Part shown: positions 1 through 64,000 of the stretch, one piece after another
Layout of the letters: every line of letters starts with the position of its first letter
How positions within the stretch are numbered: position 1 is the first letter of the stretch
NCBI GenBank assembly: GCA_016185125.1
Contig: JACPOC010000002.1
Span: forward strand, 1-64,000
Length of the DNA stretch: 64,000 bases
DNA from: Bacteroidota bacterium
GTDB lineage: Bacteria; Bacteroidota; Bacteroidia; B-17B0; Aurantibacillaceae
Direction: 5' to 3'
The notes under the pieces: model-generated
Database searches by the model: none
Seen by the model: the letters and a program-made list of their open reading frames with translations, nothing else
What the model was told of the DNA's origin: nothing
Made by a program: the position numbers and the translations under genes

Positions 1-1
1 A

Positions 2-349
2 CAAGGTAAAATTGAGCGTTATCACAGAAGCATGAAGAATGTTATAAAACTTGATGTTTATCACAGTCCAATGGAATTAAAACGAGCATTACAAAAGTTT
101 GTGCATTACTATAACTACGAACGTTATCATGAAGCAATTACACCGGCTCAAAAATATTACGGAAAATCAAATCAAATATTAGAAAGGAGGAACAAAATAA
201 AAAAAGAAACAATCAAAAAAAGAAAACAAAATTACATCAATCGAATATCGGTAAGTGAAATTATTCTGACAAGGACTTGCCCTCGAAGGCAAAAGTCCGA
301 AGTCGGAAATAATTTTACGCTGCTAATAAAAATCAAAAAAATTAACTAA
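2..349 (+). CDS. IS3-type transposase, C-terminal part (partial at window edge)
   Basis: The reading frame is already open at the first bases of the window and encodes QGKIERYHRSMK followed by a stretch ending YYNYERYHEAI, PAQKYYG. This is the end of an rve-type integrase core as found in IS3-family transposases: the catalytic Glu region followed by the YNxxRxH motif. The start lies outside the window. The last residues (TRTCPRRQK onward) do not look like a transposase end. From about 360 another frame reads ENVQSYLGLK, which resembles a transposase C-terminus, so the tail may be frameshifted. The family is clear; the exact IS group and whether it is active are not. Confidence 0.75.
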   Translation, partial: QGKIERYHRSMKNVIKLDVYHSPMELKRALQKFVHYYNYERYHEAITPAQKYYGKSNQILERRNKIKKETIKKRKQNYINRISVSEIILTRTCPRRQKSEVGNNFTLLIKIKKIN

Positions 350-417
350 TTTTAAAAAAGAAAATGTCCAAAGTTATTTAGGCTTAAAAGTACAGATTGG
401 TTTGACTAAATATAATA

Positions 418-1974
418 TTGAGAATATTTTATTTCATATTTTTTTTCCTAACATTAAAGGTGATCTCACAGATCACCTTTAAAAAAGCCTATAACTTACC
501 GAATACCACACAAAACATTTCCACAAGCGTTCAAGAAATTAATGGTAATTACATTTTTTTAGGCAGCGCTTATCAAAACACGTTTAGGGTAGAGCTTTTA
601 AAAACTAATTCAACCGGCAATCCTATATTAAATAAGTATCTTGCCGGTGTGGACGAGGAACTTGGTGTTACTGTGCTTTTTCCAATATCGCTGCAATCTA
701 TAAGAAAAAACAATTCAATATATTTTATTACTCCGACTTATAATGTTGGTAATTCTAAAGGCAGATTTTCACTTATTAAAATAAATGAAAACTTAGATAC
801 TTTGTTTAAGACAAAATACTACATTTCAGGCGACACACTTAATTATTTTCCTGTTTCAATAATCTCTACAGGCCCTAATGATTTAGTTGTTTTAACTAAG
901 GTGGAGGCCACGACAGCTTACATACAACAATTACTGTTAATAAAATATGATACGCTAGGAAATGTAAAATGGGAAAAAAGAATTAACAACCCGTATAGTG
1001 GCATATATTTGGCACCAAGTTCTATAAGCTTCAATACTGCGGAAAAAACTTTTTACATAAGCGGTTTTTTAGGAAGTTCTGGGGCATGGTATAATCCGTT
1101 TAAACCATTAGTGATAAAAACGGATAGCATTGGAAACGTTATCTGGAAAAAAAATGTGTTTCAATCTATAAATAATAGGGCACAACAAAATTGCGGTATT
1201 ATTTCAACGAGTGATAATAACCAGGTTTTTGCTGGCTATACAGTACCTGTTGGTGATTCTGTTTATGTTGGCGGTAGCTATAACTTATGGCGCCACAAAA
1301 TGCCGCCTAAACCATCTCTAACTAAAATTGACAATAACGGCAATGTATTGTGGCGGACAACTTTTGAAGACACCTGTTATTTATGTCACGATAATTATTT
1401 TACTAGCTTAACCGAAACGTTGGATAATAAAATTGTGGCCATGGGGCGGGGACAGATAGTTACTGGCAATGCAACGGTTGATTCAACCAACGTTATTATT
1501 GCAAAGGTCGACTTAAATGGGTCGATTATTTGGCGTAAAGATTATGTATTTTGTTCTGACCTGGTTGGTGATAATATGTGGGTTAATGAAATAAAACAAA
1601 CCGCAGATAGCGGTTTTATTATTACAGGATCGTCTTTCTGTAAAAAATTTATAGGAATTAAGTTGGACAAGAACGGATGTTTGCACCTCAATTGCTCGAT
1701 AACCAATAATATAACAGAGTATAGGTCAGAGAGTCCAAAAGTGGAGGTTTTTCCAAATCCCACAAATGGGGTTGTAAACATTGGTTGCCAGTCTTTACCA
1801 CTTAATGAAACTCTAACAATACAAATAACAAATTATTTAGGTCAAAATTTAAAGACGACTACAATACAAAATAATAGCAATCTGAACATAGAAAATTTAC
1901 CGAAAGGAATTTATTTTGTGAGGATATCGTCTAATCTTAAAATAATAAGTTCTAAAAAAATCATATTAGTATGA
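418..1974 (+). CDS. Secreted protein with T9SS type A sorting domain
   Basis: This 518-residue protein begins with a hydrophobic signal peptide ending near VISQ. The body carries several repeats of the form IKxDxxGNxxWxK, as in secreted beta-propeller-like Bacteroidota proteins. The last ~80 residues form a T9SS type A sorting domain: FPNPTNG, a central LGQ, then LPKGIYFVRI and a basic end. It is therefore probably exported through Sec and then by T9SS, to be surface-attached or released. The start is TTG at 418, because an in-frame stop lies 15 bases upstream and no ATG is available. This start sits directly against the insertion-sequence end. The gene overlaps the next one by four bases (ATGA). 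Function is unknown. Confidence 0.8.
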   Translation: MRIFYFIFFFLTLKVISQITFKKAYNLPNTTQNISTSVQEINGNYIFLGSAYQNTFRVELLKTNSTGNPILNKYLAGVDEELGVTVLFPISLQSIRKNNSIYFITPTYNVGNSKGRFSLIKINENLDTLFKTKYYISGDTLNYFPVSIISTGPNDLVVLTKVEATTAYIQQLLLIKYDTLGNVKWEKRINNPYSGIYLAPSSISFNTAEKTFYISGFLGSSGAWYNPFKPLVIKTDSIGNVIWKKNVFQSINNRAQQNCGIISTSDNNQVFAGYTVPVGDSVYVGGSYNLWRHKMPPKPSLTKIDNNGNVLWRTTFEDTCYLCHDNYFTSLTETLDNKIVAMGRGQIVTGNATVDSTNVIIAKVDLNGSIIWRKDYVFCSDLVGDNMWVNEIKQTADSGFIITGSSFCKKFIGIKLDKNGCLHLNCSITNNITEYRSESPKVEVFPNPTNGVVNIGCQSLPLNETLTIQITNYLGQNLKTTTIQNNSNLNIENLPKGIYFVRISSNLKIISSKKIILV

Positions 1975-2882
1975 AAAAAATAATTTTCTTGCTTTTAGCA
2001 TTTACAGTGTTGATGCTGAAAGCACAAACTTACATTCCATTTCCTAATGATACAGCAACTTGGGGAATAAAACAAACGAGTAATACAATGTCTGGCCAAT
2101 TTGTTAGTTACTTTAAGGAGATACAAAAAAGTGATTCCATAATTAACGGAGTAAAATTTCATAAAGTATATAAAAATTCTGTGGCTAATTCAAATTTGAT
2201 GGGTTTATATCGTGAATCAAATAAAAAAATATACGCAAAAATTTATCCTTATCCTGACACAAATCAAGTATTAATATATGATTTCAATTTAAATATTGGG
2301 GATACTTTTTATGATAAATATAAATACCAGTCAAACGACATTGTCTGGAAATATAAAGTACAAACCATAACTACAACCACCTTGACAACCAATCCTCGTA
2401 AGCAATATGATCTTACTCTTGTTGGTGGGCCAAATTTCCCAGCTCCTTGTTCAAATCAAACGTGGTTAGAAGGAATTGGAAGCCTAACAACCTTTTTTAA
2501 TGCTCGTGAGGGCTCTCCTTGCTACGTTAATTCATTACAACCACCAACAAATTACCAATTAACATGTTTTGAACACAAATTTATTCAATATATGACTTCT
2601 TCTTGTTTAATTTTAAATATTCATGAACAGTATTTAGTTTCCCATTTTCTATTTTACCCTAACCCATCTTCAAATGTTTTTGCAATAAGTAGCCGAGGGC
2701 AGTCTTCAAACTTCCCTCTAAAATTAACTATAACTAATCTTATAGGTCAAATTATTCAAGAGATATTTATTATTACAGAAGAAACAATAATAGAGTTACC
2801 CCAACTGTCAACCGGGTTGTTTTTTGCGACGATATCTTTTAAAGATAAACCTATTTATAAAACCAAAATAATTAAACTCTAA
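1971..2882 (+). CDS. Secreted protein with T9SS type A sorting domain
   Basis: The protein has 303 residues and a signal peptide ending at LKAQ. A central region without a recognisable domain is followed by a C-terminal sorting domain with FYPNPSSN, LIGQIIQE, LSTGLFFATIS and a lysine-rich end, which marks it as T9SS cargo. The ATG overlaps the stop of the preceding T9SS gene (ATGA), so the two are probably translationally coupled and cotranscribed. Coding bias is more AT-rich than the housekeeping genes downstream. No function can be assigned beyond secretion. Confidence 0.8.
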   Translation: MKKIIFLLLAFTVLMLKAQTYIPFPNDTATWGIKQTSNTMSGQFVSYFKEIQKSDSIINGVKFHKVYKNSVANSNLMGLYRESNKKIYAKIYPYPDTNQVLIYDFNLNIGDTFYDKYKYQSNDIVWKYKVQTITTTTLTTNPRKQYDLTLVGGPNFPAPCSNQTWLEGIGSLTTFFNAREGSPCYVNSLQPPTNYQLTCFEHKFIQYMTSSCLILNIHEQYLVSHFLFYPNPSSNVFAISSRGQSSNFPLKLTITNLIGQIIQEIFIITEETIIELPQLSTGLFFATISFKDKPIYKTKIIKL

Positions 2883-2901
2883 AAATATTATAGTAAAGCG
2901 T

Positions 2902-2979
2902 ATTATACAGTAAAAAACCTTCCTGAAGTAACCTTTTTGACGTATTTTACGATACTTACTGTATAATTCGTAAAATACG
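2902..2979. repeat. Two interleaved perfect inverted repeats (pseudoknot-like)
   Basis: ATTATACAGTAA at 2902-2913 is repeated as its exact reverse complement at 2956-2967. CGTATTTTACG at 2941-2951 is repeated as its exact reverse complement at 2969-2979. The arms are interleaved (A, B, A', B'), so in RNA they could form an H-type pseudoknot or two alternative hairpins. The element lies 20 bases after the stop of the T9SS gene. No long T run follows either stem, so it is not a typical intrinsic terminator. Confidence 0.6.
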
Positions 2980-3095
2980 AAAAACAAAAACATTCCTAAA
3001 AAAAGTAAGCCAGATAGAAGGGTGAAATTTTACAGAAAGTGGTGGTTAAAAAACAATTTTTAGCCTTACAATTTTAAGCATATCTTTGTACAGAC

Positions 3096-3170
3096 GACTT
3101 CGACATTTCAACCCTCCGCCTGACAATGTTGTTTCCAATAGTACTGTAATTCCAACGAAAGAGGGATTTG
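3096..3170. repeat. Decayed dispersed intergenic repeat, copy 1
   Basis: The stretch reads CTTCGACATTTCAACCC, then GCCTGACAATG and GTAATTCCAACGAAAGAGGG. It resembles the short intergenic repeats common in Bacteroidota (GTCATTCCGACGAAAGAGGG type). A related copy lies in inverse orientation at about 33380-33480. The intergenic region 2883-3261 otherwise holds only the interleaved inverted repeats and a TATCTTTG box at 3081-3088. Confidence 0.4.
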
Positions 3171-3261
3171 CATCATAATCCATCATATAAAATTGGCGTT
3201 ATCTGCGTGCTATTGTTAAACGGTAATTACAAAAAATAACATTTACTTTGTGTTCTAAGAA

Positions 3262-4032
3262 ATGAAAATAATTACCTACAATGTTAATGGCATTCGCGCT
3301 GCCATGGGAAAAGGCCTTATGCAATGGATAAAACAAACCGACCCGGATGTTTTGTGCCTTCAGGAAATAAAAGCTACTCCCGAGCAAGTGGGCGTTTTTG
3401 AGTTGGAAGAAATGGGCTACAAACATTACTGGTATCCGGCGGTTAAAAAAGGTTACAGCGGCGTGGCCATCTTTACCAAAACCCAGCCCCGGCATGTGGA
3501 ATATGGCTGTGGGATAAAAGAATACGACGATGAAGGCCGGGTTTTAAGGGCGGATTTTGAGGATTTTTCAATTATGAGCGTTTACCACCCCAGTGGCAGC
3601 AGCGGCGAAGAGCGTCAGGCGTTTAAAATAAAATGGCTGGCTCATTTTCAGGAGTACATCAACACCTTAAAACAAACTAAAGATAAATTGGTACTCTGCG
3701 GCGATTTTAATATCTGCCATAAAGCAATCGACATTCATAATCCTGTTTCCAACGCAAAAAGCAGCGGGTTTTTACCTGAAGAACGGGAATGGATGGAACA
3801 ATTCATACAAAGCGGCTTTATAGATTCATTCCGCCATTTTAATAAAGAGCCTCACCATTACAGCTGGTGGAGTTACCGTGCCGGAGCGCGTGCTAAAAAC
3901 CTGGGCTGGCGCATTGATTACAACATGGTTTCAAAAAATCTTGAATCTTCGTTAATCCGAGCCGTTATTTTGCCTCTTGCCATGCACAGCGATCATTGTC
4001 CGGTGGTGCTAGAATTATCTCAAAAAGGATGA
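3262..4032 (+). CDS. xth: Exodeoxyribonuclease III
   Basis: This 256-residue protein matches the exonuclease III / AP endonuclease family over its whole length. It removes nucleotides 3' to 5' from duplex DNA and cleaves abasic sites during base excision repair. Visible active-site elements are the N-terminal TYNVNGIRAA (Asn7), the metal-binding LQEIKA (Glu35), CGDFNICH with its Asp-Asn pair, the substrate loop GWRIDY, and the C-terminal SDHCPV Asp-His dyad. The ATG at 3262 gives the usual N-terminus. A TTACTTTG sequence at 3243-3250 is a possible weak -7 element. The gene stands alone on the + strand. Confidence 0.95.
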   Translation: MKIITYNVNGIRAAMGKGLMQWIKQTDPDVLCLQEIKATPEQVGVFELEEMGYKHYWYPAVKKGYSGVAIFTKTQPRHVEYGCGIKEYDDEGRVLRADFEDFSIMSVYHPSGSSGEERQAFKIKWLAHFQEYINTLKQTKDKLVLCGDFNICHKAIDIHNPVSNAKSSGFLPEEREWMEQFIQSGFIDSFRHFNKEPHHYSWWSYRAGARAKNLGWRIDYNMVSKNLESSLIRAVILPLAMHSDHCPVVLELSQKG

Positions 4033-4090
4033 TTTTGATAAGTACGTTGAAATTTCTTTAAAAAATAATAGGTAGCTTCAATCTAAAACA

Positions 4091-4098
4091 TATATTTG
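4091..4098 (+). promoter_or_regulatory. -7 box TATATTTG upstream of the peptide-binding lipoprotein
   Basis: The octamer is a perfect match to the Bacteroidota -7 consensus TAnnTTTG, 30 bases before the ATG at 4129. I see no good TTG/TTTG -33 element at 17-23 bases upstream, so the call rests on the -7 box and its position. Confidence 0.45.
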
Positions 4099-4128
4099 TT
4101 GTTTGAAAACCTACGTTAAATAAGCGTT

Positions 4129-5889
4129 ATGAATAAATTATTAATTGCAGCCGCTACGGCCCTGATCGCGTTATCTTCTTGCGACCCTAAAAACAGTGAT
4201 AACAACGGTAACTCTTCAGAGGCTAAAGGTGGCGTTTATATGGGCGGAATTTTAAGGGTAAATGAAGTGGAAACCTTTAAAAGTTTAATGCCTATTTCTA
4301 TCAATGAAATTAACAGCTTTCACATTGCTACTCAGGTATATGAGGGCCTTGTAAAGTTTAATCAGATTGATCTTGCCATCATTCCGGGGGTTGCCAGAAG
4401 CTGGGAGATAAGCGATGACAAAACCGAATATGTTTTTCATTTAAGAGGTAACGCCAAATTTCACAACGATCCTTGTTTTGCTAACAGCGAAGGGCGCAAG
4501 GCCACAGCCGCAGACTTTAAATATTGCATGGAAAGGTTATGCTCCTCAGACCCAAACAATAATCAGTTTGATATAACGTTTAAAGATCGTGTGGAAGGCG
4601 CTAATGAACATTACGAAGCCACTAAAACAGGTAAATCTCCCGGCGTGAAGGGTGTTACCGCTGTTAACGATTCTACCTTAAAAATTAAATTAATACATCC
4701 TGATGCAAGTTTTTTAAATGTATTATGTATGCCGGGCTGTTATGTATATCCTAAAGAAGCCGTTACAAAATATGCCAACGATATGCGCATACGCGCGGTA
4801 GGCACCGGCCCTTTCTTTATCGAAACTGTTAAAGAAGGCGAAGTGGTGATTATGAAAAAACACAGCGCCTATTGGGGTGTTGATAAAGATGGCAACAAAC
4901 TTCCTTACCTTGACGGTATTAAATGGTCGTTTATACGCGACAAAAAATCTGAAATTCTTGAGTTCAAAAGCGGACGTTTAGATATGGTTTACCGCATTCC
5001 CGTGGAAATGTTCCATGAATTTATGGGAGACCTTGAAAATGCTAAAAATCGTAACGCCGAATTTGAAATTGTTTCGTCTACCGCCTTAAACACGCATTTT
5101 TATGGCTTCAACCCGGTTGCAAACCCTGTATTTGCTAAAAAAGAAGTGCGTTTAGCTTTTAACTATGCAATTGACAGGCATAAAATAGCCGACTTTACTA
5201 TTCAGGGAGAAGGAACGGCTGCCGATTACGGAATGGTGCCTTATACCGAAGGTTTTGAAAAAGCAGGTTATGATTTTAAATCCTTAAAAGGCTACAGCTT
5301 TGATCCTGATAAAGCAAAAGAATTAATGAAGCAAGCGGGTTATCCAAACGGAAAAGGCTTTCCTGAAATTACTCTTGAAATTAACAGCGGAGGCGGCGAC
5401 AGAAACATTCTTATTGCTGAAGTTATTCAAAAAATGCTGAAAGATAATTTAGGGATAACCATTAACATTAACACGGTTCCTTTTCCGGAGCATATTGAAA
5501 ATGTTCAAACCGGTAAAAGTGATTTTTTCCGTTACGCCTGGGTGGGAGATTACCCCGATCCTGAATCTTTTTTAACTTTATTTTACGGTAAGCACGTTCC
5601 AAAAACCTTAGCCGAAAAATCCTACATCAACTACTTCCGCTATAAAAATGAGCGTTTCGACTCTTTATTTATGGCTGCTCGTTTAGAAACAGACAATTCA
5701 AAACGTTTTGCAATGCTTACCAAAGCAGAAGCTATTGTTTTGGAAGACGCGCCATTTATGCCTATTTTTTATGATGAGAACTTCAGGTTATTACAAAAGA
5801 ACGTTCGTAATCTTCCCGAAAATCCTTTAAATTTGATGGATATGACAACAACTTTTCTCATTCCATCCGATAAAATGCCAAAGAAATAA
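4129..5889 (+). CDS. ABC transporter substrate-binding lipoprotein, family 5 (peptide type)
   Basis: The protein has 586 residues with a lipoprotein signal ending in LSSC, so Cys18 should be lipidated. The mature part is a family 5 solute-binding protein (OppA/DppA type). It shows the early AT-Q-YEGL region, the AADFKY segment, GTGPF, then VRLAFNYAIDR and the KAKELMKQAGYPNG signature, followed by YPDPESF. It probably binds oligopeptides or similar ligands at the cell envelope and passes them to an inner-membrane ABC permease. No permease or ATPase genes are adjacent, so its partner is encoded elsewhere. A T-tracted hairpin follows the gene, so it appears to be a single transcription unit. Confidence 0.9.
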   Translation: MNKLLIAAATALIALSSCDPKNSDNNGNSSEAKGGVYMGGILRVNEVETFKSLMPISINEINSFHIATQVYEGLVKFNQIDLAIIPGVARSWEISDDKTEYVFHLRGNAKFHNDPCFANSEGRKATAADFKYCMERLCSSDPNNNQFDITFKDRVEGANEHYEATKTGKSPGVKGVTAVNDSTLKIKLIHPDASFLNVLCMPGCYVYPKEAVTKYANDMRIRAVGTGPFFIETVKEGEVVIMKKHSAYWGVDKDGNKLPYLDGIKWSFIRDKKSEILEFKSGRLDMVYRIPVEMFHEFMGDLENAKNRNAEFEIVSSTALNTHFYGFNPVANPVFAKKEVRLAFNYAIDRHKIADFTIQGEGTAADYGMVPYTEGFEKAGYDFKSLKGYSFDPDKAKELMKQAGYPNGKGFPEITLEINSGGGDRNILIAEVIQKMLKDNLGITININTVPFPEHIENVQTGKSDFFRYAWVGDYPDPESFLTLFYGKHVPKTLAEKSYINYFRYKNERFDSLFMAARLETDNSKRFAMLTKAEAIVLEDAPFMPIFYDENFRLLQKNVRNLPENPLNLMDMTTTFLIPSDKMPKK

Positions 5890-5905
5890 CATCAACAATT
5901 AATTT

Positions 5906-5938
5906 AATCCCGGCCTTTACAGTCGGGATTTTTTTTTC
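5906..5938 (+). terminator. Intrinsic terminator after the peptide-binding lipoprotein gene
   Basis: The arms AATCCCG (5906-5912) and CGGGATT (5924-5930) form a stem followed by an uninterrupted T tract to 5938. It lies 17 bases after the stop codon of the upstream gene and before ispD. Confidence 0.85.
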
Positions 5939-5962
5939 ATTTAATTGCCCTTAATTTTAATT

Positions 5963-6631
5963 GTGAAGCAATACCTTATAATAGTGGCGGGCGGTAAAGG
6001 CTCCCGGATGCAAAACAATCTTCCCAAACAATTTGTTAAAGTACATGGCAAGGAAATTATTATTCATACCATTGAAAAGTTTCTGAGCTGTCAAAAAAAT
6101 CTTCAACTAATTATTGCGGTACATGAAGATTACCTGAAACATACCGCAACGTTGCTTGAACACAACGATTTGTTTGATGTAACCGTAGTTAAAGGCGGAA
6201 ACACCCGCTACCAATCGGTAAAAAATGCGCTTCAGGTGATTAATGATGCTGCAGCCATTGTGGGCATTCACGATGCTGCCCGGCCCTGCGTAAATGCAGG
6301 AACTATTGAGCGTTGTTATTCGGTAGCCCGGGAAAAAGGAAATGCTGTTCCTGCAATTAATTTGAATGAAAGTATTCGGGAAGTTAAAACAGACCACAGT
6401 AAGGCGCTTAACCGAAGTGATTATAAAATTATTCAAACGCCGCAATGCTTTAGAGTATCTGAAATAAAAAAAGCGTTTGAACTGCCTTATAACGAAACCT
6501 TTACCGACGACGCCTCTGTTCTGGAAGCCAATGGTGGAATAATTAATCTTGTGGAAGGCAACGAAGAAAATATTAAAATCACTTTTCAAAAAGATCTTTT
6601 AATGGCAAAAATATTTCTTGAAAATGAATAA
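5963..6631 (+). CDS. ispD: 2-C-methyl-D-erythritol 4-phosphate cytidylyltransferase
   Basis: IspD couples CTP to methylerythritol phosphate, the third step of the non-mevalonate isoprenoid pathway. The N-terminal IIVAGGKGSRM nucleotide-binding loop, PKQF, the HDAARPC motif and QTPQCF near residue 165 are all present. Length is about 223 residues, normal for the family. I chose GTG at 5963 because it places the AGGKGSRM loop about seven residues from the N-terminus as in homologues; a TTG at 5945 would add six residues. The 3' end overlaps the PolX-like gene by eight bases, so the two are probably coupled. Confidence 0.92.
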   Translation: MKQYLIIVAGGKGSRMQNNLPKQFVKVHGKEIIIHTIEKFLSCQKNLQLIIAVHEDYLKHTATLLEHNDLFDVTVVKGGNTRYQSVKNALQVINDAAAIVGIHDAARPCVNAGTIERCYSVAREKGNAVPAINLNESIREVKTDHSKALNRSDYKIIQTPQCFRVSEIKKAFELPYNETFTDDASVLEANGGIINLVEGNEENIKITFQKDLLMAKIFLENE

Positions 6632-8225
6632 CGACGACATTTGCGACGCGCTTGAATTAAGCGGCAAATTGCTTGAACTCCACGGCGAAAATCCCTTTAA
6701 AATAAAAGCCTATACCAACGCTTCCTATAAACTTTCCAAATTAAGATACGATTTTGAAGGCAAATCCTTAAAAGATATTGAAAGTATTGAGGGGATAGGC
6801 AAAAGTATTTCCTCCAAAATATTTGAATTAATGCAAAACGGAATAAGCACCGAGTTGCAGGAATTAATTGATAAAACGCCGCCGGGGGTGGTTCAAATGC
6901 TAGGAGTTAAAGGCCTTGGGCCAAAAAAAGTGGGTCAGCTTTGGCGCGAATTACATATCGAAAGCACCGGCGAATTATTATACGCCTGTAACGAAAATCG
7001 TTTAATAACCTTAAAAGGCTTTGGCGCAAAAACGCAGGAAGCAGTTAAACAAAATCTTGAATTTAAACTTGCCAATGCCAAAAAGCATCATTATGCAAGC
7101 ATCGAACCGTTAGTTCAAAAACTTATTGATGAGATTTACATTCATCAGCCCGACGCCATGGTGATGGCTGTTGGACAGCTTAGGCGTAAATGTGAAGTAA
7201 TTGATAAAATAGAAATATTGATGGATGCCGATAAAACATCTGACAGCTCCGTACTTGAATCTCAGATACCCCTTCCTATTAACTTTATTTTTTGTGCGCC
7301 CCAAGAATTTAATTATTATTTATTTGAAACAACCGGTACGCCGGAACATCTTAACCAGGCAGGCTTTCATACACTCAACCACAAACTATTTACAGAGGAA
7401 GAAGAAATTTATTCGGCCTTAAGCCTGCAATACATTGAACCCGAACTTCGCGAAGGCTTGCAGGAAGTTTCTTTGGCCCGTGAAAATAAAATTCCTGAAT
7501 TAATAGAACTTACCGATCTTAAAGGTATTTTGCACAATCATTCCACTTACAGCGATGGTGTCAACTCCTTAAAGGAAATGGCTGATTATTGCAAGGAGTT
7601 GGGCTACGGCTATTTCGGAATATGCGATCACTCAAAAACGGCGGTGTATGCACAAGGGCTGAGTATTGAAAAAGTTTTTCTTCAACAAAAAGAAATTGAT
7701 TCACTTAACGCCTCTTACTCCCACTTCAAAATTTTAAAAGGAATAGAAAGCGATATTTTAAACGACGGCTCGCTCGATTATCCTGAAGAGATTTTAAAAA
7801 CATTTGATTTTATTGTCGCTTCTATTCATTCCAATTTTAAAATGAGTGAAGAGCAAGCCACCAAACGTTTAATTAAAGCTATCGAAAATCCATATACCTC
7901 CATTATTGGGCATCCCACCGGCAGATTATTGCTGGCGCGCCCCGGTTACCCAATAAATCATAAAAAAGTGATTGACGCCTGCGCTGCCAACCGCGTTCAT
8001 GTGGAATTAAATGCACATCCCTACCGTTTAGACATTGATTGGCGCTGGATTGATTATTGTATGGAAAAAAATGTTATGATTTCAATTAATCCCGACGCGC
8101 ACCACACACAGGGTTTTCATGACATGTACTATGGCATTTGTTCGGCCAGAAAAGGCATGCTCACCAAAAATATGTGTTTAAACGCTTTGGAATTACCTGA
8201 ACTTCTTAACGCATTTAAAAAATAG
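6624..8225 (+). CDS. PolX-like protein: HhH and PHP domains with degenerate polymerase site
   Basis: The 533-residue protein has the architecture of bacterial family X DNA polymerase/3'-5' exonuclease. An N-terminal 8-kDa-like region and helix-hairpin-helix motifs (IEGIGKSISSKI, VKGLGPKKVGQLW, LKGFGAKTQE) cover residues ~1-150. A palm-like region follows at ~165-270 and a PHP phosphoesterase from ~300. The PHP metal ligands look intact: H304 and H306 in HNHSTYSDG, then CDHSK, GIESD, IGHP and NAHPYR. In the palm, the usual GSxRR is GQLRR (184-188), the DxD pair aligns with K195 and E197, and the third Asp with N220. Nuclease activity is therefore plausible and polymerase activity doubtful. The start is ATG 6624, overlapping ispD. 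Confidence 0.85.
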   Translation: MNNDDICDALELSGKLLELHGENPFKIKAYTNASYKLSKLRYDFEGKSLKDIESIEGIGKSISSKIFELMQNGISTELQELIDKTPPGVVQMLGVKGLGPKKVGQLWRELHIESTGELLYACNENRLITLKGFGAKTQEAVKQNLEFKLANAKKHHYASIEPLVQKLIDEIYIHQPDAMVMAVGQLRRKCEVIDKIEILMDADKTSDSSVLESQIPLPINFIFCAPQEFNYYLFETTGTPEHLNQAGFHTLNHKLFTEEEEIYSALSLQYIEPELREGLQEVSLARENKIPELIELTDLKGILHNHSTYSDGVNSLKEMADYCKELGYGYFGICDHSKTAVYAQGLSIEKVFLQQKEIDSLNASYSHFKILKGIESDILNDGSLDYPEEILKTFDFIVASIHSNFKMSEEQATKRLIKAIENPYTSIIGHPTGRLLLARPGYPINHKKVIDACAANRVHVELNAHPYRLDIDWRWIDYCMEKNVMISINPDAHHTQGFHDMYYGICSARKGMLTKNMCLNALELPELLNAFKK

Positions 8226-8260
8226 TAATACACGGCTTTCAGTAAAAAAATAAAAGATAT

Positions 8261-9781
8261 ATGGCAATAATAAATTCCATAGCAAGTTGGCTGCTTAAAA
8301 AACGCATGCATCAGATAGAATTGTTTATTAAATACCCCATTGATGTGCAGCACGAATGGCTTCACACCTTATTAGAACAGGCAAAAGACACAGAGTACGG
8401 ATTAAAATATAATTTCGCGGATATTAAAAATTACGAGCAGTTTAAAAAAACTGTTCCGGTTAATGATTACGAATCGTTAAAGCCCTACATTGAAAGAACA
8501 CGCAAGGGAGAACAAAATTTAATATGGCCTTCAGAAATAAAATGGTTCGCAAAAAGTAGCGGCACTACCGATAAGAGTAAATTTATTCCGGTAAGCAAAG
8601 AGAGTTTGGATGGTTGCAACTATCACGGTGGTCGTGATATGGTTACGTTATATTGTTATAATTATCCCGATACACAATTGTTTTCCGGAAAAAGTTTAGG
8701 CCTAGGCGGAAGTTTTAAAGAAGATCATTTTGGAGATTATCATTCCTTTCACGGAGATGTTAGCGCCATCATCATACAAAATATGCCTCTATGGGCCGAG
8801 TTTTTCAGAGCGCCGGAAGCCAGTATTGCTTTAATGTCGGAATGGGAAACCAAGCTGGAAAGTATTGCTGAAAGTATGATGAATGAAAATGTAACCAGCC
8901 TTGCGGGAGTTCCGAGCTGGATGTTGGTACTTTTAAAACGTATACTGGAAAAGAAAAACGCAAAAACAATTCATGAGGTATGGCCTAACCTTGAAGTTTA
9001 TTTTCATGGCGGCGTAAGTTTTGCGCCTTATAAAGAACAATTTATAAAACTGTTTGGCAATGATAAAGTAAATTTCCTGCAACTCTATAACGCTTCCGAA
9101 GGCTTTTTTGGAATACAGGATCAGCCTAACAGCGATGAAATGTTATTGATGCTTGACTACGGAATACATTACGAATTTATTGATCTGGCAAATTGGGCTA
9201 AAGGAGATTTTTCTAAAACCATCAATTTAGAAGAAGTTAAAAAAGATACCGATTATGCCGTTATAATTACTACAAACGCAGGGCTGTGGCGTTACCAATT
9301 GGGAGATGTTATTCACTTTACAAGCACCAATCCTTATCGCTTTAAAATTTCAGGGCGCACCAAGCAAAATATAAATGTTTTTGGCGAAGAGTTAATGGTT
9401 CATAACGCCGACAAAGCCATTGAAGTCGCCTGCGAAAAAACAAGCGCCTTGGTAAAAGATTATACAGTTGCTCCCGTGTTTATGCAAAATAATTCAGGCG
9501 CGCATGAGTGGTTGATTGAATTTGAAAAAGAGCCCGCTAATTTTGAATTCTTTGTTTCTACTTTGGATGACTCTTTAAAAAAACAAAACAGCGATTACGA
9601 AGCGAAACGTTATAATAATTTTATACTGCACTTGCCGGAAGTTAAAAAACTGCCGCAGGATTCATTTTACAAATGGTTAAAGGCTAATGATAAATTAGGC
9701 GGACAATATAAAGTGCCGCGCCTTAGCAACGACCGTAAAATACTGGAAGAAATTCTGAATCTTTCTAAAGCCACCGCTTAA
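8261..9781 (+). CDS. GH3 auxin-responsive promoter family protein
   Basis: The protein has 506 residues and aligns in character with bacterial members of the GH3 family of acyl-adenylating enzymes, distant relatives of plant acyl-acid amido synthetases. Visible motifs are the phosphate-binding FAKSSGTTDKSKFIPVS (the P-loop-like SSGTT), FHGGVSF, YNASEGFFGIQ and LWRYQLGDVIHFTS, then SGRTKQNINVFGEEL near the C-terminal subdomain hinge. It probably activates a carboxylic acid with ATP; the substrate in bacteria is not established. It starts 35 bases after the PolX-like gene on the same strand and may share its transcript. Confidence 0.9.
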   Translation: MAIINSIASWLLKKRMHQIELFIKYPIDVQHEWLHTLLEQAKDTEYGLKYNFADIKNYEQFKKTVPVNDYESLKPYIERTRKGEQNLIWPSEIKWFAKSSGTTDKSKFIPVSKESLDGCNYHGGRDMVTLYCYNYPDTQLFSGKSLGLGGSFKEDHFGDYHSFHGDVSAIIIQNMPLWAEFFRAPEASIALMSEWETKLESIAESMMNENVTSLAGVPSWMLVLLKRILEKKNAKTIHEVWPNLEVYFHGGVSFAPYKEQFIKLFGNDKVNFLQLYNASEGFFGIQDQPNSDEMLLMLDYGIHYEFIDLANWAKGDFSKTINLEEVKKDTDYAVIITTNAGLWRYQLGDVIHFTSTNPYRFKISGRTKQNINVFGEELMVHNADKAIEVACEKTSALVKDYTVAPVFMQNNSGAHEWLIEFEKEPANFEFFVSTLDDSLKKQNSDYEAKRYNNFILHLPEVKKLPQDSFYKWLKANDKLGGQYKVPRLSNDRKILEEILNLSKATA

Positions 9782-9863
9782 AAACACAAAGAGGCATAAT
9801 GATCTGGGTTTTATTTTTGAAGCAGACGAATGCAAGCATTTTTTTTGTAAATTAGTGTTATCA

Positions 9864-10652
9864 GTGGCGAAGCTTTACAGCATACTTCTTGTTTTTTTAT
9901 TCACCTCTTTTATTAAGGAGGAAAAGCCAACACGTTTTGTAATTAAAACACCGCTGAATTATTTTGCAACCGATAACATGGCCAATGTATATGCGGTTAA
10001 TAATGACGAGCTGATAAAATTTCTGCCTTCAGGCAAATATTTTGCGCGTTACAGTAACTTAAAACTTGGCAGCATTACTACTCTTGATGCCACCAACCCC
10101 TTAAAGCTTATTTTATACTATCGCGATTTTCAGCAGATTGTTTTTTTAGACAATCAGCTTTCTCAAACCAGTGAGCCTGTTTCGCTTGAAAAATTAGGGT
10201 ATGAACAAACTGATCTTGTGTGTGCCAGCGCTAATAATGGTTTCTGGCTCTATAACAAACAAAATAACGAGCTAATCCGTTTTAATGAAAACACTAAAAA
10301 AATAGCTTCGACCGGTAATTTAAAACAGGTGCTGCAAACTGATTTGAATCCGGATTTTATGTTGGAGCATAACGGTTGGTTATTTTTAAATAGTCCTGCT
10401 ACAGGAATTTATGTATTTGATATTTTCGGTGCTTTTAGTAAAGTAATCGCACTTAAAAATTTGAAAAGCTTTCAGGTAAATGAGGACATCATTTATTATA
10501 AAAAGGATAGCAGTTTGTGCAGCTATAATTTTAAATTATTTGAAGACGCTTGTAAAACCATTCCGGGTAACGCTAATTGTCTAAAAATAGAGTTCAATAA
10601 AAATAAAATATACTGCGGGTTTAAAGATTCGGTGGTGGTACACTCTAATTAA
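9864..10652 (+). CDS. Hypothetical exported protein, propeller-like
   Basis: About 262 residues with a hydrophobic N-terminus (LYSILLVFLFTSFI). The rest is rich in short beta-strand segments such as YFATDNMANVYAVNNDELIKF and GFWLYNKQNNELIRF, spaced as in a small beta-propeller. I recognise no catalytic motif. The start is uncertain: GTG at 9864 keeps a compact signal sequence, while GTG at 9855 would add three residues. A T-run/TTTG stretch lies just upstream. It follows the GH3 gene by about 80 bases, a context that may be conserved, but I cannot test that here. Confidence 0.6.
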   Translation: MAKLYSILLVFLFTSFIKEEKPTRFVIKTPLNYFATDNMANVYAVNNDELIKFLPSGKYFARYSNLKLGSITTLDATNPLKLILYYRDFQQIVFLDNQLSQTSEPVSLEKLGYEQTDLVCASANNGFWLYNKQNNELIRFNENTKKIASTGNLKQVLQTDLNPDFMLEHNGWLFLNSPATGIYVFDIFGAFSKVIALKNLKSFQVNEDIIYYKKDSSLCSYNFKLFEDACKTIPGNANCLKIEFNKNKIYCGFKDSVVVHSN

Positions 10653-10726
10653 AAGCAAATATCTGTCTTATTAAAGCTTAAAACACTATTTAACATTAAA
10701 CCCTTCTAAAAACCCCGTCACTTAGC

Positions 10727-10734
10727 TATATTTG
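10727..10734 (+). promoter_or_regulatory. -7 box TATATTTG upstream of the DUF4175 gene
   Basis: A perfect TAnnTTTG octamer lies about 50 bases before the ATG at 10784, in a 130-base intergenic gap. No convincing -33 TTG is present at the expected distance. Confidence 0.45.
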
Positions 10735-10783
10735 TATAATGCGATTAATTATGGAATAATTTCCTGCGCGCATCTCAATATTG

Positions 10784-13700
10784 ATGGCCAACACTGAAAA
10801 TATACTGATCAACAAGCTGGATGAATTTATCCGCAAGTTTTATAAAAATCAGCTTTTAAAAGGAGTTATTTACTCCAGCGGAATTTTAATGGCTTCTTTT
10901 TTATCGGTGGTTCTTCTTGAATATTTTGGTGAATTTAGTATTACCACCCGTACTATTTTATTTTTTGCTTTTTTAACAGCTACACTTTCTGTTTTAGGTA
11001 TTTATATTGCAGTTCCTTTATTAAAGCTGAATAAAATAGGAAAAATTATTTCATATCCGCAGGCAGCTGAAATTATTGGCGGTCATTTTTCTAACGTTCA
11101 GGATAAATTATTAAATGTTCTTCAACTTCAGAATAACAAAGTAATGGGCGGTTCAGATGAACTTTTACTAGCAAGCATCAACCAAAAAATTACCGAATTA
11201 AAACCCGTGCCTTTTGTTTCGGCTATTGATCTTAGCGACAATAAAAAATATTTAAAGTACACGATGCCCGTGATATTTTTATTTACCTGCATTTATCTTC
11301 TTTGGCCGCAGATCATTCATAAAAGCACCACCCGCTTATTTCACTACCAAACGTATTACGAAAAAGAAATGCCTTTTCATTTTGATATTCAGAATAAAAA
11401 TTTACAGGCATTACAAACTCAGGATTATAAACTTCAGGTTAAAATCAGCGGCAATCAAATTCCAAATGAGGTGTTCGTTAACATAAAAGGCATTGAATAT
11501 AAACTTGAAAAAGAAAATAATATTACATTTAATTACACCTTTAAAAATTTACAATCCAATACTGATTTTCAGTTAAGCGCGGCAGGTTTTAATTCTAAAG
11601 AATATACTTTAGAAGTGCTTCCGAAACCTTCACTGCTGCAGTTTAATTTACAGCTTATTTATCCTGCCTATCTTAACAAAGCCAATGAAAGCCTGAGCAA
11701 CAGCGGCGATCTTCAAATTCCTGCGGGCACAAAAGTTAACTGGGTATTTAATACAAGAAATACAGATAATTTACAATTGCGCTTTACCGATAGCACAGCT
11801 CTTCCGGCAAGAAATACCGAAAACCAGTTCAATTTTTCACGAAGATTTTTACAAAGCAATAATTACACCATCAAAGCTTCTAATCAGTTTATTAAATCAG
11901 CTCCCGATTCTGTTAACTACAGCATCAATGTTATTCCTGATCAGTATCCTACCATTGAGGTGAACGAAAAAACAGATTCACTTAATGCCAAAAATATTTA
12001 TTTCAGCGGCCAAATTAAAGACGACTATGGCTTTAATCATCTTAGCTTTTTTTATAAAAAATTCGGAAGTGATTCAACAGGCAAAACCAATGAAACATCC
12101 GGCAATTATCCGGTTACTATTAACCGCGCTCAAACTTCGCAACCTTACTTTTTTTATTTAGATGCTGCCAAATTTGATCTACAACCGGGCGATAAGATCG
12201 AATATTTTTTTGAAGTATATGATAACGATGGCGTGCATGGCTCTAAATCAGCCAAAACCCAACTCATGACGTTTAAGGCTCCAACCAAAGATGAAATAAA
12301 CGAGAGTACCGAAAAGAATAATACTGAAATAAAAAAAGATCTTGAAGAAAGTATCAAAAAAGCAAAACAACTTCAAAAGGATGTGAATGAACTTTCCAAA
12401 AAAATAAATGATAAAAAACAATTAGGCTACGAAGAGAAAAAGAAAATTGAAGACGTTCTGAAGAAACAAAATGAACTTCAAAACAAAATAGAAGAAATTA
12501 AACAGGAAAATCAGCAGAACAATCAACAGCAAAATGAATTTAGTCAAACCGATGAAAGCCTCATGGAAAAACAAAAGCAATTGGAGCAATTGTTTGAAAA
12601 CGTGATGACACCTGAAATGAAAAAACTGTTTGACGAGTTATACAAAATGCTTGACAAACTTGACAAAAATGAAGTGCAGCAAAAGTTGGACGAAATGAAA
12701 CTCTCCAACAAGGATATTGAAAAAGAACTAGATCGTAACCTGGAAGCTTTTAAGCAATTAGAAGTTGAACAAAAGATGCAGCAGGCAGTTGAAAAACTGG
12801 ATGAACTGAAAAAGAAAGAAGATGAACTGAACAAAGAAACTGAAAATAAAAAAGACGAAAAGAGTAAGGATAATAAAGACAGTAAATCAAAGGACGAAAA
12901 AAATAAAGAGCTTGAAAAAAAACAGGAAGACATTAAAAAAGAGTTTGATAAATTAAAAGAAGATCTTAAAGAGCTCGACAAAAAAAATAGCGAACTTGAA
13001 CAGCCCAACGCTTTGCCTAAAACTGAAGAAAAACAAAACGAGATCAGCAAAGAAATGCAAAACAGTTCGGAGGAACTAAACAAAGACAATAAGAAAAACG
13101 CTTCCAAATCGCAAAAAAGTGCCAGCGAAAAAATGGAACAGATGAAACAGGATATGGAAAAATCCATGGAAGAATCTGAAAAGCAACAGGAAGAAGAAAA
13201 TGCCCAGGCCTTGCGTCAGATTTTAGAAAACCTCTTGAACATTTCTTTTGCCCAGGAAGAATTGATAAAACAATTACCAAAAACACGCATTGATAATCCG
13301 CAGTACATTAAGATCCCCCAGGAACAAAATAAATTAAAAGACGACAGTAAAATTATTGAAGATAGCTTGCTTGCCCTTAGTAAACGCGTTCCAAAAATAA
13401 GCTCCATGGTTAACCGCGAAATAAGCGCCATTAATATGAACATGGATAAAACCATAAAAGCACTTGCCGAGCGCAACACCGGCGATGCAAGTATGCGCAT
13501 GCAAAGCACAATGACTTCGGTAAACAATCTTGCTCTTTTATTAAATGAATCGCTGGAGCAAATGCAGGCTCAGATGAAAGCACAGAAAAACGCAAAACCC
13601 GGAAGCGGAAAATGTAAAAAGCCCGGCGGAAAAGGTCAAAATCCTTCCGACGGACCTCCAATGCCGAGCATGCGAAAATTACAGGAGCAACTAAATCAGC

Positions 13701-14251
13701 AATTGCAACAATTAAAAGATGCGCTCCAAAAAGGTCAAAAACCCGGAGGAGATAAACCCGGCGATAAAAAAGGACAGAAGCCCGGCAGTGGTTTGGGTCA
13801 GAATGGAAACACGGGCTCAGGAATGATGCCCGGCAGCAGCGAGCAAATGGCTAAACTGGCCGCTCAGCAAGAAGCCCTGCGCAGGCAAATGCAGGCCATG
13901 ATGGATAAAATGAAAAATAAAGGCAAAAATCCGGGTGGAGATATTGCCGATATGATGGAACAAACCGAAAAAGACATTGTAAATAAGCAAATCAGCAACC
14001 AAACCATGAAGCGGCAACAAGAAATTTTAGGAAAGCTGTTGGAAAGCGAAAAAGCCGAGCGCGAAAGGGAACAAGATGAGCAACGCAAAAGTAATGAGGC
14101 AAAAAATGATAATTTAAGCAACCCTGCGCAGTTTTTAGAGTATAAAAGACTAAAGGAGAAGGAAATGGAGTTGCTGAATACGGTTCCTCCAAGTTTAACG
14201 CCTTATTATAAAGAAAAAGTAAATAACTATTTTAACAGCGTAAATAAATAA
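10784..14251 (+). CDS. Large membrane-anchored coiled-coil protein, DUF4175 type
   Basis: The 1155-residue protein begins with two transmembrane segments (about residues 26-48 and 57-82) and a third near 160-180. A long beta-rich region follows to ~500. The C-terminal half is extremely charged: a Lys/Glu/Gln coiled coil from ~510 to 810, then Gly/Pro/Lys/Gln-rich linkers with repeated Met/Gln helices. This layout matches the DUF4175 family of Bacteroidota; no enzymatic activity is known to me. ATG 10784 is preferred over TTG 10781. The stop overlaps the start of the RsbW-like kinase gene (TAATG), implying translational coupling. Confidence 0.8.
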   Translation: MANTENILINKLDEFIRKFYKNQLLKGVIYSSGILMASFLSVVLLEYFGEFSITTRTILFFAFLTATLSVLGIYIAVPLLKLNKIGKIISYPQAAEIIGGHFSNVQDKLLNVLQLQNNKVMGGSDELLLASINQKITELKPVPFVSAIDLSDNKKYLKYTMPVIFLFTCIYLLWPQIIHKSTTRLFHYQTYYEKEMPFHFDIQNKNLQALQTQDYKLQVKISGNQIPNEVFVNIKGIEYKLEKENNITFNYTFKNLQSNTDFQLSAAGFNSKEYTLEVLPKPSLLQFNLQLIYPAYLNKANESLSNSGDLQIPAGTKVNWVFNTRNTDNLQLRFTDSTALPARNTENQFNFSRRFLQSNNYTIKASNQFIKSAPDSVNYSINVIPDQYPTIEVNEKTDSLNAKNIYFSGQIKDDYGFNHLSFFYKKFGSDSTGKTNETSGNYPVTINRAQTSQPYFFYLDAAKFDLQPGDKIEYFFEVYDNDGVHGSKSAKTQLMTFKAPTKDEINESTEKNNTEIKKDLEESIKKAKQLQKDVNELSKKINDKKQLGYEEKKKIEDVLKKQNELQNKIEEIKQENQQNNQQQNEFSQTDESLMEKQKQLEQLFENVMTPEMKKLFDELYKMLDKLDKNEVQQKLDEMKLSNKDIEKELDRNLEAFKQLEVEQKMQQAVEKLDELKKKEDELNKETENKKDEKSKDNKDSKSKDEKNKELEKKQEDIKKEFDKLKEDLKELDKKNSELEQPNALPKTEEKQNEISKEMQNSSEELNKDNKKNASKSQKSASEKMEQMKQDMEKSMEESEKQQEEENAQALRQILENLLNISFAQEELIKQLPKTRIDNPQYIKIPQEQNKLKDDSKIIEDSLLALSKRVPKISSMVNREISAINMNMDKTIKALAERNTGDASMRMQSTMTSVNNLALLLNESLEQMQAQMKAQKNAKPGSGKCKKPGGKGQNPSDGPPMPSMRKLQEQLNQQLQQLKDALQKGQKPGGDKPGDKKGQKPGSGLGQNGNTGSGMMPGSSEQMAKLAAQQEALRRQMQAMMDKMKNKGKNPGGDIADMMEQTEKDIVNKQISNQTMKRQQEILGKLLESEKAEREREQDEQRKSNEAKNDNLSNPAQFLEYKRLKEKEMELLNTVPPSLTPYYKEKVNNYFNSVNK

Positions 14252-14658
14252 TGGTACCTGCGAAAGGAGAAAGTTTGAAAATCAACTCAAAATCAGATAA
14301 TATTAGGCTTGTAGAGCGTTTGGTAGACGATGTTTGCCATACCTATAACGTTAACGAAGATAGTTATGGAAACATACTTATTGCCGTTACCGAAGCTGTT
14401 AACAATGCCATCCATCATGGCAATCAAAACAATCCCGATAAATTTGTTCAGATTGGATTTGAAACCGAAAACAAGCAGCTTATTTTTAATATAAAAGATG
14501 AAGGCCCGGGATTTGATTATCAGAATCTTCCCGACCCCACAGATCCTAACAATGTGGATAAGATCAATGGCCGCGGCGTGTTTTTAATGAAACATTTGGC
14601 CGATAAGCTTGAATTTAAAAATAACGGGCAAGAAGTTTCTCTGGCCTTTAATAATTGA
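14251..14658 (+). CDS. RsbW-like ATP-binding serine kinase (anti-sigma type)
   Basis: The protein has 135 residues and is a stand-alone GHKL ATPase domain. The N box is AVTEAVNNAIHHGN, the G1 box DEGPGFD, and the G2 box GRGVFLMKHLAD. There is no histidine phosphoacceptor domain, so it fits the RsbW/SpoIIAB serine kinase family, which phosphorylates an STAS antagonist or binds a sigma factor. No STAS or sigma gene lies next to it. Its ATG overlaps the stop of the DUF4175 gene, so the two should be made together. Its target is unknown. Confidence 0.88.
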   Translation: MVPAKGESLKINSKSDNIRLVERLVDDVCHTYNVNEDSYGNILIAVTEAVNNAIHHGNQNNPDKFVQIGFETENKQLIFNIKDEGPGFDYQNLPDPTDPNNVDKINGRGVFLMKHLADKLEFKNNGQEVSLAFNN

Positions 14659-14750
14659 GTTTTTTAATCGCCTTTCGCTTAAAACTCTGTTACCAAATTT
14701 TCTTAAAATAGTTCATCATCCTTAAAAACGGATTATCTTTAAATATTCCT

Positions 14751-16577
14751 TTGAATAGCTATTTTAAATATCTCAGTTTATTTTTACTTGCTTTGGCATT
14801 TAATTATTCATTTTCGCAAAAAAATCAAAACGCCGAAAAACTCGCTCTTCAATATTTTGAGCAAAAAGAATTCGACAAGGCAAACGTGTATTTCGAAAAT
14901 ATGTTTGAAGAAAATCCTGACATTTGGTTTTCCTACTATTACAAAAGTTTAGTGGCCGTGAAAGATTTTTCAAAAGCGGAAAAGATTACCAAAAAACAAT
15001 TGAAGGCAAATAAAGCAAATGTATATCTCTATGTATATTTAGGCCGCATCTATAAAATTCAAAACGAAGAAAAGAAAGAAAAAGAGGCTTACCAAAAAGC
15101 TATTAAAGAACTATTACCTGTACAAGGTTATGCCGATGCGCTTGCCCACGCCTTTATGGAAGATGGTCTTTACGATTACGCGATAGAAACTTATAACAAA
15201 GCCCGTACAAAAGATTATCCTTACTTCTACGAACGCGCCGAAGTATATAAACAAAAAAACGATTTAAAGTTAATGATTAACGAATACCTTGATGCCCTTG
15301 AATTCAGGGAAACAGAGATCATGACGGTACAAACCAATTTACAAAATTCATTAGGTTACGATGATGAAGAAGGCGGCATAAAAAATCCTTTGCTTAAACA
15401 GGAATTGCAAAAACGCATTCAAAAAAATCCTGATAAAATTGTATTGACGGAATTTTTAATTTTTATTCAGAAGCAGCAAAAAGATTTTGATGGCGCTTTT
15501 GTTCAAAGCCGTGCATTAGATAAAAGAAACAATGAACAAGGCCAAAGACTTTTTGATCTCGCAAAAATTTGTGTCAGCAATCAAAATTGGGAAGTAGCTC
15601 AGCGTTGCTATGAATATATTATCGAAAAAGGATCGTCTAATTTTTATTACGATGCCGCTTCGGTAGATGTTTTAGGTGTGGAATATTTGGCGGTTACACA
15701 AAAGCCGCAGCCAAAACCGGAAGAACTCACCGCTTTGGAAAGCAAACTTTTAAAAGCAAAAGAAAAATACAGCAACAGTAGTTTAAATACACAAATAGTA
15801 AAAAATCTTGCTTTACTTAAAGCGTACTATTTAAATCAACCGGCTGTTGCCATAGATCTACTAGAGGAATTAGTTAATCAGGCTGGCCTGGATGCCGTTA
15901 GTAAAGCCGAATACAAAACAATGTTGGCAGACATTTATTTAATTAAAGGCGATATATGGGAAGCATCACTTTTATATTCCCAGGTAGAAAAAGATTTTAA
16001 GTACGAAGCAATTGGACAGGAAGCTAAATTTAAAAATGCCAAGCTTAGTTTTTATGCCGGCGATTTTAAATGGGCTAAAACACAAGCCGATGTTTTAAAA
16101 GGAGCCACTACAAAATTAATTGCAAACGACGCTCTTGATCTGAGCTTGATTATTACGGATGCCATTGGAGTTGACACCAACGATCTTCCTCTGAAATTAT
16201 TTGCAAGCGCCGAATTAATGATCCTTCAGCACAAATACGATCAGGCAATTGCGCGGATGGACAGCGTGAATCAGCTCTTCAGTAAAAATACGCTGGGAGA
16301 TGATATTTATTATAAAAAAGCGCAGATTTTTTTAAACTTAGGAAAATATGCCGAAGCAGAGGCCATGTACAAAAACATCGTAGAATTTTTTCCAACCGAT
16401 TTATATGGCGATGACGCGCAATTTAAATTAGCGGAATTATATGAAAAAAGATTATTGGATAAAGAGAAAGCAAAAACTTCGTATCAGGAAGTATTAACCA
16501 AATACCCGGGAAGTATTTATGTGGTGGAAGCCCGCAAACGTTATAGAAATTTGCGCGGCGATGGTTTAAGTAATTAA
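14751..16577 (+). CDS. Exported tetratricopeptide-repeat protein
   Basis: This 608-residue protein has a signal peptide (YLSLFLLALAFNYSFSQ) and TPR-type helical repeats along most of its length, for example ALQYFEQKEFDKANVYFENM near residue 31 and EAMYKNIVEFFPTDLYGDDAQFKLAELYEKR near the C-terminus. Such repeats mediate protein interaction, and in Bacteroidota this class often sits in the periplasm with envelope assembly machinery. The start is TTG 14751, because no ATG precedes the signal peptide in frame; a TATCTTTA sequence just upstream may be its -7 element. It ends one base before the convergent pabB-like gene. Confidence 0.8.
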   Translation: MNSYFKYLSLFLLALAFNYSFSQKNQNAEKLALQYFEQKEFDKANVYFENMFEENPDIWFSYYYKSLVAVKDFSKAEKITKKQLKANKANVYLYVYLGRIYKIQNEEKKEKEAYQKAIKELLPVQGYADALAHAFMEDGLYDYAIETYNKARTKDYPYFYERAEVYKQKNDLKLMINEYLDALEFRETEIMTVQTNLQNSLGYDDEEGGIKNPLLKQELQKRIQKNPDKIVLTEFLIFIQKQQKDFDGAFVQSRALDKRNNEQGQRLFDLAKICVSNQNWEVAQRCYEYIIEKGSSNFYYDAASVDVLGVEYLAVTQKPQPKPEELTALESKLLKAKEKYSNSSLNTQIVKNLALLKAYYLNQPAVAIDLLEELVNQAGLDAVSKAEYKTMLADIYLIKGDIWEASLLYSQVEKDFKYEAIGQEAKFKNAKLSFYAGDFKWAKTQADVLKGATTKLIANDALDLSLIITDAIGVDTNDLPLKLFASAELMILQHKYDQAIARMDSVNQLFSKNTLGDDIYYKKAQIFLNLGKYAEAEAMYKNIVEFFPTDLYGDDAQFKLAELYEKRLLDKEKAKTSYQEVLTKYPGSIYVVEARKRYRNLRGDGLSN

Positions 16578-16578
16578 A

Positions 16579-17670
16579 TTATTCTATTTCGGCATTCAGT
16601 GCCATTAGCATAGCATTCGCTTTTAAAAGACATTCTTCATACTCTTGTTCAGGCTTGCACAAATGCGTAATGGCACTTCCTACAGTAAAACTCAAATATT
16701 TTTTTTCCTCGTCGTAAAAAATGCTTCTTATTAAAACGCTGAGATCAAAATCGCCATTCTCTTGCATATATCCCAAACATCCTGAGTAAGGCCCGCGCTT
16801 GTATACTTCGTACTTGTCAATTAATTCCATGGCTTTAATCTTTGGCGCACCTGTCATACTCGCCATTGGAAAAGTGGCTTCTAAAATATCATCAAACGTA
16901 ACCTCCTCCTTTAGTTCGCAACTAACGGTACTCACCATTTGATGCACCTGAAGATAAGACTCAATGTCGTATAGTTTTTCAACCTTAACAGTACCTTTTT
17001 TTGCAATTTTTGAAAGATCATTTCTGCAAACATCCACAATCATTACATTTTCTGTCCGCTCTTTTAAACTGTTTTGCAATGCTAATTTTATTGAAAGATC
17101 TTCTTCATGAGTAGCTCCTCTTTTCGCGGTTCCTTTGATGGGTTTTGTAATTAATTTATTGCCGCGTTTCAATAAAAATAACTCCGGGCTTGAAGAAATA
17201 ATATACTGATTATTTATTTTGGCAATTGCAGAATAAGGTGCTTTGCTGATAGCGTTTAATTTTTTATAAATCGCAAAAGGATCAATGGTAATGTCCCGAG
17301 CTTCAAAAGTAATACAATAATTAATTTCATAAATATCCCCTTGTTGAATATGTTCTTTTAACCGCTTTACGGCTTTTATATAATCTTCCTTGCTAACGGT
17401 TTGCTTTATGCGTATTTTTTCTTGTAAAACAACTTCTTTATCCATAAAATGTTCATCAGAAAAATATTCCATCATTTTTACTTCAGTTTTCATTGGAAAA
17501 TAAACCACATTTTTATGCGCATCATTCGCTCGGTTATAATCGTAATTGATAAAGATCATTTTATCTCCGCCCTCCGCTATACAGTTTTTGTGTTCTATAA
17601 ATGTTTTACACTTAAATCCAGCGGGTGAATTATTACCGGAAGTACCCAGAAAAAAGGGGAAATTCTTCAT
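16579..17670 (-). CDS. pabB: Aminodeoxychorismate synthase component I-like chorismate-binding enzyme
   Basis: The 363-residue protein has a full C-terminal chorismate-binding domain with EINYC, SSSPELFL, TKPIKGTAKRG, ENVMIVDVCRNDLS, VHQMVSTV, TFPMASMTGAPK and GPYSGCLGY. The PIKGT motif and short N-terminal lobe favour PabB, which makes 4-amino-4-deoxychorismate for folate, over anthranilate synthase TrpE. No glutaminase or lyase gene is adjacent. It faces the TPR gene with a one-base gap and is transcribed away from mqnC. PabB is the best call, with another chorismate-utilising enzyme as the alternative. Confidence 0.85.
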   Translation of the reverse strand: MKNFPFFLGTSGNNSPAGFKCKTFIEHKNCIAEGGDKMIFINYDYNRANDAHKNVVYFPMKTEVKMMEYFSDEHFMDKEVVLQEKIRIKQTVSKEDYIKAVKRLKEHIQQGDIYEINYCITFEARDITIDPFAIYKKLNAISKAPYSAIAKINNQYIISSSPELFLLKRGNKLITKPIKGTAKRGATHEEDLSIKLALQNSLKERTENVMIVDVCRNDLSKIAKKGTVKVEKLYDIESYLQVHQMVSTVSCELKEEVTFDDILEATFPMASMTGAPKIKAMELIDKYEVYKRGPYSGCLGYMQENGDFDLSVLIRSIFYDEEKKYLSFTVGSAITHLCKPEQEYEECLLKANAMLMALNAEIE

Positions 17671-17749
17671 ACAATAAAGTACATAAAATTACATCTGTTC
17701 AAGGGTGAAGTTAGTAAAATCTTCTTAAGCCCAACTTATAACATTATTT

Positions 17750-17782
17750 AAGCCCTGTTCTTAATGGAACGGGGCTTTTTTG
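17750..17782 (+). terminator. Terminator-like hairpin upstream of mqnC
   Basis: AAGCCCTGTTC (17750-17760) pairs with GAACGGGGCTT (17767-17777) as an 11-bp stem with one T-G pair and a six-base loop, followed by TTTTTG. The T tract is only on the + strand, so it would stop + strand transcription. The only gene downstream on that strand is mqnC, whose -7 box lies just after it. It may insulate mqnC from read-through or act as a leader element if there is a more distal promoter. Confidence 0.65.
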
Positions 17783-17806
17783 TTATTATTAATAAACAAA
17801 GAATTG

Positions 17807-17814
17807 TAAATTTG
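17807..17814 (+). promoter_or_regulatory. -7 box TAAATTTG of mqnC
   Basis: A perfect TAnnTTTG octamer ends seven bases before the mqnC ATG at 17822, so the transcript would be leaderless or nearly so. A TTTG at 17779-17782 could be the -33 element, but the spacing of 24 is slightly long. Confidence 0.5.
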
Positions 17815-17821
17815 TATTACA

Positions 17822-18949
17822 ATGACTGTTGATGCCCTTTTAACCCGCGCTTTAAAATTTGACTTTCTTTCCATTGAAGAAGGAGTTTTTCTATATGAAA
17901 ACGCTTCTACGCCCGAACTGATGTTTGTAGCAAACGAGTTGCGGAAAATTCAAAAAAACAATTCCAATAAAGTTACATGGATTATTGACCGCAATTTAAA
18001 TACTACCAACGTTTGCACGGCCAACTGTAAGTTCTGTAATTTTTACCGCATTCCGGGTCATAAAGAAAGTTACATTACCGACATTGAAACCTATAAAACA
18101 AAAATTAACGAAACCATTAAATTCGGTGGCGAGCAATTGCTTTTACAAGGTGGTCATCATCCTGATCTTGGCCTATCATTCTACGTTAATTTATTTACGC
18201 AGATAAAATCACTTTATCCAAACATAAAATTACACGCTCTTGGTCCGCCTGAAATTGCGCACATTACCAAGCTTGAAAAAAGTACCCATACCGAAGTTCT
18301 TAAAGCCTTAATGGAGGCGGGTTTAGATAGCTTACCCGGAGCTGGCGCGGAGATATTGAACGACCGTGTTCGCCGCTTAATAAGCAAAGGAAAATGCACC
18401 GGGCGCGAGTGGCTGGAAGTGATGAAGGCTTGTCACCAATTAAATTTAACTACCAGTGCCACCATGATGTTTGGCCACGTGGAAACAATTTACGAACGCT
18501 TCGAACATTTGGTTTGGCTTCGCGAAGTGCAGGCGCAAAAGCCGGAAAACGCTAAAGGATTTCTGGCCTTTATTCCCTGGCCTTTTCAGGATGACGGCAC
18601 TTTATTAAATCGTTTAAAAGGAATAAAAAACAATGTTACTTCCGATGAATATATTCGCATGATAGCCCTGAGTCGCATTATGCTTCCAAACATAAAAAAC
18701 ATACAAGCCAGCTGGTTAACTGTGGGAAAAGCCACCGCGCAAATATGTTTACATTCGGGGGCTAACGATTTTGGAAGCATAATGATTGAAGAAAACGTGG
18801 TGAGCGCGGCCGGAGCACCGCATCGCTTTACTTATAAGCAAATTCAGGAAGCTATTCGCGAAGCAGGCTTTGAACCTCAACTCAGAACACAGCAATACGA
18901 GGAACGCGAAATTCCCGCAAACATTGTGGAGCAGATAATTGAGTATTAA
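17822..18949 (+). CDS. mqnC: Cyclic dehypoxanthinyl futalosine synthase
   Basis: MqnC is a radical SAM enzyme that cyclises dehypoxanthine futalosine in the alternative menaquinone pathway. The 375-residue protein has the iron-sulfur motif CTANCKFC near residue 62 (CxxxCxxC), followed by LLQGGHHPDLGL, HALGPPEI, LDSLPGAGAEIL with DRVRRLISKGKC, TTSATMMFGHVE and FIPWPFQ. These segments fit MqnC better than MqnE or CofH. It is the only futalosine-pathway gene in the window. The preceding region carries a terminator-like hairpin and a close -7 box. Confidence 0.92.
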   Translation: MTVDALLTRALKFDFLSIEEGVFLYENASTPELMFVANELRKIQKNNSNKVTWIIDRNLNTTNVCTANCKFCNFYRIPGHKESYITDIETYKTKINETIKFGGEQLLLQGGHHPDLGLSFYVNLFTQIKSLYPNIKLHALGPPEIAHITKLEKSTHTEVLKALMEAGLDSLPGAGAEILNDRVRRLISKGKCTGREWLEVMKACHQLNLTTSATMMFGHVETIYERFEHLVWLREVQAQKPENAKGFLAFIPWPFQDDGTLLNRLKGIKNNVTSDEYIRMIALSRIMLPNIKNIQASWLTVGKATAQICLHSGANDFGSIMIEENVVSAAGAPHRFTYKQIQEAIREAGFEPQLRTQQYEEREIPANIVEQIIEY

Positions 18950-19022
18950 ACATTGTAAGCAAAACTGCCTGAAATTAAGGTTTGCATTATAACTTATTGA
19001 TATACAGGTAGTAAGTATTGTT

Positions 19023-19655
19023 TTAAGCAGCGTTGCGAAGGTCCTTTATAGCAATTGGCAACACTTTATAAAGTTGAAACAATGCGTTTTCTTGGCCTGA
19101 AAGTAAAGCATAAAATTGATCGCCCGAAATTTTATAAACTCTGCTGTGGCTGTATTCTTTACCGTTGATGTCGCCACACCACAAATCACAAAAACTACCT
19201 TTTGCTAAAATCTGAACCCAATAACATTTTGCTTTTTTATAATCGTTTGCATAACGAGCCAATTTTTGAAACAGCGCTTCGGCAGCACTACTGTTCATAG
19301 TGTTGTGCTTGTTTTTGATGTCAGCAAATAAAGTATCATCTTTTGCTTTGATGTCGAAACCACTCAAATTGCCAATTTCAAACCCTTTGATCCCGCCTAA
19401 AACTTGTTCGTGAAAAGTCCCGATGGAATTGTTGATTGATTTGTCAATTTGCCTTAAAATTTCAGATTGGATAAGGCTTTCTTCATCTATGTCGTTAAAC
19501 TTTGCGTCAAAGCTCAGTTTAATTGTGTCAACTTTATTTTAGTAAAAGTCCTTTTTTGTGATGTTATTTTTTGCCTTCACATATGACTTGTGCAGATTGC
19601 CAATACTGTGCAGTAAATGGTCGTCCGTTATGAAGTTTACGTATTTATTTTTCAT
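19023..19655 (-). pseudogene. Eco47II-type restriction endonuclease, disrupted by one stop codon
   Basis: Reading from ATG 19655 on the - strand, one frame encodes MKNKYVNFITDDHLLHSIGN and continues to KKDFY, then a single TAA, then NKVDTIKLSFDAKFN through to the stop at 19023, about 210 codons in all. The rest is in frame and well conserved in character: GTFHEQVLGGIKGFE, GFDIKAKDDTLFADIKNKHNTMN, YWVQILAKGSF and YSHSRVYKISGDQFY. These are hallmarks of the Eco47II (GGWCC) endonuclease family. The downstream 114 codons alone could start at ATG 19367 but lack the N-terminal third. No methyltransferase gene is adjacent, so this appears to be a solitary, recently inactivated restriction gene. Confidence 0.85.
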
Positions 19656-19741
19656 TCAATTGTGTTAAATTTGTCTGCCGTAAAAGATAGTTTTAAAAGT
19701 TAATTTCTGGTTCGTGGGTAAGGAATGCCTAAATTAAGGTT

Positions 19742-19749
19742 TATATTTG
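19742..19749 (+). promoter_or_regulatory. -7 box TATATTTG immediately before an ATG
   Basis: A perfect TAnnTTTG octamer ends three bases before the ATG at 19753. With usual spacing, transcription would begin at or just inside the start codon, implying a leaderless message or a later start. Confidence 0.45.
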
Positions 19750-19752
19750 CTC

Positions 19753-20403
19753 ATGCTTAAAAGAGTTTTATATTTTGTTATCGCCGCACTTTTATCAACA
19801 AATATTTTTTCTCAAGCTCCCGCGCAGGATACTATTTTTTTAATGAATGGACATGTAGTTGCCCAAAAAGTAATTGATACGCTTTTAGGCGCTGTTACAA
19901 TTCTCAATCCGCAGAAACCTTTGCATAAAATTAATTATGAATTGGAACAGCTCTACATGGTTAAGTTTTCAAATGGGCACAAACGGTTTTATTATCAGCA
20001 GGATTCTACCATTAATAACTGGTTTACCCGTAATGAAATGTGGATGTTTATGAAGGGAGAAACGGATGCCAGAAAAGGATTTAAAGCTAAAGGCTCATTA
20101 ATTGGAGCCGGTGTGGCAGGTGTGATTGGAGGAATGACAGGTACTTTTTGGGCGCCCGTATTACCTTACGCTTACATGGCACTTGTTGGAATTCCAAAAG
20201 TTAAGATAAGGCACGAAACAATCAGCAACCCTATTTATATAGAAAGCGACGCTTATATTTTAGGTTATGAACGCGTGGCAAGACATAAGCGACGTATTCA
20301 AGCTGTTATCGGCGGCACGGTAGGCCTCGCGGTAGGCTTTTCGTTATACGGCTTACTGCATCAGTATTATCCTGAAACTATAAATATTGGTTTTTCGAGA
20401 TAA
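19753..20403 (+). CDS. Hypothetical membrane-associated protein
   Basis: About 216 residues with a signal-like N-terminus (VLYFVIAALLSTNIFSQ). A beta-rich segment resembles those of many small Bacteroidota exported proteins (DTIFLMNGHVVAQKVIDT...). Two Gly-rich hydrophobic helices follow (GSLIGAGVAGVIGGMTG and AVIGGTVGLAVGFSLYGLL), probably a hairpin in a membrane. I recognise no family. ATG 19753 is chosen over TTG 19747, which lies inside the -7 box. It precedes purT by 12 bases on the same strand and may be cotranscribed with it. Confidence 0.65.
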   Translation: MLKRVLYFVIAALLSTNIFSQAPAQDTIFLMNGHVVAQKVIDTLLGAVTILNPQKPLHKINYELEQLYMVKFSNGHKRFYYQQDSTINNWFTRNEMWMFMKGETDARKGFKAKGSLIGAGVAGVIGGMTGTFWAPVLPYAYMALVGIPKVKIRHETISNPIYIESDAYILGYERVARHKRRIQAVIGGTVGLAVGFSLYGLLHQYYPETINIGFSR

Positions 20404-20415
20404 ATTTTAAACACT

Positions 20416-21603
20416 ATGCACAAAAAAATCATGCTCCTAGGCAGCGGAGAATTAGGAAAGGAACTCGTGATTGCACTTCAGCGGTTAGGACAATATGTTA
20501 TTGCCGTTGATAGTTATTCAGATGCACCGGCCATGCAAGTAGCGCATGACTTTGAAGTGATTAACATGCTGGATGCGGAAGCCCTGGATGCCATTGTAAA
20601 TAAACACAAACCTGATATTATTGTCCCGGAAATTGAAGCAATCAGAACAGAACAATTTTACAAATACGAAAAAAGCGGTATAACGGTTGTGCCCAGTGCC
20701 AAAGCCGCAAACTTTACCATGAACCGTAAAGCTATTCGCGACCTTGCTTCAAAAGAACTTGGTTTAAAAACCGCAAAATATTTATACGCCAGTACTTTAG
20801 AAGAATTCAAAATGGCGGTGGCCGAAATTGGCATTCCCTGCGTAGTAAAGCCTTTAATGAGCAGCAGCGGAAAAGGTCAAAGCATTATTAAGGAAGATCC
20901 TTCTACACCAATAAGCGTTATTATTGATAAAAGTTGGATCTATGCCATGGAAGGTTCACGCGGTGATTATAAGGAAGTGATTGTTGAGGAATTTGTAAAA
21001 TTTAATTCAGAAATAACTTTACTAACGGTTACACAAAAAAACGGAGAAACTTTGTTTTGCCCACCTATTGGCCACAGGCAGGAAAGAGGCGATTACCGCG
21101 AAAGCTGGCAACCATGCGCCATTAGCGATAAAGACTTAAAAGAAGCGCAGGAAATGAGTGCAAAAATTACGAGTGCTCTTTCGGGATTTGGAATCTGGGG
21201 CATTGAATTTTTTCTTACAGACAAAGGAATTTACTTCAGCGAACTTTCTCCGCGCCCTCACGATACAGGAATGGTAACCCTTGCAGGAACACAGAATTTA
21301 AATGAATTTGAATTACATGCACGCGCTATTTTAGGCTTGCCTATTCCTAACATTGAACTGCTGAGGTGTGGAGCTTCTGCCGTGGTGCTGGCACAAAAGG
21401 ATGGCTCCAGGCCTTCTTATAAAGGATTGGAGCAAGTGCTGACTAATAAAAACACAGAAGTAAAAATATTTAATAAGCCGGCAACGCGGCCTTATCGCAG
21501 AATGGCGGTGGTGGTTTGTAATGATTCAATTACTTCCAATGTAGATATAGTAAAAGAAAAAGCGATTCAATTATCTAAGCAAATTGAAATAATTTACTCT
21601 TGA
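20416..21603 (+). CDS. purT: Formate-dependent phosphoribosylglycinamide formyltransferase
   Basis: PurT formylates GAR with formate and ATP in step three of purine synthesis. The 395-residue ATP-grasp protein shows the N-terminal [32 protein letters not shown], the ATP-grasp loop [37 protein letters not shown] and [14 protein letters not shown] with a conserved NEFELH. These are diagnostic for PurT rather than PurK. The stop overlaps the TTG start of the next small ORF by three bases. Function is near certain. Confidence 0.96.
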
Positions 21604-22145
21604 AATCTTTAGCTTTTATTCTTCTTTTAATCCTTCATTCGAAAACGTTTTCGCAGAGCGTTCCTTCTTTTTTAATTGCTTCTTCAAGCATACTAAGCAC
21701 TTTAAACAGTAAAGATTCTATTGTTTATTACCAGTGTCATGTAGAAGAAGCAACGCAGCAACTATCAACAGCATCCGGACAAACGTTTACAAGCTCTCCG
21801 CAAAAGTATTCTATTACCGAAAAGTTTGTGATTGTAAAAGATAGTGTGGGCTATAAGGCGCGGTATTATATATCTTCACTCACACTATTGCCCAATAGAA
21901 AATTTTCAGGATTAAAGATTCGCGAAAAACCTTATTGGAATTTTAAAAAAGAAAAGGAGCAAATGTTAAACGATAAAGATTTAAAAACACTAGTAGCACT
22001 TGAAAATAAAAGCAGGGAGGCAACTGAGTATGATTTTACAATTTCAAAATACACAAGCAATCAACTCATTATTAAAAAACGAAAAAACTTCAAACAATTG
22101 GTGATTGATGGAAATTATGTGCTTTCAAAACTATTGTTTCACTAA
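21600..22145 (+). CDS. Hypothetical exported protein
   Basis: The 181-residue product has a signal peptide ([16 protein letters not shown]) and a Lys/Ser-rich mature region without a family I recognise. The TTG start at 21600 overlaps the purT stop, which suggests coupling to purT. The 3' end overlaps the convergent cysQ gene by 15 bases. The signal peptide and codon composition support a real gene, but no function can be given. Confidence 0.6.
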
Positions 22146-22961
22146 GCCGCTGAAAGCAATAAAATTATTATTCTTTAAATCTTCACGATTATACACAATT
22201 GGGGCACCGGTGCTTTGATCGATCACTTTTCCTCCGGCTTCTTCAATGATTATTTGTCCGGCCGCCGTATCCCATTCCATGGTGGTTCCAAAGCGGGGAT
22301 ATTCATGCGCCAGGCCTTCGGCTAACCTGCAAAATTTAATGCTGCTTCCGGTATTAATAATCTCCACTTTACTATTGCGCAATTTAGCATCGCTTATGCG
22401 CGCGCTAACTTCTTTGCTTAAATGCGAACGACTGGCTACAATGGTATACGCTTCAGGAAGGTTTACCAGCGGTAGTTTTTTTGCAAGCTTAATTAATATT
22501 TCAGAATCAGTGTTATTTTGATTGATAAAAGAAAGAACATCGTGTTCGTTAACTTTAAAGCTTCCCATGCCTTTCAGGGCAAAATATAAATACTTAAAAA
22601 CAGGGGAGTAAATAACGCCAATTTGGGGCTGCTGATCTTCAACCAAAGCAATGTTAACGGTAAACTCGCCGTTGCGTTTTACAAATTCTTTTGTGCCATC
22701 AAGCGGATCAACAATCCAGATCTGTTTCCATGTTTTTCGTTGGGCATAACTGAATTGCTCGTCTTCCTCACTAAGCACTTTTATGGAAGTGATCGCAAGA
22801 TTTTTGATGATAGAATTATTGGCGGCTTTATCGGCGTTTGTTACCGGTGTATTATCCGGCTTTATTTCAACATTAAAATCAGTGTTGTAAATTTTAAGAA
22901 TTTCTTCTCCTGCTTCTAATGATGCGGTGATAGCAAGCTTTAAGAGTGCAGTATAATCCAT
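22131..22961 (-). CDS. cysQ: 3'(2'),5'-bisphosphate nucleotidase
   Basis: CysQ hydrolyses PAP to AMP, recycling the by-product of sulfate activation. The 276-residue protein is an inositol-monophosphatase fold enzyme. Metal-site motifs are VTNADKAAN, LSEEDE, WIVDPLDGTKEFVKRNGEFTVNIALV and MEWDTAAGQIIIEEAGG. The KEFVKRNGEFTVNIAL extension is typical of CysQ. The start ATG overlaps the stop of the rhodanese gene by one base, so the two are cotranscribed; both relate to sulfur chemistry. Confidence 0.93.
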   Translation of the reverse strand: MDYTALLKLAITASLEAGEEILKIYNTDFNVEIKPDNTPVTNADKAANNSIIKNLAITSIKVLSEEDEQFSYAQRKTWKQIWIVDPLDGTKEFVKRNGEFTVNIALVEDQQPQIGVIYSPVFKYLYFALKGMGSFKVNEHDVLSFINQNNTDSEILIKLAKKLPLVNLPEAYTIVASRSHLSKEVSARISDAKLRNSKVEIINTGSSIKFCRLAEGLAHEYPRFGTTMEWDTAAGQIIIEEAGGKVIDQSTGAPIVYNREDLKNNNFIAFSGLVKQ

Positions 22962-23344
22962 TACTTAACCTGTTCGGTTCCGTAACCTTTGTTCTTCCAA
23001 TCACCAAAACCCTTTTCAAGATTCACTACATTTTTAAAGCCGGATTTTTGCATGAGTTCGGCGCAATCTCCGCTTCTTCCACCACCCGCGCAGTATATCA
23101 AATAGGTTTTACTCTTATCTAATTTTTCAATTTGTTTTTCAGAGTCTTTCGCCAAAAAATCAATTTGTTGCTCGCCGGGTATTTTGCCTTTACTTTTTAT
23201 TTTGTCGGTTGTTCTAAGGTCAATCAAAATTGCTTTTTTAGAATCAATTTGTTTTTTAAATTCTTCGGCGTTAACGTTCGTTATTTTTTGGGAGTACAGC
23301 GATGTTATGCAAAGAAACATACATAAGACTATTATTTTTTTCAT
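22961..23344 (-). CDS. Exported rhodanese-like protein
   Basis: The 127-residue product has a signal peptide (IIVLCMFLCITSLYSQ) and one rhodanese domain: AEEFKKQ, AILIDLRTTDK, then the active-site loop YCAGGGRSG with the catalytic Cys, and GFKNVVNLEKGFGDWKNKGY. It probably handles sulfane sulfur or a similar thiol transfer in the periplasm; the natural substrate is unknown. It directly precedes cysQ in the operon and follows the methyltransferase gene by 17 bases. Confidence 0.88.
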   Translation of the reverse strand: MKKIIVLCMFLCITSLYSQKITNVNAEEFKKQIDSKKAILIDLRTTDKIKSKGKIPGEQQIDFLAKDSEKQIEKLDKSKTYLIYCAGGGRSGDCAELMQKSGFKNVVNLEKGFGDWKNKGYGTEQVK

Positions 23345-23361
23345 AGAAATAATTTTATAAT

Positions 23362-24552
23362 TTAATTACTTTTTTTCAGCTCGCACATGTAAAAACCATC
23401 GTAACCTTCAGAAGGCATAATGGTAGTATCTTTAATAAATTCAAAATCAGCATGCGAGGCTAAGAATTTTGTTACCTGCTCTTTGTTTTCAGAAGGCAAA
23501 ATACTGCAAGTGCTGTAAACTAAATTTCCTCCGGGCTTTACCATAACACAATAATCGGAAATAATTTTTTGCTGAAGCAGTTTTGTTTTTGCCATGCTTT
23601 CCGCAGATAATTTCCATTTGGCATCCGGATTTCTTTTTATAACACCAAGTCCGCTGCAAGGCACATCGAGTAAAACTTTATCAGCCTTATCTTTATAGCG
23701 CACAATGGTTTTTCCATCTTCAATAACTTTTGCTTCAATATTAAAAGCTCCTGCACGTTTGGTTCTTTTTTTAAGCTCTTCCAGTTTCCAGGCCTCCACA
23801 TCCATACTAATAATCTTTCCTTTATTGTTCATCAACGCCGAAAGATGAAGCGATTTTCCACCGGCTCCCGCGCAGGCATCAATAACCATATCGGTTTGCT
23901 TCGGATTTACAAACTCACTTATTTTTTGGGAGCCTGCATCTTGTACTTCAAACCAACCTTCTTTAAATAAACTATTCTGAAAAACATTTTCACGCTTTAC
24001 AAGTTCCACCGCGTTTGGGTTTCCTGAAATTTCTTTTAAGCCTATTTCCTGCGCCTTAAAAGCTTCCAGAAATTTTTGCTTGTTTGTTTTTAAAGTATTT
24101 ATTCTTAAAACCACCGGCGCAAGATGGTTCATTCCTATTGCTTCTTTTTCCCAGGTTTGTACTCCTAATTCTTTAATGCCTAATTCCCATAACCAATCGG
24201 GATAAGATTCATAAACGGGTAAATTATTTTTTAAACGTTCTTTGGTTTTTAAAATTTGCACCGCATCTACATGCTGAAATTCCTGCCAAGCGGGCAATTC
24301 AATATCTTTTATCACCAACCAAACCGCTGTAATGAACCAGAAATTTTTTTGAGATTGTGCCAGCTCCGAATACAAACGGTAATTTCTTACTATATCATAA
24401 ACTGCTTCTGCTATAAAACGCCTGTCGCGGCTGCCCCATTTAGGGTTTTGTTTAAAAAGTTTTTCGAGTGCTTTATCGGCATATCTGTTTTTTACAAATA
24501 TTTCCTGTAAGGTTTCGGCAACAGAGTTTACCAGATTTTTATAAAGTTTCAT
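23362..24552 (-). CDS. rRNA/tRNA m5C methyltransferase, RsmB/NSUN type
   Basis: The 396-residue protein has a NusB-like N-terminal region (KNRYADKALEKLFKQNPKWGSRDRRFIAEAVYDIVRNYR) and a SAM-dependent C-terminal catalytic domain. Motif I is VIDACAGAGGKSLHL, motif IV DVPCSGLGVIKRNPD with a cysteine, and motif VI YSTCSILPSEN with the second catalytic cysteine. These two cysteines define RNA m5C methyltransferases. RsmB (16S C967) is the closest functional name, but the precise RNA target cannot be proved. It heads a likely operon with the rhodanese and cysQ. Confidence 0.88.
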   Translation of the reverse strand: MKLYKNLVNSVAETLQEIFVKNRYADKALEKLFKQNPKWGSRDRRFIAEAVYDIVRNYRLYSELAQSQKNFWFITAVWLVIKDIELPAWQEFQHVDAVQILKTKERLKNNLPVYESYPDWLWELGIKELGVQTWEKEAIGMNHLAPVVLRINTLKTNKQKFLEAFKAQEIGLKEISGNPNAVELVKRENVFQNSLFKEGWFEVQDAGSQKISEFVNPKQTDMVIDACAGAGGKSLHLSALMNNKGKIISMDVEAWKLEELKKRTKRAGAFNIEAKVIEDGKTIVRYKDKADKVLLDVPCSGLGVIKRNPDAKWKLSAESMAKTKLLQQKIISDYCVMVKPGGNLVYSTCSILPSENKEQVTKFLASHADFEFIKDTTIMPSEGYDGFYMCELKKSN

Positions 24553-24569
24553 TGATGCAAGGAAGCAAT

Positions 24570-27314
24570 TTATTTAACAACTTCCATATAACCTTTTAAA
24601 TTCCGTTTTATAATTCCTGCTACACGAGGCTCATAAACATTGCAAATATAAAAAAAAGTTCCGTCGCTTACCGTTTTACCGCTTTGAATACTTACCCCAT
24701 CCCATTTAAAATAAGGGTCTTTTGTTTTGTAAACCAAATTACCCCAGCGGTCATAAATATAAAGATCTATTTCTTTTATCTGCCTTACTTTAATAGCTTT
24801 AAAAAAGTCATTTACCCCATCGTTATTAAGTGAAATAATATTTGGTAATTCAAACTCCGGACAATTATCCACGCAGTAATCAGGACTCAATTGACTTGTA
24901 TTTCCACTCGAATCTACAGACTGAATGGCGAAACAACTGTTTATGAGATCTAAGCCATCAAACGTATAACTTGTATTAGAAGCATTGCTAATAGAAGCGA
25001 TTTGAACATATTGCGCGTCCATGGTTTCCTTTTTAAACAATAAATATTTTATCACATCATCGCTGCAGGATAAAGCCACGTTATTCCATTGTACATTAAC
25101 AAAGCCAGAAGGACAATTTGCTGTAATGGTAATGGTAGGCGCGCAGGGCGCAGTATTGTCAACTGCCGTGGCACATACTTCCTGCGAATTATTAAGCAAA
25201 GGTTTAAAAATGCCGGGATCAGAATACTTGCCTTCACTTAAAATTTTATAGCAATAAGTTGCCCTGTTAACCACTGTATTGGTATCGCTGTATTGAGTTA
25301 AACTTGTAGTGGCAATAGTGCTAAACGTGTTGCTTCCCGGAGCTTTGCGCATGATGGTGTGTTTATAATTTACCCAAGGAGTAATGGATGCCCAGGATAG
25401 ATCAATTTTTCTGTCGCCCGGTGTGGCGGTTAAAAATATAGAAGTAGCTTTTTGCGAAGATCCAATGGTAACAGTACCCGCTATAAATTCCACCACGTAA
25501 TCATGACCTGTAGCAACGGTGTTTAAATTCAAATGAAAATAAGAAGTGTCTAATTGAAATATTGAAGATTTAGTACTGTTAAATACCGTGGAGTAAGTAC
25601 CGGCGCTTCCGGCTTTGTGCTTTAAATTAAATTGATAAGGACCCGGAAAAGCCATGGTATCTAAATTACCTGTTGTAAGCAATGGACGCGTCCATCTCAC
25701 AAAAACCGAACCTGTGGCCGAAGAAGTGGATAAAATATCAACATTTAATATAATGGGCACATCGCGCTTTAAGCGGGCGCAAACCTGCGCGCTTGCATAA
25801 CTTTGAGAACCATCGTTATAAACAGCCACCACCAGATAACTGTAATCCTGACCAACCACCAATCCGTTACCCTGATTATTATCCACAAAAGAGTTAACCG
25901 AGGGAATTGTTTGGCCAATAAAAGTATAGCCTGATGTGGCTAACACGCCCGGCGAACAAGGATTATAAACAAAGGGCGAGCAATCGCTTTTACGGTAAAC
26001 TTTGTAAGATATTAAGGGATTATTGGCAGCGCTGCAGGTGCTCAACATCCAGGTAATTTTAATAGTGGATCCCATAGGTGTGGCCGATACGTTTTTAACC
26101 GAAGGAGGCACCACACGAATATTATAGGCTTTAAAATTTATTAGCTTTGGAATGGATGCTTGGTCTTCGGCTTTAAAAATATTAATATAGGGTTGCTGAC
26201 GGATATGACTGCAGGAGGTTTGCCATTTAAAATTGGTTGTATATGTTATAGCTGCTAAACCTACCGTAGGAGAAAGTATTGCCACCGGAGCCGTTGCGCT
26301 AAAAGCACCGCCGGAGCCCGCAATTGTTACCACTTCACTATCCACGTCTTTTACTGTAATTATTTGGTTAAGCAAGGTGCCTGCTTCCACGCAAGTATCA
26401 CTCGGCAAAATTATTTCGGGTGGGTTTGCATTTATGCAGTTTTTTGCCACTACCTGCATATCGCGCAAAACATACCCTACTAATTTATAAATGCCACTGG
26501 TGTTTTTGCGCCATTCTTTAGTAATAAAAGCCAAATTAAATTCGCCTTCCATTTGCGGTGTACACCAGGTTAAGGTACCATTGGTGGGGTGAATGCCATA
26601 AACGCCGCCCGGCCCGGCAGGTGGAAAAAAATACCCTGGTACACAGGTGCCACCTTGGCCTCGTGAACAAGATAGTTCATAGCTAAGACTATCGCCATCG
26701 GGGTCAAAAGCACCCGGATTGTGATAAAAGCATTTGCCCACGCAGGCCTTGTCAATAGGATCAAAGCCAAACACAGGCGAGGAATTAGCACCAATAAAAT
26801 TATTAATTACCAATAAGGATTCGAGGTAAAAAGGTTGATCTTGCGAATTTGGTATGTTGATTACGCCGTTATTTCTGTTGGGATCATACAGGCGAACCAA
26901 ATAGTTTCCGGGACCGGAGTATGTGTGAGTGATGGTATATATATTTTTTTTTACTTTATAACCGGACTCATTTATAATTAATTGGCCACAGGCAATTTGA
27001 AATCCACCCATAGAGCCGCACCCGCAGGAGGTTCCCCCGTTTATCCGCGGCGCAATTCCTTTAGTGCCGTCGCCAAACTCAAGGGTATCCACGCATCTAT
27101 CAGCTACACCATTACTACCACCTCCTCCGGATAATACAGAATCATCAGTATAGGTAATAATGGTAAAGGAATACGTGTAAACCTGCACGGTTAAACCCCC
27201 AACTACAGCTGTATATGGCGCTACTCTTTTATATATTATTTCTCCCGCCCGGTTATGGCTGGCGCGGGCATAGCAAGAAATAAAAATAAGAAGGCTAAAA
27301 AGTATTTTCTTCAC
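24570..27314 (-). CDS. Large secreted protein with T9SS type B (gliding-associated) C-terminus
   Basis: The 914-residue protein has a signal peptide (ILFSLLIFISCYARA) followed by a Gly/Cys-rich N-terminal region (SHNRAGEIIYKR, PNRNNGVINIPNS). Several Ig/fibronectin-III-like beta modules follow, with recurring forms such as KNVSATPMGSTIKITWML and FLTATPGDRKIDLSWASI. The C-terminal ~85 residues (LNNDGVNDFFKAI, DLYIYDRWGNLVYKT, WDG, VSDGTFFYIC) are the gliding-motility CHU_C/type B sorting domain. It is T9SS cargo, probably a cell-surface adhesin. Ligand unknown. It lies 17 bases upstream of the methyltransferase gene and might share its transcript. Confidence 0.88.
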   Translation of the reverse strand: MKKILFSLLIFISCYARASHNRAGEIIYKRVAPYTAVVGGLTVQVYTYSFTIITYTDDSVLSGGGGSNGVADRCVDTLEFGDGTKGIAPRINGGTSCGCGSMGGFQIACGQLIINESGYKVKKNIYTITHTYSGPGNYLVRLYDPNRNNGVINIPNSQDQPFYLESLLVINNFIGANSSPVFGFDPIDKACVGKCFYHNPGAFDPDGDSLSYELSCSRGQGGTCVPGYFFPPAGPGGVYGIHPTNGTLTWCTPQMEGEFNLAFITKEWRKNTSGIYKLVGYVLRDMQVVAKNCINANPPEIILPSDTCVEAGTLLNQIITVKDVDSEVVTIAGSGGAFSATAPVAILSPTVGLAAITYTTNFKWQTSCSHIRQQPYINIFKAEDQASIPKLINFKAYNIRVVPPSVKNVSATPMGSTIKITWMLSTCSAANNPLISYKVYRKSDCSPFVYNPCSPGVLATSGYTFIGQTIPSVNSFVDNNQGNGLVVGQDYSYLVVAVYNDGSQSYASAQVCARLKRDVPIILNVDILSTSSATGSVFVRWTRPLLTTGNLDTMAFPGPYQFNLKHKAGSAGTYSTVFNSTKSSIFQLDTSYFHLNLNTVATGHDYVVEFIAGTVTIGSSQKATSIFLTATPGDRKIDLSWASITPWVNYKHTIMRKAPGSNTFSTIATTSLTQYSDTNTVVNRATYCYKILSEGKYSDPGIFKPLLNNSQEVCATAVDNTAPCAPTITITANCPSGFVNVQWNNVALSCSDDVIKYLLFKKETMDAQYVQIASISNASNTSYTFDGLDLINSCFAIQSVDSSGNTSQLSPDYCVDNCPEFELPNIISLNNDGVNDFFKAIKVRQIKEIDLYIYDRWGNLVYKTKDPYFKWDGVSIQSGKTVSDGTFFYICNVYEPRVAGIIKRNLKGYMEVVK

Positions 27315-27460
27315 AAATTAATATCTCTTATAAAATTACATAATTAACGCTTAAATAAAAATTTTATTGCGCCATTAAATTTGCTGGCGCGATGTTTAGT
27401 GCTTCTTTTAACATTTATTAAAAAATAATGCCCCTGGAGCTTCTTCACTTCAAATGAATA

Positions 27461-27604
27461 ACCCCGAGGCTGAGCCTCGGGGTATCGGTGTAATATTCGC
27501 CACTAATTTCACTAATTTCACCTATCAATAATAAATCGATATTGTTAATTTGTGAAATTTGTGGCCAAAATAGCAACACAAACCCCGAAGCAGAGCTTCG
27601 AGGA
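27461..27604. repeat. Composite palindromic intergenic element
   Basis: A near-perfect palindrome with arms CCCCGAGGCT and AGCCTCGGGG (27462-27482) opens the element. A related one, CCCCGAAGC with GCTTCGAGG, closes it (from about 27583). Between them GCCACTAATTTCAC (about 27499) is mirrored by GTGAAATTTGTGGC (about 27551). The nested symmetry resembles the REP/MITE-like intergenic repeats of Bacteroidota. The whole gap 27315-27812 holds no convincing gene; a 63-codon - strand ORF across the element reads through the palindromes and is probably spurious. Confidence 0.6.
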
Positions 27605-27812
27605 ATTCTTTTGATTAAAAGAGCGGTCTTTTCCATTTTAACATGCGCGGATAGATTAATTCCCCTTTTTCTTATATAAGCATTAATTGTTAGTTTAGTG
27701 CTTTGATGCCGTTATTTTATTCAATGGTACGCGGGTAAAAATAATTGGTCGCATTTATTAATTTGCTAAACATATTTGTACTAATTTTACGCCCGTTAAT
27801 CAAAACCCTATA

Positions 27813-29768
27813 ATGGGAAATCAAACGCGGGGGCACTTTAATAAAATTACTTTCGGAAGCTTGCTGGTAACCCTTGGTATCATTTATGGTGATATTGGGA
27901 CTTCGCCATTGTATGTAATGAGTGAAATTATAGGTAAGGATGTTATAAATGCAGACGTTGTAAGAGGTGCTTTATCCTGTGTATTTTGGACACTGACTTT
28001 ACAAACCACGGTTAAATATGTTATTTTAACTCTTCGGGCAGATAACAAAGGCGAAGGGGGTATTTTTTCGCTATTTACTTTAGTTAAGCGAACAAAATAT
28101 AAATGGTTGCTGGTTCCGGCTATTGTAGGCGGAAGTGCCTTGCTGGCCGATGGAATTATTACGCCGCCCATTTCGGTTGCCGCAGCGGTAGAAGGTTTAA
28201 GGTTTTTTAATGAAAATTTAAACACCGTTCCCATTGTTATTGGAATTTTATGCGCTCTGTTTTTTATTCAGCAATTCGGTACCAGTTTTATAGGTAAATT
28301 TTTTGGCCCTATGATGATGAGTTGGTTTTTAATGCTTGGAATTTTGGGGGTTTATCAGTTGGCCGGCGATTGGAGTATTTTTTCAGCCCTTAATCCCTAT
28401 TACGCCTATAAATTATTAATGATTCATCATTCGGGCTTTTTAATTTTAGGGGCAGTGTTTTTATGTACCACCGGTGCCGAAGCCTTGTATTCTGATCTGG
28501 GCCATTGCGGTAAACAAAACATAAGGATTTCTTGGATATTTGTAAAAACCATGCTCGTTTTAAATTATTTTGGCCAAGGCGTGTGGCTAATCAGTCACCA
28601 AGGGCAGAAATTAGAAATGTTTAAATCCAGTAATCCATTTTTTGCCATGATGCCCGAAACGTTTATTCCGTATGGAGTTATTATTGCAACCATGGCGGCT
28701 GTTATTGCTTCTCAGGCTTTAATCAGCGGATCTTTTTCACTTATCAATGAAGCCATGCGCTTAAATTTATGGCCAAAAGTTAGAGTTAAATTTCCGAGCG
28801 AGTTAAAAGGGCAATTATATATTCCTTCGCTAAACTGGCTTTTATTAACAGGTTGCATTGGTATTGTTTTATATTTTCGCGAGTCTTCAAACATGGGCGC
28901 CGCTTATGGCCTGGCTATTGTATTGTGTATGTTAATGACCACCACGCTTCTTAATTTTTACATGCACATGAAACGGTATAATAAACTATTTATTTATCCA
29001 ATAATAGCGGTGTATTTAGTTATAGAATCTGCCTTTTTAGCCGCTAATTTAAGTAAGTTTTCGCATGGAGGATGGATAACTTTATTAATCGCCATAGCGC
29101 TGATGATGGTAATGACAATTTATTTCCTTGCTAAAAAAATAAGGCATCGTTACGTTGATCTTGTAAAATTAGATGAGCATAAAAGTAAGTTAGTGGATTT
29201 AAGTAAGGACGAATCTATTCCCAAATATGCAACGCATTTGGTTTATATGACGGGCGCAAACGATCCTTCTGAAATTGAGGCAAAGATCATTTATTCAATT
29301 TTACAAAAACGGCCTAAACGGGCGGATATTTATTGGTTTGTGCATGTAGATGTAATGAATGAGCCTTATAGAATGGATTACAAGGTTACTCATGTGGCAA
29401 AGGAGGATATTATTAGGGTGGATTTTAGATTAGGATTTAGAATAGCGCCGAAAGTGAATTTATTATTTAGAAAGGTTGTAGAAGACATGGTGATGAATGG
29501 CGAAGTAGATATTACCAGCCGTTACGAATCACTTAATAAAAACAATATTATTGGCGATTTTAAATTTGTAGTTATTGAAAAGTTTTTATCTTATGATAAC
29601 GACCTTCCTTACCATGAAAAGATAATCTTAAACGCGTATTTTATGCTTAAGCAATGCAGTTTAAGTGAAGCCAAGGCGTTTGGTTTGGATAGCAGTTCGG
29701 TAAAAATTGAAAAATTTCCAATGGTTATCAGTGCTCCTAAAAATTTTAATCTCCGAAGGATAGATTAA
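27813..29768 (+). CDS. kup: KUP-family potassium transporter
   Basis: The 651-residue protein has the signature IYGDIGTSPLYVMSE in the first membrane segment, then LRADNKGEGGIFSL, ADGIITPPISV, EALYSDLGHCG and WLISHQG, as in Kup/HAK/KT proton-coupled potassium uptake systems. About twelve hydrophobic segments occupy residues ~15-450, followed by a cytoplasmic C-terminal domain. It should import K+ across the inner membrane. The gene is monocistronic and preceded by the palindromic repeat region. Confidence 0.95.
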   Translation: MGNQTRGHFNKITFGSLLVTLGIIYGDIGTSPLYVMSEIIGKDVINADVVRGALSCVFWTLTLQTTVKYVILTLRADNKGEGGIFSLFTLVKRTKYKWLLVPAIVGGSALLADGIITPPISVAAAVEGLRFFNENLNTVPIVIGILCALFFIQQFGTSFIGKFFGPMMMSWFLMLGILGVYQLAGDWSIFSALNPYYAYKLLMIHHSGFLILGAVFLCTTGAEALYSDLGHCGKQNIRISWIFVKTMLVLNYFGQGVWLISHQGQKLEMFKSSNPFFAMMPETFIPYGVIIATMAAVIASQALISGSFSLINEAMRLNLWPKVRVKFPSELKGQLYIPSLNWLLLTGCIGIVLYFRESSNMGAAYGLAIVLCMLMTTTLLNFYMHMKRYNKLFIYPIIAVYLVIESAFLAANLSKFSHGGWITLLIAIALMMVMTIYFLAKKIRHRYVDLVKLDEHKSKLVDLSKDESIPKYATHLVYMTGANDPSEIEAKIIYSILQKRPKRADIYWFVHVDVMNEPYRMDYKVTHVAKEDIIRVDFRLGFRIAPKVNLLFRKVVEDMVMNGEVDITSRYESLNKNNIIGDFKFVVIEKFLSYDNDLPYHEKIILNAYFMLKQCSLSEAKAFGLDSSSVKIEKFPMVISAPKNFNLRRID

Positions 29769-29839
29769 TTCTCTATTAAAATTCATTAAGGCCTGAAACG
29801 CCCTTGCTAACATTTCTGTGATCCTGCTTCGCCCTCCTT

Positions 29840-31423
29840 TTATTCAATAATCAGCTTTCTTTTATATTGTTGCAGGCCATTATTAATAACAATAAAGTAC
29901 ATTCCCTTGCTTAAACCCGATACATCAATTGATTGTTTATTTATGCCATTTTTTTGAGCTGAATAATCGCTTTGTTTTTTAATCAATCCTTTACTGTCGT
30001 AAAAACTAATATTCCAGTATTGATTTAAATGAGATCTAAACGATAGTTCAACAATATCTTTGGCCGGGTTTGGGATAAGAGCAAGATTGGCATTGTCATC
30101 CTGAAATGCAACGGCCTGCAGATTTGAAACTGATTTTCGCCCATCATTGTCAACTGTAACTATCCTATAATAATTTATTTCATTAATAACAGGAGTAGGA
30201 TCGGCATAAAAATAATTGTTGGTTAAGTTTGAATTACCTGTATAAGAGTAAACTTTATCTATTTCCACAAAATTGATGGCATCAACACTTCTTTCAATAG
30301 AATAATGGTTAATGTTATTTTCTATGGCTGTTACCCATTTTAACTCAGCCTGCTTCGAAGCCATATTATAATTTGCAGCAAAACTTATCATTTCTACCGG
30401 TAAAACAGCGCAGTTAAACGTAGCGGTTCCTCCAAAATTCAGGGAGTAGTTTCCAGAGGGCGGATCCCACGAATCAACCACAACATAATATCTTTCACCG
30501 GCAATAACATTCATAGGGGTACACCAAGTCGGCCCTGTCACCGGTTCTACTGGATTAACGCCGGCGGTGGATAACCCTGTTTGACCTGTTGTACCGGAAT
30601 CATTACATCTTGTTGGAGCGCCCAAGGCTGCGCAGGAAGGATTTGGTCCAAAAACAAAATAATCATAATCCTGCCCAATAGGCGAAGGCGTTACAGTAAA
30701 CATAAAAGTGCCGCTTGTGGCAATTAATACTTCGTACCAATTGGTAAAATTTTCTCCACCCGCGGGGCAGGTTCCGGCTGTACATCCTTCCGCCTTTATT
30801 CCCGGACCAGTTGAGACGGCGGAAACAGGTAAATTATTACACAAAGCAGTTGAGTTATTACAATCATTATTGGCTGTTCCTGTAGGGCCACCGGCGCAGG
30901 GCACACAGCTAATGTTGGCCGACCATCCCGGCCCATTAACTGATGCGTCTGATCTAAACCGAAGGCTCAAACAACCACTGGCATGGGTGGAGGTATAAGA
31001 AAAAGGCACAGTGGGTGTGCCGCAAATTCTTCCAGTAGTTGCTCCTAAATCAGGACTTGATGGAGGTCGTTGTATAATCGGCGCCGAATTTTGTGTGGGT
31101 CCGTTGCCAACTGTAAGATAATCATAATAACAATCTAACGGCGGAGGGCCGGCAGGATTAACCATGCCTTCCATACTAAAAGAAGTAAAAGTAAGCCTTA
31201 CGCAATTACCCGCTGTGTTAGGGCAAAATACCCGGTAGGTTAAGTTAATACTATTGGAATAAGATCCGCCCGCCCCACCGTCATCTAAATACGTACCTCC
31301 GCAAGTGGAGGTTAAACAAGACCCCACATTTTCGTTATTTATACCTGTAGTGGGATGTAAAAACTGCGCGTTTAATGAGGGCAGGCTAATAAAAAATATA
31401 AGTAAATAAATTATTGCTTTCAT
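29840..31423 (-). CDS. Secreted CUB-like protein with T9SS type A sorting domain
   Basis: The 527-residue product has a signal peptide ending at SLNAQ. Residues ~45-180 resemble a CUB domain: LTFTSFSMEG, YDYLTVGNG, RICGT, and a cysteine followed by LSLRFRSDASVNGPGWSANISC. A second Cys/Gly-rich beta module with DYDYFVFGP and YYVVVDSWDPPSGNYSLNF follows. The C-terminus has a fibronectin-like segment and a type A sorting domain (LIPNPAKDIVELSF, GLSKGMYFIVI, basic end). It is probably surface-exposed through T9SS. It follows the small exported-protein gene by one base, so they form one unit. Confidence 0.85.
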   Translation of the reverse strand: MKAIIYLLIFFISLPSLNAQFLHPTTGINNENVGSCLTSTCGGTYLDDGGAGGSYSNSINLTYRVFCPNTAGNCVRLTFTSFSMEGMVNPAGPPPLDCYYDYLTVGNGPTQNSAPIIQRPPSSPDLGATTGRICGTPTVPFSYTSTHASGCLSLRFRSDASVNGPGWSANISCVPCAGGPTGTANNDCNNSTALCNNLPVSAVSTGPGIKAEGCTAGTCPAGGENFTNWYEVLIATSGTFMFTVTPSPIGQDYDYFVFGPNPSCAALGAPTRCNDSGTTGQTGLSTAGVNPVEPVTGPTWCTPMNVIAGERYYVVVDSWDPPSGNYSLNFGGTATFNCAVLPVEMISFAANYNMASKQAELKWVTAIENNINHYSIERSVDAINFVEIDKVYSYTGNSNLTNNYFYADPTPVINEINYYRIVTVDNDGRKSVSNLQAVAFQDDNANLALIPNPAKDIVELSFRSHLNQYWNISFYDSKGLIKKQSDYSAQKNGINKQSIDVSGLSKGMYFIVINNGLQQYKRKLIIE

Positions 31424-31424
31424 A

Positions 31425-31724
31425 TTATTCCTTATTATTGGTTGCTTTTATTTTTGAATAAACAATCACAATTAATGATGTTGCAGCGTCAGGCACTTCT
31501 AGGTCCAAAATGTCATTTCTTATGCTGTCATAATAGTTTAAATTCAGTTGGTTAATTTTCGAGGTATCCTGAATGGCGTTCCAGCCTTTTATGGAATAAT
31601 CTTTTTTATACCGCTCCACATTAGACGGTATATAATAAGGTTCTACTTTTTTATTAGTAAAAGATTGTGCTTGGCAAAAATAAAAGCCAAAAAAGAGAAC
31701 AATAAATAAAAGTTGAATTTTCAT
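31425..31724 (-). CDS. Small hypothetical exported protein
   Basis: The 99-residue product has a signal peptide (LLFIVLFFGFYFCQAQ) and a polar mature part with no recognised domain. It lies directly before the CUB-like T9SS gene with no spacer, suggesting cotranscription. The 281-base region 31725-32005 upstream shows a run of T and A tracts but no gene or clear promoter. Confidence 0.65.
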   Translation of the reverse strand: MKIQLLFIVLFFGFYFCQAQSFTNKKVEPYYIPSNVERYKKDYSIKGWNAIQDTSKINQLNLNYYDSIRNDILDLEVPDAATSLIVIVYSKIKATNNKE

Positions 31725-32005
31725 AATAAAATAATCTTTTCTAATATGAAGTTACTCAATTAATCTTACAGACACAAGAAATGGGTTAAAAAAACAAAAA
31801 AATATGCTTTTTTTTAACATTTTTTAGCTAAGTTATTTTAGTGTTCAAATTTAAGAAAGTTGAAAATCTCAAAGAATTTATTACCGCTGGTTTACGTATT
31901 TATTCCACCTCCATAAACATTCCCCTGTTCAAATCAATTTATAACCTTACGGGATATGAAATTTGCTATTAATAGATTTACCGCAGGCAATTTAATCCTT
32001 TTAAT

Positions 32006-33367
32006 ATGTGCGCTAAACAGCAAAAAAAAGCAAAAGCAGTTACCGACGGCAAAAAAATATTTGTTTTAGATACTTCAGTAATTATTTACGACCACACGGC
32101 TATTAAAAATTTTGCCGAACACGATGTGGTAATACCTATTACGGTACTTGAAGAACTCGATAATTTTAAAAAAGGCAACGATACCAAAAATTACGCCGCC
32201 CGCGAATTTACACGTTATGTAGATAAATTAAGCGGCAAAAACAGCCTGCAGGACTGGACGCCCATTAACGGAGCCCACCGCGGCAAGTTTAAAATAGAAA
32301 TGCACACTTCCAGCACCGTTAACGCCGAAAAAATATTCGACGAACGCAAAGCCGATCACCGCATTTTAAACACCGCTCTTTTTACCTCAGAAAACAATCC
32401 TGATAAAAAAGTAATTCTTGTTACTAAAGATATTAACCTCCGCATTAAAGCAAAGAGTCTTAATTTACAAGCCGAAGATTATGAAACCGGAAAAATTTTA
32501 ACTACCGATGAATTGTATTCAGGAATTACAGAAGTAGATAAAGCCCCGCCGGAAACCATCACTTCCATTTATAATCAGGGTCAATGCAATGCCGCGCCGG
32601 TTTTAAAAAAACTCGAGGTTTTACCAAATCAGTATTTTATTTTAAAGAATGGTTCGCAAAGTGTTTTAACGCGTTATAATCAAGAAGATGAATCGCTTCG
32701 CCGTGTTGTAAAAACCGCGGCCTTCGGGGTTATTCCCAAAAACGCCGAACAAGCATTTGCTTTGGATGCCATTATGAATAACGATATTAAACTGGTATCT
32801 ATTCAGGGCGTGGCCGGAACGGGAAAAACTTTATTATCGCTCGCCGGCGCGCTTGAACTCCGCAGAAATTATCATCAGATCTATCTGGCAAGGCCTATTG
32901 TTCCATTAAGTAATAAAGATATTGGATATTTGCCCGGCGATGTTAACAGCAAACTTAATCCGTACATGGAGCCGCTGTGGGATAATTTAAAATACATCCG
33001 CAGTTTATTCAGCGAAAAAGATAAAGAACACAAGCAGCTTAACGAAATGGTGGAAGCGCAAAAACTGGTTGTTTGTCCTTTAGCTTATATCCGCGGCCGA
33101 AGTTTAAGCAATGTGTTTTTTATTGTGGATGAAGCGCAAAATTTAACGCCTCACGAAGTAAAAACCATTATTACCCGCGCGGGAGAAAACACAAAAATTA
33201 TTTTTACCGGAGATATTCACCAAATAGATACGCCTTACCTCGATGCACAAAGTAACGGCTTAAGCTACTTGATAGAAAAGGTAAAGGGACAACCGTTATA
33301 TGCCCATATTACTTTAGAGAAAGGTGAAAGAAGCGAATTGGCGAATTTAGCCAACGATTTGTTATAA
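32006..33367 (+). CDS. PhoH-family ATPase with N-terminal PIN domain
   Basis: The 453-residue protein joins a PIN-type ribonuclease domain (FVLDTSVIIYDH, VVIPITVLEELDNFKKG, HRILNTAL, KVILVTKDINLRIKA; acidic residues intact) to a PhoH P-loop domain with Walker A GVAGTGKT and Walker B VFFIVDEAQNLTPHE, then FTGDIHQID. This is the PhoH2/YlaK layout, predicted to be an RNA helicase and nuclease. The start ATG at 32006 matches the family N-terminus. The gene is monocistronic and followed by a dispersed repeat. Confidence 0.92.
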   Translation: MCAKQQKKAKAVTDGKKIFVLDTSVIIYDHTAIKNFAEHDVVIPITVLEELDNFKKGNDTKNYAAREFTRYVDKLSGKNSLQDWTPINGAHRGKFKIEMHTSSTVNAEKIFDERKADHRILNTALFTSENNPDKKVILVTKDINLRIKAKSLNLQAEDYETGKILTTDELYSGITEVDKAPPETITSIYNQGQCNAAPVLKKLEVLPNQYFILKNGSQSVLTRYNQEDESLRRVVKTAAFGVIPKNAEQAFALDAIMNNDIKLVSIQGVAGTGKTLLSLAGALELRRNYHQIYLARPIVPLSNKDIGYLPGDVNSKLNPYMEPLWDNLKYIRSLFSEKDKEHKQLNEMVEAQKLVVCPLAYIRGRSLSNVFFIVDEAQNLTPHEVKTIITRAGENTKIIFTGDIHQIDTPYLDAQSNGLSYLIEKVKGQPLYAHITLEKGERSELANLANDLL

Positions 33368-33379
33368 TAATATTTAACT

Positions 33380-33480
33380 TTTGTCATGTTAAGGAGAGAA
33401 GACATTTTAAAGTCAGATCCCTCTTTTGTCGGGATGACAGAGCCGAGTAGCAGAAGAATCTTGTCATGTTGATGAGCCTG
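33380..33480. repeat. Dispersed intergenic repeat, copy 2
   Basis: TTGTCATGTTAAGGAG (about 33382) and TTGTCATGTTGATGAG (about 33462) flank ATCCCTCTTTTGTCGGGATG. The central part is the reverse complement of the GAAAGAGGGAT motif found near 3150. It is typical of short Bacteroidota intergenic repeats. The rest of 33368-33649 contains the nadK promoter and nothing else recognisable. Confidence 0.45.
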
Positions 33481-33599
33481 CAATTTATCTTTAGTGGAAT
33501 ACGTTTCACTTTTTATAAGCCCATAAAATTTTCATGTTATTTTTATTAATAATTCACCACGAATATAAACTCATATTTAACAATGCAAAAAAATAAACT

Positions 33600-33628
33600 T
33601 TTGTATTAAAATTTAAAGTTTATCTTTG
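33600..33628 (+). promoter_or_regulatory. Promoter of nadK: TTTG-N17-TATCTTTG
   Basis: TTTG at 33600-33603 and TATCTTTG at 33621-33628 are separated by 17 bases, matching the Bacteroidota -33/-7 arrangement. The -7 box ends 21 bases before the ATG at 33650. It is one of the two most complete promoters in the window. Confidence 0.65.
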
Positions 33629-33649
33629 ATAGGAATTGATAATGGTAAT

Positions 33650-34528
33650 ATGACAATTGCAATTTACGCCCGTTCAACAAAAGAAAACGAGCCAAAATAT
33701 ATTGAGCAGATCTACAGTTTTTTAAAGAACAATAAGATCGACCTGACCGTGTTTCAGCCCTTTTATAATTATCTTCAAGCGGAACATAATTTTAACATAA
33801 ACCTCAACACCTATTCTACTTCCGAAGAACTTATTTCAAAAGCAGATTATGTTATTTCTTTGGGTGGAGATGGCACCATGCTGGAAACCTTGGCTCTTAT
33901 ACGCAAAACCGGCATTCCTGTTTTGGGAGTAAATACCGGGCGGCTTGGTTTCTTGGCTTCGGTAAATAAAGCCGAACTTGAAACCGCTCTTGAAAAACTA
34001 ATACTTAATCAATTTACCTTGGATAAGCGTGAATTGATAGAAATTGCGGGTTGTGATGATTGTTTTGAAGGCGTTAACTACGCTTTAAATGAGTTTTCAA
34101 TACATAAAAAAGATAGCAGTGCCATGATCAGTATTGATACTTATATTGATGGCGTATTCCTTAATTCGTATTTTGCCGACGGGTTAATTGTAGCTACACC
34201 CACCGGCTCTACGGCCTACTCCTTAAGCTGCGGCGGCCCTATTATGATACCTGATTCAGAAAATTTTATCATTACTCCCATTGCGCCTCATAATCTCAAT
34301 GTAAGGCCTATTATTATTTCCAACAATAAACAAATCAGTTTTAAAGTAAAGGGAAGAACCGACAGTTTTAACATTTCATTAGATTCCCGAAGCGCCCAGG
34401 TAGATGCCAATACCCTGCTTTCTGTTAAAAAAGCCGATTTTCGTTTTAACATGATTAATTTAGAGGGCCAGCATTTTTTTTCAACGCTGCGTGATAAAAT
34501 GATGTGGGGTATTGATAGAAGAAAATAA
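33650..34528 (+). CDS. nadK: NAD kinase
   Basis: NAD kinase makes NADP from NAD and ATP. The 292-residue protein has the catalytic loop SLGGDGTMLETL, then VNTGRLGFLA, ALNEFSIHKKDSSAM and DGLIVATPTGSTAYSLSCGGPI with the NE/D signature. ATG 33650 is preferred because the alternative TTG at 33626 sits inside the -7 box. The gene appears monocistronic, with a good promoter upstream. Confidence 0.95.
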   Translation: MTIAIYARSTKENEPKYIEQIYSFLKNNKIDLTVFQPFYNYLQAEHNFNINLNTYSTSEELISKADYVISLGGDGTMLETLALIRKTGIPVLGVNTGRLGFLASVNKAELETALEKLILNQFTLDKRELIEIAGCDDCFEGVNYALNEFSIHKKDSSAMISIDTYIDGVFLNSYFADGLIVATPTGSTAYSLSCGGPIMIPDSENFIITPIAPHNLNVRPIIISNNKQISFKVKGRTDSFNISLDSRSAQVDANTLLSVKKADFRFNMINLEGQHFFSTLRDKMMWGIDRRK

Positions 34529-34598
34529 TTTTATTATCTTTATATCCATAAATATTATTTAGAATAAAAAAACTCCCAATTAACTTAAAATAAAACAC

Positions 34599-36893
34599 AT
34601 GAAAAAAAATCTATTCTTTGTGCTAACTTTATTAATTATCAATGCCGCTGCGCAAAATTCTAACGATAAATTTTGGGCAACTGTTAATGAAACAAGTATT
34701 AAGCCTGCCGGAAAACGTCAGATTGTTCCTAAAAAGTATTTAACCTTTAGTTTAAAAAACACTCAATTAAAGGATAAATTATTCTCGGCTCCACACGAAA
34801 AAAATGTTAAGATTAACGAGAGTACCTGTATTATTTCTTTGCCCTTACCAAATGGTACTTTTCAGCAATTTAGGGTGGTGGAAGCCCCTATTATGGAAAA
34901 AGGCTTAGCCGAGCAGTTTCCCGGCTTTAAAACTTTTACAATAAAAGGTATTGATGATGTGTACGCAAACGGTAAACTTGATTGGAATGAATTTGGCTTT
35001 CACGGAATGGTACGCTCCATTAATGGCGATTTTTTTATTGATCCTTACAGCTCCGGTAATCTTACAGATTATATCACTTATTACACTAAAGATTTTGAAA
35101 AAGATCCTTCGCAAAAATTACCGGAAATTGGTGTAATAGATAATTCAGATAAATCCCAAGGATCAAACCCGGCACCTAAAAAAAAAGACGAAAGCGAAGC
35201 AAAAGTAAGTAGCGCGCCCCCGGCAATTTGTGTGGGTGCCCAACTAAGAACTTATCGTTTAGCAGTGGCTTGCACGGGCGAGTATGCGGTGGCGGCCACA
35301 GGATCGGCTACTCCTACTATAGCGCAAACTTTAGCTAAAATTATTACCAGCGTAAATCGGGTAGATGGTGTTTATGAAACAGAAGTTGCGGTACGTATGG
35401 TTTTAGTTGCAACCGAAACCATGGTAATTTTTACGAACGCTTCCACCGACCCTTTTACCGGCAACAACAATGGCGGAACGTTAATTAACGAAAGTCAAAC
35501 GGTAATTACCAACACCATTGGCTCTGCAAATTTCGATATTGGCCATACCTTTAGCACCGGAGGCGGAGGCTTGGCGGGCTTAGGCGTAGTATGCAGCAAT
35601 TCGCAAAAAGCAAGCGGCATTACCGGCAGCCCAAGTCCTGTTGGAGACCCTTATGATATTGATTATGTGGCACACGAAATAGGGCATCAGTTCAGGGGCA
35701 ATCATACCTTTAATTCTACTGTAGGAAATTGTGGCGGGGGTAACAGAAATGGTGGCACCGCTGTAGAACCCGGAAGCGGCATCACCATTATGGCTTACGC
35801 CGGAATTTGCGGTTCGCAGGATCTTGCACCAAACAGCATTGCCTATTTTCACGCCATCAGTTATGATGAGATTGTTAACTTTACAAATAGCGGCACAGGT
35901 AATTCCTGCCCTGTTACCACCACTACCGGAAATTCACCTCCTGTTGTAACGGGTTCAGGAAACTTTACAATTCCAAGCAATACTGCTTTTTACTTAAGCG
36001 GCAGCGCAACCGATCCTGACGGAGATGCTTTAACCTACTCGTGGGAAGAAACAGAAGTGGGCACATCAGGCAACTGGAATGCCAATGTTAAACCATTTTT
36101 CCGCTCTTATAATCCTGTAACTACACCTTCCCGCTTGTTTCCTAATGCAGCGGTTGTTTCCAGTGGCAATTACACGGTTACAAAAGGAGAATTTGTTCCT
36201 CAAACAGCGCAAAATTTACAATTTCGCTTAACCGCCCGTGATAATAAAATGGGTGGCGGTGGAGTATGTTATGCAATAAATACAGTAGCCACTTCCACTG
36301 CCGGTCCTTTTGATATATCTTATCCAACTACTGCGGGCATTTTTTGGGGAATAGGAACGCAGCAAACAATTACATGGAACGTAAATGGCACTAATGCCGC
36401 TCCTGTTAATTGCGATTCTGTGCGCATTTTACTATCACTTAATGGTGGTGCTACATACAGCGTTATTGCTAATTCAACTGCTAACGATGGTACAGAACTT
36501 ATTACCGCACCAACTTTATCAGCTACTATCAGCACCTGCCGAATTAAAGTGGAAGCAAAAGGAAACGTTTTCTATGATGTTAGTAACAATAATTTTACAA
36601 TCTCTACTGCCGTAGGATTATCGCAGGTTTCACAAAACAATGCCATGGGTTTAACAGTTTGGCCTAACCCTTTTAATTCAACTATTTATATTTCAGCGGG
36701 AAATTTAATTAGCTCAGCAAACACGCGGGTTGAAGTAAGGGACGTATTGGGAAAATTAGTATTAAGCGCTGATTTTAATAACAAAACTGAACTACATGAG
36801 AGTTTTGATTTTTCTTTGTTAAGCCAAGGGGTTTATTTTATTCAGGTAAGCAACAATAATAAAAATTCCGCATACCGCATTGTTAAGAATTAA
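34599..36893 (+). CDS. Secreted reprolysin-like metalloprotease with T9SS sorting domain
   Basis: The 764-residue protein has a signal peptide (LFFVLTLLIINAAAQ) and a propeptide-like N-terminal third. The metzincin catalytic domain carries zinc motif HEIGHQFRGNH (HExxHxxGxxH) and the Met-turn ITIMAYAGICG. An Ig/PKD-like segment follows (SGSATDPDGDALTYSWEE), then a type A sorting domain with VWPNPFNSTIYIS, VLGKLVLSA, SQGVYFIQVS and a basic end. It should be exported via T9SS and degrade external proteins. The family is M12-type metzincin of Bacteroidota; substrate unknown. Confidence 0.92.
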   Translation: MKKNLFFVLTLLIINAAAQNSNDKFWATVNETSIKPAGKRQIVPKKYLTFSLKNTQLKDKLFSAPHEKNVKINESTCIISLPLPNGTFQQFRVVEAPIMEKGLAEQFPGFKTFTIKGIDDVYANGKLDWNEFGFHGMVRSINGDFFIDPYSSGNLTDYITYYTKDFEKDPSQKLPEIGVIDNSDKSQGSNPAPKKKDESEAKVSSAPPAICVGAQLRTYRLAVACTGEYAVAATGSATPTIAQTLAKIITSVNRVDGVYETEVAVRMVLVATETMVIFTNASTDPFTGNNNGGTLINESQTVITNTIGSANFDIGHTFSTGGGGLAGLGVVCSNSQKASGITGSPSPVGDPYDIDYVAHEIGHQFRGNHTFNSTVGNCGGGNRNGGTAVEPGSGITIMAYAGICGSQDLAPNSIAYFHAISYDEIVNFTNSGTGNSCPVTTTTGNSPPVVTGSGNFTIPSNTAFYLSGSATDPDGDALTYSWEETEVGTSGNWNANVKPFFRSYNPVTTPSRLFPNAAVVSSGNYTVTKGEFVPQTAQNLQFRLTARDNKMGGGGVCYAINTVATSTAGPFDISYPTTAGIFWGIGTQQTITWNVNGTNAAPVNCDSVRILLSLNGGATYSVIANSTANDGTELITAPTLSATISTCRIKVEAKGNVFYDVSNNNFTISTAVGLSQVSQNNAMGLTVWPNPFNSTIYISAGNLISSANTRVEVRDVLGKLVLSADFNNKTELHESFDFSLLSQGVYFIQVSNNNKNSAYRIVKN

Positions 36894-36921
36894 CCACAGA
36901 AAATAAAAGGCTCATGAAGTA

Positions 36922-37821
36922 GTGCTGAACAAGCTTTTATATATATGTATATTATTTTATTCAACTTCTGTATGGTGCCAGCCCAAGCTTTTTAAAGAAT
37001 TAACTAAATGGGGTATAATTGAAAACGATACTGTAGTTGTAAAGCCCGTTTACGATACTGTTTTTAATTTTGACGCTTTGGGAAAAGTTTGTTTGGCTTG
37101 CAATAAAATTAAAACACCATCTGCTAACCGTTTTATTAAAATGGTATCGGTAAGCTACAACTGCAATTACCTTAATAAACAAGGTAAACGATTAATGGTA
37201 AAACCCGAAGGCTCTGATTCGGCAACCGGTATTTTTTCACTTAACAAACAAAACGTAAAACAATATCAGGAAGATGGCACGTACATTATTGCCCCAATAA
37301 AAAACAAAAGATATTTAGTATCCAAAGATTTTAAACAGATTACTTTTAAAAATTATTCTGAAATTTATTTTACTGATCATCCGGATTTTTTAATAGCGGA
37401 AATAAAAACTGAAGGCAACCTGATTTTAAAAGGATTGATAGATTTAAACGAGAGAGAAATTGTGCCCTTCCTGTATTCCAATATTAAAATAAACTTGCGC
37501 GATTCGATAATTATTGCATGCAGTGCGGGAATTGGCATGAATAAAGAAGACGATATTTATAACTATCAAGGCAAAAAAACGGATAGCTACAGAAGACATA
37601 TTGATATGGCTACAAAAAAATTTATTATTCATAAAATATTTGAACCTAAGGAATACTACATTATTGTAAATATCAAAACAAAAGAAGAACACATAGTTTA
37701 CAGCGAAGAACTGCAACTGCTCGCCGGCGAGGAGATATTGATGAGAAACGAAGACCATTGGTTCACTTACGATATGGCTAACAATAAGAAAAAGCCATAC
37801 GACACAAAGTATAAAAAATAA
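36922..37821 (+). CDS. Exported WG-repeat-like protein
   Basis: About 299 residues with a signal peptide (LLYICILFYSTSVWCQ). The segment KWGIIENDTVVVKPVYDTVFNF matches the WG repeat (xWGlIdxxGxxvvpPxYD), and LKGLIDLNEREIVPFLYSNI looks like a second, diverged copy. Such repeats are common in Bacteroidota surface proteins of unknown role. The start is GTG 36922; no ATG lies between it and an upstream stop. It ends six bases before the GAPDH gene, so the two may be cotranscribed. Confidence 0.7.
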   Translation: MLNKLLYICILFYSTSVWCQPKLFKELTKWGIIENDTVVVKPVYDTVFNFDALGKVCLACNKIKTPSANRFIKMVSVSYNCNYLNKQGKRLMVKPEGSDSATGIFSLNKQNVKQYQEDGTYIIAPIKNKRYLVSKDFKQITFKNYSEIYFTDHPDFLIAEIKTEGNLILKGLIDLNEREIVPFLYSNIKINLRDSIIIACSAGIGMNKEDDIYNYQGKKTDSYRRHIDMATKKFIIHKIFEPKEYYIIVNIKTKEEHIVYSEELQLLAGEEILMRNEDHWFTYDMANNKKKPYDTKYKK

Positions 37822-37827
37822 ATATTT

Positions 37828-38823
37828 ATGAATAAGATTCGAGTTGCCATAAACGGATTTGGAAGAATAGGAAGAGTTTATTTCAGAAACGCAATTTTAA
37901 ATCCTCAAATAGAAATTATAGCTATTAATGATGTAACAGATATTGAAACCTTAGCGCATCTGTTGAAATACGATTCCATTCACAGAGCCTTCCCGGGTGA
38001 CATAAAAATTGAAGGAAAAGATTTGTTAGTAAATGGAAAAAAAATTAAAATAGTTTCCGCAAAAGATCCTTCTCAATTACCTTGGAAAGAAAATAATATT
38101 GATATTGTTGTTGAATGTTCAGGACTCTTTTTGGATGTTGAAAGCGTACAAAAACATTTAAACGCGGGCGCAAAAAAAGTAATCATCTCGGCTCCTGCAA
38201 AAGATGATAGTATCAAAACATTGGTGCTTGGAGTTAACGATAATACTCTCAAAAAAGAAGATGTTATTATTTCTAATGCCAGTTGCACTACCAATTGCGC
38301 GGCCCCCATGCTTAAAGTGCTTGAACAATTCGGCATTGAAGAAGCCTACATCACTACCGTGCATTCTTATACCAACGATCAGCGAATTCATGACGCGCCC
38401 CATAAAGATCTTCGAAGAGCAAGAGCGGCCGCTATGAGTATTATACCAACCTCAACGGGTGCAGCCAAAGCGATAACAAAAATATTTCCTCAATTAGAAG
38501 GCAAGATCGGGGGCTGCGGCATGCGCGTTCCTGTAGCGGATGGATCTCTTACAGATATTACCTGCGTGCTCACAAAAATTCCTTCTGTTGAACAAATAAA
38601 CGCTGCGTTCAAAGAGGCTTCTCAATCGCATTTAAAAGGAATTTTGCAATACACAGAAGACCCCATTGTAAGTGTGGACGTAATTGGTAATCCGCACAGT
38701 GTGCTTTACGATTCTGAATTTACAAGTGTTGTTGGAAATCTCGTGAAAGTTATTGGCTGGTACGACAATGAGTGGGGCTATAGTAATAGGTTGGTGGATT
38801 TGACGGTTAAGATGGCTCAATAA
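37828..38823 (+). CDS. gap: Type I glyceraldehyde-3-phosphate dehydrogenase
   Basis: GAPDH oxidises glyceraldehyde-3-phosphate in glycolysis, with NAD likely because the cofactor loop ends in AINDVTD. The 331-residue protein has INGFGRIGR, the catalytic SNASCTTNC (Cys ~154), HSYTNDQ, RARAAAMSIIPTSTGAAKA and the C-terminal WYDNEWGYSNRLVD. The order of domains and length are standard. It starts six bases after the WG-repeat gene and ends next to the convergent SpoIIE gene. Confidence 0.97.
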   Translation: MNKIRVAINGFGRIGRVYFRNAILNPQIEIIAINDVTDIETLAHLLKYDSIHRAFPGDIKIEGKDLLVNGKKIKIVSAKDPSQLPWKENNIDIVVECSGLFLDVESVQKHLNAGAKKVIISAPAKDDSIKTLVLGVNDNTLKKEDVIISNASCTTNCAAPMLKVLEQFGIEEAYITTVHSYTNDQRIHDAPHKDLRRARAAAMSIIPTSTGAAKAITKIFPQLEGKIGGCGMRVPVADGSLTDITCVLTKIPSVEQINAAFKEASQSHLKGILQYTEDPIVSVDVIGNPHSVLYDSEFTSVVGNLVKVIGWYDNEWGYSNRLVDLTVKMAQ

Positions 38824-41112
38824 TTATAATTTTATTCCAATCACAAGAATGTCGTCCACTTGTTCATGCCCGCCTTTCCACTCTTCAAAATAAGTGGCCA
38901 GGTATTCTTTTTGCGCTGCCATGGTCATGTGATTGATGCTTATAAGAATATCTTTAAAGCGCCTGGTCATCATTTTTTTTGCCTTGTCGCCGCCAAACTG
39001 ATCGGCATAACCGTCTGAAAATAAATACAAGGTGTCATTCTTTTCAAATTGAAGCTGATGTAAAGCAAACGCCTGCGTATCAGAAGTGAAGCCGCCTACA
39101 GCGTGTTTGGTAGCCTTGTATTCTGTTATTTCGTTTGCATTGTTTTTAATAACCCATAGTGGGCGGTTAGCACCTGCAAATTCCACAGTAATAGCCGATT
39201 GTGTATCATAATCGCTCGGCAATGTGAGGATGGAAATATCCATTCCATCACGTGTGCCTGTGTCACCGCTTTGCCGTAGAGCCGCCTTTAAACCTACATT
39301 TAGCTCTTCAATTATTTTTCCCGGACTGTAACTCACATCAACCGCATCTTTTAATTTTTCATTTCCAATCATACTCATAAAAGCACCGGGAACACCGTGC
39401 CCTGTGCAATCGGCCGCGGCAATAATAATGCGGTTTTGCCCGGCTGCATATTTATTAGAGAAAAAATAAAAATCACCGCTTACAATATCTTTTGATTTGT
39501 ATAAAATAAAGTAATCTTTTAAGTAAGGATCTATTTCGCTGGGTGGTGGTAAAATAGCATGCTGTATTCTTTTAGCGTATAAGATACTTTGATATGTTTC
39601 CTGATTTTTTTCTTCAATAATTTTACTCTTTTCTTCTATCTCATGCTTTTGGTTTTCCATCTCCAATTTTTGCTTTGCAAGTAAAAGATTGGCTTTTTTC
39701 TTCTGCATAATATTTCTGTACAGAAAAAACATCATGCAGGCTACGATAGCCAATCCAATTAAAACTATGTTCAATGATTTTTGCTTGGCTTTCAATTCAA
39801 TGTCTGTGGCGTTCTTTTCCTTATTCGCAAGGTCTAATTCTTTTGCAGCAAACTCTTCCCTTAATCTATCGTTTCTAATTTTAACTTGGGCTTCAGTGAG
39901 CAGCTTTTTCTGATTGATGGCGTCTAATTCCTGCTTGTTTGCAAGGGCGTTTAACTGATCAAACTGCCGTGCTTGTTTTTCCGATTCCAATTGTTTTTGT
40001 AATGCTTCGTTTTGTTGCTCTTGAATTTTAAGTTCTTTTACTTTCTTTTCCTGTTCTAACAACGCCAGCGTAATTTCTTTTTTTTCCGCTTCCAGTTTCT
40101 TTGCAAGCAACTCATTCTCTTTTTCTTTTAAAGTAGTTTGCTGAAGCATTTGTTCTTTTTGCAACAATTCAATCTCTTTTAATTTAGCCTCCTGTGCTAT
40201 CCTAAGGTTTTCAATTTCAAGCTTTTTATTGGTCTCCATGGTTGAGGCCACAATAAGTTTGGTTGAATTACTGATGCCGTTTAATTGCCTTTTCAGTAAA
40301 TGTTCGTAAGACCCATCGGCACTAAATTCTTTTCTGCGCTTATTGTAATAAATTTTATTGGATGGTTTATTAATTATAAAACCGTAAATGTCATTGGTAG
40401 CCGACGAGGCAAAGTTATCGGTTAAACTCACCTTCCACTCGGGGAGTTTGTATACCATGGTGTCAAATAAATTATCAGTAAAGGTGTTTACCAAAACAGA
40501 ATGCTTGTTAAACCCTTTTTTGTTGAAGGAAATCACATACACGTTTTGCAATTCAAGTTCTAATGCAAAAACACCGTTTGCCCCGGTTTTAATGGTTTTA
40601 TAAGGAAGCTCATTTTTTTCAATTAAAATATCAACCTCCTCAACTGCTTTTCCATTTTTGGAAATATTGCCTGAAAATAACAGACAAGCATTAACACCTT
40701 TACTAATGCCCTCCCTCTTAACTTTTTCTCCTGCCGAATTATAAATAAAATAGTCTCCCACCCAATTACCACCTTTCATTACACCTTCGTGAGTCATCTT
40801 ACCTTTTTCGTTATATAATTTTACTTTGCCGTTAATTTCATCTTTAACATAAGTAACTTCGCTTTTAATTTTATTGGTGTTTCCGTGATAGGATTTCCAC
40901 AATCCGTTTTTTTCGTTGTTTAAATAATAACCGTCGGTGATAATCTGATTATGCTTCAGTAATTTATTAGTAATTCCCTTTTGGTCTTTTCCAAAAAATA
41001 CCCATCGCCCTTGTTTATTGTTGCTATTATCAATAACGTTGATGGTGTCTCCAAGATAAAGATAAAAATCCTTATACTGACCCTGTGCCTTACTAAAAGT
41101 AAAACATAACAA
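38824..41112 (-). CDS. SpoIIE-type serine phosphatase with MORN-like repeats and coiled coil
   Basis: The protein has at least 762 residues. The N-terminal region (about residues 60-140) has MORN-like motifs such as KNGLWKSYHGN, INGKVKLYNEKGKMTHEG and WVGDYFIYNS. A long Glu/Lys/Gln coiled coil runs from ~290 to 450, followed by one transmembrane helix (NIVLIGLAIVACMMFFLY). The C-terminal PP2C/SpoIIE domain has SGDFYFF, IIAAADCTGHGVPGAFMSMIGNEKL, GMDISIL and LYLFSDGYADQ. It probably dephosphorylates a serine on an STAS-like partner. The start is doubtful: TTG 41112 splits a signal peptide whose upstream half (LKIFFLL) is in frame, with CTG 41139 the only near-cognate start before a stop. Confidence 0.88.
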   Translation of the reverse strand: MLCFTFSKAQGQYKDFYLYLGDTINVIDNSNNKQGRWVFFGKDQKGITNKLLKHNQIITDGYYLNNEKNGLWKSYHGNTNKIKSEVTYVKDEINGKVKLYNEKGKMTHEGVMKGGNWVGDYFIYNSAGEKVKREGISKGVNACLLFSGNISKNGKAVEEVDILIEKNELPYKTIKTGANGVFALELELQNVYVISFNKKGFNKHSVLVNTFTDNLFDTMVYKLPEWKVSLTDNFASSATNDIYGFIINKPSNKIYYNKRRKEFSADGSYEHLLKRQLNGISNSTKLIVASTMETNKKLEIENLRIAQEAKLKEIELLQKEQMLQQTTLKEKENELLAKKLEAEKKEITLALLEQEKKVKELKIQEQQNEALQKQLESEKQARQFDQLNALANKQELDAINQKKLLTEAQVKIRNDRLREEFAAKELDLANKEKNATDIELKAKQKSLNIVLIGLAIVACMMFFLYRNIMQKKKANLLLAKQKLEMENQKHEIEEKSKIIEEKNQETYQSILYAKRIQHAILPPPSEIDPYLKDYFILYKSKDIVSGDFYFFSNKYAAGQNRIIIAAADCTGHGVPGAFMSMIGNEKLKDAVDVSYSPGKIIEELNVGLKAALRQSGDTGTRDGMDISILTLPSDYDTQSAITVEFAGANRPLWVIKNNANEITEYKATKHAVGGFTSDTQAFALHQLQFEKNDTLYLFSDGYADQFGGDKAKKMMTRRFKDILISINHMTMAAQKEYLATYFEEWKGGHEQVDDILVIGIKL

Positions 41113-41168
41113 AAGAAAGAATATTTTAAGATGATTCAGGTTATGTAAATTTAAATCTTTTTATGCAA

Positions 41169-41756
41169 TTACTTATTGCCCAAAAGTTTGGCAATATATT
41201 TTCCAACAATATCAAATTCGAGGTTTACTATGGAACCTTTTGCTATGTTTTTAAAATTTGTATTCTCAAATGTATATGGAATGATGTGCGTTGAAAAACC
41301 GATGGGAGATGAATTAACCACTGTTAAACTTACACCATTAACCGTTACGCTTCCTTTTTCAACGGTTAAATATTTTTCGTTTTTTGTATGTTCAAACACA
41401 AACTCATAACTTCCTTTAAGGTCGTTAACACTTATACAAACTCCCGTAGTGTCTACGTGTCCTTGTACAATATGTCCGTCAAACCTTCCGCCGACCGGCA
41501 TGCAACGCTCCATGTTTACCAGATGGCCAACAGAAAGATTACCCAGATTACTGCGCTCCAATGTTTCGTTGATTGCCGTAACAGTATATAAATGTTCATT
41601 AATATTCACCACAGTTAAACATACACCGTTATGCGATATACTTTGATCAATTTTTAGTTCATTTGTAATGGGCGAAGAAAAAGTAAAATGAATGTTAGTG
41701 TTTTCCTTTTCTATTTTTTCTACGCGAGCCAATGCCTCTATAATTCCGGTAAACAT
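41169..41756 (-). CDS. ribE: Riboflavin synthase, alpha subunit
   Basis: The 195-residue enzyme has the two lumazine-synthase-like barrels of riboflavin synthase: MFTGIIEALARVE at the N-terminus, SISHNGVCLTVVNI, GGRFDGHIVQGHVDTTG, VNGVSLTVV and a second half ending VGKYIAKLL. It converts two 6,7-dimethyl-8-ribityllumazines to riboflavin. It follows the TlpA-like gene with two bases between, so the two are likely one transcript; the functional link is unclear. Confidence 0.96.
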   Translation of the reverse strand: MFTGIIEALARVEKIEKENTNIHFTFSSPITNELKIDQSISHNGVCLTVVNINEHLYTVTAINETLERSNLGNLSVGHLVNMERCMPVGGRFDGHIVQGHVDTTGVCISVNDLKGSYEFVFEHTKNEKYLTVEKGSVTVNGVSLTVVNSSPIGFSTHIIPYTFENTNFKNIAKGSIVNLEFDIVGKYIAKLLGNK

Positions 41757-41758
41757 GT

Positions 41759-42994
41759 TTATTCTTTTACTAATTGTTTTATTAATGCTTCGGTGGATTG
41801 TTGAAATTCACTATAAGCATTGCCCGTGGCAGGACCGTTAAACCCCGTAAGTATTTTTACAACTTTATGTTGTTTGTTTAAAAAAATAGTTGTGGGAAAC
41901 GCGCTGATCTTATTGACGAAGGAAAGAGTTTCGGACGCTTTATCTTTTCCGGATTGTAGTGTTAAAAGAACGGTATATTTAATGTTATAGCGTTTTATTA
42001 ATCTTAATACTTGTGTCTTAGCTTTTTCGAAATCGATAGTTTTTTCAAAGGCAAGTGCCATTATTTCAAGACCTTCCATTTTAAATTTTCCGTAAACCCC
42101 CGAAAGGTACGCGCTTTCATCCATACAATTAGGACACCAACTTCCCATCACCTGAATAATTACAGGTTTGTTTTCAAACTTCTTATCCGTTAATGAAACC
42201 GTTTTTTTATCGAGATCAGGAAAGGATATTTGTATTTTTTCATTTGGGCTTTTAAGAAAAGTAATTTCATCAGCACTGCGTAATTTAAAGTCAGGATTTT
42301 GAACAGCTATCCAATCTTCTTTCCAATGCGCACCGCTGTAAAAAGTTCCTTTTAGAAGAACGCCTTCCTGCATTTTAGCGGTAAATAAAAAAGCATGGCT
42401 TCCATCAAAGCAAGAAAGAAATAATTTATCTCCGCTTTTTATTCCTTCTAAAAAACGGTAATCGCCTGTTTCGGTAAGAAAGGTTGCCGTTAAGTAATCT
42501 GTTTGTTCGAGGTGATGAAAAACACCAATTGCTTTTGAACTATCTTTTGTATTGGGGGAGAAGGTAACTTCCCAACGTCCTTCAAACACCGGATTGGCTT
42601 TGCCGGGCACCAAATCAAAACGTTTTGTTTCGCCAAACGTTGCTTTGAATTTAAGAATGTTTTTTTCCTTACGGTAATTGTTAATCCATACTCCTTCCAA
42701 ATCATTATTATTTTTAATAAGGCATTTAAACTCTGTATCAAACACAGGCATTTTAAATTTAAGGGAGTCGCCTTTTATTTGAATTTCATCCGCCACAATT
42801 CGTTCATCGGCATTTCGTATAATAATAACAGGTTTATTCTTTTTATAAATTACATCGAAATTAAAGGGAAGCTCGATGTTCTCTTTTTCATCAAGTATTA
42901 AAACAGCGCGGTAAGTTCCTTGCTTTAATTTAGCCGAAAAAACAAGCTGTGTCATTAATAAAAAAATTAATATTATACTTAAACGTTTATACAT
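41759..42994 (-). CDS. Exported TlpA-like thiol-disulfide protein
   Basis: The 411-residue protein has a signal peptide (LSIILIFLLMTQLVFSA) and an N-terminal beta-rich region of ~240 residues typical of Bacteroidota TlpA/DUF4369-type proteins. A C-terminal thioredoxin fold carries the redox motif GSWCPNCMDES (CxxC). The end holds a cis-Pro segment (FPTTIFLN). It probably reduces or isomerises periplasmic cysteines. The start ATG overlaps the stop of the arginase-family gene by one base. Confidence 0.9.
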   Translation of the reverse strand: MYKRLSIILIFLLMTQLVFSAKLKQGTYRAVLILDEKENIELPFNFDVIYKKNKPVIIIRNADERIVADEIQIKGDSLKFKMPVFDTEFKCLIKNNNDLEGVWINNYRKEKNILKFKATFGETKRFDLVPGKANPVFEGRWEVTFSPNTKDSSKAIGVFHHLEQTDYLTATFLTETGDYRFLEGIKSGDKLFLSCFDGSHAFLFTAKMQEGVLLKGTFYSGAHWKEDWIAVQNPDFKLRSADEITFLKSPNEKIQISFPDLDKKTVSLTDKKFENKPVIIQVMGSWCPNCMDESAYLSGVYGKFKMEGLEIMALAFEKTIDFEKAKTQVLRLIKRYNIKYTVLLTLQSGKDKASETLSFVNKISAFPTTIFLNKQHKVVKILTGFNGPATGNAYSEFQQSTEALIKQLVKE

Positions 42995-44064
42995 TAGGCG
43001 CTGTTTGCTTTTTTATTACTTAAAGCCACTAAGTTACAAATACGGTACAGCAAGCGCGAGGCCACATTTGCGTCCCAATCATTATCGGCGGCCGGCGTTA
43101 CTTCATTTAAATCAAAAGCAATTATTTTTTTACCGCTCTTGGCAATTTTCTCAATTAAAAATAATATTTGCTCTACTTCAAAACCTCCTGCAACGGGAGT
43201 TCCGGTATTAGGACATAATTTTGGATCCAAGCCATCAATATCAAAACTCAAGTAAATATTTTGAGGCAGCTCCGCAATGATACGATTGCAAACTCTGTCC
43301 CAACTATCGCCGTTATAATGAGCTAATTTTATATCGCGATCAAAAAAAGTTTTAATTCTTCCGTTACTGCTATTGATCAGATCAAACTCTTCTTCGCAAT
43401 AATCGCGAATACCTACCTGAACTAATTTTTCTACTTCTTTTATTTTTAAAGCGTTAAACATAATGGAGGCATGCGAAAACTCAAAACCTTCATAAGCATT
43501 TCTAAGATCGGCGTGTGCATCAATTTGCAGAATAGCATAGTTGCCAAATTTTTCGGCCAAAGCCTGCATCATACCCAAAGGTGTGGAATGATCTCCGCCA
43601 ATTAAACCCACTAATTTATTTTGATTTAAAAAATGCAGGCAACGAGTTTTTACCCAATTGTTGAGCCATAAACATTCGTGGGTAATATCGGTGGCTTTTG
43701 ATTTCAGATCAGCGTTATTTTGATCGCCTCCCTGAGCCAGCACTTCAATATAACGCTCGGCTACCTCACGTAACTTATCGCTCTTTTCGCGAACTTCCCG
43801 GCTTATCACATCCATTCCTATCCCCATCTTCCAGGCCTCCTTAACAACAGGATCATAGAGATCTACCTGATAACTCGCATCCAAAATTGCTTGAGGACCA
43901 TCGGCGGTGCCTCCGCCATAACTAACGGTTACCTCCCATGGCACAGGAATTAAAACCGTTTCACATTCTTCTAATGTAAAAGGCAAGCCAAACATTCCGT
44001 CGTTTAACTGGCCAATACCATTTGCATCAAAGTTTTTTATTTTATCGTGTTTGTTCATTGGCAT
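42994..44064 (-). CDS. Arginase/agmatinase-family enzyme
   Basis: The 356-residue protein has the two-manganese site of ureohydrolases: GGDHSTPLG, QIDAHADLR (DAHxD) and SFDIDGLDP (SxDxDxxDP), with GTPVAGGFE behind. These hydrolyse a guanidino or formimino carbon-nitrogen bond. Agmatinase or formimidoylglutamase are likely, but the substrate cannot be decided from motifs, and no polyamine or histidine-degradation gene is adjacent. It is the first gene of a tight - strand run into the TlpA-like gene and ribE. Confidence 0.85.
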   Translation of the reverse strand: MPMNKHDKIKNFDANGIGQLNDGMFGLPFTLEECETVLIPVPWEVTVSYGGGTADGPQAILDASYQVDLYDPVVKEAWKMGIGMDVISREVREKSDKLREVAERYIEVLAQGGDQNNADLKSKATDITHECLWLNNWVKTRCLHFLNQNKLVGLIGGDHSTPLGMMQALAEKFGNYAILQIDAHADLRNAYEGFEFSHASIMFNALKIKEVEKLVQVGIRDYCEEEFDLINSSNGRIKTFFDRDIKLAHYNGDSWDRVCNRIIAELPQNIYLSFDIDGLDPKLCPNTGTPVAGGFEVEQILFLIEKIAKSGKKIIAFDLNEVTPAADNDWDANVASRLLYRICNLVALSNKKANSA

Positions 44065-44097
44065 TAAAGGTTTTATAATTTTTTACCGGGCTTTTGT

Positions 44098-44268
44098 TTA
44101 AGTGCAATCAGCATGAATATAAATTACGTCACTTTCAGGTAAAACACAGATCCCTTCGGCACCCATAGTGACTGCATTTAAAAAGCACTCGCCCAGAACT
44201 TTTTGAATGGTTTGGTAATAAAGCGAATGATGAATAAGTATCGTCGAGTGCGTTATCTGCGAAAACAT
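44098..44268 (-). CDS. Small unknown ORF (56 codons)
   Basis: An ATG at 44268 opens a frame MFSQITHSTILIHHSLYYQT, ending with ICVLPESDVIYIHADCT at the stop 44098. It is too short to recognise and carries no signal peptide. A second frame overlaps part of it (MKRLYVFADNALDDTYSSF). The codon pattern looks coding-like, but it may be a remnant. It lies between the arginase-family gene and the antitoxin-like ORF. Confidence 0.3.
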   Translation of the reverse strand: MFSQITHSTILIHHSLYYQTIQKVLGECFLNAVTMGAEGICVLPESDVIYIHADCT

Positions 44269-44298
44269 AAAGACGTTTCATTTTTTCAGCGCCTTTTT

Positions 44299-44460
44299 TT
44301 ACTTATCTTTTAATTCTTCAATTGTATAATATTTAAATTTGCCTTTCTTATGGTTAGCAAGTCGTTTATCAAGTTCGTTTTTCTGTGCTTCTGTTAACTC
44401 AATATCCTCTTCTGAGCTTTTTTTAAAATCGTATAAACTACCCGTAATTTTCACTATCAT
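44299..44460 (-). CDS. Antitoxin-like short ORF (putative addiction-module component)
   Basis: From ATG 44460 the frame encodes MIVKITGSLYDFKKSSEED, then LTEAQKNELDKRLANHKKGK and KYYTIEELKDK. The second part resembles the C-terminal motif of the PF09720-type addiction-module antitoxins (L-x-E-Q-K-x-E-L-D-R-R-L ... G-x-x-x-x-x-W/I-E-E-L). At 53 residues it is shorter than the usual ~70, and an upstream stop rules out a longer N-terminus in frame. No RelE/ParE toxin is recognisable next to it, so it may be an orphan or a decayed remnant. Confidence 0.45.
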   Translation of the reverse strand: MIVKITGSLYDFKKSSEEDIELTEAQKNELDKRLANHKKGKFKYYTIEELKDK

Positions 44461-44555
44461 TCACTACCTAAAAAGCCTGCTTAATTTCTTTTTTTAATTT
44501 TTCAGATTTTATGAGAGGAATATTTTTAAAGTAAAGTTAAGAAAAAAAGATGTAT

Positions 44556-45203
44556 TTATGGTGCCAGCCTATACCTGTCCCAAACATCATTTTTAAAATC
44601 ATAGCAGATCCTGTCGTGCAAACGGCTTTTCCTTCCTTGCCAAAATTCATAATAAGAAGCTTTAAATACCCAGCCGCCCCAAAAATCAGGACGAAGAACA
44701 GGCTGGCACTCAAACTTTTCGGTAATTTCCTGTAATTTTTTTTCCAGTTCGTCGCGAGTGGAAATAAGATTGCTTTGCGCGGATGCCCAAGCACCGATTT
44801 GTGATTCACGCGGGCGGGAGTTAAAATAATTATCGCTGTTATCTGGTGTAGCTTTTTTAACCGTGCCTTCAATGCGTACCTGGCGCTGAAGTTCGGGCCA
44901 AAAAAAGTTTAAACAAGCATTTGGGTTTTGCTCAATGCTTTTTCCTTTTTTAGAATTATAATTGCCATAAAACCAAAATTTATTGTTGGCCATTTTTCGC
45001 AAATAAACAATGCGCGAAGATGGTTTGTTATCATATACCGTACAAAGCTGCATGGCTTGCAACTCGGGCACTTCGGCATCAAGCGCCTGCTTCAACCAAG
45101 TTTCAAATTGAACAAAAGGATCAGCCTCAATATCCATTTCGTTTAAACTTCCTTTTAAAAATTCGGAACGTTTTTTATCAATGTATTCGTGATGATCGTT
45201 CAT
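44556..45203 (-). CDS. pdxH: Pyridoxamine 5'-phosphate oxidase
   Basis: PdxH makes pyridoxal 5'-phosphate from PNP or PMP using FMN. The 215-residue protein shows the FMN-binding PSSRIVYLRK, FYGNYNSKKGKSIEQNP, FFWPELQRQVRIEG, the SRPRESQIGAWAS loop and the C-terminal WGGW with YEFWQGRKSRLHDRICY and the final RLAP. It is the last clear gene of the run that starts with the membrane-protein cluster, 16 bases after the peptide transporter. The following 490-base stretch holds only the two short ORFs listed here. Confidence 0.96.
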   Translation of the reverse strand: MNDHHEYIDKKRSEFLKGSLNEMDIEADPFVQFETWLKQALDAEVPELQAMQLCTVYDNKPSSRIVYLRKMANNKFWFYGNYNSKKGKSIEQNPNACLNFFWPELQRQVRIEGTVKKATPDNSDNYFNSRPRESQIGAWASAQSNLISTRDELEKKLQEITEKFECQPVLRPDFWGGWVFKASYYEFWQGRKSRLHDRICYDFKNDVWDRYRLAP

Positions 45204-45219
45204 AATAATGAAAATTAAA

Positions 45220-46872
45220 TTATACGTTTATAGCAGAGTCTTCTTTAAAAACGCGGTTTAACCGTTTTAATAAAAGCATCATGATTAAGAAGGCAAACAT
45301 GAGTAAAGCAAAGTTGAGCCAGAAGTAATTAGCTTTATTATCAAACTTATCCCAATTTTTTGCAAGCACGCCGCTCAATTTATTTCCAATAGAAGTAGCA
45401 AGCTGCCAGCCGCCCATCATTAAGGCGGTTAACCTTACCGGCGCTAACTTTGATACCATAGATAAACCCATTGGGCTTAGCAAAAGTTCGCCTATGGTAA
45501 CCACGCCATAACATCCTATTAACCACCAGGCACTTGCTTTTTGCGCGCCATTATTAGTATAATGCACCGCGCCCACCATTACCAAGGTAGACAAAGCGCT
45601 TATCAATAATCCGTAAGTTATTTTAGTTGCGGTAGTAGGTTCTTTTTTTCTTCTTCTCATAAAAGCGAAAAAAGCAATGATAAAGGGTGTGAGTAAAACT
45701 ACAAAGGCTGGATTTACAGATTGAAAAATTTCGGAGTTTAATAAATTTACCGACTCGCCCTCTTTGGGAATATGTTCGGTCGGGATGTTTTTAAAATAAA
45801 GCGGATACCCAAGTTCTTTTTTATTTTTACCTTCTGTATTTTTTATAGGCCTGAATTGATCATCTACAACATTTACCTCTTGTTTAACCACTTGCAGGTT
45901 TTTTGACGAGCCCATAAATTCAGCAACAGGAGCTATTGGTGCCGGCATTTCGCGGTTGGTGTAAGATTCGGCATAGGTTGTTAAGGCGGTGCCATTCTGT
46001 TTAAAAATTGCCCAAAATAATATTACAATAATAAAAATGGTAAACATGGTTCCTAACGGTTTACGCTCTTGGGCATTAGCGCTTTTATAAATTGAAGCGT
46101 AAAAATATATAACCGGAATGCAAAACATAAAAAAAGCATCTGTACTATCGCTTCCAAAAACAGTACCCGGAATAAACCAACCCATAATAGAAAAGCCAAC
46201 CCCTACTAATAATACTTTTATAAATTGAATTAAAAAAGGTTTGTCCTCGGGCTTTGGTTCTTTCCGCACATCTACATGCTTATAATGCTTCATGCCCAGC
46301 CAAAAAGTAATAACCCCTATAAACATTCCAACGCCTGCTGTTATAAACGCGCCATTCCAGCCAATTTTATTGCGCATAAATGCCGCTACAAAATTACATA
46401 TAAGAGCACCCACGTTTATACCCATGTAAAAAATATTATAGCCGGTATCTTTATTGTGCTTGTATTTTGGGTTGTTGTAAAGGTTGCCTAAAAGGGTGGC
46501 AATGTTAGGTTTAAAAAACCCGTTTCCAACAATCATTACAGCCAGGGCCGTATAAAAAGCCCACTTTTCGGGAATAGCCAGCATACAGTACCCTATGCCC
46601 ATTAAAATGCCGCCCAAGGTTATAGAAAAACGATAGCCTAATTTAAGATCGGCCAGCAAGCCGCCCATAAACGGAGTGAGATAAGCAAGGGCAATAAAAG
46701 TGCCGTAAATATCTGAGGCGGTTGCGTTTTCCCAACCCATGCCGCCGGCTTTATTATCGGCTGTCATGTAAAGAAAAAAGATGCCGATCATTAAATAATA
46801 ACCAAAGCGTTCCCAAAATTCGGTGAAGACCAGGAAAAATAAACCTTTCGGATATTTGGATTCAGACATCAT
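45220..46872 (-). CDS. Proton-dependent oligopeptide (POT/PTR) transporter
   Basis: The 550-residue protein is an MFS member with about twelve or more membrane segments. The N-terminal ExxERFxYY motif (EFWERFGYY) defines the POT family, and KPNIATLLGNLY and YNIFYMGINVGAL fit its helix 4-5 region. It should import di- and tripeptides with protons. An insert of ~90 residues between helices (about 300-395, with NREMPAPIAPVAEF) is polar and probably exposed. The gene follows three small membrane-protein genes by 27 bases. Confidence 0.92.
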   Translation of the reverse strand: MMSESKYPKGLFFLVFTEFWERFGYYLMIGIFFLYMTADNKAGGMGWENATASDIYGTFIALAYLTPFMGGLLADLKLGYRFSITLGGILMGIGYCMLAIPEKWAFYTALAVMIVGNGFFKPNIATLLGNLYNNPKYKHNKDTGYNIFYMGINVGALICNFVAAFMRNKIGWNGAFITAGVGMFIGVITFWLGMKHYKHVDVRKEPKPEDKPFLIQFIKVLLVGVGFSIMGWFIPGTVFGSDSTDAFFMFCIPVIYFYASIYKSANAQERKPLGTMFTIFIIVILFWAIFKQNGTALTTYAESYTNREMPAPIAPVAEFMGSSKNLQVVKQEVNVVDDQFRPIKNTEGKNKKELGYPLYFKNIPTEHIPKEGESVNLLNSEIFQSVNPAFVVLLTPFIIAFFAFMRRRKKEPTTATKITYGLLISALSTLVMVGAVHYTNNGAQKASAWWLIGCYGVVTIGELLLSPMGLSMVSKLAPVRLTALMMGGWQLATSIGNKLSGVLAKNWDKFDNKANYFWLNFALLMFAFLIMMLLLKRLNRVFKEDSAINV

Positions 46873-46899
46873 TACATATAAATTAAAACCCGGTAAGTA

Positions 46900-47409
46900 T
46901 TAATGAAGAGACCGATTTGGCCTGTTCATATATTTTAAGTGGATGGCGTACATGCCAATAAAAACCAAATCAATAATAATGGTGAATATCATCATTCCAT
47001 AAGATTTTTGAGTTTCGCCGTTCATGCTAAAATTTAATCCGATAAAATTGGTAGCAATTTCGGCGGCTGCGTAAATAAAAAAACCTGCTTTATTTAAATT
47101 CCACATCATAATAACTCCCACTAAGGAAATAATATTTGTAAACATGCACATTAAAGATATCCGGCCAATCTGATGAAGAAAATCGGCGGGGTTGTCAATT
47201 TCAATGGCGGGATTAGTTTCCATTACTCTATCCATAATAAGCGCGGTGGTTTCTTCGCTCATGGCCAAGCAAAAAGAGCCGATGAGGTAAATGATAATCA
47301 TAATGCCGCACCAGATAAAAGAAAGAATGCATAAGATTTTTAAAAACTGAGGCTTTAACTCTTCCTTGGCAAGTTCGTTTGCAAAAGCATTGTTGGTGTT
47401 GTTTTCCAT
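46900..47409 (-). CDS. Small four-helix membrane protein, unknown
   Basis: The 169-residue protein has an acidic N-terminus and about four hydrophobic helices (ILCILSFIWCGIMIIIYLIGSF, ISLMCMFTNIISLVGVIMM, AGFFIYAAAEIATNFIG, MIFTIIIDLVFIGMYAI). No family is clear to me. It lies seven bases after the DUF2752-type gene and likely shares its transcript, with the peptide transporter after it. Confidence 0.65.
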   Translation of the reverse strand: MENNTNNAFANELAKEELKPQFLKILCILSFIWCGIMIIIYLIGSFCLAMSEETTALIMDRVMETNPAIEIDNPADFLHQIGRISLMCMFTNIISLVGVIMMWNLNKAGFFIYAAAEIATNFIGLNFSMNGETQKSYGMMIFTIIIDLVFIGMYAIHLKYMNRPNRSLH

Positions 47410-47416
47410 AATTAAA

Positions 47417-47800
47417 TTAAAATAGTAAAGGTAAAAATGCTAATAAAAAAGTACAAATGCTAATATGCACATCTGTTTTAATAAGCAGTGAATTTATTTT
47501 TTTTGATACAAAAGTATAATGCGCAATTAACAGTGTTCTTAATACAAATTGAAGAATAAAAAACAAAAACACATGCCATGAAGCCGGATTAAATTTTTTT
47601 CCTTCATCAAATTGAAAATGAGAATAGTGTGAAAATGCGCGGGAGAATCCGCAAGTAGAACATTCTTTTCCGGTAAATTGCTTTATGGCACAATTGATAG
47701 GGTGCACCGCGGGATAAAAAAAATAGGAATAGCCTAACACTACTCCTATTAAAATTAAAAAAACCCAACTGATGATGACATAAGCGGGGGTTTTTGACAT
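47417..47800 (-). CDS. DUF2752-type membrane protein
   Basis: The 127-residue product has about three membrane segments and the motif ECSTCGFSRAFSHYSHFQF, the CPxCGxxR-like signature of the DUF2752 family. The cysteines and conserved loop face one side; the function of the family is unknown. It sits in a tight cluster with the Gly-rich membrane protein upstream and the four-helix protein downstream. Confidence 0.8.
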   Translation of the reverse strand: MSKTPAYVIISWVFLILIGVVLGYSYFFYPAVHPINCAIKQFTGKECSTCGFSRAFSHYSHFQFDEGKKFNPASWHVFLFFILQFVLRTLLIAHYTFVSKKINSLLIKTDVHISICTFLLAFLPLLF

Positions 47801-47806
47801 AAAAAT

Positions 47807-48217
47807 TTACTGGGCCTTAGTGGTATCTGTTATTTCTTTTAACTGTTGAAGGGCTTTGTTTAATGAGTCCATTCCCCCAGCTTTTTCAAATTCGTGAGCG
47901 GCATCAACCATTGCGCCGGCCGCAAAATAAACCAGATACAGCCAATAGCAGGCAATAACAATACCTACCACCGAGCAAATTAAACCGCCAATTGCCATTC
48001 CCTTAGGGGCATTGGCTGCACCGGCCTGCTTCATGGCAAGGGCCGATAAAATAACGCCCACAATACCGGGTACTATAGCCCACATGCCCACACATGGAAT
48101 AAATGAAAAGATAGCTGCTAAAATACCGAGTACTAATCCGGCAATACTCATTCCTTTTCCAGCATTTGGATTGGATGGCGTTGTAGTTGTTGTTGTAGTT
48201 GTTGTGTTTTCTTCCAT
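47807..48217 (-). CDS. DUF4190-like small membrane protein
   Basis: The 136-residue product begins with a low-complexity run of threonines (encoded by ACA/ACT repeats) and then GKGMSIAGLVLGILAAIFSFIPCVG and NAPKGMAIGGLICSVVGIVIACYWL. These two Gly-rich helices resemble DUF4190 membrane proteins, which often occur next to DUF2752 genes. A short amphipathic tail ends the protein. It is the first gene of the - strand cluster. Its role is unknown. Confidence 0.7.
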   Translation of the reverse strand: MEENTTTTTTTTTPSNPNAGKGMSIAGLVLGILAAIFSFIPCVGMWAIVPGIVGVILSALAMKQAGAANAPKGMAIGGLICSVVGIVIACYWLYLVYFAAGAMVDAAHEFEKAGGMDSLNKALQQLKEITDTTKAQ

Positions 48218-48560
48218 TTTTTATTTTATTGATTTGTATTTTTTATAAAATTATTTACTTGAAAACGCAGGATATGTATCGGTTAAAAAAGACATATAAG
48301 CATTAACGCGGGCGCCCCATCTTATAGTGCCCACCAAGCGATGATGTTTAGGGTTAAAATTTGGGGGTTAGTTTGTTGCATGTTGTGTTTAATATTTAAT
48401 TAATAATAGGTGAATTTACCCTTTTTTATAAAAATTGTTAATTTTATTACATAAAGTTTTTAACAACCGTATATTAATCCTTCTTCAAGATAGGAATGAG
48501 GCCCATTTACACCTATTGGCATTTTTTAATAGAAATTTAGCTGCATTTATAGGGTTTTTC

Positions 48561-48840
48561 ATTTTTATATCCATTGTCGCATTTTTATATCCATTGTCGC
48601 GTTTTTATATCCATTAATGCGTTTTTATATCCATTGTAACATTTTTATATCCATTGTAGCATTTTTATATCCATTAATGCATTTTTATATCCATTAAAGC
48701 GTTTTTATATCCATTGTAGCATTTTTATATCCATTAATGCGTTTTTATATCCATTAATGCATTTTTATATCCATTAATGCGTTTTTATATCCATTAAAGC
48801 GTTTTTATATCCATTGTCGCGTTTTTATATCCATTTTCGT
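48561..48840. repeat. Fourteen 20-bp tandem repeats (iteron-like array)
   Basis: From 48561 to 48840 a 20-base unit repeats fourteen times without a shift. The core TTTTTATATCCATT is identical in all fourteen. The six-base linker varies but falls into few types (GTCGC, AATGC, GTAGC, AAAGC, plus A or G), and the last unit ends TTCGT. A degenerate unit lies in phase at 48861 and weaker ones at ~48505-48560. The period is close to two DNA turns. On the - strand, stops block the frames I checked; on the + strand some frames stay open for part of the array. The 747-base region 48218-48964 has no other clear feature. Confidence 0.95.
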
Positions 48841-48964
48841 GTCCTTCTAAATATTTTTAGATTTTTATATCTGTTTTTTTTTCGCGCTTCTTTAAAAGCT
48901 GTTAAATTATTATTGTTTTTGTTTTACAAAATAAATATGTTATTTTTATAAAAAAAAATAATAT

Positions 48965-49567
48965 ATGAGCAACCGACGACTAAAAATTGCAGTAAAATTT
49001 AGCCACCTCAACATCCTTAACAAAATAAAAAGGGCCACAGAACTTGCCGATGCTATTCACGATCATAAAACGGAGTTTAAACATCCGGTTCCTTCGCCGG
49101 CTACAATTAATAAAGCGGTTGAAGAACTTGATAAACAGAATAAATTAGCCGCTAAAGGTGGAAAAAGCGAACGTGCCGACAGGCAAGCGGCGTCAAATAA
49201 ACTTGATATTTTAATAATGGAATTAGCCCACTATGTGGAAAAAGTAGCCGATGGAAACGAAGAAATTATAAATAAAAGTACTTTTGAAATTAAAAAACGC
49301 TCGGTTCGCACGCAATTTGATTTTGAAGTAATTGTGCCCGATGATAGAGGCGTGGTAGAATTAAAATGTAAAAGAAGCATGAAGTCGGTTTATATATGGC
49401 AGTTTCATGATGGCGAAACTCCTGTTTTTAAAGAAGGTGCACGCGGCATAACCAACAGCGCAGTTATAACTAATTTACAAAGCGGCGTTACGTATTGGTT
49501 TAGGGTATTTATTGTAAGTGGCCAAAACGATACTATTTTGGGCCCTAAAGCGGCCACGGTTAATTAA
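48965..49567 (+). CDS. Unknown protein with FN3-like C-terminal domain
   Basis: The 200-residue protein has a helical, Lys-rich N-terminal half (ATINKAVEELDKQNKLAAKGG, RADRQAASNKLDILIMELAHYVEKVADGN). Its C-terminal ~85 residues look like a single fibronectin type III sandwich (VYIWQFHDGETPVFKEGARG, VITNLQSGVTYWFRVFIVSG). There is no signal peptide. The gene begins 124 bases after the 20-bp repeat array and is the only gene the array could control on this strand. No function is recognised. Confidence 0.7.
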   Translation: MSNRRLKIAVKFSHLNILNKIKRATELADAIHDHKTEFKHPVPSPATINKAVEELDKQNKLAAKGGKSERADRQAASNKLDILIMELAHYVEKVADGNEEIINKSTFEIKKRSVRTQFDFEVIVPDDRGVVELKCKRSMKSVYIWQFHDGETPVFKEGARGITNSAVITNLQSGVTYWFRVFIVSGQNDTILGPKAATVN

Positions 49568-49599
49568 CCAAAATACACCGCAATAAAATCTATTTTAAA

Positions 49600-49850
49600 T
49601 AAATTAAATTTTAAAAAACAGAAATGTATTTAATTAAAAAACAGGGTACGTACCTGTAAAACACAGCATATTAAGCGTTGCTTAAAATGTTCTTCTGCCA
49701 TAACGAAACTTGGAAATTTTGAGAGCAGGGGAACAGTGTAAAGTGGCACGCCAAACGGCGTGGCCTTTGCCTGTTTCTTCAATCTCTCAAGGTTCTTCCA
49801 AGTACCTGTTATGGGTTGAGCGTTACAGCATTGGTTCACGCCTAATTTTT
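49600..49850. other. GC-richer non-coding block with small stem-loops
   Basis: This part of the 337-base gap 49568-49904 is richer in G and C than its surroundings. It contains GGTACGTACC (a palindrome), TTAAGC-GTT-GCTTAA and CACGCC-AAAC-GGCGTG stem-loops. A 69-codon - strand ORF (49630-49839, MNQCCNAQPITGTWKN...) crosses it, but has no recognisable family and may be spurious. The block could be a remnant of a mobile or repeated element. Confidence 0.35.
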
Positions 49851-49904
49851 TTAATGAAACATCTTTAATGAACCTTAAGGATAATTACATTAAAAAACTA
49901 AAAC

Positions 49905-50483
49905 ATGAAAAAAATCATTTTAATTATTTGTACAGGGGTACTGGTATTAACGGGGTGTAAGCCAGAAAACAAGGTTATAAAAACCACAGCCCATAAAGAA
50001 GCTGAACAAAGAGCCGCAAAAGTTACTCAGCCCGCCGGATCTTGTTATTGCCAGCAAGGTATACCCGCACCCTGTACTACTGCTTCAGTTAATGTAGATA
50101 AATTTATGGAAGGAAATTCTTTGGTGTTTAAAACAATAACTTGGAGCAACTGTTCAGCCCAACCTGCAAATGGCGACCCTAATTGTAACTCTATATTATC
50201 TCCGGCTCCAACCTCAAGTTTAAAGTTATGCTGGTACGATTGTAATACGATTACTGCTACAATAACTAATAAACCACCCTGTTTACCTTGTTATCCGAAT
50301 AATTTTTGCATTCAACTAACTCCGGTAGTTCAAGGCAATGTTTATACTTTGCAGGGATATTATGATGCAACCTCCGAATTATTAATTCAAATGACAATTT
50401 CGGCAGATCCTAATGTTACAGTAAAATGTATTTCGGGTACTGGTTCTAATGCAACAACGTATGTATGCTATGGAAACTATTAA
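49905..50483 (+). CDS. Cysteine-rich hypothetical lipoprotein
   Basis: The 192-residue product has a lipoprotein signal (IILIICTGVLVLTGC, lipobox LTGC, Cys18). The mature part is rich in cysteine, proline and threonine (SCYCQQGIPAPC, LCWYDCNTI, PPCLPCYPNNFC) and should be an extracytoplasmic, disulfide-stabilised or Cys-binding domain. No family is recognised. The gene overlaps the following outer-membrane barrel gene by 14 bases, so the two are coupled. Confidence 0.75.
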   Translation: MKKIILIICTGVLVLTGCKPENKVIKTTAHKEAEQRAAKVTQPAGSCYCQQGIPAPCTTASVNVDKFMEGNSLVFKTITWSNCSAQPANGDPNCNSILSPAPTSSLKLCWYDCNTITATITNKPPCLPCYPNNFCIQLTPVVQGNVYTLQGYYDATSELLIQMTISADPNVTVKCISGTGSNATTYVCYGNY

Positions 50484-51165
50484 AAAAACATTTTTAATTT
50501 TCTTGTTAGCAATCTCCTCTTTTTCCTTTGGTCAAAAATTTGGGTTTTGCGCGGGTACAGCTTACAATACTATGGTAAAAAAGCCTAACCAATGGTTTCC
50601 GGTAAGCTATAGTTATTATAACAGGTTTTCGCCTTATGTAGGCTTTGTTTTCCGCGACTCCTTATGTAGGTTTGTTTTATTAAAAGCAAGCGTGTACTAT
50701 GTGCAACGAGGCATCCGCTATAACTATAAATTAGAATACCCGGGCGTTTACATGATTCACAGCGACCAAATTTTTACGCCTCATTATCTTTCTTTTCCTG
50801 TAAAGCTTAATTTTAATTATAAAAGTTTTTATATAGGCTTTGGCCTTGAAGGAAGTATTTTAATTACGGGTAGAACAAAAGTTACTACTAAAGAGTTTTC
50901 AGGTTTAGCGGGTAATTATTATGAAACTTCTTTTGATAACTGGGATAAAAAAGTATTTTATGCCGTTGATGCCGGCTATAATTTTAACTTAGGATATAAA
51001 ATTAAACAATTTGAGATTGATTTTAATATATTTCATGGCTTGCAACCTCCGCCCAAATTTTTTGTTTTTGCTTCGCCCAACTTTGAATTTCAATATCTTT
51101 ATCAGCAAACCTTTATGTTAGGATTAAATTATTACCCTCAATTTAAAAAAAGAAATAAAAGTTGA
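50470..51165 (+). CDS. Outer-membrane beta-barrel protein
   Basis: About 231 residues with a signal peptide (TFLIFLLAISSFSFGQ) and repeated amphipathic strands alternating aromatic and polar residues (FSPYVGFVFRD, SVYYVQRGIRYNYKLE, SFYIGFGLEGSIL), as in PorT-like small barrels. It probably sits in the outer membrane. ATG 50470 is preferred; ATG 50449 would add seven residues without a signal function. It is coupled to the lipoprotein gene by overlap, so the pair may work together. Confidence 0.7.
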   Translation: METIKKTFLIFLLAISSFSFGQKFGFCAGTAYNTMVKKPNQWFPVSYSYYNRFSPYVGFVFRDSLCRFVLLKASVYYVQRGIRYNYKLEYPGVYMIHSDQIFTPHYLSFPVKLNFNYKSFYIGFGLEGSILITGRTKVTTKEFSGLAGNYYETSFDNWDKKVFYAVDAGYNFNLGYKIKQFEIDFNIFHGLQPPPKFFVFASPNFEFQYLYQQTFMLGLNYYPQFKKRNKS

Positions 51166-51189
51166 GTATTTAAAAAAACATTAGTATTA

Positions 51190-51288
51190 GTGAAGCTAAC
51201 TTTATTTATAATATTAGTGTTTTTTTACTCTTTAACGTTTGCTCAACAAAACAAAATTGGTTTTGTTACCGGAATAGGATATCGCTAA
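51190..51288 (+). pseudogene. Truncated remnant of a second barrel gene
   Basis: A GTG at 51190 starts a 32-codon frame: a signal peptide (LTLFIILVFFYSLTFAQ) followed by QNKIGFVTGIGYR and a stop at 51286-51288. The mature start resembles the QKFGFCAGTAY of the intact barrel just upstream, so this looks like the 5' end of a duplicated paralogue cut off by the convergent M61 peptidase gene. It overlaps that gene's stop by four bases. Confidence 0.6.
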
Positions 51289-53009
51289 CTCATTTTCCAT
51301 AAGTTAAAGGCATCGTTTTTATTATTTTCAGCTTCAATATATTGCAGCACAGGATTAAAAAAATAGGTGTTTCCTTTTTTATCTTTACTTAAACTAAGCG
51401 TTTTAACTTGCTCGTTACTGTTAATGGTTAAACTAATTATTTCTTCGTTTAAAAAATACTGCAGCCATTGGCCGAAATTATTTTTTACCATAATTCCGTT
51501 AACAGCCAACACTTCATCGCCTGCAAATAAACCGGCCTTCCAGGCGGGAGAATAAGGCGCCACCAAAGTTATTTTTGCAAAATGCCCAACGTCCAGGGTT
51601 TTAAATCCAAAGAAATGCTCTGAGCAATTACTATTATTCTCTTTTAAAAATTCTATTCCTAAATAATTAAAACATTCTTTTAAAGGGGTTTCAAAATCGT
51701 TGGCGGAGTTAACATAGCTTGCAAAAAATTCTGAGAAATCAATTCCGCTTACTTCATTAACCAAATGGAGCACATCTTCTTCTTTATAACCTTTATTCAT
51801 TTTTCCGAAACGTGCGTATAAAAGCCTGCACACATCCTTTAAAAACTTGGTATTATGCGTTGCCTGCATGATTTTAACATCCAACATAAAAGCTATTAAG
51901 CTTCCTTCGTCGTAAATATTTGTTTTACGGTAAGGGCTTCCCGCAACATAGCCATCGAGCCAGGTTTCCCAACTGCTATCGGCCACGCTTAAATTGTAGC
52001 GTCCAAAATTATGAAAGTGTTTTACTAATCTTTCTTCAAGCGTTTTAAAATATTGCTTTTGGTTAAACACGGCGCAGGTTAATAAAAGTTTATCGCCATA
52101 ATAAGTGGTAAATCCTTCGTAAACATAACCGGTACGCGCGTAATTTTCTTTGGTGTAATCGTAAGGCAGCATTTCGGCGGGACGAATATATTTAATGTTC
52201 CAGGTGTGAAATAATTCGTGACAACTAACCCCCAGTATATCCTCATAAACCAAACCGGTGTTTATAGCATAACCCGGGCCAATGGCAATAACCGTACTTT
52301 TCTGATGCTCTACACCGTGATAAAATTTATGCGTGACTACCTGAAAAATAAAATGATATTCTGTAACCGGACAAGTGCCCCAAAACTCCAATTGCTTTCT
52401 TGTAAAGGCCGAAAAATCTGTTTTTATTTTTTCAAAATCAGGCTTGCATTCGCCAATAAAATGAAGGTGAAATTTAATATTTTCTATTTGGTAATAATCC
52501 GTTTTAATTTCGGCGCAGGCCACAAAGGGCGAGTCTACCAGCTCTTCATAATTCTGGGCAATGAGCGTTTGCTTATCAATTACCAGCGAAGTTGCAATTT
52601 TAAATGTTTCAGGAATGTTTAATTCTACCTGATGCTGTTCCTGCTCTCGTCCTTTTACTAAAAGGCAGCAATGCACAGGATTAACATAAAGTTGATTGGC
52701 ATCGGCAAAACAAGCCCCGGCGTTTAGTTCGGCCGCATAATAACTATAGGTTACTTTTATTTCGGAGCAATGTTTAGTGTCAACTTCCCAAAGATCTTTA
52801 GAAAGTTTTTTAAACTTAATGGCTTCGTTTTTTTCATTGAAAACATCAACGCGTTTTACATTCTTAGCAAAATTGCCAAGCTCGTAACGGCCCGGGCGCC
52901 AAGCGGGCAATTGAAGTTGAATTACGTTTGTATTAACTTTATCAATTATAAGATCAATATAAATATAATGGGATGCGGGATTTTTTTGATGCATTAAATA
53001 TTTAACCAT
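51285..53009 (-). CDS. M61-family metallopeptidase with PDZ domain
   Basis: The 574-residue protein has a beta-sandwich N-terminal domain, a zinc-protease core with the motif CHELFHTWN (HExxH), the YEGFTTYYGD segment of M61 glycyl aminopeptidase relatives, and a C-terminal PDZ domain (AGLFAGDEVLAVNGIMV). It likely cleaves peptides from the N-terminus. There is no signal peptide, so it should be cytoplasmic. The gene is divergent to the TPR gene with 39 bases between. Confidence 0.9.
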   Translation of the reverse strand: MVKYLMHQKNPASHYIYIDLIIDKVNTNVIQLQLPAWRPGRYELGNFAKNVKRVDVFNEKNEAIKFKKLSKDLWEVDTKHCSEIKVTYSYYAAELNAGACFADANQLYVNPVHCCLLVKGREQEQHQVELNIPETFKIATSLVIDKQTLIAQNYEELVDSPFVACAEIKTDYYQIENIKFHLHFIGECKPDFEKIKTDFSAFTRKQLEFWGTCPVTEYHFIFQVVTHKFYHGVEHQKSTVIAIGPGYAINTGLVYEDILGVSCHELFHTWNIKYIRPAEMLPYDYTKENYARTGYVYEGFTTYYGDKLLLTCAVFNQKQYFKTLEERLVKHFHNFGRYNLSVADSSWETWLDGYVAGSPYRKTNIYDEGSLIAFMLDVKIMQATHNTKFLKDVCRLLYARFGKMNKGYKEEDVLHLVNEVSGIDFSEFFASYVNSANDFETPLKECFNYLGIEFLKENNSNCSEHFFGFKTLDVGHFAKITLVAPYSPAWKAGLFAGDEVLAVNGIMVKNNFGQWLQYFLNEEIISLTINSNEQVKTLSLSKDKKGNTYFFNPVLQYIEAENNKNDAFNLWKMS

Positions 53010-53034
53010 ACATTAATTTTAGGTGATAAATGTA

Positions 53035-53042
53035 TATATTTG
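53035..53042 (+). promoter_or_regulatory. -7 box TATATTTG of the TPR gene
   Basis: A perfect TAnnTTTG octamer lies seven bases before the TTG start at 53049. An alternative TTG at 53040 lies inside the box and is therefore unlikely to be the start. No good -33 TTG is visible in the 39-base divergent gap. Confidence 0.45.
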
Positions 53043-53048
53043 AATTGT

Positions 53049-54161
53049 TTGAAAGCCTTACTTTCCCTAATATTTATACTCAATTTATTAAACGGAAGCG
53101 CCTATGTGCCCGATTCTTTGCTGCTCGTCTCGCAATCTTTAAATTCAGATACGGGGCGGGTAAATCTTTTTTATAAGGAGGGTTTTAATAACCGAACAAT
53201 TGATCCGCAGTATAGTTTTGATTGCGCCAGTCTTGCACTGCAATTTGCGAACAAAACAGGGCTTCCTTTTTACATAGCAAAAGCTAATAGTTTGCTTGGC
53301 GTTTTATATTTCCGAAAACACGCTCATTACAAAGCATTGGTATATCATAAAGATGCTTTGAGATTACGATTACTGGTAAATGATAAAAGAGGAATTGCCA
53401 TTACGCAAATAAATCTGGCTAATTTATATTCTGAACTAAAATATTATACACTTTCAGAATCGGCATACTTAAACGCTTTGAATATCAATAATGAACTGAA
53501 CGATGTTAAACAAGTAGGCGTTTGCTATCTCAATTTAGGGGTGTTGCATGCCGATCTAAAAAATTATTCGGTGGCTGAAGGTTATTTTAATAAATCGCTT
53601 GCCAATGCCCGAAACCGTTATGATTATGAATTGGAGGCCATGAGCCTTAATAATCTATCTGTAATTAATATTGAATCAAATAAACCCGAACAGGCCATTG
53701 CCAATTGCATTAACTCCATTAAAGCCAAAAGCCTTATGGATAATGAAATGGAAATGGCGGATAGTTATTTGAATTTGGCCTTAGCTTATTTTAAATTAAA
53801 TGATGCGCAAAACGTATTGAAAAATCTGCGTATTGCCGATAGTATCATTTTTAAATACGATTATACCAGCGCGAAATTAAATTCGCTTAAAATAAGCGCT
53901 GATTTTTATAAAAAGGAAAAAAACTTTGAGGCGGCGTTTGTAAATTTATCAAACTACTTGCTTTTAAAAGACAGTTTAGAAATAATGGAGAAGGAAATTT
54001 ATATAGAAAATGATTTTGTGGAGGGAGAACATACATTAACACCTGTAAAAAATAAAAACTATCGTTTTCCGTATTTGTATCTTAATGTTTTAATTGCTGC
54101 TTTAGTATTAACTTTTATTTTAATTTTTTTAAATATAAATGGCAAAGAAAGAGAAGGGTAG
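53049..54161 (+). CDS. TPR protein with C-terminal membrane helix
   Basis: About 370 residues with a signal-like N-terminus (LSLIFILNLLNGSAYV) and a set of TPR repeats (ALVYHKDALRLRLLVNDKRGIAITQINLANLYSELKYY, LNLGVLHADLKNYSVAEGYFNKSLANAR). A single transmembrane helix follows near the end (LYLNVLIAALVLTFILIFLNIN). In Bacteroidota such proteins usually continue into a kinase or a DNA-binding domain; here the protein ends five residues after the helix. It may be a truncated sensor or an independent scaffold. The 3' end overlaps the SUI1 gene by 23 bases. Confidence 0.75.
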   Translation: MKALLSLIFILNLLNGSAYVPDSLLLVSQSLNSDTGRVNLFYKEGFNNRTIDPQYSFDCASLALQFANKTGLPFYIAKANSLLGVLYFRKHAHYKALVYHKDALRLRLLVNDKRGIAITQINLANLYSELKYYTLSESAYLNALNINNELNDVKQVGVCYLNLGVLHADLKNYSVAEGYFNKSLANARNRYDYELEAMSLNNLSVINIESNKPEQAIANCINSIKAKSLMDNEMEMADSYLNLALAYFKLNDAQNVLKNLRIADSIIFKYDYTSAKLNSLKISADFYKKEKNFEAAFVNLSNYLLLKDSLEIMEKEIYIENDFVEGEHTLTPVKNKNYRFPYLYLNVLIAALVLTFILIFLNINGKEREG

Positions 54162-54480
54162 ATTAAACATTGTTTACAGTACCAATCCTAATTTCAAATT
54201 TGAAACTGACAATAATGCTGAAGAGGAAACCCCTAATAAACAGCAGCAGCAGTTAAAAGTTTATCTCGATCGTTTAGGGGGCGGAAAGTTAGTGAGTAGA
54301 GTTAACGGCTTTGTGGGCAAAACCGGCGACATTGAAGCCTTAGGAAAAATACTAAAACAAAAATGCGGTGTAGGCGGCACTGTTAAAGAGCGAGAAATTT
54401 TAATTCAAGGCGATCACCGCGAAAAAATAATTGCACTTTTGCTTAAGGAAGGTTATAAAGCTAAAAAAGCAGGCGGGTAA
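54139..54480 (+). CDS. SUI1/eIF1-family translation factor (YciH-like)
   Basis: The 113-residue protein has the SUI1 core: LKVYLDRLGGGKLVSRVNGF, then LGKILKQKCGVGGTVKEREILIQGDHREKIIALLLKEGY. These residues define the eIF1/YciH family, which inspects start codons on the small ribosomal subunit in archaea and eukaryotes and is found in some bacteria. A Lys-rich N-terminus precedes the core. The ATG overlaps the end of the TPR gene by 23 bases, which suggests coupling. Confidence 0.9.
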   Translation: MAKKEKGRLNIVYSTNPNFKFETDNNAEEETPNKQQQQLKVYLDRLGGGKLVSRVNGFVGKTGDIEALGKILKQKCGVGGTVKEREILIQGDHREKIIALLLKEGYKAKKAGG

Positions 54481-54533
54481 ACCCTCAAATTTTTAGGACA
54501 TCTTCCTTTTAATTTTTCGCAGACTAAAATTTA

Positions 54534-55472
54534 TCAATAAAATAAATTGGCATTACTGAAAGTGTTCCAATAAAATACAGGCTTTTTTACTTTTTGCCCT
54601 TCTTTATAAATAAATTGCCCGCCTTTATCATCCAGCATAGGAATATGACAGTTGTATCGATGAAACCAACTTTTTGGAACAAAACCCACATCGTGTATTA
54701 ATTTATTCTGCATCACATTTCTCACTCTCTCTGCATCAATTCCAATATTAGCCTGCACATTTTGCCCCAAGCCAATGTTATATTTTACCTGAGCACTTAA
54801 AAGCCCATGAGAGAATTCTGTATAAGTGCCGCCGGTGGTATCCATGTAACAGCTTCCAATAAAATGGGCATTATCGTGCTTAACTGATTTTCCCATAGCG
54901 CCCGTCCACATTGTACAATTAATACCCGCTTGAACAATATCTTTATACTGATACTGAATTAGAAAAGCACCGGTGCGAAAGCGGTCTAAAAATTGCTTTG
55001 CAAAAATATCATTTTCCATAATTACCGATACCTTATTAAATTGCAGAGAAATTATTCCTGTAACCTGCTTTGTTTTAATTTTATTAAAGTAAACATTATA
55101 CGAATAAGCTACCGAAGAAGCATATTTTGTTTGATTAGAAACAGAATTTATGAACGGATTATAAAAGTCTTTTGTTGAACCATAACCCAAAACAAGTCCC
55201 TGCGAAAAAACAATTTCTTTATAAATTTTTGGCGGGCCAAGATTCTTAAAACTGAAATACGAGCGGAGTTCTGAGTTAGCCTGAAAGAAATTATTAACAT
55301 ATAAAAAATTAAAATTAAGTCCGAAGCGCTGAAAATGACTTCCTAAGGCAAAGTTGGCGCTTATATTAAATCCAAAATTTTTACTATTAAAAATAATATC
55401 CTGTGCTTTTATAGATGAAAAAGCAAATCCTATTAGGAATACAAAAAGTATTATTTTACTTTTTAACATCAA
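54534..55472 (-). CDS. Exported protein resembling polymorphic toxin type 23 proteins
   Basis: The 312-residue protein has a signal peptide (IILFVFLIGFAFSSIKAQ) and many beta-strands. A central segment, SVIMENDIFAKQFLDRFRTGAFLI, resembles the ENDxxxxxxxDRxRT motif that I recall from short Bacteroidota proteins annotated as polymorphic toxin type 23. The resemblance is from memory and limited, so an outer-membrane barrel is an equal alternative. The start overlaps the aroK gene by 17 bases, so it is at the end of the hem/aro operon. No immunity gene is adjacent. Confidence 0.5.
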   Translation of the reverse strand: MMLKSKIILFVFLIGFAFSSIKAQDIIFNSKNFGFNISANFALGSHFQRFGLNFNFLYVNNFFQANSELRSYFSFKNLGPPKIYKEIVFSQGLVLGYGSTKDFYNPFINSVSNQTKYASSVAYSYNVYFNKIKTKQVTGIISLQFNKVSVIMENDIFAKQFLDRFRTGAFLIQYQYKDIVQAGINCTMWTGAMGKSVKHDNAHFIGSCYMDTTGGTYTEFSHGLLSAQVKYNIGLGQNVQANIGIDAERVRNVMQNKLIHDVGFVPKSWFHRYNCHIPMLDDKGGQFIYKEGQKVKKPVFYWNTFSNANLFY

Positions 55473-55980
55473 ATATTAATTTGCTTAATTTTTTTGAAGT
55501 TAGCCCTAAGCCATTTACAACAAGGTGAGCTTGTGAGTAAAAAAACTCCCGCTCATTAAGTTTATTTATAATAAAAGTTCGCAGCTCTTTTGGCTCAAGC
55601 TTTTTTAACAATGGCCTTTTTTGTCTGGATTTTTTTAATCGTTCGGATAAAGATTCTACGGACATTTTAATGTACACCAACAAGCCGCATGCTTTTATTA
55701 ATTCAATGTTATTATTAAAACAAACTGTTCCGCCGCCCAAGGCTATAATACAGTTGTTGTTGTTTATTAGCAGTTCCTTTAAATAGTGTGTTTCAAGATC
55801 TCTGAAATGATTTTCGCCCACAGTATCAAATAGGGCTTGAATTGTTGTTTGTTCTTTTTCCTCAATAAATTTATCCAAATCAAAAAAAGACCGTCCTTCT
55901 ATAACAGCCAGTTTTTTTCCATGCGTAGATTTGCCGCAACCCATAAATCCACATAAAAAAATATGTTGCTGTTCATTCAT
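55456..55980 (-). CDS. aroK: Shikimate kinase
   Basis: AroK phosphorylates shikimate in aromatic amino acid synthesis. The 174-residue protein has Walker A FMGCGKSTHGK, the shikimate-binding FFDLDKFIEE, FRDLETHYL, the GGGT phosphate loop (IALGGGTVCFN), and the lid arginine segment RPLL. Size and layout are standard. It ends inside the unknown exported-protein gene and starts directly after hemB with no gap. Confidence 0.95.
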   Translation of the reverse strand: MNEQQHIFLCGFMGCGKSTHGKKLAVIEGRSFFDLDKFIEEKEQTTIQALFDTVGENHFRDLETHYLKELLINNNNCIIALGGGTVCFNNNIELIKACGLLVYIKMSVESLSERLKKSRQKRPLLKKLEPKELRTFIINKLNEREFFYSQAHLVVNGLGLTSKKLSKLIFDVKK

Positions 55981-56961
55981 TTATTTTTTTAAAGACATTG
56001 CATATTCCTTCGCGAAATAAGTTAGAATTACAGATGCCCCTGCCCGCTTTATGCTTAATAAAATCTCATCGCGCACTTTATCGCCATCAATCCATTTTTT
56101 TTCAGCAGCTGCTTTAACCATTGCATATTCGCCGCTAACATTATAGGCTGCAATTGGCAGGTTAAAATTATCATTCAGGGTTTTTATAACATCAAGATAA
56201 CTTAATGCAGGTTTTACCATTAGAAAATCGGCCCCTTCATTCATATCAAGTTCAGCTTCAAGAATAGCTTCCCTTGAATTTGCGGGATTCATCTGATACG
56301 TTTTTTTATCGCCGAATTTAGGCGCACTGTCTAAAGCATCTCTAAAAGGGCCATAAAAAGCGCTGGCATATTTTGCGGTATAACTCATGATGGAAACTTC
56401 GGTAAAATTATTATCATCTAACGTTTGGCGAATAACACCTACTCTTCCATCCATCATATCGCTGGGGCCAATAATATCAGCGCCTGCGTGTGCCTGAACC
56501 AAGGCCATTTGTGCAAGAATCTGTAGTGTTTCATCATTTAAAATTTTACCATCTTTTACAAAGCCATCATGTCCATCACTGCTATAAGGATCCATAGCTA
56601 CATCCGTCATAATCACAGCCTCAGGAAATTGTTTTTTAATTTCGCGTATGGTGGCCGGATACAATCCATTTTCATTTAAACTTTCTTTTGCAGTTTTATC
56701 TTTTAAATGCTCGCTGATACTTGGAAAAAGACAAAAAGATGTTAAGCCTAAATTCATACACGCTTCAATTTCTTTTAATAATAGATCGCCCGACCAACGG
56801 TAAATTCCGGGCATAGAAACAACTTCAGAATTTTTATTATTTCCTTCGATTAAAAATAATGGAAAGATCAGATCAGTAAGGCTAATCCGGTTTTCCTGAA
56901 CCATTTCTCTGATGGTCGGGGTTTTTCTATTTCGGCGTGGACGATGAGTAAGTTGTGTCAT
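55981..56961 (-). CDS. hemB: Porphobilinogen synthase
   Basis: HemB joins two 5-aminolevulinates to porphobilinogen. The 326-residue protein has the typical N-terminus RPRRNRKTPTIREMVQE, the metal region VIMTDVAMDPYSSDGHDGFV, ADIIGPSDMMDGRVG, and the Schiff-base lysine segment FLMVKPALSYLD, plus YNVSGEYAM. The Cys triad of zinc enzymes is replaced by Asp-rich residues, so it is the Mg-dependent type. ATG 56961 is chosen because a TTG at 56982 adds seven residues with no family match. It lies in the hem operon. Confidence 0.95.
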   Translation of the reverse strand: MTQLTHRPRRNRKTPTIREMVQENRISLTDLIFPLFLIEGNNKNSEVVSMPGIYRWSGDLLLKEIEACMNLGLTSFCLFPSISEHLKDKTAKESLNENGLYPATIREIKKQFPEAVIMTDVAMDPYSSDGHDGFVKDGKILNDETLQILAQMALVQAHAGADIIGPSDMMDGRVGVIRQTLDDNNFTEVSIMSYTAKYASAFYGPFRDALDSAPKFGDKKTYQMNPANSREAILEAELDMNEGADFLMVKPALSYLDVIKTLNDNFNLPIAAYNVSGEYAMVKAAAEKKWIDGDKVRDEILLSIKRAGASVILTYFAKEYAMSLKK

Positions 56962-57014
56962 GTTTAATATAAAATTATTCAACCAAAAAATACAGCACTC
57001 TGTTTTCGCGTTAT

Positions 57015-58595
57015 TTATGAAACACCCAATATAGCACGCACCATGGCCAAATCATCAAACGCCGAAGGTTTAACATTTACTTTTACTTTTTTCTTATTCA
57101 AAGCCATGGCGGTGGCATCTCCCATGGCTATCGAAATTTGACCGGGCTGCCAGGTGTTTTTTTCAAAATAAGCTTCCACGTTGGCCGGGCTTGTAAACAC
57201 GATTATTTTTTTATCCGCACTCACTTCAATACTATGTTTAATAGTACTGTAAACATTAAGGTTTATAACGTTATCGCGTTTTGGCATTTGCCACTGAATG
57301 TACTGTGTGCTGTCTTTAGCTATTGGAAAAATAACTTTAGAACTTCCGGCTTTTGCGGCAAATTGTTTTCCCACTAATTTATTATCGGTACTCTGGCCAA
57401 TAAAATCAGCGCGGTGGCCGTGCGCTCTAAGCTCTGCACTTGTAGATGTTCCTACGCATGCAAACTTTCTCCCTTTAACATCAGGTTTCAGATTAAAAAA
57501 ATATCTTACAGAATGTTTACTGCTGAAAAAAATCCAATCGGCCTGCGGTAATTCTTTAAAACGCAACTGCTTGAATTCAATCAGACTTATACCTTCCAGA
57601 TCAAAACCTAAACCATTTAAAGCTCTATACAAATAATCACTTTCCTTAAGTGTTTTTGTGATAAATATTTTTTTTGGTGAAATGTTTTTAATTCGCTCGG
57701 CAATTTCCTCGGCAAAATCATCGGTGTTAGAAGTTTCAAAATACAATTGTTTTGGCTGTTTGTCCCATGCCTCCGCAACGCTTGTCCATACTTTAAACCG
57801 AAGCCTGTCTTCGTCATCCGGATCTGCATCGCAATAAGCGCCCAATGGTAATTGACATCCGCCGTCGAATAGATTTAAAATGCGGCGCTCGATATTAATT
57901 TTAACCAGAACGTCAAAGTCGCTTATTTCATCGATTACAGAAAGCAGATCTTCATCTTCTTCCCTGATCTGCCAAGCTAAAACACCCTGAGCCGGAGCGG
58001 GAATAAATTCTTCGGGATTGAGTTTTTCTACATGAAGATCATCAAGGTCTAATTCTAACCGCTCGATGCCCGCCGTTGCTAAAATGATGGCTTCGTAATC
58101 GCCATCACGCAATTTTTTTATCCGTGTAGGAACGTTTCCACGCAAATCTTTTAGTTCAGCATCCGGCCTAAAAGCCAACACTTGCGATTTTCTTCGTGCA
58201 GAGGAAGTTCCAACAACTGCATTTTTTTTAAGATTCCATTTTTGGGTTTTATCAACATGCTCTTTTCGTATAAGCAAAGTATCGGAAGGATCTTCCCGCT
58301 TTGAAACTCCTGCAATGAGAAGCCCGTCGGGATTTTCGGTTGGCACATCCTTATGAGAATGAACAGCCAAATCAATTTCTTTTTTTAATAACGCTTCTTC
58401 GAGTTCCTTAGTAAAAAAACCTTTTCCTTCCATCTTATCAAAAGAAGTGTTCCATTCCTGAGAGCTATCACCTTCGGTTGCAATTATCTTTAATTTAACC
58501 GTGTGACCTTTTTCTTCGAGTAAATTTTTTGTGTAATTCGCTTGCCATAATGCCAGCTCGCTGCCACGTGTGCCTATAATTATTGTTTTATCCAC
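57015..58595 (-). CDS. hemC: HemC-HemD fusion: porphobilinogen deaminase and uroporphyrinogen-III synthase
   Basis: The 526-residue protein joins two enzymes. Residues ~1-305 are porphobilinogen deaminase (IIIGTRGSELALWQ, AVHSHKDVPTENPDGLLIAG, GTSSARRKSQVLAFRPDAELKDLRGNVPTRI, with cofactor cysteine in FDGGCQLPLGAYC). From ~310 comes a uroporphyrinogen-III synthase-like half (FITKTLKES, WIFFSSKHSVRYFF, CVGTSTSAELRAHG, IVFTSPANVEAYF, AMGDATAMAL). Together they convert four porphobilinogens into uroporphyrinogen III. This fusion gives one polypeptide for two consecutive steps. It sits between hemA and hemB. Confidence 0.93.
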   Translation of the reverse strand: MDKTIIIGTRGSELALWQANYTKNLLEEKGHTVKLKIIATEGDSSQEWNTSFDKMEGKGFFTKELEEALLKKEIDLAVHSHKDVPTENPDGLLIAGVSKREDPSDTLLIRKEHVDKTQKWNLKKNAVVGTSSARRKSQVLAFRPDAELKDLRGNVPTRIKKLRDGDYEAIILATAGIERLELDLDDLHVEKLNPEEFIPAPAQGVLAWQIREEDEDLLSVIDEISDFDVLVKINIERRILNLFDGGCQLPLGAYCDADPDDEDRLRFKVWTSVAEAWDKQPKQLYFETSNTDDFAEEIAERIKNISPKKIFITKTLKESDYLYRALNGLGFDLEGISLIEFKQLRFKELPQADWIFFSSKHSVRYFFNLKPDVKGRKFACVGTSTSAELRAHGHRADFIGQSTDNKLVGKQFAAKAGSSKVIFPIAKDSTQYIQWQMPKRDNVINLNVYSTIKHSIEVSADKKIIVFTSPANVEAYFEKNTWQPGQISIAMGDATAMALNKKKVKVNVKPSAFDDLAMVRAILGVS

Positions 58596-58610
58596 GAACT
58601 AAGATATTAA

Positions 58611-59843
58611 TTAATCTTTTGAGTTAAGCAAAACACTTTTTGCAGTTTTTATTGCCACAGCGTTGTATTTTTTTTCTACGTAAGCCAGTACTTTATCTAA
58701 TACCTCTTTGCTTTGAACATCAAGAGAATTAATTTCCTTAGCAAAAATTTCATTTAAGGCCAAGTCTTTTATAGCCCTAACCTGTTTTGGAACTTCACCA
58801 AACGCCAACTCAATTCTACGTTCTTTATGCAACCAAATAAATTGTTCGGATTTAGACCTTATAATATTTTCGCACTTAATAATCTCATTTTTTCGAAGCT
58901 GCATATTACTCTCAGCCTGCGTTTTTAGCGAATTAATATCTATATGCGTTATTCTCTGCGCGTCTTTTACTACTTCCTCATCAACGTTGGCAGGCAAACT
59001 CAAATCAATAACAATTTTTCTTGAAGTTTCGTTAAGGTTTAAACTTTTGTAAATTTCTTTTGTAATAATTTTGGTATTAGAGGCGGTACAAATTACCAAT
59101 ACATCAAAACCTTTTTTGTATGAGGCTATTTCCGCTAATTCATAAGCATCTGCCTTAAGGGTTTTAGCTAATTTTTTGGCATTTTCAAACGTTCTGCTAA
59201 ATACGGTAAAGTTGGCAAATTTATGTTTGAGAAGATAATTAGCCATAGCTGTATTGGTTTCGCCGCTTCCAACAAAAACAAAACGCGCATCGTTTTTAAT
59301 TCCTAAATCGCGCAATTGCCTATAAGCTAAAGAAACTATAGATACCGGATTTTTAGCAATCTCTGTTTTGGTATAAACTTCCTTGGCTGTTTCAATAGTT
59401 TGTTTTACTAAAAGGCGTAAAAAATCTTTTGTTAACCCGAGTAAATTACAAAAATCATATGCTTTGCGAACCTGTGTTATAATTTCACGTTCGCCCACTA
59501 CCATCGACTCTAATGATGAGGCCACTTTTAATAAATGCTCTACACCTTGCTGCTCAGTATAAACATCGGCCTTTTCGGATAAGATATCGGCCTCCAAATC
59601 ATTTAAATTTGCGTTAATAAATAAACATATTTCACGGATTAAAAATTTATTTACTTCGTGATTATTGTTAATAAAAAGCTCAATACGATTACAGGTACTT
59701 AAAAACATTAATTCATGAAACTCGAAATTACTTTTGAGCTTAGTAAGTAAATTACTTTGCTGTTCGGAAGTTAAATGAAGTTTGCCAAGAAGTTCAAGAG
59801 GCAAATTTTTATACGTAAACGATATGACTTTAAAAGTATCCAA
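58611..59843 (-). CDS. hemA: Glutamyl-tRNA reductase
   Basis: HemA reduces glutamyl-tRNA to glutamate-1-semialdehyde, the first committed step of tetrapyrrole synthesis. The 410-residue protein shows the catalytic Cys in FLSTCNRIELF, VEHLLKVASSLESMVVGEREI, the NADPH-binding FVFVGSGETNTAMANYLL, and DLSLPANVDEEV. The N-terminus begins MDTFKVISFTYKNLPLELL from TTG 59843; a TTG at 59855 would add four residues. It is followed at 15 bases by hemCD and heads the operon. Confidence 0.92.
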   Translation of the reverse strand: MDTFKVISFTYKNLPLELLGKLHLTSEQQSNLLTKLKSNFEFHELMFLSTCNRIELFINNNHEVNKFLIREICLFINANLNDLEADILSEKADVYTEQQGVEHLLKVASSLESMVVGEREIITQVRKAYDFCNLLGLTKDFLRLLVKQTIETAKEVYTKTEIAKNPVSIVSLAYRQLRDLGIKNDARFVFVGSGETNTAMANYLLKHKFANFTVFSRTFENAKKLAKTLKADAYELAEIASYKKGFDVLVICTASNTKIITKEIYKSLNLNETSRKIVIDLSLPANVDEEVVKDAQRITHIDINSLKTQAESNMQLRKNEIIKCENIIRSKSEQFIWLHKERRIELAFGEVPKQVRAIKDLALNEIFAKEINSLDVQSKEVLDKVLAYVEKKYNAVAIKTAKSVLLNSKD

Positions 59844-59904
59844 AATATACCGCAAATATGGTACATTTTAAGTGCTTATTTGTCATTTAATTGTCATAAC
59901 CCCG

Positions 59905-60339
59905 CTAATCATCCGTAGGATCAGGCGCAGTAGTTGGTTTTGCTTTTTTTGGTTTCATCAGGCTTGGCCATAATATGTTTATTAATTCGCCGTGAACAGT
60001 AAATAAACTTTTGCTGATGCCTCCTACAATTGTAATATTTTCGTTAGATTTATTTTTCCAGGTTTTTTTTACTTCTTCGTGCGTTCCATCGCTTAGCAAA
60101 ATATAAAATTTGGTAACTTTTCCGTTAACCACTTCGGCTTTACCATTGTTACAAGTGGCTTTACCGCCCTGGCGATTGGTAATAATCACATCGGTATATA
60201 CTCCGTCTTTTACCTCCTCTGCTCCACGATCTTCAAATTTTGCAGCCCATTTATTATAACAATTTAACTCCGTTGTTTTTTCCTGTGCAATAAAATGCAG
60301 ATTTAACAGAAGACAAGCGGTTATCAACAAATTTTTCAT
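59905..60339 (-). CDS. Hypothetical exported protein
   Basis: About 144 residues with a signal peptide (NLLITACLLLNLHFIAQ), a mature domain with two cysteines (LNCYNKWAAKFEDRGAEEVKDGVYTD, GKATCNNGKAEVVNGKVTKF) and a Pro/Asp-rich tail. No family is recognised. ATG 60339 is the start, since the longer frame lacks a signal peptide. A promoter fits upstream at 60373-60402. Confidence 0.7.
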   Translation of the reverse strand: MKNLLITACLLLNLHFIAQEKTTELNCYNKWAAKFEDRGAEEVKDGVYTDVIITNRQGGKATCNNGKAEVVNGKVTKFYILLSDGTHEEVKKTWKNKSNENITIVGGISKSLFTVHGELINILWPSLMKPKKAKPTTAPDPTDD

Positions 60340-60372
60340 TTTTATGTAGGAATTAACGATTTTGCGTTTGAC

Positions 60373-60402
60373 CAAACTTACAAAAAAAATTAAAAATTCA
60401 AA
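60373..60402 (-). promoter_or_regulatory. Promoter of the exported protein gene: TTTG-N18-TAAGTTTG
   Basis: On the - strand, TTTG (60399-60402) and TAAGTTTG (60373-60380) are separated by 18 bases, matching the Bacteroidota -33/-7 pattern. The -7 box is 33 bases upstream of the ATG at 60339. It points away from the comM gene on the + strand. Confidence 0.6.
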
Positions 60403-60440
60403 AATTTATATCTTGTTAAATTTTTGGTTACTTTGTATTA

Positions 60441-61982
60441 ATGTTGGTAAAAACGTATGGATACGCGGTGCAGGGCATTAATGCCACAAAAGTTACTGTT
60501 GAAGTAAATATTGGAACCGGCGTTAATTTTTATATGGTGGGCTTGCCGGATAGTGCTGTAAAAGAAAGCCAGCAGCGTATTGATACTGCCTTAAAGCACA
60601 ATGGTTATAAAATTCCGGGCAAGTTAATAACCGTTAATATGGCACCGGCGGATATTCGCAAGGAAGGATCGGCATACGACCTCACCATTGCCGCCGGAAT
60701 TTTAGCTGCCAGCGAACAGATTAAATCTGATAAAATTTCTGAATACGTGATAATGGGCGAATTGGCTCTAGACGGCGGAATACGACCCATTAAAGGAGCC
60801 TTGCCCATTGCCATACAAGCAAAAGCAAATGGGTTTAAAGGTATTATTCTGCCTGAAGCTAATTCGGCCGAAGCTGCCGTGGTTGAAGGTTTAGAAGTTC
60901 TTTCTGCAAAAAACCTGAAAGAAGTAATTGATTTTTACAATGGCACAGGTGAGTTAACAAAACCTTCTATAGATCTTAACACGGTTTTTTTAAATGATTT
61001 GGGTGTAATTGAATTTGATTTTGCAGATGTAAAAGGCCAGGAAAATATTAAACGTGCGCTCGAAATTGCAGCCTCGGGTGGGCATAATGTAATTTTAATT
61101 GGGCCCCCGGGTGCAGGTAAAACAATGCTTAGTAAAAGATTGCCAAGTATTTTGCCGCCTTTAACCATTGAAGAAGCACTGGAAACCACAAAAATTCATA
61201 GTGTAGCAGGAAAAACCGGTAAGGGTGGCCACGGACTAATAACACAACGGCCTTTTAGAAGCCCGCACCACACTATTAGCGATGTTGCTTTGGTTGGAGG
61301 AGGAAACAATCCTCAGCCGGGAGAAATTAGCTTGGCGCATAACGGCGTTTTGTTTTTAGATGAACTCCCCGAATTTAAACGTTCGGTTTTAGAAGTCATG
61401 CGGCAACCATTAGAAGATCGCGTTGTAAATATTAGTCGCGCAAAATTCAGCGTAGATTATCCCGCCAGTTTTATGTTAGTAGCGAGCATGAACCCTTGCC
61501 CCTGCGGTTACTATAATCACCCGGAAAAAGAATGCGTTTGCGCACCCGGAATCGTTCAAAAATATTTAAATAAAATAAGCGGTCCTTTGTTAGATAGAAT
61601 TGATCTTCATGTAGAAGTTACACCGGTTCCTTTCAGCGAATTAAGCAGAGAACAACTTTCTGAAAAAAGCAAAGACATAAGAGAAAGGGTAATTAAAGCA
61701 CGGCACATACAAAGTAAAAGATATTCTGAAAGTTCGCAAATACATTGTAATGCGCAAATGCATATTTCCGATATAAAAAATTATTGCAAGCTTAACGATG
61801 CTGGAAATGCGCTATTGAAAAATGCGATGGAACGTTTGGGATTAAGCGCACGGGCTTATGATAGAATTTTAAAAGTGGCGCGTACAATTGCCGATCTTGA
61901 TGCTTCGGAAACCATTGAAACCAACCATATAGCAGAAGCTATTCAATACCGGAGTTTAGACAGGGAAGGGTGGGCAGGATAA
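60441..61982 (+). CDS. comM: ComM-like Mg-chelatase-type AAA ATPase (YifB family)
   Basis: The 513-residue protein has a Lon-protease-like N-terminal domain ([35 protein letters not shown]) and an AAA+ core with Walker [23 protein letters not shown], Walker [10 protein letters not shown], the [11 protein letters not shown] zinc-like loop, and a C-terminal helical lid. ComM acts as a branch-migration helicase in transformation in gamma-proteobacteria; the same role is plausible here. It precedes holA on the same strand by about 125 bases. Confidence 0.93.
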
Positions 61983-62108
61983 TTGAAAACTTTCAAAAAT
62001 ATTTAGTTTTGTTTTTTGTTAAATAATTACAACTTATTCTTAAGCGGAAAAGGATGATATGGTAAGCAACTTTATTTTACACATTTCTAAAAGTAAACTG
62101 TTTCAACA

Positions 62109-63173
62109 ATGAAAGCTGCTGAACAAATACTGCTTGATTTAAAGCGACGGATATTTAAACCTGTTTACTTTTTAAGCGGAGAAGAGGCATATTACATAGA
62201 CGAAATTTCTGATTACATAGAAAACAATGTGCTTGAAAAAGATGATCGTGAATTTAATCAAAATATAGTTTATGGTAAAGATTTAGATCTTTCCGCAATT
62301 ATTGGCCTGGCAAAACAATTCCCAATGATGAGTGAGTTTCAGGTAGTAATTGTTAAGGAAGCTCAGAATTTAAAGGAATTAAACAAAAATGCGTCGGATG
62401 ACGAGGATGCGCCCTCATCCAAATCCGGAATTGGTAACGGCGTTTCGCAATTTGTAAATTATCTGCTTCATCCTCAGCCCACTACAATTTTAGTATTTTG
62501 CTATAAGTATAAAACAATTGATAAACGCAGTGCCTTGGCTAAATCACTACAAAAAAACGCCGTTTATTTTGAGTCGGCAAAATTGTATGATAATCAGGTT
62601 CCGGATTGGATAACTGCATATGTAAAATCCAAAAATTATACAATTGGAGCCAAAGCTTCTTTTTTAATTAGTGAGTTTTTAGGTAACGATTTAAGTAAAA
62701 TTTCAAATGAAATTCAAAAAGTAATTATTAATGTTAAGCCCGGAAGTGAACTAACCCCGGAGCTTATTCAACATAACATCGGCATCAGTAAAGATTACAA
62801 TGTTTTTGAGTTACAGGATGCTCTCGTTAAAAAAGATGTTTTAAAGGCCAACCGTATTATCATTTACTTTGCTTCCAATGAAAAAGAACACCCAACAGTT
62901 ATGACCGTTAGTACCTTATATGCATACTTCAGTAAAATCTTAAAATATCATTTTTTGCCGGATAAAAGTAAATTTGCCGCAGCAGCAGCCTTAGGAGTTA
63001 ATCCTTATTTTATCGAAGGTTATGCAAAAGCGGCAGCCGTGTATAACACTCCCAAACTAAAGAATATTTTTTCCTACTTAAAAGAATGCGATCTTAAATC
63101 TAAAGGCGTGGATAACAGTGGTATTTCAAATGGAGAACTTTTAAAAGAACTAATTTATAAAATTTTACATTAA
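62109..63173 (+). CDS. holA: DNA polymerase III, delta subunit
   Basis: HolA is part of the clamp loader. The 354-residue protein has the N-terminal FLSGEEAYYIDEISDYIE, then QVVIVKEAQNLKEL, the RSALAKSLQKNAVYFES region, a central FLGNDLSKISNEIQKV, and the C-terminal domain VNPYFIEGYAKAA. Length and layout fit the family. It follows comM and precedes the M42 peptidase gene. Confidence 0.9.
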   Translation: MKAAEQILLDLKRRIFKPVYFLSGEEAYYIDEISDYIENNVLEKDDREFNQNIVYGKDLDLSAIIGLAKQFPMMSEFQVVIVKEAQNLKELNKNASDDEDAPSSKSGIGNGVSQFVNYLLHPQPTTILVFCYKYKTIDKRSALAKSLQKNAVYFESAKLYDNQVPDWITAYVKSKNYTIGAKASFLISEFLGNDLSKISNEIQKVIINVKPGSELTPELIQHNIGISKDYNVFELQDALVKKDVLKANRIIIYFASNEKEHPTVMTVSTLYAYFSKILKYHFLPDKSKFAAAAALGVNPYFIEGYAKAAAVYNTPKLKNIFSYLKECDLKSKGVDNSGISNGELLKELIYKILH

Positions 63174-63295
63174 TTTTTATTAAAATTAGTGGTTGTTTTT
63201 TCATACTTTCACAACAATAATGAACATATTACCCCTGTCAATCTCTTAGTTTAAAATATATATTTTTAATAACGTTTTCGTTTTAAATTCTGAAT

Positions 63296-63303
63296 TATAT
63301 TTG
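63296..63303 (+). promoter_or_regulatory. -7 box TATATTTG of the M42 peptidase gene
   Basis: A perfect TAnnTTTG octamer lies 28 bases before the ATG at 63332, in the 158-base gap after holA. I see no TTG at the expected -33 distance. Confidence 0.45.
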
Positions 63304-63331
63304 GTAATTTAAGCGTGTTAAATATATATTT

Positions 63332-64000
63332 ATGGCCAAGAGCAAATCCAAATCAATTTTAAACTCAGCTTCAACAAAGTTTTTATATGAGTACCTGAAT
63401 AACACATCACCCACCGGCTTTGAAAGCGGGGGGCAAAAAATATGGCTTAATTACTTGGAACCATATATTGATGAACATTTTGTAGATACTTATGGCACAG
63501 CGGTGGGCGTTATTAATCCTGGAGCCGCTTACAAAGTTGTAATTGAGGCTCATGCCGACGAAATTAGTTGGTTTGTTCACTATATTACTAAAGAGGGTTT
63601 TATTTATCTTTGCCGCAATGGCGGAAGCGACCACCAGATAGCCCCATCCAAGCGGGTTAATATTCATACCGATAAAGGAATTGTTAAAGCTGTATTTGGC
63701 TGGCCGGCTATTCACGTAAGAGAACCGGCAAGAGAAGAAAGCCCTACTTTAAAAAATATTTTTCTTGATCTTGGATGTAAAAACGAAAAGGAAGTAGCAG
63801 ACCTTGGAGTTCATGTAGGATGCGTGGTAACATACGAAGACGAGTTAATGGAACTTAACAACCGTTATTATACCGGTCGCGCTCTCGATAACCGAATCGG
63901 CGGTTTTATGATTGCGGAAGTAGCACGTTTACTTAAAGAAAGAAAAACAAAATTACCTTTTGGCTTATACATTGTTAACGCTGTACAAGAAGAAGTAGGG
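63332..64000 (+). CDS. M42-family metallo-aminopeptidase (partial at window end)
   Basis: ATG 63332 opens a frame that stays open to the window end, 223 codons. The first residues are MAKSKSKSILNS, then FLYEYLNNTSPTGFE, the metal histidine region VIEAHADEISWFV, the bridging Asp in GRALDNRIGGFM, and the catalytic Glu pair in NAVQEEVG. These are the M42 (tetrahedral aminopeptidase/glutamyl aminopeptidase) signatures. The C-terminal third is outside the window. Confidence 0.93.
   Translation, partial: MAKSKSKSILNSASTKFLYEYLNNTSPTGFESGGQKIWLNYLEPYIDEHFVDTYGTAVGVINPGAAYKVVIEAHADEISWFVHYITKEGFIYLCRNGGSDHQIAPSKRVNIHTDKGIVKAVFGWPAIHVREPAREESPTLKNIFLDLGCKNEKEVADLGVHVGCVVTYEDELMELNNRYYTGRALDNRIGGFMIAEVARLLKERKTKLPFGLYIVNAVQEEVG

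Follow-up and report, generated by a model that had tools for sequence, protein, structure and literature searches.

What is a row of fourteen evenly spaced direct repeats doing on a Bacteroidota chromosome, and does it belong to the gene that it adjoins? We addressed this question in the window, the whole stretch of 64,000 nucleotides that was analysed (Table 1), and in relatives of that gene from other genomes. Our main finding, which goes beyond a first-pass annotation of this DNA, is the array's link to the FN3-family gene. Together they make up a two-part module that is found in many copies and species, and this association is well supported.

The array and the gene beside it

The 14-base core, TTTTTATATCCATT, has 14 exact matches at 48562, 48582 ... 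48822, all on the + strand and spaced by exactly 20 bp; the chance expectation is 0 (100 dinucleotide shuffles). These matches confirm the fourteen in-phase 20-bp repeats that had first been described. The 6-base linker holds all of the variation among the 14 units: it reads GTCGCA, GTCGCG, AATGCG, GTAACA, GTAGCA, AATGCA and AAAGCG in units 1-7 and GTAGCA, AATGCG, AATGCA, AATGCG, AAAGCG, GTCGCG and TTCGTG in units 8-14. The annotation had noted a few linker types that recur, and indeed there are 8 types, several of which reappear in non-adjacent units. TRF places the array at 48560-48835, with a period of 20 (13.8 copies), and gives a better score to an alternative period of 60 (4.6 copies), which is compatible with array growth in three-unit blocks. 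Between the array and the decayed unit, positions 48841-48860 have 8/14 core matches and are not a further unit; the AT-rich left flank does equally well (8/14 at 48521 and 6/14 at 48541).

Table 1. Features of the window around the array, with strand where assigned.
Feature	Coordinates	Strand	Remarks
Upstream region of the divergent DUF4190 operon	48372..48470	.	Conserved in relatives; left border of the segment missing from five relatives
Segment of ~2.8 kb, from the DUF4190 operon to the M61 peptidase gene	48471..51284	.	Borders approximate; contains the array, the FN3-family gene, and ORFs 49905-50483 and 50449-51165
Array of 14 units of 20 bp	48561..48840	.	Invariant 14-base core plus variable 6-base linker
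Single decayed unit	48861..48880	.	Same 20-bp phase; 12/14 core matches
Remaining gap between array and start codon	48881..48964	+	Presumed to hold the FN3-family gene's promoter and 5' leader
FN3-family gene	48965..49567	+	200 aa; predicted N-terminal helical bundle and C-terminal FN3 domain

The exact core is unique to this locus, as 14 of its 14 matches in the 3.34-Mb genome fall within the array. Finding the core as a common simple repeat at many loci had been named as a possible refutation, and the core turns out not to be common. BLAST found no second copy of the array in its genome (next best E 0.067), and the 34-base two-unit pattern had 0 matches in viral contigs. The array has 2, 6, and 2 stops in the three + frames and 8, 7, and 6 in the three - frames, so it has no open frame that could encode a heptad repeat, in keeping with the initial view that a coding role is unlikely. 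Elsewhere in the window, a 20-bp repeat, AAAAGTAAAAATGCTAATAA, is present in two copies at 47427-47465, near the end of a DUF2752 gene.

For the protein encoded next door, AlphaFold predicts helices at residues 17-33, 45-62, 67-95, and 99-104 and a seven-stranded C-terminal domain, with the FN3 strands running from about residue 120 to 198 (mean pLDDT 89.8, pTM 0.55). The C-terminal FN3 fold of the family is supported by a PDB profile search and by Foldseek, which bears out the early description of the gene at 48965 as FN3-like. The fn3 model of Pfam matches 8 of 24 members at E ≤ 0.01 (best 4.4e-08), and the window protein misses the Pfam cut-off. Indeed, no Pfam or NCBIfam model scores above its cut-off for the window protein, and it has no significant PHROG. 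For the N-terminal domain, the best Foldseek hit has E 1.2, and VIA-align 2 matches it to helical bundles such as FAT domains (Z 9.0, rmsd 3.4, 97 aligned), which according to the tool may reflect merely a common arrangement. As modelled, the N-terminal domain resembles generic helical bundles alone and appears to have no clear known relative.

The computed pI is 9.45 for the window protein and the family median is 9.27, so these proteins are mostly basic. None of the 24 members matched a PADLOC model for anti-phage defence. No Pfam Rep initiator model matched any of six window proteins, and none from NCBIfam or PHROGs matched the FN3-family protein. The family is multi-copy and has no curated model in the libraries searched. 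By eye, many of 29 loci have terminator-like hairpins after the stop codon, which suggests that the FN3-family gene is its own transcription unit. (Also by eye, window positions 49690-49830, after the gene, hold an imperfect inverted repeat, CATAAC...TTGGAA / TTCCAAG...GTTATG; automated repeat finding does not report it, and the genome contains this region just once.)

A gene family that mostly lies beside arrays

A search of 60 genomes with the single window protein gave a match in 13, its own genome included. Among 395 genomes drawn from the class, 55 have a family match; 395 drawn from the phylum, a set that overlaps the first, yielded 8, two of them for the FN3 part only. There are seven family matches in the window's genome (including one truncated copy and one fragment) and 7 to 25, fragments counted, in each of ten carrier genomes that were picked for many hits. 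A genome titled Methylococcales, which is a gammaproteobacterial order, has 13 copies. The family has no relative in viral contigs, and a search of plasmids and phages with one query protein (L051) gave no match. A partial match (L247, E 6e-8) was seen in a genome counted as family-free.

We fetched 185 unique family genes, 176 of them with an intact start. Leaving out nine genes scored as truncated and genes with less than 500 bp on the side in question, an array with a period of about 21 bp lies on at least one side of 140 of the 162 family genes with both flanks (132/149, plus 8/13 from the Methylococcales genome); the other 22 have no array by these tests. Arrays near 21 bp lie within 1 kb upstream of 116 of 167 genes by TRF (127 of 167 by the lag score) and downstream of 19 of 171 (13 of 171 by the lag score). 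For comparison, we took 690 ORFs from background DNA of five carrier genomes: 27 have an array on one side or the other, and 11 have one upstream. Of 39 control genes with long upstream non-ORF DNA, 4 have an upstream array. The gene-array pair is thus recurrent, mainly in Bacteroidota and in at least one gammaproteobacterium. Because the link holds at 140 of 162 loci with units that are mostly unrelated, the invariant core is a local property of the window array. We found no description of the pair in the available text of the open-licence literature searched (PMC9426551 and PMC12255303 included).

The distance from the array to the start codon varies from tens to about 700 bp (median 271 bp for 98 arrays). 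Several of the downstream arrays come from a subfamily that has them about 30-360 bp past the stop codon (loci L205, L207, L208, L211, L214, and L216 of genome G222, L219 of G192, and L191 of G134). Furthermore, three of four 5'-truncated copies inside a contig have an array at the break (at 7 bp in L034, 27 bp in L185, and 1 bp in L186; L184 has none). The arrays at these breaks and the downstream subfamily imply that the array is more than part of a promoter.

TTG-n-TAnnTTTG is the Bacteroidota-type promoter motif. As a common promoter it was rejected, since it occurs in 5 of 129 upstream regions versus 11 of 129 downstream; the gap at 48881..48964 of the window has no match. We also noticed a leader of ~130 bp, about -230 to -90 from the start codon, that is conserved at nine loci of the window's genus (L051, L052, L053, L055, L056, L057, L059, L026, and L040). 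It lies between the array and the gene and contains a CCG...CGG hairpin with, by eye, seemingly compensating variation; RNAalifold gives a weak consensus (energy -1.32, 11 pairs, 3 with changes on both sides). We did not see this leader by eye in the window copy.

Judged by eye, the 12 largest neighbour clusters (within about 1.5 kb) that were printed include no apparent transposase or recombinase and no partner NTPase gene. At one locus of a Sediminibacterium sp. MAG (L028 48-1384 and L054 4696-8307, which carry the same gene), a long array with a 76-bp period, CRISPR-like by eye, lies on the opposite side of the family gene from an array with a 42-bp period. At L218, an ORF 563 bp past the family gene begins MAKILGLDLGTNSIGWAV, which looks by eye like the start of a Cas9.

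What is kept from locus to locus is the period of about 21 bp, or two helical turns, while the unit sequence is mostly locus-specific. Averaged over 133 upstream regions, the self-match has its peaks at 21, 42, 63, 84, 105, and 126 bp. If a period counts as in phase when it deviates by no more than 0.15 turn from a multiple of 10.5 bp, then 112 of the 116 upstream arrays (period of at least 12 bp) are in phase, including 21 of the 24 whose periods are not multiples of 3. The helical phasing that the first-pass annotation had likened to iterons therefore extends to the family, within which the window's period of 20 is a minority value (21 is usual).

Among protein pairs at least 60% identical over 90 or more aligned residues, truncated genes included, the arrays match in just 4 of 24. 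Some paralogues that are 73-83% identical have unrelated arrays (L107/L162, L206/L212, L074/L094, and L039/L065). For L074 and L094, which are from one genome, the 530 bp separating array and start codon are 85% identical, which implies that an array can be replaced while the neighbouring gene stays. That some paralogues about 80% identical have unrelated arrays argues against simple recognition by the FN3-family protein alone. No domain tracks array identity as a specificity domain might: the N-terminal part is less identical than the C-terminal part in 16 of 30 pairs with different arrays. Orthologues from three congeneric species (L125, L127, and L033) do have a recognisable common array, which between L125 and L127 is 97% identical over 174 bp. 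Also, the array of truncated copy L186 is related to that of L102 from the same genome (80% over 176 bp).

Some arrays lie away from family genes. We found 15 such orphans in four genomes. Of the 15, 2 have a unit in common (E<1e-4) with an array beside a family gene of their own genome; for gene-linked arrays of the three remaining genomes the count is 0. Orphan arrays may be remnants, or they may act as targets in trans. In the window's own genome, arrays near 21 bp lie outside long ORFs at L225 772-1181, L229 4998-5405, L237 4386-4522, and L239 18234-18535, with no family gene found alongside. Non-coding arrays near 21 bp number 16 in 862 kb from five carriers (counting the window's; genome G187 has 0) versus 0 in 400 kb from five family-free congeners. 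This difference is suggestive, but a second sample weakened the contrast, with 0 in 200 kb from five further carriers versus 2 in 158 kb from five non-carriers, of which three had been sampled before; one of those 2 arrays reads by eye like a tRNA duplication.

What the arrays may do

Unit anatomy bears on how an array might be read. The sets used for anatomy, reading frames, bending, and folding exclude arrays shorter than 150-160 bp or of low information. Of 77 arrays, 18 show clustering of their conserved columns (p<0.05). A looser entry criterion gives 24 of 79, and here the window array is among the clustered ones (p 0.031). Dyad symmetry exceeds that of column permutations (p<0.05) in 34 of 77 arrays, with about 4 expected; the window array is not among the 22 given as dyad-symmetric at p<0.02. 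Flanking 21-mers gave 4/230 at p<0.05, in a control that uses single 21-mers with tied scores and is therefore conservative and not exactly matched to array profiles. Mismatches across the dyad are G-T 873 times versus A-C 953 times, and paired dyad positions do not covary between units (4994 complementary observed versus 5072 expected; per-array z is above 1.64 in 7 arrays and below -1.64 in 18). The similar mismatch counts and the lack of covariation favour DNA sites over RNA stems, and prove neither.

We tentatively favour the reading that the array is a set of DNA sites in helical phase that a symmetric protein complex occupies, and the FN3-family protein might belong to that complex. The sites would form a row on one face of the helix, often with dyad symmetry of their own, and a symmetric, probably dimeric protein would fill them co-operatively to build a filament or cluster, as iteron-like and centromere-like arrays do. 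In the window, 14 such sites would stand 129 bp upstream of the FN3-family gene, counted to the start codon from where TRF ends the array. The FN3-family protein is the first candidate for a component, being mostly basic and encoded next door; its helical domain could serve assembly and its FN3 domain contacts, with sequence specificity perhaps supplied by another partner. A possible binding role is what survives of the protein-binding array proposed at the outset; the invariant core is no widely shared site for a regulator.

A more specific reading, which we regard as doubtful, is that each FN3-family protein or its complex recognises its own array and related orphans in the same genome. A genome would then carry many pairs free of cross-talk, and arrays would be replaced once a gene had duplicated. 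If true, this would be a new class of partnership between a chromosomal protein and an array, present in Bacteroidota and at least one gammaproteobacterium.

Somewhat less probable is that the arrays are cis-regulatory, that is, sites for a regulator that switches or tunes the FN3-family gene, perhaps through the number of units. Their mostly upstream positions and the gene's apparent status as its own transcription unit fit this idea, but one subfamily carries the array beyond the stop codon, most of the truncated copies have kept theirs, the distances to the gene vary widely, and no common promoter or site sequence was found. The members with a downstream array also make it unlikely that the related suggestion, a phase-variable promoter spacer, holds in general.

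We think it improbable that the array acts single-stranded, either as transcribed RNA hairpins or as hairpins of ssDNA that serve a recombinase or a replication step. Over 95 arrays, the mean fold z is -2.21 (+ strand) and -2.73 (- strand) versus -0.51 and -0.76 for column-permuted versions (Wilcoxon 3e-8), and the dyad symmetry would also suit hairpins. But the strand preference across these arrays is marginal (p 0.05), G-T mismatches are not in excess and nothing covaries, and the helical period of 20-22 bp is left without an explanation. Rfam has no family at its gathering threshold in 20 loci; in window positions 47001-51000, it has one sub-threshold snoRNA match at 47276-47355, away from the array. 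The window array itself folds poorly (z -1.72 on the + strand and -0.16 on the - strand), so the structural RNA that had been suggested for it is unsupported.

Similarly improbable is that the array is a by-product of mobility, with some unknown machinery spreading the module and the array being made at each insertion, or by two-turn slippage, without a present function. The distance from the DUF4190 operon to the M61 peptidase gene is about 0.01-0.7 kb in 5 of 5 relatives (L010, L011, L012, L015, and L018), so the simplest reading of the ~2.8 kb missing there is a gain in the window's lineage. The truncated copy L034, which is in the window's genome, is 87% identical at the DNA level over 357 bp that run up to the stop codon, and its array differs from the window array. 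High copy numbers (in genomes chosen for many hits), the unrelated arrays of L074 and L094, and the arrays beside three truncated copies also fit mobility. But no cluster resembling a transposase or recombinase is apparent among the 12 largest neighbours printed, viruses, plasmids, and phages gave no matches, and orthologous arrays persist between congeners (L125/L127). Nor would idle arrays be expected to show dyad symmetry and clustered conservation.

It is very unlikely that the period alone matters, with two-turn repeats summing their bends into curved or wrapped DNA. This would account for a free sequence with a fixed period, and a wedge model predicts a strong bend for the window array (166 degrees versus 88 for column-permuted versions, p 0.016). 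But curvature was rejected as a general rule: across 98 arrays, the bend is not above that of column-permuted versions (7 with p<0.05 and 6 with p>0.95), and it is greater than that of full shuffles in just 58.

Least likely of all is a neutral minisatellite or decayed coding repeat that lies beside the gene by chance. Higher-order periods (42, 63, and 84) and a decayed edge unit are ordinary tandem-repeat dynamics, 21 bp is 7 codons, and in 51 of 80 arrays one frame or more stays open, some translating as heptad-like repeats. But array positions are not independent of the gene family (140/162 versus 27/690), 29 of the 80 (the window's included) have stops in every one of the six frames, the variation is not biased by codon position (p<0.05 in 3 of 62), and periods that are not multiples of 3 are mostly in helical phase.

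Overall, the earlier interpretation is partly supported. The module tells selection on geometry apart from selection on sequence, and with up to 25 family matches per genome, it offers many natural replicates for asking what reads the arrays. It may also account for part of the intergenic tandem repeats that are now ascribed to slippage.

Comparison with known systems

In the iteron arrays of plasmid origins, direct repeats about 18-22 bp long are helically phased and lie next to a small gene; the module likewise has helically phased direct repeats, about 20 bp long, beside a small gene. However, a neighbouring Rep-like gene, which defines iteron origins, is absent beside the window array, and the module is present in many copies per chromosome with a unit that is mostly different at each locus. 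The centromere arrays of ParR/parC systems, which are bound by partition proteins, are rows of short direct repeats by the gene for a small, mostly basic protein. The module has the same layout, with a protein that is small and mostly basic, but no recurrent ATPase or filament partner was seen by eye beside the FN3-family gene, and the helical domain's predicted fold has no clear known relative. CRISPR arrays combine a conserved core with a variable part beside a gene, as the window array does, but a unit of 20-22 bp whose linker has 6 bases leaves too little room for a repeat plus spacer, and no Cas model matched the six window proteins scanned.

As described in the available text on the RptR repressor, a small all-helical protein is encoded next to direct repeats with palindromic cores; the repeats are 9 bp long, in three copies, conserved in sequence across species, and overlap the -10 box (PMC12255303). 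On that description, the FN3 module is similar in placing a helical protein domain beside direct repeats that are often dyad-symmetric, whereas its arrays have many units, a locus-specific sequence, and a position often far from the gene. Finally, the window array shows the block growth and decayed edge of a VNTR or minisatellite, but the arrays of the module go with a single gene family and keep a two-turn period.
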